21,487 nucleotides of DNA. It comes from a virus. Location of the stretch: positions 1 to 21,487 of the IMG/VR virus record IMGVR_UViG_3300045286_000168; one strand, written 5' to 3'. Position 1 is the stretch's first letter, and each line of letters begins with the position of its first letter. Made by a program: the position numbers and the translations under genes. Under the pieces are notes generated by a model, which made no database searches, had not been told where the DNA came from, and worked only from the letters and a program-made list of their open reading frames with translations. Of the stretch, positions 1 to 21,487 are shown piece by piece.

Positions 1-63
1 CCCCCGCAGGAGGTGGCAAGTTCGGAGACTCGCGCCGCAAAAAAGACCCCGGGACGGCTGTGA
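1..63 (+). CDS. C-terminal end of an upstream gene (partial)
   Basis: The first reading frame is open from the window edge to a TGA at 61-63, giving 20 residues that end in AAKKTPGRL. The stop lies only 3 bases before the start of the small terminase gene, the spacing expected of an operon. The tail is basic and has no recognisable motif. The piece is too short to assign a function, and an open frame this short could be chance. Confidence 0.35.
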   Translation, partial: PPQEVASSETRAAKKTPGRL

Positions 64-66
64 GCC

Positions 67-510
67 ATGGCGAGAGCAAGCCGTCGGAAAGCGACGCACC
101 GGCGGCCGCTGCCCCGCAAGCGTCCTCCAGGGGCGCCTCGGGTCGAGATCGACCTGCGGCGCGTGGCCAAGCTGCGGCGCACGGGCCTCGATACCGTCGC
201 CGAGATCGCGCGGGTGATGGCCGTCCCGAAGCAGACGCTCCTCAACGCCCAGCACGCCGAAGAGGTGCGAGCTGCGATGGACGAGGGGCGGGCCCAGGCG
301 AAGCTCGACGCCCTCCAGGAGTACCAGCGAGCCATCAAGCGTGGCAACGGCAACCTCACCGGGCTCCTGATCTTCAAGATGAAGCAGTTCGGCTGGACCG
401 ATCGCGTGGCGGCCGATGGCGAGATCGAAGTGAACGAAGGCGTGCGTGACCGGATTCGCGAGGCGGTGCTGAAGCTGCAGGCGAAGTGGAAGCACGAGGA
501 CCGCGCGTGA
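67..510 (+). CDS. terS: Terminase small subunit
   Basis: This 147-residue protein probably recognises phage DNA and hands it to the large terminase during packaging. The N-terminus (residues 1-25) is very basic. Residues about 40-62 look like a helix-turn-helix (TVAEIARVMAVPKQTLLNA). The stretch LIFKMKQFGWTDR near residues 99-111 resembles the ending of the HTH segment in many phage small terminases. The length is usual for the family. The assignment rests on these features and on the position directly before the large subunit, whose GTG start overlaps this gene's stop by 4 bases. The ATG at 67 follows the upstream TGA closely; no strong ribosome binding site is seen. Confidence 0.8.
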   Translation: MARASRRKATHRRPLPRKRPPGAPRVEIDLRRVAKLRRTGLDTVAEIARVMAVPKQTLLNAQHAEEVRAAMDEGRAQAKLDALQEYQRAIKRGNGNLTGLLIFKMKQFGWTDRVAADGEIEVNEGVRDRIREAVLKLQAKWKHEDRA

Positions 511-2021
511 GGGCGCGGCCGCAATTCCCCGAATCGGGGCCCGTGCTGCCATTCCTCGCGCGGCTCGGGGGGGCCGAGCTCACGGAGCTCCTCGAATCGG
601 TCTCCCTCGAGGACCTTGCCGAGCTTGCCGACCGCGAGGCCTACGACTGGAGGCTCTTCGCCCGCATCGAACAGCTCCCACCGCCTGGGGACTGGCGCGT
701 GTGGGGGATGCAGGCCGGCCGCGGTGGCGGAAAGACGAAGGCCGGCGCGAGCTGGGTAGTCGAGATCGCCGAAGCCCATCCGGGGTGTCGCATCGGCCTC
801 TTTGGACCGACGGCCGCGAAGGTGCGCGACGTTATGGTCGAAGACCCTGAATCCGGAGTCCTTGCCTGCGCGCCGCCGCGGCTGCGGGCGAAGTACGAGC
901 CCACCAAGCGTCGGGTGACCTTCGAAGCGATCGGCACCCGGTGCATCACCTACAGCGCCGACAATCCCGACCAGAGCCGCGGCGCGAACCTGCACTTCGG
1001 ATGGGCGGACGAGGTCGCGGAGTGGGCCGACCCGGAGGCCTGGTCGAACCTCGACATGGCCCTGCGGAAGGCGAAGCACGGCATTCGGCCGCGCATCGCC
1101 GTCACCACGACTCCGCGCCCGACCGCCTTGATCCGAGAGATCTTCCAGGGCCCCAAGGGGCCCGACGAGCGCCGCGCGCCCGTGAAGTGGCAGCTCCTGC
1201 GGCCCGAGCTCGGGACCCTGCCCCCGGCCTACATCGCCTGGCCGACGCAGGACACCGTCGTCACGCGGTGGCCGACGGAGGCGAATCGATCAAACCTCGC
1301 CGCGGACTTCTTGCGCCGGATGCGTGACCGCTACGCCGGCACGCGGCTCGGCCGCCAGGAGCTCGAGGCGGAGATCCTCGAGGATGTCGCCGGCGCCCTC
1401 TTCAAGCTCGCGGTCATCGACCGGCACCGGGTGCTGCTCGAGGCGTGCCCGAGGCTCGATCGTCTCGTCGTCTCGGTCGATCCATCGCACTCGGAGAGCG
1501 GCGCCAACGACGCCTGCGGGATCGTCGTCGTCGGAGGCACGGCCAGCGATCGCCATGCCTACGTCCGGGCGGACCGCTCGCTCAACGCCTCGCCCTACGA
1601 ATGGGGTCTGGCTGCCGTGAAGGCCTACGACGAGTTTCGCGCGGATCTGATCGTCTACGAGAGCAACGCCTCACCAGGTCGGCCCGACGTCGTCGCCGAC
1701 GTGATCCGCACGGTCGACCCGCACGGTCGCATCCGCTGGCAGGGCATCCACGCCTCTCGTGACAAGCACAGCCGCGCCGACCCGGTGTCGGCGCTGTACG
1801 AGAAGGGCCGGGTCCACCACGTGGGCGACCCCGCGCGTCCCGACCATCTGGCGCTGCTCGAGGACGAGATGATCTCGTGGGACCCGTTCGATCCGCGGCG
1901 CAGCTCACCGAATCGACTCGACGCGCTCGTCCACGGCGTGACCTTCCTGCTGCTGCAAGCACCAGCGTCTCCTGCGCCGCCCGTGTCGATCGGAACTCGG
2001 CCGAGTCCCTGGAGGACCTGA
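507..2021 (+). CDS. terL: Terminase large subunit (ATPase and nuclease)
   Basis: The protein (504 residues) is the packaging motor that translocates DNA into the prohead and cuts it. The N-terminal ATPase has a Walker A (GRGGGKT, about residues 71-77), a Walker B (GWADE, about 165-169) and a coupling-like VTTTPRP segment. The C-terminal RNase H-like nuclease shows SVDPS (Asp about 325), YESNASPG (about 384) and NRLDALVHG (Asp about 471), the three acidic positions expected. I chose the GTG at 507 rather than the in-frame GTG at 486 because GAGGA at 496-500 lies 6 bases before it and it forms a GTGA overlap with the terS stop. It looks intact and of normal length, and the portal gene follows 4 bases later. 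Confidence 0.95.
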   Translation: MRARPQFPESGPVLPFLARLGGAELTELLESVSLEDLAELADREAYDWRLFARIEQLPPPGDWRVWGMQAGRGGGKTKAGASWVVEIAEAHPGCRIGLFGPTAAKVRDVMVEDPESGVLACAPPRLRAKYEPTKRRVTFEAIGTRCITYSADNPDQSRGANLHFGWADEVAEWADPEAWSNLDMALRKAKHGIRPRIAVTTTPRPTALIREIFQGPKGPDERRAPVKWQLLRPELGTLPPAYIAWPTQDTVVTRWPTEANRSNLAADFLRRMRDRYAGTRLGRQELEAEILEDVAGALFKLAVIDRHRVLLEACPRLDRLVVSVDPSHSESGANDACGIVVVGGTASDRHAYVRADRSLNASPYEWGLAAVKAYDEFRADLIVYESNASPGRPDVVADVIRTVDPHGRIRWQGIHASRDKHSRADPVSALYEKGRVHHVGDPARPDHLALLEDEMISWDPFDPRRSSPNRLDALVHGVTFLLLQAPASPAPPVSIGTRPSPWRT

Positions 2022-2025
2022 CACC

Positions 2026-3390
2026 ATGGCCACCCCGACCGTCCCCCTCGGAGAGTTCGGGACCACCGGCCTGCGCCGGTGGGCCGGCTTCATCCGCGAG
2101 GAGTTCCTCGCCCAGCTCCAGGGTGCCCGCGGGATGCGCGTCTACCGCGAGATGCGCGACAACTCCGCGATCGTCGGCGCCTGCCTCGCGGCGATCGAGA
2201 TGCTGATCCGGCAGGTCTCCTGGTCGGTCGCACCCTTCAGCGAGGAGAGCGCCGACCGAGACCGCGCGGAGTTCCTCGAGACGTGTCTCTCCGACATGTC
2301 GTTCACCTGGGCCGACACGATCAGCGAGCACCTGACGATGCTGCCCTACGGCTTCGCCTTCCACGAGCTCGTCTACAAGATCCGCGGCGGCGACGTCAAC
2401 GACCCAGCCCGGCGCTCGCGGTACAGCGACGGGCGCGTCGGGTGGCGGAAGATTCCCCTCCGGGGACAGGACACGCTCGACCCCGTCCTACCCTGGGTCC
2501 TCGATGCCAACGGCGGCATCCAGGGGATGCGCCAGTTGGCGCCGCCCGACTACCGCACGCGCGAGATCCCGATCGACAAGGCCCTCCTGTTCCGCGCGCG
2601 CACGGAGAAGAACAACCCCGAGGGCCGGTCCGTGCTCCGCAACGCCTACTTCTCCTGGTACTTCTCGAAGAAGATCGCGGAAATCGAGGGCATTGGGATC
2701 GCCCGCGACCTGACGGGCATCCCGATCGGCTGGATTCCCCTGGAGTGTTTCGGGGCGGACGCGACGGCGAACGCCAAGGCGACGAAGACGATGATGGAGT
2801 CGATCGTCACCACCGTGGCTCGGGACGAGCAGGAGGGCCTCGTCCTGCCGCTCGACTACGTCGCCGGCACCTCGAACAAGCGCTTCGACCTGACGCTGCT
2901 GAGCTCGGGCGGGAAGCGCCAGTTCGACACGAACACCATCACCGAGAGGTACGAACGTCGGATCGCCATGACCATGCTCGCCGACTTCGTGCTGATGGGG
3001 CACGAGCAGGTCGGCTCCTTCGCCCTCTCGAGCGATAAGACAGCCCTCTTCGCGGTCGCGCTCGGCGGTTGGCTGGACTCAATAACCGAGACCTACAACA
3101 CGCATGCGATCCCCCGCCTGGTGCGCCTGAACGGCTGGCCCACCGACCGTTGCCCTCGACTCCAGCACGGGGACATCGAGGCCCCGAACCTCGCGGCCCT
3201 CGGGGACTACATCTCCAAGTGCTACGGCGCGGGCTTCCAGTGGGATTGGGACGCTGGAGTGGACGCCCACCTGCGGCGCGTCGCCGGACTGCCGAAGCCC
3301 GGCAAGCGCCCGCCCGCGGCGCCGGTCGAAGAGCCGGCCGAACCCCCGGAGCCAACGGAACCCGGCGAAGCGCCGCCGGCCGAGGAGTAG
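2026..3390 (+). CDS. Portal protein (DUF935 / Mu gp29-like)
   Basis: This 454-residue protein should form the dodecameric ring at the unique capsid vertex through which DNA enters. It resembles the DUF935 portal family: a conserved GFAFHELVYK motif near residue 110, a middle segment running from NPEGRSVLRNAYFSWYFSKK, and an ERYERRIAMTMLADFVLMG helix around residues 306-324. The last 40 residues are a Pro/Glu-rich, probably disordered tail. GGAGGA at 2011-2016 lies 9 bases before the ATG. The position between the large terminase and the maturation protease is the standard one for a portal. The family name is from recognition of sequence pattern, not from a search. Confidence 0.88.
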   Translation: MATPTVPLGEFGTTGLRRWAGFIREEFLAQLQGARGMRVYREMRDNSAIVGACLAAIEMLIRQVSWSVAPFSEESADRDRAEFLETCLSDMSFTWADTISEHLTMLPYGFAFHELVYKIRGGDVNDPARRSRYSDGRVGWRKIPLRGQDTLDPVLPWVLDANGGIQGMRQLAPPDYRTREIPIDKALLFRARTEKNNPEGRSVLRNAYFSWYFSKKIAEIEGIGIARDLTGIPIGWIPLECFGADATANAKATKTMMESIVTTVARDEQEGLVLPLDYVAGTSNKRFDLTLLSSGGKRQFDTNTITERYERRIAMTMLADFVLMGHEQVGSFALSSDKTALFAVALGGWLDSITETYNTHAIPRLVRLNGWPTDRCPRLQHGDIEAPNLAALGDYISKCYGAGFQWDWDAGVDAHLRRVAGLPKPGKRPPAAPVEEPAEPPEPTEPGEAPPAEE

Positions 3391-3394
3391 GGTC

Positions 3395-3646
3395 GTGACG
3401 CCAGAGGAGATCGGCGCCCGGCTCGAGCCAGGGCAGCCGCCCCTCCGGGTGGGCGAGCTGGCGGAGCTCGTGGGCTATTCGGAGCGCTGGGTGCAGAAGC
3501 TGATGGACGAGAAGATCCTGATCTTCGTTCAGGTCCGCCCGGGCACGGAGCGGCGCGTGCCGGTCGAGGCGGCGGCGCGTCTTGCGGCTCAGCTGCGCCT
3601 CATCGCCAGCTCGGCGCGGGAGCCCCTGGACGACCCAGAGCGATAA
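3395..3646 (+). CDS. Small helix-turn-helix protein
   Basis: This 83-residue protein starts at a GTG, with GAGGAG at 3382-3387, 7 bases upstream and inside the end of the portal gene, so the two are translationally close. Residues 22-50 (VGELAELVGYSERWVQKLMD) form a helix-turn-helix of the MerR/excisionase-like type, followed by a short basic wing (RPGTERRVPVEAAARL). Such proteins bind DNA as excisionases or small regulators, but here it sits inside the structural operon between portal and protease. It could be a packaging accessory, a second terminase-like DNA-binding factor, or a regulator of late genes. Only the fold is supported. Confidence 0.7.
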   Translation: MTPEEIGARLEPGQPPLRVGELAELVGYSERWVQKLMDEKILIFVQVRPGTERRVPVEAAARLAAQLRLIASSAREPLDDPER

Positions 3647-3705
3647 CCGCCAGGCCGTTCCCCCGCACCTCGCCACGAAAAGGACGCAAAGCACGCACTA
3701 TACGG
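3647..3705 (+). other. Short non-coding break in the late operon
   Basis: These 59 bases are the longest break in the head module and are less GC-rich toward the 3' end (around 3675-3705) than the surrounding genes. No convincing ribosome binding site or sigma-70 promoter is visible. The 10-mer GGACGCAAAG at 3682-3691 is the reverse complement of bases 19892-19901, part of the proposed integrase arm repeat, which may be chance. Confidence 0.3.
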
Positions 3706-5073
3706 ATGAGTGCTTGCGCCGCCAGCGCACCGCGCGCCACTCTTGCCGTCGTGAAGGATGCCGTCACCGGCTGCCGACCCGATCAGCTCTTCGGCCTCTG
3801 GGCGATCGAGGAGACCCGCTTCGCGCGGATGGTGGATCTGGTGCGGGGCGTGGACCTCGAGAAGCTGCGGGCCGAGTCGCAGGCGGCAGCGGACAAGGCT
3901 GCCGGCCGTCCGCTGTATCAGCTGCGGCAGGACGGGATCGCACTCATCGAGGTTTCCGGGCCCATGACGAAGTACCCGACGAGCTTGCAGGCCCTGCTCG
4001 GCGGCACCTCGACGTTGCGCACCCGGGATGCGCTGCGCGCGGCCGCGCGGGACCCCGAGGTCCTCGGCGTCATGCTCGTGATCGACAGCCCTGGAGGCAC
4101 GGTCAGCGGCAGCTTCGACCTCGGCGAGGACGTGGCGAAGGTCGCCGAGCGGAAGCCGGTGCACGCCTACGCCTGGGATCTCATGGCTTCCGCCGCCCTT
4201 CTGGCCGGCGTCGGCGCGCGCAAGGTGTGGGCCAACACCAACGCCGAGGTCGGTTCGATCGGCGTCTACAGCGTGGTCGAGGACACCTCCGGCGTCTACG
4301 ACAAGGCCGGCGTCAAGGTCCACGTGATCTCGAGCGCTCCTCCGATCAAGGGCGCCGGCGTCGACGGGACACAGGTCACCCCGGAGCAGCTCGCCGAGTG
4401 GAAGCGGCGCGTGGACGACCTGGCGCAGCTCTTCGTCGCAGACGTCGCCAAGCGGCGCCGGATGCCGAAGGAGAAGGCGCAGGCCCTCGCCACGGGCCAG
4501 GTTTGGGTGGCGGACAAGGCCCGAGAACTCGGGCTGATCGACGGCGTGCTGTCGCTCGACGACGCGATCGCGCGCTTGAGGAGTGAAGCAATGGCAGAAC
4601 AGGAAGCCGCCGCCGCCCTGGCGATGGCGGCCGAGGCCGAGCAGAAGATGGAGGCCGAGAAGGCCGGGCGCGAGAAGGCCGAGCGCGAGCTCGCCGACAT
4701 GAAGACGCGCCTGAAGGGGCTCGAGGACGAGAAGCGCCGCGGGCGGTTCGCGGCGGACGCGGCCGCCGTGGGCGCGCCGGCGGACTTCGGCCCCGTGCTC
4801 GACGCGATCGAGGGCGCGGCCGGCAGCGCCGTCTACGAGAAGCTGCTGACGCAGTTCCGCGCCTACCAGGCCCAGGTGGCGACCGGGGCGCTCTTCATCG
4901 AGAAGGGCACGGCAGGCGCCTCCGCGGGCGAGTCCGACTTCGAGGCCGCTGCCCGCGCGAAGGTGGCGTCCGGCGCGGCCAAGACGCTCACGGAGGCCTA
5001 TCGGATGGTCTCCAAGGAGAACCCCAAGGCCTACGAAGAGCACGCCGAGCGCGTGCGGAAGGGAGCTGCGTAA
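3706..5073 (+). CDS. Prohead maturation protease (S49/SppA fold) with C-terminal scaffold
   Basis: The 455-residue protein fuses a ClpP-fold serine protease to a scaffolding region, as in the lambda C protein. Residues about 75-290 carry the S49 signature: VIDSPGGTVSG (about 125), the nucleophile region DLMASAALLAG with Ser162, and a downstream Lys215 in PPIKGAG that matches the position of the general-base lysine of S49 enzymes. From about residue 296 comes an Ala/Glu/Lys-rich coiled coil, then a region that probably acts as scaffold. It would assemble with and then cleave capsid precursors. The start is uncertain, because the ATG at 3706 lacks a clear ribosome binding site. An internal start at 4591 would give the scaffold alone. 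Confidence 0.88.
   Translation: MSACAASAPRATLAVVKDAVTGCRPDQLFGLWAIEETRFARMVDLVRGVDLEKLRAESQAAADKAAGRPLYQLRQDGIALIEVSGPMTKYPTSLQALLGGTSTLRTRDALRAAARDPEVLGVMLVIDSPGGTVSGSFDLGEDVAKVAERKPVHAYAWDLMASAALLAGVGARKVWANTNAEVGSIGVYSVVEDTSGVYDKAGVKVHVISSAPPIKGAGVDGTQVTPEQLAEWKRRVDDLAQLFVADVAKRRRMPKEKAQALATGQVWVADKARELGLIDGVLSLDDAIARLRSEAMAEQEAAAALAMAAEAEQKMEAEKAGREKAERELADMKTRLKGLEDEKRRGRFAADAAAVGAPADFGPVLDAIEGAAGSAVYEKLLTQFRAYQAQVATGALFIEKGTAGASAGESDFEAAARAKVASGAAKTLTEAYRMVSKENPKAYEEHAERVRKGAA
4591..5073 (+). CDS. Probable nested scaffold protein (internal start in protease gene)
   Basis: An in-frame ATG at 4591 (residue 296 of the protease) is preceded by GAGGAG at 4578-4583 with a 7-base spacer, a better initiation site than that of the full-length gene. 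Initiation there would yield a 160-residue protein starting MAEQEAAAALAMAAEAEQ: a highly charged coiled coil (to about residue 50) followed by the same C-terminal domain. This is the arrangement of lambda C and Nu3, where the scaffold is made separately and in excess. The ribosome binding site and frame are seen directly; use of the start is inference. Confidence 0.6.
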   Translation: MAEQEAAAALAMAAEAEQKMEAEKAGREKAERELADMKTRLKGLEDEKRRGRFAADAAAVGAPADFGPVLDAIEGAAGSAVYEKLLTQFRAYQAQVATGALFIEKGTAGASAGESDFEAAARAKVASGAAKTLTEAYRMVSKENPKAYEEHAERVRKGAA

Positions 5074-5077
5074 AACC

Positions 5078-5470
5078 ATGGCGTACGAGATCCCCGGTCT
5101 CGTCATCACCCTGCCCGCCGCCGGCGATCTGAGCGCCGGGCAGTACAAGTTCGTCGAGCTCAACAGCTCGGGCCAGGTGGCGATCTGCGACGCCGTCACC
5201 GACATCCCCGTGGGCGTGCTCCAGAACAAGCCCGCCGCGGCGGGCGCCGCGGCCGAGGTCATGGTCATGGGCGTGAGCAAGGTCCAGGGCGACGCCGACC
5301 TGACGAAGGGCAACCAGATCGGCACGAGCGCGGACGGCCAGGCCGCCGCCTACGCGGCCGGGACCGATACGACGAAGTACATCGTCGGCCAGGTGCTCGA
5401 GGACAACGCCGCGGCCGGCGGGCTGATCACGGCGATCATCAACTGCGCGAACCCGCACCGCGCGGCGTAA
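5078..5470 (+). CDS. Head decoration protein (DUF2190-like)
   Basis: This 130-residue Ala/Gly-rich protein has the look of the DUF2190 / phage capsid cement family: a small beta-rich fold with ITLPAAGDLSAGQYKFVEL at the N-terminus, an IPVGVLQNKPAAAGAAAEV turn near residues 45-65 and a C-terminal GQVLEDNAAAGGLI segment. Such proteins bind the outside of the expanded capsid and stabilise it. The gene lies directly between the protease/scaffold and the major capsid protein, the usual place for it. The ATG has a modest GGGAG 12 bases upstream. Confidence 0.8.
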   Translation: MAYEIPGLVITLPAAGDLSAGQYKFVELNSSGQVAICDAVTDIPVGVLQNKPAAAGAAAEVMVMGVSKVQGDADLTKGNQIGTSADGQAAAYAAGTDTTKYIVGQVLEDNAAAGGLITAIINCANPHRAA

Positions 5471-5482
5471 CGGAGGAAGAAG

Positions 5483-6442
5483 ATGCCTCAGCCGACGCAA
5501 ACCGACGTCCACGTCGATCGGCCCCTCACCAACGTCTCGGTCGCCTACATCCAGTCGCAGGACGGCTTCGTCGCTTCGAAGGTGTTCCCGATGGTGCCGG
5601 TGGCGAAGCAGACGGACAAGTACTTCACCTACACCAAGAACGACTGGTTCCGGGACGAGGCCAAGATCCGCGCCGACGCGGTCGAGAGCGCGGGGAGCGG
5701 CTACGGCGTCGGGACCGCGGCCTACTCCTGCGACGTCTTCGCGTTCCACAAGGACGTGGGCGCCCAGGTGCGCGCCAACAGCGACTCGCCCCTCGACCCC
5801 GACGCCGACGCCGCGCGCTTCGTCACGCAGCGCCTGCTGCTGCGCAAGGAGATCCAGTGGGTCTCCGACTGCTTCGGCACCTCGATCTGGGGCACCGACG
5901 CCACCCCGGCCAACCTCTGGGACAACTACGCGACCTCCGACCCGTTCGCCGACATCGAGACCGGCAAGCGGACGGTCCTGTTGAACACCGGCTTCGAGCC
6001 GAACACCCTCGTGCTCGGCTATGACGTCTGGCGCTTCCTCAAGCAGCATCCGGACCTCCTCGACCGGCTCGGTATCGGCGGCAGCGTGACCGAGGTCCGC
6101 CGGATCACCCCGCAGATCCTGGCGGCGGCGCTCGAGGTGGACAACGTCTACATCGCCAAGGCGGTGAAGGCGACGAACGTGGAAGCCGAGACGGCCGCCT
6201 ACGCGTTCACGCACGGCAAGAACGCGCTGCTGTGCTACGTCAACCCCAACCCGGGCTTGCTGGCCCCCTCCGCCGGCTACACCTTCGCGTGGACGGGCTT
6301 CAACGGGATGGGCGCGGAGATCGCGATCTCGCGCTTCTACCTCGACGCCAAGAAGTGCGACCGGATCGAGGGCGAGGCCGCGTGGGACAACAAGGTCGTC
6401 GCCACCGACCTCGGCTACTTCTTCAGCGCCGTGGTGTCGTAA
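5483..6442 (+). CDS. Major capsid protein
   Basis: The 319-residue protein has features of an HK97-fold major capsid protein: an N-terminal region with FVASKVFPMVPVAKQTDKY, a middle helix region with FVTQRLLLRKEIQWVSD, and the well-conserved GFEPNTLVLGYDVW loop near residues 171-184 followed by LKQHPDLLDRL. It carries one of the best ribosome binding sites in the window (GGAGG at 5472-5476, 6 bases before the ATG), as expected for the most abundant virion protein. It lacks a long N-terminal delta domain, which agrees with a separate scaffold encoded at 4591-5073. Position after protease and decoration genes is canonical. Confidence 0.9.
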   Translation: MPQPTQTDVHVDRPLTNVSVAYIQSQDGFVASKVFPMVPVAKQTDKYFTYTKNDWFRDEAKIRADAVESAGSGYGVGTAAYSCDVFAFHKDVGAQVRANSDSPLDPDADAARFVTQRLLLRKEIQWVSDCFGTSIWGTDATPANLWDNYATSDPFADIETGKRTVLLNTGFEPNTLVLGYDVWRFLKQHPDLLDRLGIGGSVTEVRRITPQILAAALEVDNVYIAKAVKATNVEAETAAYAFTHGKNALLCYVNPNPGLLAPSAGYTFAWTGFNGMGAEIAISRFYLDAKKCDRIEGEAAWDNKVVATDLGYFFSAVVS

Positions 6443-6448
6443 GCCGCC

Positions 6449-6670
6449 ATGGCGAGCCCGACCCACGTCGTGACGCGTTCCTTCGGGGGGCCCGCGGGCC
6501 CCCTTCTCCCCGGCCAGGAAGTCGACGCGGCCGACTGGCGGAACACCGAGCTGCTCGTGAAGCGGCGGTTCCTGCGCCCGATCGAGCGACCGCAGACGCG
6601 CATTCCGACGCCCGCACCGATCGACGATCGCTCGCTGCCGGGTCGTCGGAAGAAGGGGGGCAACTCGTGA
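6449..6670 (+). CDS. Small hypothetical protein of the head module
   Basis: This 73-residue protein starts 6 bases after the capsid gene. It has a compact N-terminal half with GQEVDAADWRNTELLVKRRFLRP (a pattern common in small proteins that follow capsid genes) and a basic, Pro-rich tail ending RRKKGG. I do not recognise a defined family. Its stop overlaps the GTG of the next gene by 4 bases, so it is part of the same translational chain. A role as a small head or head-completion accessory is inferred from position only. Confidence 0.6.
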   Translation: MASPTHVVTRSFGGPAGPLLPGQEVDAADWRNTELLVKRRFLRPIERPQTRIPTPAPIDDRSLPGRRKKGGNS

Positions 6671-7131
6671 GCCTCAAGAAGTCGCGCCGCCCCATCGCCT
6701 CCCCCGAGACCGGCCTGCTCTACCGCGACGTCACCATCACGACGGCGCAACTCCTCGCCCTCAACGCGACACCGCAGGCAGTCGTCCCGGCGCCAGGCGC
6801 CGGCAAGTACCTCGAGTTCTGCGGCGCCGAGATCTACATGCCCTACAACTCGGCGGCCTACAACGGCATCGCCTCGGGCGAGGACTTGTCCATCAAGTAC
6901 ACCGACGGCTCCGGCGTCGAGGTCGGGCAGTGCGAGACCACCGGCTTCCTCGACCAGACCTCGAGCCAACGTCGCTTCGTGCGGCCGACGACCGCCGCAT
7001 CGGGCAACACCGCCATCGTCCCGGCCGCGAATGCGGCCCTGGTGATCTGCTTGCTCGTGGGCGAGATCGCAACGGGCGACTCCCCGCTCAAGGTCCGCAC
7101 CTTCTACCGAGTCCATACCGCGGTCGCGTGA
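6667..7131 (+). CDS. Putative virion structural protein, beta-rich
   Basis: The GTG at 6667 overlaps the previous stop (GTGA) and is preceded by GAAGAAGGGGGG, so I prefer it to any farther upstream start, which would run inside the capsid gene. The 154-residue protein has a LALNATPQAVVPAPGAGKYL motif (about residues 30-49) and alternating hydrophobic strands through to the C-terminal RTFYRVHTAV. This motif recurs in small phage structural proteins placed between capsid and connector genes and suggests a beta-sandwich, possibly a capsid fibre or decoration protein. No enzymatic motif is present. Its stop overlaps the next start by one base. Confidence 0.6.
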   Translation: MSLKKSRRPIASPETGLLYRDVTITTAQLLALNATPQAVVPAPGAGKYLEFCGAEIYMPYNSAAYNGIASGEDLSIKYTDGSGVEVGQCETTGFLDQTSSQRRFVRPTTAASGNTAIVPAANAALVICLLVGEIATGDSPLKVRTFYRVHTAVA

Positions 7132-7625
7132 TGCGCCGGCTCGCGCAGCTCGCTGCCGTCGTGGCCGCCCTCTGGCTCGCCCCGCCGGCCGTGGCAGCCA
7201 CGGTCCTCGTCGCCTCGGCGGCACGCACCACGAGCTCTACCGCCGCAGTCGCCGCGGGAGACATCGCGACGCTGCGCTCGGCGGTCTTCCTGCTGAATGT
7301 CACTGCAGCTGGGACCGATGCGGGGGACACGCTCGACGTGTACGTCCAGCAGTCCCCCGATGGCGGCACGACCTGGGACGACTTCGTCCACTTCACCCAG
7401 GTCCTCGGCAACGGCGGCGCGAAGAAGTACATCGCGACGTGGAACGGCACCGCCGCGGCCGAGAGCGAGATGAAGGCCCCCGCCGATGCAGCACTCGCCG
7501 CTGGCGTCCTGCAGGGGCCCATGACCACGACCTGGCGCGTGAAGTGGGTGATCGTGGACGCCGGCTCCAACGCGAACCAGACCTTCACGTTCTCGGTGTC
7601 CGTCGAGGGCGTGCGGGTCCGCTGA
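7131..7625 (+). CDS. Putative virion-module protein with a Sec signal peptide
   Basis: The ATG at 7131 overlaps the previous stop (TGATG). The 164-residue product begins MRRLAQLAAVVAALWLAPPA, with two Arg residues, a 13-residue hydrophobic core and an AVA-A cleavage motif: a textbook signal peptide, with predicted cleavage after about residue 22. The mature part has VQQSPDGGTTWDDFVHF and a beta-sandwich-like pattern similar to other small capsid or tail proteins, with no lipobox. An alternative GTG near residue 21 would remove the signal, but it has no clear ribosome binding site. Either a virion protein is exported or an exported protein is carried in the structural operon. Confidence 0.6.
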   Translation: MRRLAQLAAVVAALWLAPPAVAATVLVASAARTTSSTAAVAAGDIATLRSAVFLLNVTAAGTDAGDTLDVYVQQSPDGGTTWDDFVHFTQVLGNGGAKKYIATWNGTAAAESEMKAPADAALAAGVLQGPMTTTWRVKWVIVDAGSNANQTFTFSVSVEGVRVR

Positions 7626-7633
7626 GGCGGGGT

Positions 7634-8068
7634 GTGACCTTCAGCTACTCGGTCGGCAACACGGCACGCGACGACGTGCGCCTGTTGATCGGGGACGTGG
7701 ACTACAACGTCTCCGAGGACCTGCGACTCGAGGACGAGGACATCGAGCGCATTCTGGTCTTGCAGGCGGGCAGCAGCAGCCCCGGGGACACGGGCGTCTT
7801 CCGCGCCGCAGCCTTCGCAGCCGAGATCCTGGCTTCGAAGTTCGACCGCAAGGCCGAGGGCAGCCCCGGTCCCGATCGCGTGATGCCGTCGAACCGTGCC
7901 GCCGGCCTCCGCGCGACGGCCGAGCGGCTCCGGCGCCAGCTCGCAGCCCACGCCGTGCCGTCGGCCGGCGGGATCTCCGTCTCGGCGAAGGCCGCGCGCG
8001 CGGGCGATTCCGATCGCCCGTGTCCCGCCTTCAGCCTCGGGATGCTGGACAACAATGGCTCGGTATGA
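7634..8068 (+). CDS. Head-tail connector-like protein
   Basis: This 144-residue protein starts at a GTG 9 bases after the preceding gene, with a GAGGCGG-like site upstream. The N-terminal segment DDVRLLIGDVDYNVSEDLRL, the acidic EDEDIERIL helix and the FRAAAFAAEILASKFDRKAEG helix match the all-helical gp6/gp15-like head-tail connectors that dock under the portal. The C-terminal third is Ala/Arg-rich and probably flexible. The end of the gene overlaps the next by 14 bases. The family is judged by pattern and location. Confidence 0.65.
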   Translation: MTFSYSVGNTARDDVRLLIGDVDYNVSEDLRLEDEDIERILVLQAGSSSPGDTGVFRAAAFAAEILASKFDRKAEGSPGPDRVMPSNRAAGLRATAERLRRQLAAHAVPSAGGISVSAKAARAGDSDRPCPAFSLGMLDNNGSV

Positions 8069-8624
8069 GAGCCCGGAGCGGCTCGCGGCGAAGATGCGGA
8101 AGTGGGCCGATGCGGGCTTCGACTACGCCATCATCGCCGGCGCGCGCACCGCTCTCGAAGAAGACCGTCGCGACTCGATCTCCCGGGCACCGTCCCGCAG
8201 TGGAGCGCTGCGCCGCACGATCCGCGTGACGACGCCGAGCAGCCGGCGCGCGGCGCGGACAGGCATCGTCCGGATCGGCCTTTCGGCTGGCAGTAGAGTC
8301 TTCGGGAACCCCGTCCGCTACGCCGCGGTGCACCAGCGCGGCCTCGTGGGCTACCCGCCCAAGCCGAAAACGAAGCCTCACGTGATCGAGGCCCACGCGG
8401 CCGGCACGTGGATCGCGCGCTGGAGCCCGCGCCACGGCTACTCCGCCCGGCAGGCCTCCGGGAAGGTCCTGTCGTTTCTCGTCGCGGGCCGGCGCGCCTT
8501 CGCGCGGCACGTCAACCACCCCGGGTCGCGATTCCGGGCGCTCGAGTACCTCAAGGTCAACGAGACCCGCGCCGCCGGCGCCATCGACCAGTCGGTGCAG
8601 AAGAGCGCCGATGCGGAGCTGTAG
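8055..8624 (+). CDS. Neck / HK97 gp10-like protein
   Basis: The ATG at 8055 gives 189 residues and overlaps the preceding gene by 14 bases. The pattern of a helical N-terminus, then PSRSGALRRTIRV (about residues 46-58), a strand, and NPVRYAAVHQRG (about 85-96) is that of HK97 gp10-like neck or tail-completion proteins that join the tail to the head. It is strongly basic, with 26 or more Arg, and the C-terminal region contains a second globular stretch of unknown role. The context between the connector and the tail-terminator-like gene supports the call. Confidence 0.65.
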   Translation: MARYESPERLAAKMRKWADAGFDYAIIAGARTALEEDRRDSISRAPSRSGALRRTIRVTTPSSRRAARTGIVRIGLSAGSRVFGNPVRYAAVHQRGLVGYPPKPKTKPHVIEAHAAGTWIARWSPRHGYSARQASGKVLSFLVAGRRAFARHVNHPGSRFRALEYLKVNETRAAGAIDQSVQKSADAEL

Positions 8625-9137
8625 GTGCCGACCGTTGAATCACGGCACGAGCGGATCGTCGCGACGATCGCGGCGAAGCTGGCGGCGATCGTCGCCGGCC
8701 AGAGCGCGACGCCGACAGCGGATGCGTACTGGTACACCCCGACCGTGGTCGTCCGCGTCGAGGACCTCGATGTGGACAACCTGCGCAGCCAGGACGACGT
8801 CGTCTACCAGGTCCTCGAGGGCGACGAGTTCCCGAAGGAGCGCGAGAACCTCCGCTTCCTGTGCGAGCTCGAGGTCTTCATCCTGGCGGCCAAGCGTTGG
8901 CAGCCGAATACGACGCAGCCCTATGGCATGTGGACGCCCTACGGGGCGACCCTCCGCAACCGGCTCACGCAGGACATTGGCAACTGCTTGGAGTCGGACG
9001 TCCAGCTCGGCGGCCTCTGCGACAACCTCGAGATCAGGGGCGAGGATCGAGGCATCCGCATCGAAAGTAGCGTGCGCTGGGCGTCGATCGAGCTGCGCAT
9101 CGTCGTCACCTATGACCACCTGGTGGGGGCCCGCTGA
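8625..9137 (+). CDS. Tail terminator-like protein
   Basis: A GTG directly abutting the previous stop starts this 170-residue protein. It has a helical N-terminus (ESRHERIVATIAAKLAAIV), then strands with WYTPTVVVRVEDLD, and a central acidic VYQVLEGDEFPKERENL loop followed by beta strands ending in IELRIVVTYDHLVG. This is the alpha/beta build of the small tail-terminator (gpU-like) proteins, and it sits in the expected place between the neck and tube genes. The assignment is by position and secondary-structure pattern; I cannot rule out another tail-completion role. Confidence 0.55.
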   Translation: MPTVESRHERIVATIAAKLAAIVAGQSATPTADAYWYTPTVVVRVEDLDVDNLRSQDDVVYQVLEGDEFPKERENLRFLCELEVFILAAKRWQPNTTQPYGMWTPYGATLRNRLTQDIGNCLESDVQLGGLCDNLEIRGEDRGIRIESSVRWASIELRIVVTYDHLVGAR

Positions 9138-9361
9138 TGCTGATCGCGGTGGCGCTCGCCGCGTCGGCACTCGCGTTGTTGGCGGCCGGACTCTCCCTGT
9201 GGCTGTGGGTGATCTCCATGCGGGCCCTGGGCGAGATCTCGGCGGCGGTCAAGGCGGTGGTCGTGCGGGGCAGCGCCGAGGGGCCGAGCGGCGGGCTCGA
9301 GAGGCTGGCCGACCGGCATCACGAGTTCGTTCGGCGGGCCCGGGCTAGGGAGGGGCGATGA
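9137..9361 (+). CDS. Small single-pass membrane protein
   Basis: The 74-residue protein starts one base inside the previous stop (TGATG). Residues 2-27 are a continuous hydrophobic segment (LIAVALAASALALLAAGLSL and on), a clear membrane helix, followed by a short amphipathic stretch and a basic, Arg-rich tail with HHEFVRRARAREGR. Nothing else in the structural operon except the 7131 gene targets the membrane. It could be a lysis-related, superinfection-exclusion or tail-associated protein; the sequence does not tell. The next gene overlaps by 4 bases. Confidence 0.55.
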   Translation: MLIAVALAASALALLAAGLSLWLWVISMRALGEISAAVKAVVVRGSAEGPSGGLERLADRHHEFVRRARAREGR

Positions 9362-9543
9362 AGATCCAGTGGCAGAGGCCGACCGAGGAGCACCCGGTCC
9401 TGGGCCTGCTCCAGACCGGCGAGGTCTACGTCGTCGAGGACGCGCTCGGGGCGGTCTGGATCGATTCCGGCGCCGCGAGCAAGCAGGAGGAGGCGCCCCC
9501 GCCGCGATCGCGGCGTACGGCGGCCAAGGAAGGGGAGGAGTAG
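9358..9543 (+). CDS. Small hypothetical protein before the tail tube gene
   Basis: An ATGA overlap links this 61-residue protein to the membrane protein before it. Its N-terminal 40 residues contain GEVYVVEDALGAVWIDSG, a short strand-turn-strand with hydrophobic spacing, and the tail is Pro/Arg/Glu-rich and probably unstructured. I recognise no family. The gene end carries the GGAGGAG at 9534-9540 that serves the tail tube gene, so part of its conservation may be for that site. Confidence 0.5.
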   Translation: MKIQWQRPTEEHPVLGLLQTGEVYVVEDALGAVWIDSGAASKQEEAPPPRSRRTAAKEGEE

Positions 9544-9546
9544 GCC

Positions 9547-10623
9547 ATGGCGATCGGAAAGGGTCATCTCAGCAAGGCGGCGTTCAAGAAGGGCAGCGCG
9601 TGGAACACGCCGGTCGCCTGCGGCGCCGGGGACGGCTTCGAGTTCTACGAGGAGTCGATCGCGAGCAACGTCGGCCTGATCTCCGACACCCAGGCGCGCG
9701 CGAGCGCGAAGGTCCGCGCAGGCCAGGCCGGCAACCGACTCTTCAGCGGTTCGTTCCGTGTCCCGGCGCGCTACGAGGGCCTCGAGCCGCTCATCGCCAT
9801 GATCATGGGCACGGCCGGAGCGCCGACGACGGTCGACACGACCGCCAAGAAGCACGTCCTCAAGATGGCGAACGCCGTCGAGGGCCTCTTCGGGACCCTG
9901 GTCTTCGACAAGCTCGTCAAGATCTGGGAGTACAAATCGGCGAAGCTGACCGGCTTCACCCTCCGCGTGCAACAGGCCGCCGAGGGCGCCCGGGCCGAGG
10001 TGGAGTTCCGGTGCGTCGCATCGGACCTCGACAAGGCCTCGGCCGTCAACACGAGCGGCACCATGGCTTCGGTGACCTTCCCGGCCAACCGGGACTTCTT
10101 GCTGCTCTCCCAGCTCGTCGTCCGGCTGAACCCGCAGGGCGGCGGCGGCCTCGCCTCGAGCGATGCCGTCTACCTCTCGGGCTTCGAGATCAGCGTCGAC
10201 CGGCCGTCGAAGGAAGACGACGTCACGACGAAGCTCGGGAACCTCGCCGAGGAGCCCACGCAGCAGGATTTCTGCGGGGTGAAGGGCTCGCTCACCGTCA
10301 GCAAGTACGCCGACGGCACCGGCGGGAACGACGCCCTCCACGACGCGGTGCTCTCGAAGGCCGAACAGAAGATGGACATCGTCTTCACCGCGCCGACGCT
10401 CGCGGGCAGCTCCACGCAGTACTACCAGTGGAAGCTCTTTCTCAACGCGTGCCAGTTCGACGCGGGCCAGCAGCCGACGATGGGCGGTCCGGGGCTGATG
10501 TCCTGGTCCGCCGCGTTCATGGCGCACGAGGTCCTCTCGGCCCCGACGGGCTTCACGGCGGGCCACACCGACCCGCTGGTGATGGAGATCTACTCGCAGC
10601 GCTCCACCGACCCGCTCGCATAG
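9547..10623 (+). CDS. Tail tube protein
   Basis: This 358-residue protein should polymerise to form the tube of the tail. It opens with AIGKGHLSKAAFKKGSAWNT, an N-terminal pattern seen in long siphophage tube proteins, and continues as alternating beta strands with an internal acidic loop (RPSKEDDVTTK, near residues 219-229) and a C-terminal DPLVMEIYSQRS. The ribosome binding site is strong: GGAGGAG at 9534-9540, 6 bases from the ATG, fitting an abundant product. It is longer than lambda gpV and may be a two-domain tube protein. The following chaperone pair and tape measure support the identification. Confidence 0.75.
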   Translation: MAIGKGHLSKAAFKKGSAWNTPVACGAGDGFEFYEESIASNVGLISDTQARASAKVRAGQAGNRLFSGSFRVPARYEGLEPLIAMIMGTAGAPTTVDTTAKKHVLKMANAVEGLFGTLVFDKLVKIWEYKSAKLTGFTLRVQQAAEGARAEVEFRCVASDLDKASAVNTSGTMASVTFPANRDFLLLSQLVVRLNPQGGGGLASSDAVYLSGFEISVDRPSKEDDVTTKLGNLAEEPTQQDFCGVKGSLTVSKYADGTGGNDALHDAVLSKAEQKMDIVFTAPTLAGSSTQYYQWKLFLNACQFDAGQQPTMGGPGLMSWSAAFMAHEVLSAPTGFTAGHTDPLVMEIYSQRSTDPLA

Positions 10624-10734
10624 CGCGCGGGGGCGTGGGGCTCTGGCGCCGCCTCGCCGACAAGGCGTTGCGGCGGAAGCGGACGCGGAAGGGACGCAAC
10701 CGGCCCACGACGGGCCCACGAAAGGAGGGTGGCG

Positions 10735-11223
10735 ATGCCGTTCCGAGCAGGCCGCGACGCGAGCGCGGATCCGGGGGAGCTGGTCTTCTGGAAAAAGGAC
10801 CCTGACAACGGCGAACCGGTGCGCTTCCGGTTGCGCCGGCCCGACGGAGAGTTCGACCGCCAGATTCGGAAACAGACCGTGCGCGGCCTGCGGGCCGAGC
10901 AGCTCCGGTCGATGTCGGCGGCCAAGGCCGTCGACCGCGGATGGGAGATCGCCGTCTCGAGGGCCTCCCACGTGCTGCTCGACAGCGAGAACTTCGCGGT
11001 CCTGCTCCCCGATCCCAAGGCTGCGGCGGTCTTCGGCGAGGCCCTCGGCCAGGCGATCGATGTCGGGGCGGTCGTCGTCCTCGACGGGAAGTGGAACGAC
11101 GCCGTCAAGGCCGTGGTCTTCGAGACGCTGCCCGCGCTCGTCGGCTGGATCAACGACAAGGCCGACGAGCTCCTCCGGCTCGAAGCCGAGGACGAGGACG
11201 CAGCCGCGGAGTCCTTTCGTTGA
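10735..11223 (+). CDS. Tail assembly chaperone (gpG-like)
   Basis: The ATG at 10735 is preceded by AAAGGAGG at 10721-10728 with a 6-base spacer, which selects it over the GTG at 10729. The 162-residue product is largely helical and acidic toward its end (LEAEDEDAAAESFR). It lies between tube and tape measure, where lambda G sits, and its 3' end meets a second open frame in which coding continues. Its role would be to bind the tape measure and guide tube polymerisation. The 111 bases between this gene and the tube stop hold no confident gene. Confidence 0.65.
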   Translation: MPFRAGRDASADPGELVFWKKDPDNGEPVRFRLRRPDGEFDRQIRKQTVRGLRAEQLRSMSAAKAVDRGWEIAVSRASHVLLDSENFAVLLPDPKAAAVFGEALGQAIDVGAVVVLDGKWNDAVKAVVFETLPALVGWINDKADELLRLEAEDEDAAAESFR

Positions 11224-11605
11224 CTTCTGGCGCTTCCGGCTTTCATTCCCGACCGTACCAGCGGCCGAGAGCGGGAGGGTCTATCGGACGCTCGATGCGA
11301 GGTGCGGGGCGTGCGTGATCCAGGGCGGCGAGGAAAACCCGTGCTTGGCGCCAGGGCTGCTGGAGCAGATCCGAGCCCGCACGGGCTCCCCCTGTCCCCG
11401 CCGCGAATCCCAGAACGCCGACGACTTCTTGGCGAGCGAGCTCGGCTGGCTCGGAGCTCACGCCGAGACTGGCCACCTCTTCCGCGTCACCTGGGACGTC
11501 GCAACCGAGGGCTACGCGGACACCGAGCGCCTCGCGCTCTTGCGCCGGATTTCCCGAGCCTACGCGGACCCCGAGATCGCGGCGATTCTCTGGCCAAAGA
11601 GCTGA
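11219..11605 (+). CDS. Frameshifted extension of the tail chaperone (gpT-like)
   Basis: From the junction with the preceding gene, the frame shifted by +1 (equivalently -2) is open and codes from VDFWRFRL to a TGA at 11603-11605, 128 residues ending AILWPKS. Its codon usage is as GC-ended as that of its neighbours from the first codon, and no start codon or ribosome binding site occurs at the junction; the first in-frame GTG (11315) would lose 32 residues. A fused product would have about 289 residues. This is the G/GT arrangement of long-tailed phages, in a different shift direction from lambda. Four Cys residues (pattern C-x2-C-x9-C-x16-C) suggest a possible metal site. The coding is well supported; the frameshift is inferred. 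Confidence 0.6.
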   Translation, partial: VDFWRFRLSFPTVPAAESGRVYRTLDARCGACVIQGGEENPCLAPGLLEQIRARTGSPCPRRESQNADDFLASELGWLGAHAETGHLFRVTWDVATEGYADTERLALLRRISRAYADPEIAAILWPKS

Positions 11606-11614
11606 GCTGAAACC

Positions 11615-14600
11615 ATGGCCGTCGTCCGCGTCGATCTCGAGGTCAGCAACAAGGGCGAGGTCGTCCTCAAGAACATCGCCGGCCAGCTCGACACGGTCGG
11701 CGAGAGGGCCAAGGTCGCCCAGTCCGTCCTCGCCAAGCTGTTCGACCAGTCCGGGCTCGGGTCGACGGGCAGTGGGACGGTCGACAAGTGGCTGGCAGGC
11801 CTTGCAGCGATGGGGCCCGTCGGAGCCGCCGCGGCCGCTGCGATGGGCGTCTTCGCCGCCGCCGCGACGGCGTCGGCCGTGGCGGTAGGGGCCGCGATCA
11901 AGGAGGTCACGGAGTACGGGGGCCACCTGGGCGACCTCTCGGCGAAGACCGGCATCGGGACCACCGCCCTGCAGGAGCTCGAGCAGGCCGGGCGGCTGAC
12001 CGGCGTATCCCTGGAGGAGCTCGCTGGCGGCGTGACGAAGCTGCAGAAGAACCTCGTGGATACACCGGCGAAGTTCGAGCAGCTTGGCCTTTCAGTCGAC
12101 CGGCTGCGGGCGATGGCCCCCGAAGAGCAGCTCGCAGCCGTGGCGGCGAGGCTTCAGCAGATCAGCGACCCTGCACTCCGGGCGGCGGCGGCGATGGACC
12201 TGCTGGGCAAGTCCGGGGCCTCGCTGCTACCCGCGCTGAGGAGCGACCTTGGCGAAGCCGCGGATCAGGCGCAGCACCTGGGGATGGTCCTGTCGGAGGA
12301 CACCGTCAAGAGCCTGGACGAGCTCGGCGACGCTGCGGACACGCTCGGCGCCACGTGGACCGGGCTCTGGCGCCAGATCGGCGCCGCGATCGCGCGCCAG
12401 CCAGAGGTGATCTCGGCGCTCACGGGCATGACCGAAATCGTCGGTGCCATGGCCCGGGGGGCGAAGGACGCCGTGCCGGCCGTCCTGGATTTCGGCCGCG
12501 CGATCGACAGGATCGCTTTGGGGGGCAACATCCAGCAGATCCTCGCCCTGATGCGCGGCGCCGGCCTCCTGCTTTCGTCGGGCGGCCCGACTCCAAAGGG
12601 CAACATCTTTGGGCCGATGGCGGCCCCTGGCGGCATCGACTTTGCGGCGATCGCCGCCCGCGCCGGTGTCGCAACCGACGACTACAAGGCCCAGGACCGG
12701 AAGGACAAGGCCGCGGCTGAGGCAGAGGCCTCTCGTCTCGCCGCCCTCGCGGCCGACCTCGAGGCCGCAGCCGTGAAGCGGAACGCCGAGGCCTTGAAGC
12801 TGGCCGAGAAGGCCGAAGACGACTACTACAAGATCCAGGTCGATGTCGCGAAAGGCTCGGGGGACGTCATTCGCGCCCTGCAACTCGAAGCCGATGCCCA
12901 GGTCGCCGCGGCCGTCGCCACCTACACGAAGATCGCGGCCACCGGCAAAGCCACCGAGGCCGATCGCGAGATGATGCAGGAGACCATCGACCTGATCAAC
13001 ATCAACGAGGCGGGCGCCGAAGCGGCCGAACGGATGGCCAACGAACTCGAGAGGTACTACGCCACCCTCGACGCCATCGCCTCGGACGCCGACGAGGCAG
13101 CGGGAAACCTGGCTGAGGGCCTCGCGAGGTACTACGAGGAGGCGGCGCAAGCCGAGGAGGACCAGCTCCAGAGGCTGCGCGACACCGGGGATCTCATCAG
13201 CTCCCTGAGCGACCTGTACGCCGCGCTCGGCGGCTCTGCGAGTTCCGCATTCGGCAAGATCTTGTCCGGGCTGGGCGCCGGCTTCCGGTTGGCAGAGGCC
13301 TACAAGACCAGCACCACGGGGCTCGGGAAGGTGGGGGTGCTCGCTGGCGGCATCGCCTCGATCTACCAATCCGGCAAGGAGAATGGGGCGCTCGGCGGCG
13401 CGCTCGGCGGGGCGGCAACGGGGGCCGCGCTCGGATCTGTCGTCCCAGGCGTGGGCACGGTCGTTGGTGGCATCGTGGGGGGTGTCGTCGGACTGTTCGG
13501 GGGGCTCTTCGGTGGCGGCGCCAAGAAGGCCGAGGAAGAGCGGAAGCGACGAGAGGAGGCGGAGCAGAAAGCCGTGCAACAGCTCGGCGACCTTGCAAGT
13601 CGTTGGGAGCAGTTCCGCACCAAGACCGTGGAGGGCGGCGTCTCGGCCCTCGGCGCCGCCTTCGAGTACCTCGGGAAGCAGACCGACGTATCGGCGGATC
13701 GCCTGGCTCGCCTGGGGCTCATCGGATCGGCGGCCCTCGGCTCGCTGATCAAGAGCGGCCTCTCGTTCGTCGACGCGGTCAAGAAGATGGCTCCCACCCT
13801 CGAAGCGGCGCAGAAGGCTGGCGTAGAGATCGACAGCGGCAAGGGCTTCGGCCTTGGCGACTTCCAAGCCAAGGTGCTCGCCAACCAGGACCTCGTCAAC
13901 GCGGCCGAGAGCTGGGGCCAGGTGATCGACTCGCTGCGCGTCACCGGTTCGCTAACCCAGGAGACCTTTGGGGCGGCCCAGCAGGAGGCCCAGGCCTACT
14001 TCAACGACCTCATCGCAGGCGGCTTCTCGTCCAACCAGGCTCTCGCGGTGATCGCCAAGACGCTCTACTCGATCCAGTCGGCCGCGAACGACACCGGGCT
14101 CGCCGTGGACGCAAGCACCCAGTCCCTGATCGACCAGGCGAACACGGCTGGACTCCTCGATGGGATCGCCGACCCGTTCAAAGAGATGGCCGACATCCTC
14201 AAGACGCAGACCCAGATCCTCGCCGAGCTGGCGCGGGTGATGGGCGGCGTCCTGCCCGCGAGCGTGCAGGCCTACGTGGACAGCCTGAACTCCATCCCGC
14301 GCAGCGTCTCGACGACCGTGGACCTGAGCTACGGTGGCGACGCCGGCACGGGCCAGGACAACCGGCCGACCCCCACCCAGATCGACAACCCCGACTACAC
14401 CTCCGCGGGCGGCTTCGGCCCCCGGCGCCTGGCGCGGGACACCGTGTTCCAGGCGCACGAGGGGGAGCACGTCCTGATCGTCCCGAAGGGCCGGGCGGTG
14501 GGCTTCGCGAGCGCCGCCGGTGGCTTCGGCACGCCGGCTGCGATCAACGTGACGGTGGCGCCTCAGCTGGTCGTGAACGACAACAGCATGGTGCGGACGC

Positions 14601-14725
14601 CTGAAGGAACCGAGGCCTTCCGGAAGATGCTCGCGGAAGAGGGGGACAGGCTGCTGCGCGTCACGGACAACGAGCTGGCCGCCCGCGTCCGGCAGATCGT
14701 GCAGGACGCCGTCAGGGCGGGGTAG
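11615..14725 (+). CDS. Tail tape measure protein
   Basis: At 1036 residues this is by far the longest gene. It is helical, with an early hydrophobic stretch (LAAMGPVGAAAAAAMGVF, about residues 63-97), a large Ala/Glu/Lys-rich coiled-coil region (about 360-510), and a Gly-zipper membrane segment (about 590-638, ALGGALGGAATGAALG and following), which may insert into the host membrane during DNA entry. A highly charged KKAEEERKRREEAEQK follows. By the usual 0.15 nm per residue, the tail would be roughly 150 nm long. The C-terminus has HEGEHVLIVPKGRAVGF, a common tape-measure ending. The ribosome binding site is weak. No peptidase or lysozyme domain was seen. Confidence 0.92.
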   Translation: MAVVRVDLEVSNKGEVVLKNIAGQLDTVGERAKVAQSVLAKLFDQSGLGSTGSGTVDKWLAGLAAMGPVGAAAAAAMGVFAAAATASAVAVGAAIKEVTEYGGHLGDLSAKTGIGTTALQELEQAGRLTGVSLEELAGGVTKLQKNLVDTPAKFEQLGLSVDRLRAMAPEEQLAAVAARLQQISDPALRAAAAMDLLGKSGASLLPALRSDLGEAADQAQHLGMVLSEDTVKSLDELGDAADTLGATWTGLWRQIGAAIARQPEVISALTGMTEIVGAMARGAKDAVPAVLDFGRAIDRIALGGNIQQILALMRGAGLLLSSGGPTPKGNIFGPMAAPGGIDFAAIAARAGVATDDYKAQDRKDKAAAEAEASRLAALAADLEAAAVKRNAEALKLAEKAEDDYYKIQVDVAKGSGDVIRALQLEADAQVAAAVATYTKIAATGKATEADREMMQETIDLININEAGAEAAERMANELERYYATLDAIASDADEAAGNLAEGLARYYEEAAQAEEDQLQRLRDTGDLISSLSDLYAALGGSASSAFGKILSGLGAGFRLAEAYKTSTTGLGKVGVLAGGIASIYQSGKENGALGGALGGAATGAALGSVVPGVGTVVGGIVGGVVGLFGGLFGGGAKKAEEERKRREEAEQKAVQQLGDLASRWEQFRTKTVEGGVSALGAAFEYLGKQTDVSADRLARLGLIGSAALGSLIKSGLSFVDAVKKMAPTLEAAQKAGVEIDSGKGFGLGDFQAKVLANQDLVNAAESWGQVIDSLRVTGSLTQETFGAAQQEAQAYFNDLIAGGFSSNQALAVIAKTLYSIQSAANDTGLAVDASTQSLIDQANTAGLLDGIADPFKEMADILKTQTQILAELARVMGGVLPASVQAYVDSLNSIPRSVSTTVDLSYGGDAGTGQDNRPTPTQIDNPDYTSAGGFGPRRLARDTVFQAHEGEHVLIVPKGRAVGFASAAGGFGTPAAINVTVAPQLVVNDNSMVRTPEGTEAFRKMLAEEGDRLLRVTDNELAARVRQIVQDAVRAG

Positions 14726-14728
14726 GCC

Positions 14729-16051
14729 GTGGCGCTCTCCGCGGCCATGCGCATAGAGCTCGCCAAGAGCCAGGGCGCGAGCGCCTTCCCCGTCGTCACG
14801 ATCGCGCTCCCGGGCGGCACCCGCCGCTACGCGCTCGGGCCCGGGGTCGCCGCCGCCGGGGTGGGGCAGTTCGAGGGTCTCTTGCTCGAGCTGGGGTCGC
14901 TCTCGCGCTCCTTCGACTTCCGCGCCTCGACCCTGCAGGACGTGGAGTTCGACCTTCTCTTGGCGGACCCCGACGACTCCTTCGCCGCGCTCGTGGAGGG
15001 CGCGGCTGCGCGCTCCATCCGCGGGTCGGCCGTGACGCGCCAGCTCGGGTCGCTCAACGTCCCGCCGGCGGACTGGCACACCACCTTCGCCGGCGTCGTG
15101 GATCGGTACGCGCTCGACGGGCCGCAGCGTTGGCGAATCAGCGTCCGGCCCGACGACCTCGCGCTGCGCCGGTCGTTCCCCCGCGCGTCGATCGACTTCG
15201 CCGACTGGCCATCCGCGACCGAGGACGCTCTCGCGCAGTACGGCCCGCTGATCTACGGCAAGCACGACAGCATCGGCAACACGAACAAGGGCGCCGTGCC
15301 GTGCCTCTCGGTGGACCCCGCGAACTATCGCTACCTCGTTGCGTGGGGCTGGCTTAAGAGCGTGGACCGGGTCTACGCCGACGGTGCGAACCTTCCCACC
15401 GGCTGGTCCGTCACGCACCCGGTGCTCAACAGCGGCCGCATCGCCACCGCCCTGAAGTTCACCACGAACCAGGGCTCGAAGGCGATCACGGCCGACGTCC
15501 AGGGGTACGAGAGTGTGGGCGATGGCACTGGCACCCTCCTCGACAACGGGGCGGACCAGATCCAGCATCTCCTCTCGAACTTCGTCTTCGGCGACTACCG
15601 GGCTGGGGCCTGGCTCTCAACCTCGGCGCTCATCGACGCCACGTCGTGGGAGACGGTGCGGGCCTACCTGCAGACCTACGGTGGCGGCAGCTCGCGACGC
15701 ATCTTCGGCGACCAGCGGAAGGGAGTCGACGTCCTCAACGAGTGGGCGGCCTCGACCGACGTCAAGCTGTTCTGGACCGCGGGCGGCGAGCTCGGCGCGG
15801 CGATCGTGGACCCGGGCGCGCGCGACATCTACTCCGACACGGCCTGGCTGCGCAACGACGACGGCGTCGGGGGTCGCTTCGCCGCGAAGTGGTCGCCCGA
15901 CTGGGAGAGCCTCGTCGATCGGATCGATGTGCAGTTCCTCTATGGTGAGGCCGCGGGCAAGTACCTACGCAGCGTGACCGTCGCCGATCCGTCGCTCGGC
16001 TACGAGGCCGGCGACTCGCTGCAGCTACCGTGGAGCGCGGCCTACCTGTGA
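14729..16051 (+). CDS. Tail hub-like protein, N-terminal part
   Basis: A GTG start 3 bases after the tape measure gives 440 residues. The sequence resembles the baseplate-hub-type tail proteins (gp27/Dit-Tal region) of siphophages: strand-rich N-terminal domain, VDRYALDGPQRWRISVRPDDL (about residues 118-138), the PLIYGKHDS segment (about 172), and an ending that runs up to LGYEAGDSLQLPWSAAYL. In related hub proteins the segment after this continues into a helix-strand domain; here that part appears in the next gene, so the protein may be split. Role: caps the tube tip and anchors fibres. The stop overlaps the next GTG by 4 bases. Confidence 0.65.
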   Translation: MALSAAMRIELAKSQGASAFPVVTIALPGGTRRYALGPGVAAAGVGQFEGLLLELGSLSRSFDFRASTLQDVEFDLLLADPDDSFAALVEGAAARSIRGSAVTRQLGSLNVPPADWHTTFAGVVDRYALDGPQRWRISVRPDDLALRRSFPRASIDFADWPSATEDALAQYGPLIYGKHDSIGNTNKGAVPCLSVDPANYRYLVAWGWLKSVDRVYADGANLPTGWSVTHPVLNSGRIATALKFTTNQGSKAITADVQGYESVGDGTGTLLDNGADQIQHLLSNFVFGDYRAGAWLSTSALIDATSWETVRAYLQTYGGGSSRRIFGDQRKGVDVLNEWAASTDVKLFWTAGGELGAAIVDPGARDIYSDTAWLRNDDGVGGRFAAKWSPDWESLVDRIDVQFLYGEAAGKYLRSVTVADPSLGYEAGDSLQLPWSAAYL

Positions 16052-18105
16052 TCACCCAATACCTGCGCCCCACGGCCGTCGCGAGCGCCGTCGCCGACGA
16101 CTGGACGCTGGACACGGGTGCGGCGAGCAAGGTCGCAGCCGTCGCCAGCGGCTACGAGCAGACGAGCCCGCCGGCCCACGACGAGGAGGCCACCCAGCTG
16201 TACGCGTTCCTGACCCAGAAGCAGGCGTTCTACTTCCAGGGGCCCGGGGCCGGGCTCCGGACGGTGACCGCGATCCGCTGGGGAGTGCGGGTGAAGTCGC
16301 TGGGCACCGACTGGATCAACATCAACGGCTATACATACTACGGCGGGGTTGGGGGCTACTACACGACCAACGACCACACCAGCAGCGGGTCCTACCACAA
16401 CATCGTGAGGCCGCTGCTACGGTGGGACGGCGGCACCTGGACGCTCGACGACCTCGTGACGCCTTTCGCGCTCGTGCTCCACTACGAGGCCGACGACACC
16501 TTTTCGATCCCTCCTGGCGAGCACGGGACCCTCCTCTGCACCTCCGTCTGGATCGAGGTAGACGGCGACAGCCCGGCGACCGGCATCCTCGTCGGACCCC
16601 GGCAGGCCGCCTCGCGGCGCCTCCGCGGGAGGCGCCTGCCGTCGGGTGTGATCGAGGCGAACGTCCCCAGCCTGCGCTACCTGGACTACGAGCTCGGCTC
16701 CCTCCTCTCCCTCTCCCACCCGGACCTCCCGAGCACCGACGGCCGCGGAGCCGACGTGAAAGCCTGGCAGCGCTGGCCCGTCGTCCTCGTCGGCCGCGAG
16801 ACGCAGGAGCAGCAGGGGAACGAGGTCCTGCGCCTGCGCGACCTCCGTGACTACCTCGTGACGTTCTGGGAGCCAGGGAAGACCGACCGCAACCCCGGAG
16901 ATTACTCGGACGGGCTCGCCGGGCTCACGAGCGGCGGCGGCCGGACCTGGTATCGGTCCTCGAGCGCGTGGGTGCGGACCCCGGCCACCACCGTGACCAA
17001 GGTGCTCGCCTACGCCGACAAGCTCGACGTGGACGGCCTCCTCCTCGAGCGGGCGGGAACCAACGAGCTGATCCAGAGCGCATTCAAGAACGGCACCTTC
17101 ACGGGCTGGACGGGTAGCGGCTCGGGAACGATCGTGGCCGACACCGAAGAACTGCTCTTCGACCCGGCGACCTCGGGCGTGGCGCAGTCGGCGAAGTTCA
17201 CCGCCGGCAATCCGATCACCACCGAACTCAAGCTCGTGAGCACTGCGACGGCGACCATCGCGGCGAGCACCGTGTGCCGGCTCGCGATCTGGCACGACGA
17301 CGACAGCGGGGCGGCGCTGAGCTACTACCTCCAGCGGGGGTTCGATTCGAAATACTGGCGGGACTCGGACCAGACCTGGCAGGCGTCGAAGACCTGGAAC
17401 GCCCTGCCGGTGACCGCCTCCCGCGCGCGCCACTCGTCGAAGCAGATCGACGTGGGCGGCAGCGGCACCACCCTCACGCTGGCGGTGGGCGTGCCGACGA
17501 CGGGGACCGTGGGCCAGATCAACCACCTCTACCACGTCCAGCTCGAGAAGCAGAAGTGGCCGAGCTCGGCGATCGTCAGCGAGGGCACCACCTACACACG
17601 CACGGCGGACCAGCTCCTGATCCAGATGGCGGCCGGGACGGAGGAGTGGCCACCTGAGCGGGGGACTTTCCGGGCGAAGGTGCAGCCGGCATGGTCGGCG
17701 GCCGACGTGGCCGAGAACCACACGGTGGCCTACGCGCAGCACGACGCGAGCAACTACGACTGGCTCTACTACGACGGCGTCAACATGCGGTGGGTCTTCG
17801 AGCGGAAGGCTGGAGGGACCACGTACCGCGCGACGAAGAGCGCGTCGCCGGTGGCCGGCACGGTCTACACCCTGGCGGCGCGGTGGACGTCGAGCCTGGG
17901 CGAGTTCGGGTTCCCGACCTACACGATCAGCGTCTTCGTGGACGGGACGAAGGGAACGGATGCGACCGCCGCGGCGCTCACGACCGCCTCCGCGCCCACG
18001 CTCGAGCTCGGCTGCAAGGCCGCCGCGGAGCAGCTCGACGGTAACCTGTGGGCGGTCGAGATCACGCCGCAAGCACTCTCCGACGCGGCGGTGGCGAGGT
18101 ACTGA
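16048..18105 (+). CDS. Distal tail protein with hub fragment, lectin-like and carbohydrate-binding modules
   Basis: The GTG at 16048 forms a GTGA overlap with the preceding stop. The GTG at 16030 is the alternative. The product has about 685 residues and looks modular. Residues 1-184 are an unrecognised beta-rich domain with Tyr/Gly-rich loops (YTYYGGVGGYYTT). Residues about 185-272 (AASRRLRGRRLPS through VLRLRDLRDYL) look like the C-terminal part of a hub protein. About 330-520 resemble a carbohydrate-binding module, with NGTFTGWTGSGSG. About 534-685 form a LamG/concanavalin-like sandwich with NYDWLYYDGVNMRWVFE. It is the best candidate for host-surface sugar recognition. Module names are from pattern reading. 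Confidence 0.6.
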   Translation: MITQYLRPTAVASAVADDWTLDTGAASKVAAVASGYEQTSPPAHDEEATQLYAFLTQKQAFYFQGPGAGLRTVTAIRWGVRVKSLGTDWININGYTYYGGVGGYYTTNDHTSSGSYHNIVRPLLRWDGGTWTLDDLVTPFALVLHYEADDTFSIPPGEHGTLLCTSVWIEVDGDSPATGILVGPRQAASRRLRGRRLPSGVIEANVPSLRYLDYELGSLLSLSHPDLPSTDGRGADVKAWQRWPVVLVGRETQEQQGNEVLRLRDLRDYLVTFWEPGKTDRNPGDYSDGLAGLTSGGGRTWYRSSSAWVRTPATTVTKVLAYADKLDVDGLLLERAGTNELIQSAFKNGTFTGWTGSGSGTIVADTEELLFDPATSGVAQSAKFTAGNPITTELKLVSTATATIAASTVCRLAIWHDDDSGAALSYYLQRGFDSKYWRDSDQTWQASKTWNALPVTASRARHSSKQIDVGGSGTTLTLAVGVPTTGTVGQINHLYHVQLEKQKWPSSAIVSEGTTYTRTADQLLIQMAAGTEEWPPERGTFRAKVQPAWSAADVAENHTVAYAQHDASNYDWLYYDGVNMRWVFERKAGGTTYRATKSASPVAGTVYTLAARWTSSLGEFGFPTYTISVFVDGTKGTDATAAALTTASAPTLELGCKAAAEQLDGNLWAVEITPQALSDAAVARY

Positions 18106-18347
18106 TGGCGCAGCAACGGAGCGTGACGGACCAGCAGGTAGCGGCACGGCTGGCCTTGGGCGATCAGATCGAGGCGATCGCGCTGCAGGCCCAGATCGCT
18201 GAGGGCATCAGCGGGCGGATCGACAACGCCATCGCCTGGCAGGAGGTCTACACCAGCACGATCGCAGGCATTCAGGCGTCGATTCAGGCGCTGCAGGCCA
18301 CGGTGGCGAACCACGAGTCCCGGATCGCCGCCCTGGAGAGCCCCTGA
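18105..18347 (+). CDS. Small coiled-coil tail-operon protein
   Basis: The ATG at 18105 overlaps the previous stop (TGATG), and I prefer it to an upstream in-frame start that would run inside the lectin domain. The 80-residue protein is Gln/Ala/Ile-rich and helical throughout. Its last 35 residues (AGIQASIQALQATVANHESR and on) show a heptad pattern typical of a parallel coiled coil. It could be a trimeric stalk or chaperone for the neighbouring fibre protein. No family is recognised. It also overlaps the next gene by one base. Confidence 0.65.
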   Translation: MAQQRSVTDQQVAARLALGDQIEAIALQAQIAEGISGRIDNAIAWQEVYTSTIAGIQASIQALQATVANHESRIAALESP

Positions 18348-19612
18348 TGCGCTACGTCGCAGGCGAGCTCCTCAACTTCCTCGAGCTGGCGCGGGCCGTC
18401 ACGCCCTCGCCGGCCCTCGACACCAACTTCCCAGCCGGGCGCCTCTACGATGGCTACGCCGACGCGGTCGCGGCCTTCGGCTCCAACGGCGCCGACCCGA
18501 AAGTCACGGTCGACCTCGCGATGGTGGGAGCCGACGGCATCGACAACGGGAACCTCGACACCTGGGCTGCGGGCGCGCCCGCGGGCTGGACGGTCGCGAC
18601 GTCGGGCAGCGGCGCCGTGACGGAGACGACCACGGCGGGCGAGATGCGGAGCGGCAGCGCCGCCAAGCTGAAGAAGGGCTCGGGCGGAGCGTCGATCACG
18701 AAGAGGTACCGCGTCCGCGCCGGCCAGCGGCTCAACCTGAGCGTGTGGCTGCGCGTCGCGGCCAGCGGCATCGCCAAGGCCCAGTTCTACAACCCCGTCA
18801 CGAAGCGGTACCTGACGAGTGGCGCGGCCTGGCAGGCGGCCCAGGCCTACTTCGCCACCGAGGCCGGCACCAGCTACGCCGAGAAGACGCTCTCCTTCCA
18901 GGTCGAGGACCTCGCGACCTGCGGCGACCCCATCACGCTCCTCGAGCTCCTGGTGCGCGACGACGGCGCGGGAGGGGCGAGCGACTACGCCTTCGTGGAC
19001 GACGCCTTCCTCTGGCCAAGCTGGAATGCCGTGGTCGTGGCCGGGCACAACATCGAGCCGGGGATGGCGCCGACCGCCCGCAGTTCCACGGACGGCTTCT
19101 CGGGCGTCGACACTGGCGAGGCCGTCCTCACGCCCGGTCAGCCGAGCTTCTATGGCTACCTCGCGTCGCCCTCGGCGCGCCGCTACGTCCGGCTCGCGAT
19201 GGCCGGGACCCAGGCATCGGCAGCGGTGTGGCTCGGCGAGCTGGTGGTCACCTACCTCGAGACCGGCGGGGAGCCCGACTGGGGCTTCGAAATCCGCCAC
19301 GATCCGGACAACGTCGTCGCGCAGGTCGGCCTTCGGACCGTGGCGACGAGGGGTGCCACGCAGCGTCGGCGGGTGCTGCGGTTGAGCACTGGGTTGCGCA
19401 GCGCCGCCGAGTACCTCGTCAAGCGCGACGAGGTACACCGCCGTTGCCACGGAGCCCTCTGGCCGCTGATCGTGGTGCCGCTCGACGCCGAGGATGTGGT
19501 CCTGCACGGGCGGCTCGACGACTCTTGGTCGGCCAAGCGGCAGTTCCTGGCCTCATGGTCCGAGGACATGATCGTCTCGGAAAACCCGCTTCCACGCGTG
19601 GTGCCGGCGTAG
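18347..19612 (+). CDS. Distal tail / host-contact protein with carbohydrate-binding-like module
   Basis: This 421-residue protein starts one base inside the coiled-coil gene's stop. Residues about 60-220 resemble a CBM4/9-like beta sandwich: NGNLDTWAAGAPAGWTV, then NLSVWLRVAASGIAKAQFYN, then KTLSFQVEDLATC. The stretch KRYLTSGAAWQAAQAYF resembles KYWRDSDQTWQASKTW in the 16048-18105 protein. The C-terminal 110 residues (WGFEIRHDPDN through HGALWPLIVVPL to VVLHGRLDDSW) match the style of siphophage distal tail adaptors. It closes the late operon; no endolysin or holin follows. Binding of host glycan is inferred from the fold pattern only. Confidence 0.6.
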   Translation: MRYVAGELLNFLELARAVTPSPALDTNFPAGRLYDGYADAVAAFGSNGADPKVTVDLAMVGADGIDNGNLDTWAAGAPAGWTVATSGSGAVTETTTAGEMRSGSAAKLKKGSGGASITKRYRVRAGQRLNLSVWLRVAASGIAKAQFYNPVTKRYLTSGAAWQAAQAYFATEAGTSYAEKTLSFQVEDLATCGDPITLLELLVRDDGAGGASDYAFVDDAFLWPSWNAVVVAGHNIEPGMAPTARSSTDGFSGVDTGEAVLTPGQPSFYGYLASPSARRYVRLAMAGTQASAAVWLGELVVTYLETGGEPDWGFEIRHDPDNVVAQVGLRTVATRGATQRRRVLRLSTGLRSAAEYLVKRDEVHRRCHGALWPLIVVPLDAEDVVLHGRLDDSWSAKRQFLASWSEDMIVSENPLPRVVPA

Positions 19613-19624
19613 CCGGGCGCCCCC

Positions 19625-19696
19625 TTAACGGATCTTCTCGAAGTCGTCGCCGCCGAGCTTGAAGACGCCGGGGTAAGCGCCGGGGTCGTCCCCGCG
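19625..19696 (-). pseudogene. Possible C-terminal gene remnant, antisense
   Basis: On the - strand, 23 codons ending in a TAA (19625-19627 on the + strand) read RGDDPGAYPGVFKLGGDD and then FEKIR, with almost all third positions G or C, as in the real genes here. The frame has no start codon and meets a TGA about 13 codons farther upstream; the coding-like signal stops at the ACTTTGCG repeat at 19697. It may be the last piece of a gene cut by recombination at the attachment region. It is too short to name, and chance is possible. Confidence 0.3.
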
Positions 19697-19704
19697 ACTT
19701 TGCG
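19697..19704 (+). repeat. ACTTTGCG repeat, left copy (candidate arm site)
   Basis: This 8-mer, extended as ACTTTGCGTTCC, lies 107 bases left of the attachment core. Two more copies lie right of the core in the same orientation. Direct repeats flanking a core are the usual form of tyrosine-integrase arm-type sites. Binding is inferred. Confidence 0.45.
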
Positions 19705-19810
19705 TTCCCTTTCCGGACCGCTGATTGCTCCAGGCTCACGAGTGCGTCGAAACGCCTGTAGATCCGCGCATGAGAATGATACGCGCCACACGCAAACCCC
19801 CCGCCGGGGC

Positions 19811-19867
19811 CTTAAAATCCTGTGCTGCGCGAGCAGCGTGCGGGTTCAACTCCCGCCTCCGGCACCA
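19811..19867 (+). other. attP: Attachment-site core: 3' half of a tRNA-Leu(UAA) gene
   Basis: The 57 bases run from the anticodon loop CTTAAAA (anticodon TAA) through the 3' anticodon strand TCCTG, a class II variable arm GCTGC-GCGA-GCAGC (19824-19837), the T-arm GCGGG-TTCAACT-CCCGC (19840-19856), the 3' acceptor strand CTCCGGC, discriminator A and an encoded CCA (19865-19867). The D-arm and the 5' anticodon strand, which should read CAGGA, are absent, so this cannot be a functional tRNA. Phage integrases of the tyrosine family often use such 3' halves, with crossover in the anticodon loop; recombination would restore the host gene. The int stop lies 21 bases away. Confidence 0.85.
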
Positions 19868-19888
19868 CTTGCGAGGACGCCTTCCGGC

Positions 19889-20965
19889 TCACTTTGCGTC
19901 CACTTTGCGGATTGCTTCCCTGAGGAGCGCCTCGTCCACGATCGCGTAGCGCCGGTACATGCTCTCGGTCTTGTGGCCGACCATCGCCATCGCCGCCGAC
20001 CGCGGCACACCCGCGCGCTCGAGGGCGCGCACCGCCGTCCGTCGCAGGTCGTGCAGGAGCGCCCCGGGTCGTCCGGCCGCCCGCCGAGCCCGCTGCCACG
20101 CGCGGCGCAGCTCGCCGCGGCTGATCGTGACTCCGGCGTGGTGAAAGACCCATGGGCAGATCCGGCCCTCCCGCTCGATGGCGGTCGTCGCTTCGCGCTG
20201 GGCCTCTAGGAGCGTTCGCAGCTCGCCGGTGAGAGGAAACATCCTGCCCTCGCCCGTCTTGCCCTCTCCGGGCTCCAGGCGCAGCCAGCCGGCCACCAGG
20301 TCGACGTGGCGCCACTGGCGGGTGAGCAGCTCCGACGCGATCCGCCAGCCGGTGATGCGGGCCGCTCGGACCACGGGCCGGAGATGTTCGGCCAGGTGCA
20401 CCAGGATCGCCTCGAGGTGTGCCTCCTCAAGGAACCCCTGCCGCGCATTCGATTCGCGCAGCAGCGGGATGTCGGGCCGGCGTGAGATCAGGCGCGCGCG
20501 GGCTGCGAGTCGGAGGCCGCGCTTCAGCGCCGCGAGTTCCCTGTTGACGGTGGCTACGGCAGCTCCCTCGGCACGCCGGGCAGCGATGTAGTCGGTCGCC
20601 ACCGCCTCTGAAAGCTCTGCGGCGGGGCTACCGCCACCGAGGTGAGCCTCGAGGTGGGCGAATCGCTGCCGCACGCTGGTGCGCCGTCCCTGCGCTGCGT
20701 AGTCGGCCTCGACGAGCTGCCGGAGGGTCGCGAGCGTGGTTTCTCGCGCCGCGCGTCCGAGGGGTGCACCCGCGTCGCGCGCGACGAGCCGCTCGCGGAG
20801 TGCGTTCTCGGCAGCCCGGCGGCTGCGGGCGCCGGTCGATTCCCTGATCTCCTCGCCGGCCGCCGTGTAGCGCATCCACCAGATGGCCGACGTCCGAAGC
20901 TTGCCGTCCGGCCCCCGGTAGGTCGGCTGGTAGACGCCGCCGGTCCCGGCTGTTCGGCGCCTCAT
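19889..20965 (-). CDS. int: Tyrosine integrase
   Basis: The 358-residue protein is a site-specific recombinase of the lambda-integrase family that should insert and, with an excisionase, remove the phage at tRNA-Leu. Residues 1-60 fit an arm-binding domain (GGVYQPTYRGPDGKLRTS), about 78-175 the SAM-like core-binding domain, and 190-358 the catalytic domain. All six catalytic positions are present: Arg208 (TGWR), Lys236 (GEGKTGE), His305 and Arg308 (LLHDLRRT), His331 (VGHKTES) and the nucleophile Tyr340 (MYRRY). The ATG has GGGAGG a few bases upstream. It faces the late operon, converging on the attachment core, and the lipoprotein gene lies 31 bases upstream on the same strand. Confidence 0.95.
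   Translation of the reverse strand: MRRRTAGTGGVYQPTYRGPDGKLRTSAIWWMRYTAAGEEIRESTGARSRRAAENALRERLVARDAGAPLGRAARETTLATLRQLVEADYAAQGRRTSVRQRFAHLEAHLGGGSPAAELSEAVATDYIAARRAEGAAVATVNRELAALKRGLRLAARARLISRRPDIPLLRESNARQGFLEEAHLEAILVHLAEHLRPVVRAARITGWRIASELLTRQWRHVDLVAGWLRLEPGEGKTGEGRMFPLTGELRTLLEAQREATTAIEREGRICPWVFHHAGVTISRGELRRAWQRARRAAGRPGALLHDLRRTAVRALERAGVPRSAAMAMVGHKTESMYRRYAIVDEALLREAIRKVDAK
19891..19910 (+). repeat. ACTTTGCG tandem repeat, right copies (candidate arm sites)
   Basis: Two copies, at 19891-19898 and 19902-19909, are 11 bases apart, about one helical turn, which would place them on one face of DNA. They lie 24 bases right of the core and inside the last codons of the integrase gene (…KVDAK). 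Together with the copy at 19697 they flank the core. Confidence 0.5.
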
Positions 20966-20996
20966 CCCGCCTCCCGGGTCACGGCAAGGAGCCGGC

Positions 20997-21487
20997 TCAC
21001 ACGATCTGGACGGTCAGCAGCGCCGTGACGGTGTTCCCGTTCGCGTCGATCGCCTCGACGCTAACCTGAAGCGTCGCCTGCCGCGTGCCCGAGTAGAGGA
21101 TCGAGAAGGGAATCGCCAGCGAGCCGCGCGCCTGGACGAAGTTCGTTCCGGCCAGCCGCGAAACGTCTGCGGCGCCGTACTGGAGCGAACCCGTGCTCGG
21201 CGGGAAGCTCATGTTGACGCGGTTGATGTTGCACGCGAGCCCGGCCGATTCGGTGACGGTCACCGTGAAGCTCGCGCCGAACGGGAAGGTGTTTCCGCTC
21301 GCCCCCGTCCCCCCCGGACCCGCCACCACGGGATTGGGACTCACGGTCGCCGCGATGGCGGACCTCGTGGCGGCCACGGGCGTCGGAATGACCGTCGGCG
21401 CGCTAGGGCTGGAGCCCCCGCCGCCGCAGGCCGCGAGCAGTAGTAGGGCTGTCAGTACGGCTGTTGAGCGGACCTGATTCGACGACG
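20997..21487 (-). CDS. Lipoprotein with Ig-like beta-sandwich domain (5' end outside window)
   Basis: The reading frame runs from the right window edge to a TGA at 20997-20999. It shows a lipoprotein signal, TAVLTALLLLAAC (lipobox LAAC, Cys codon at 21426-21428), then a low-complexity linker GGGGSSPSAPTVIPTPV and about 125 residues with Ig-like strands (FTVTVTESAGLACNINRVNM, ATLQVSVEAIDANGNTVTAL). The start codon lies beyond the window. Similar lipoproteins are typical of chromosomes of high-GC Gram-negative bacteria. Its place 31 bases upstream of int suggests cotranscription and cargo carried by the element, for instance a surface or exclusion protein, but it could also belong to a neighbouring island. 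No function is assigned. Confidence 0.7.
   Translation of the reverse strand, partial: SSNQVRSTAVLTALLLLAACGGGGSSPSAPTVIPTPVAATRSAIAATVSPNPVVAGPGGTGASGNTFPFGASFTVTVTESAGLACNINRVNMSFPPSTGSLQYGAADVSRLAGTNFVQARGSLAIPFSILYSGTRQATLQVSVEAIDANGNTVTALLTVQIV

Follow-up and report, generated by a model that had tools for sequence, protein, structure and literature searches.

Where an integrase targets a tRNA gene, attP includes a piece of that tRNA, and the gene is made whole again on integration. One recognised crossover subsite for such enzymes is the anticodon loop (Islander, 2083 islands; PMC4383910), whose 7 bp, together with the flanking stem, correspond to the way overlap and core are laid out in classical sites (PMC8371274). 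Direct repeats surround attP in phages of Oenococcus (PMC8074189), and the attP of ICEMlSym R7A contains five arm-type P sites (PMC11963761). The locus described here is a clear but ordinary example of this well-known tRNA-targeting, anticodon-subsite arrangement. We assign it to a known class because both tRNA-fragment attPs and direct-repeat arm sites have already been described.

The window, by which we mean the whole stretch of DNA analysed, is the IMG/VR virus record IMGVR_UViG_3300045286_000168, a linear, GC-rich contig of 21,487 bases. Pfam and PHROG matches revealed a gene order, all on the + strand, of terminase and portal, followed by protease, scaffold-like and major head proteins and then by tail genes; the same searches recognised no host gene in the window, and near-identical phage records for it were not found. 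A tRNA 3' half sits between the last late ORF and the integrase gene (int), flanked by short direct repeats:

18347..19612, + strand: last ORF of the late operon, 421 aa; left neighbour of attP, downstream of the terminase, portal, protease, head and tail genes
19697..19704, + strand: arm-type repeat, distal (late-gene) arm, copy 1; exact ACTTTGCG, at a position that agrees with the arm sites of 13 relatives
19708..19715, + strand: probable degenerate arm-type repeat, distal arm, copy 2; CCTTTCCG, a 6/8 match, 11 bp past copy 1
19811..19867, + strand: putative attP core, the tRNA-Leu(UAA) 3' half from anticodon loop to CCA; read directly, with the same boundary in 13 relatives
19811..19817, + strand: anticodon loop CTTAAAA, predicted 7-bp overlap (crossover) region, from identity boundaries in relatives and PMC8371274
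19891..19898, + strand: arm-type repeat, int-side arm, copy 1; exact ACTTTGCG, overlapping the int stop codon
19902..19909, + strand: arm-type repeat, int-side arm, copy 2; exact ACTTTGCG, within the int 3' end and 11 bp from the first copy
19889..20965, - strand: tyrosine integrase, 358 aa; PF00589, E 6e-16; phrog_1 integrase, E 6e-40; best Foldseek match lambda Int 1z1b

The arrangement can be compared with each of the described systems. As in Islander class A, the anticodon-subsite class (PMC4383910), a 3' tDNA fragment begins at the anticodon loop (19811-19867), and the tRNA is restored in relatives of the window; nothing basic differs. Several arm repeats of about 10 bp beside int, with the core at a tRNA gene, are shared with the Oenococcus phages (PMC8074189) and ICEMlSym R7A (PMC11963761). 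Unlike both, the window has 2+2 sites (one degenerate) of 8 bp, 11 bp apart, and whereas the tRNA match of Oenococcus IntF is a 13-bp 3' end that excludes the anticodon loop, the window core begins at the loop.

Two other open frames, both on the minus strand, border the region. One, at 19626-19700, shares bases with the left arm repeat and ends ...GDDPGAYPGVFKLGGDDFEKIR-stop in a manner resembling a protein C-terminus, with another stop about 36 codons upstream. The other (20997-21485) runs off the contig end, has a lipoprotein-like signal (LLLAACGGGGSS) and showed no match in Pfam, PHROG or NCBIfam.

An initial annotation, made from the letters alone, had proposed that a tRNA-Leu half starting at the anticodon loop lay between repeats, and this was confirmed. 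The sequence CTTAAAATCCTG...CTCCGGCACCA reads CTTAAAA-TCCTG-variable arm-GCGGG TTCAACT CCCGC-CTCCGGC-A-CCA, with the first base of the loop at 19811, the anticodon TAA at 19813-19815 and the CCA end at 19867. The suggested check for an intact tRNA-Leu(UAA) in the rest of the contig was negative, as ARAGORN called no complete tRNA anywhere in the window. The core half-site on the P side, GGGGC, is a weak match to the tRNA anticodon stem, which counts against the attP reading, as do the degeneracy of the fourth arm site and the lack of a matching host tRNA in the searches described below. It is hardly credible that the half is instead a decayed tRNA gene, or a phage-borne tRNA minus its D arm, in which GCCGGGG (19803-19809, left of the core) and the acceptor 3' strand CTCCGGC (19857-19863) form the acceptor stem. 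These two segments can pair, a weak Rfam tRNA-Sec match spans the pairing (E 0.28, below the gathering score) and the fold is moderately better than that of shuffles (z -2.1), but the D arm and the 5' anticodon stem are absent, and the relatives described below cut tRNA-Leu and tRNA-Cys at the same base, with unrelated sequence upstream. GCCGG[AG]G occurs 21 times on both strands of the window, so a copy near the core is unremarkable; the pairing is probably due to chance in GC-rich DNA.

The annotation had also reported an 8-mer present three times in the same orientation at attP, its right-hand pair overlapping the coding end of int. Both statements hold: ACTTTGCG lies on the + strand at 19697, 19891 and 19902, and the latter two copies cover the last codons and stop of the integrase gene. 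A fourth exact, unrelated copy occurs at 12639. Four copies in the whole window compare with 0.30 expected from dinucleotide shuffles, none of which reached four. The GC-rich window nevertheless contains 20 instances of 8-mers present three times within 214 bases; since these triples are of equal density, the ACTTTGCG triple alone is weak evidence, and its modest statistics made comparison with relatives necessary. The significance of the repeats stems from the comparison with related integrase loci and not from the triple itself. The fourth arm site, at 19708, is probably a degenerate one, and two relatives (L068 and L069) have a comparable partner, with one mismatch, in one arm. Separate from this set, CGCCGGGG occurs three times near attP, at 19666, 19678 and 19802, two of the copies being 12 bp apart.

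Relatives were collected by scanning with the integrase and then with a three-sequence alignment of it, yielding 19 viral and 5 bacterial loci. In 13 of the viral relatives a tRNA 3' half lies just downstream of int, derived from tRNA-Cys (n=11), tRNA-Leu(UAA) (L082) or tRNA-Leu(CAA) (L068); together with the window these make 14 attP loci. In all 14, a tRNA 3' half starting at the anticodon loop is flanked by repeats of 7-10 bp that come in pairs at a spacing of 10-12 bp, about 78-115 bp from the loop on one side and about 82-180 bp on the other. The proposal of arm-type direct repeats round a tRNA core is therefore borne out by the same anatomy at the relatives' integrase loci. When paired repeats were scored at fixed geometry, 13/13 scored attP loci passed, compared with 7/3900 dinucleotide shuffles (0.18%) and 48/2371 real windows of the same loci (2.0%); L080, outside the 13 scored loci, also shows paired repeats. 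The attP loci are not all independent, and contain about eleven distinct repeat sequences.

The repeat sequence varies by lineage while the paired geometry is constant: the arms carry GGGTAGCAC in L070 and L071, AGCCACAC in L074 and L075, AATGGGCA in L073, GGGCACAC in L082, GCGCTACCCT in L080 and GCTAACC in L081. The suggestion that ACTTTGCG might itself be conserved in related attPs thus failed, each lineage having its own repeat in the same geometry, and we rejected ACTTTGCG as a conserved motif. The cores behave differently from the arms in the 11 tRNA-Cys attPs, which share an essentially identical sequence running from the anticodon loop, CTGCAAA, to the end of the tRNA. The left limit of identity falls exactly at the first base of the loop; upstream, the sequences are unrelated except for an invariant G at -3. 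GG at -3,-2 is present in 12/14 attP loci and may represent a trace of the opposing half-site.

Several loci depart from this layout. In L068 (3742), L079 (5988), L080 (5012) and L081 (6242) the orientation of the tRNA half with respect to int is the reverse of that in the window and most relatives, yet the arm repeats stay on both sides. The contig of L082 is also that of L003, where the integrase frame (3935-4902) is broken by a frameshift near 4690 although the attP locus otherwise looks intact. L078 (5873-6300) has GGGGGGCGCAA-type repeats near int with no tRNA half recognised, and its core is possibly not a tRNA. L086 (5942-6190) has a complete tRNA-Ala beside a distant integrase, with five copies of CGTGAGTG (4+1), and may be a provirus end with a similar arm layout.

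The bacterial relatives, from an Acidobacteria genome, a deltaproteobacterial MAG, Sphingomonas, Binatia (L066) and Sphingorhabdus, have a complete tRNA 3' to int at the corresponding place in all five cases (L063-L067). The genomes of L063, L064 and L065 also contain a displaced exact second copy of the 3' part of the tRNA only, of 56, 60 and 50 bp, respectively, and attL/attR identity begins 1-3 nt before the anticodon loop. At one such locus (L102, Acidobacteria), two copies of GTGTGCCA, at 11 bp, lie upstream of the displaced half, and the repeat recurs next to the complete tRNA, on its int side. Since the assemblies are drafts and the displaced copies sit on separate contigs, no element could be joined end to end. 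These three genomes, in which int adjoins a complete tRNA and a displaced half exists, appear to hold the integrated form.

Binatia L066 was rejected as an attL/attR pair and left out of this set because its two complete tRNA-Val copies come from a wider duplication. In that region (G004:C1 1620889-1641761; L087, L091) two complete tRNA-Val(CAC) genes lie about 20.7 kb apart with duplicated upstream flanks, and an int relative lies beside one of them.

A restored tRNA and a displaced fragment were thus seen in three bacterial relatives, while the window phage's own host was not found. The exact tRNA half of the window had no match in viral_contigs, and a near-exact pattern with loop degeneracy had zero matches in genome_contigs. 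In a sample of 297 genomes from the phylum to which the Acidobacteria relative belongs, the best matching tRNA was 83% identical; phylum searches built round the genomes of L066 and L064, drawing largely on the same genomes, returned nothing at 1e-11.

The integrase has a Phage_integrase domain and the catalytic residues of a tyrosine recombinase (R208, K236, H305, R308, H331 and Y340); among 18 relatives R208 and K236 are invariant, and H305, R308 and Y340 nearly so. A PDB sequence search with the integrase gave no match. In the structure model (pLDDT 84), three strands and a helix at the N-terminus are followed by a helical core-binding domain and then by the catalytic domain; the top Foldseek match of the model was lambda Int 1z1b. 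Whole-chain alignment with lambda Int 1z1g covered residues 15-354, with 282 residues aligned (VIA Z 17.3, rmsd 9.2); the large rmsd probably reflects differing domain positions, and the fold is predicted to be lambda-Int-like. The locus resembles lambda-type heterobivalent systems in this predicted three-domain fold, in its catalytic residues and in having arm-type repeats to either side of the core. It differs from lambda in its tRNA-fragment core, in an identity of only about 20% to lambda Int over the structural alignment and in the direction of the window Int, which reads toward attP.

Arm-binding domains are expected to have three strands followed by a helix. The predicted N-domain has strands at residues 23-25, 29-35 and 38-46 and a helix at 49-64 (block pLDDT about 74-89 over residues 23-64), an order that would suit binding of the arm repeats. 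We regard it as unlikely that the repeats are bound by another protein, such as an excisionase, a regulator of int or a host bending protein. Placement of the repeats only in the int 3' end and flanks would fit such a protein, as would the correlation of arm-motif similarity with the integrase domains: Spearman 0.44 for the N-domain and 0.49 for the catalytic domain. The motif tracks the N-domain no better than the catalytic domain, and there is therefore no specific sign of coevolution. Every relative, however, has copies on both arms at similar distances, the predicted N-domain has the order of an arm-binding domain, and in comparable attPs that have been characterised, such repeats serve as arm sites for Int (PMC8074189, PMC11963761). 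By analogy with these, the repeats are most likely gripped by the integrase.

Both neighbours of the tRNA half in the window are phage genes, and the half is accordingly in the attP configuration; an integrated prophage would have host DNA on one side. The region is almost certainly the attP of a temperate phage, with 19811-19867 as a copy of the 3' end of a host tRNA-Leu(UAA). The direct grounds for this reading are the anatomy of the sequence, which is conserved in relatives, the integrated state seen in the bacterial ones and the fold predicted for the integrase. The annotation had gone further, to an attP of an excised or circular phage rather than a host junction: the phage genes on both sides and the relatives uphold attP, but the phage may or may not be excised or circular, the suggested check having revealed no terminal repeat and no circular overlap of at least 10 bp between the window ends. 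A linear contig of this kind would also fit the join between two prophages in tandem, or within a prophage dimer, at a single tRNA gene, in which a late end, a displaced half and the next int are read as attP, and tandem arrays at tDNAs are documented (PMC4383910). We consider this very improbable, as the contig contains neither a complete tRNA nor a recognised host gene, and related viral-contig loci have the same half-tRNA configuration; functionally, such a junction would still be an attP-type site.

For the attP reading, integration may be envisaged as follows. The core-binding and catalytic domains of the integrase would contact core-type half-sites round the anticodon loop, while its N-terminal domain would contact the ACTTTGCG repeats on both arms, and bent DNA would bridge arm and core sites to form an intasome. 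The 7-bp loop CTTAAAA would be the region across which strands are exchanged, as suggested by the identity boundary and the literature (PMC8371274), presumably with cleavage at the loop ends and with a requirement for host bending proteins. The host tRNA 5' half would thereby be joined to the phage 3' half beside int, giving a functional tRNA, and the host's own 3' half would be pushed to the far prophage end. We infer both binding of the repeats by Int and activity of the window attP.

The window is thus a fragment of a temperate phage genome whose attP is complete and readable, and the tRNA gene it targets (tRNA-Leu UAA) offers a handle for finding the host. The 14 attPs form a natural series for the evolution of arm-site specificity against a constant core, and offer pairs of integrase and attachment site for uncultured bacteria. 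Whether they define a clade of tyrosine integrases, mostly of uncultured phages, is to us an evenly balanced proposition. Such a clade would keep its attP geometry fixed, a loop-cut tRNA having on either side a pair of arm sites spaced 10-12 bp. The arm sequence would be replaced entirely from lineage to lineage, even where the tRNA-Cys core is one and the same, and the core could face either way relative to int. If so, attP, and perhaps arm specificity, would be directly readable from metagenomic contigs.
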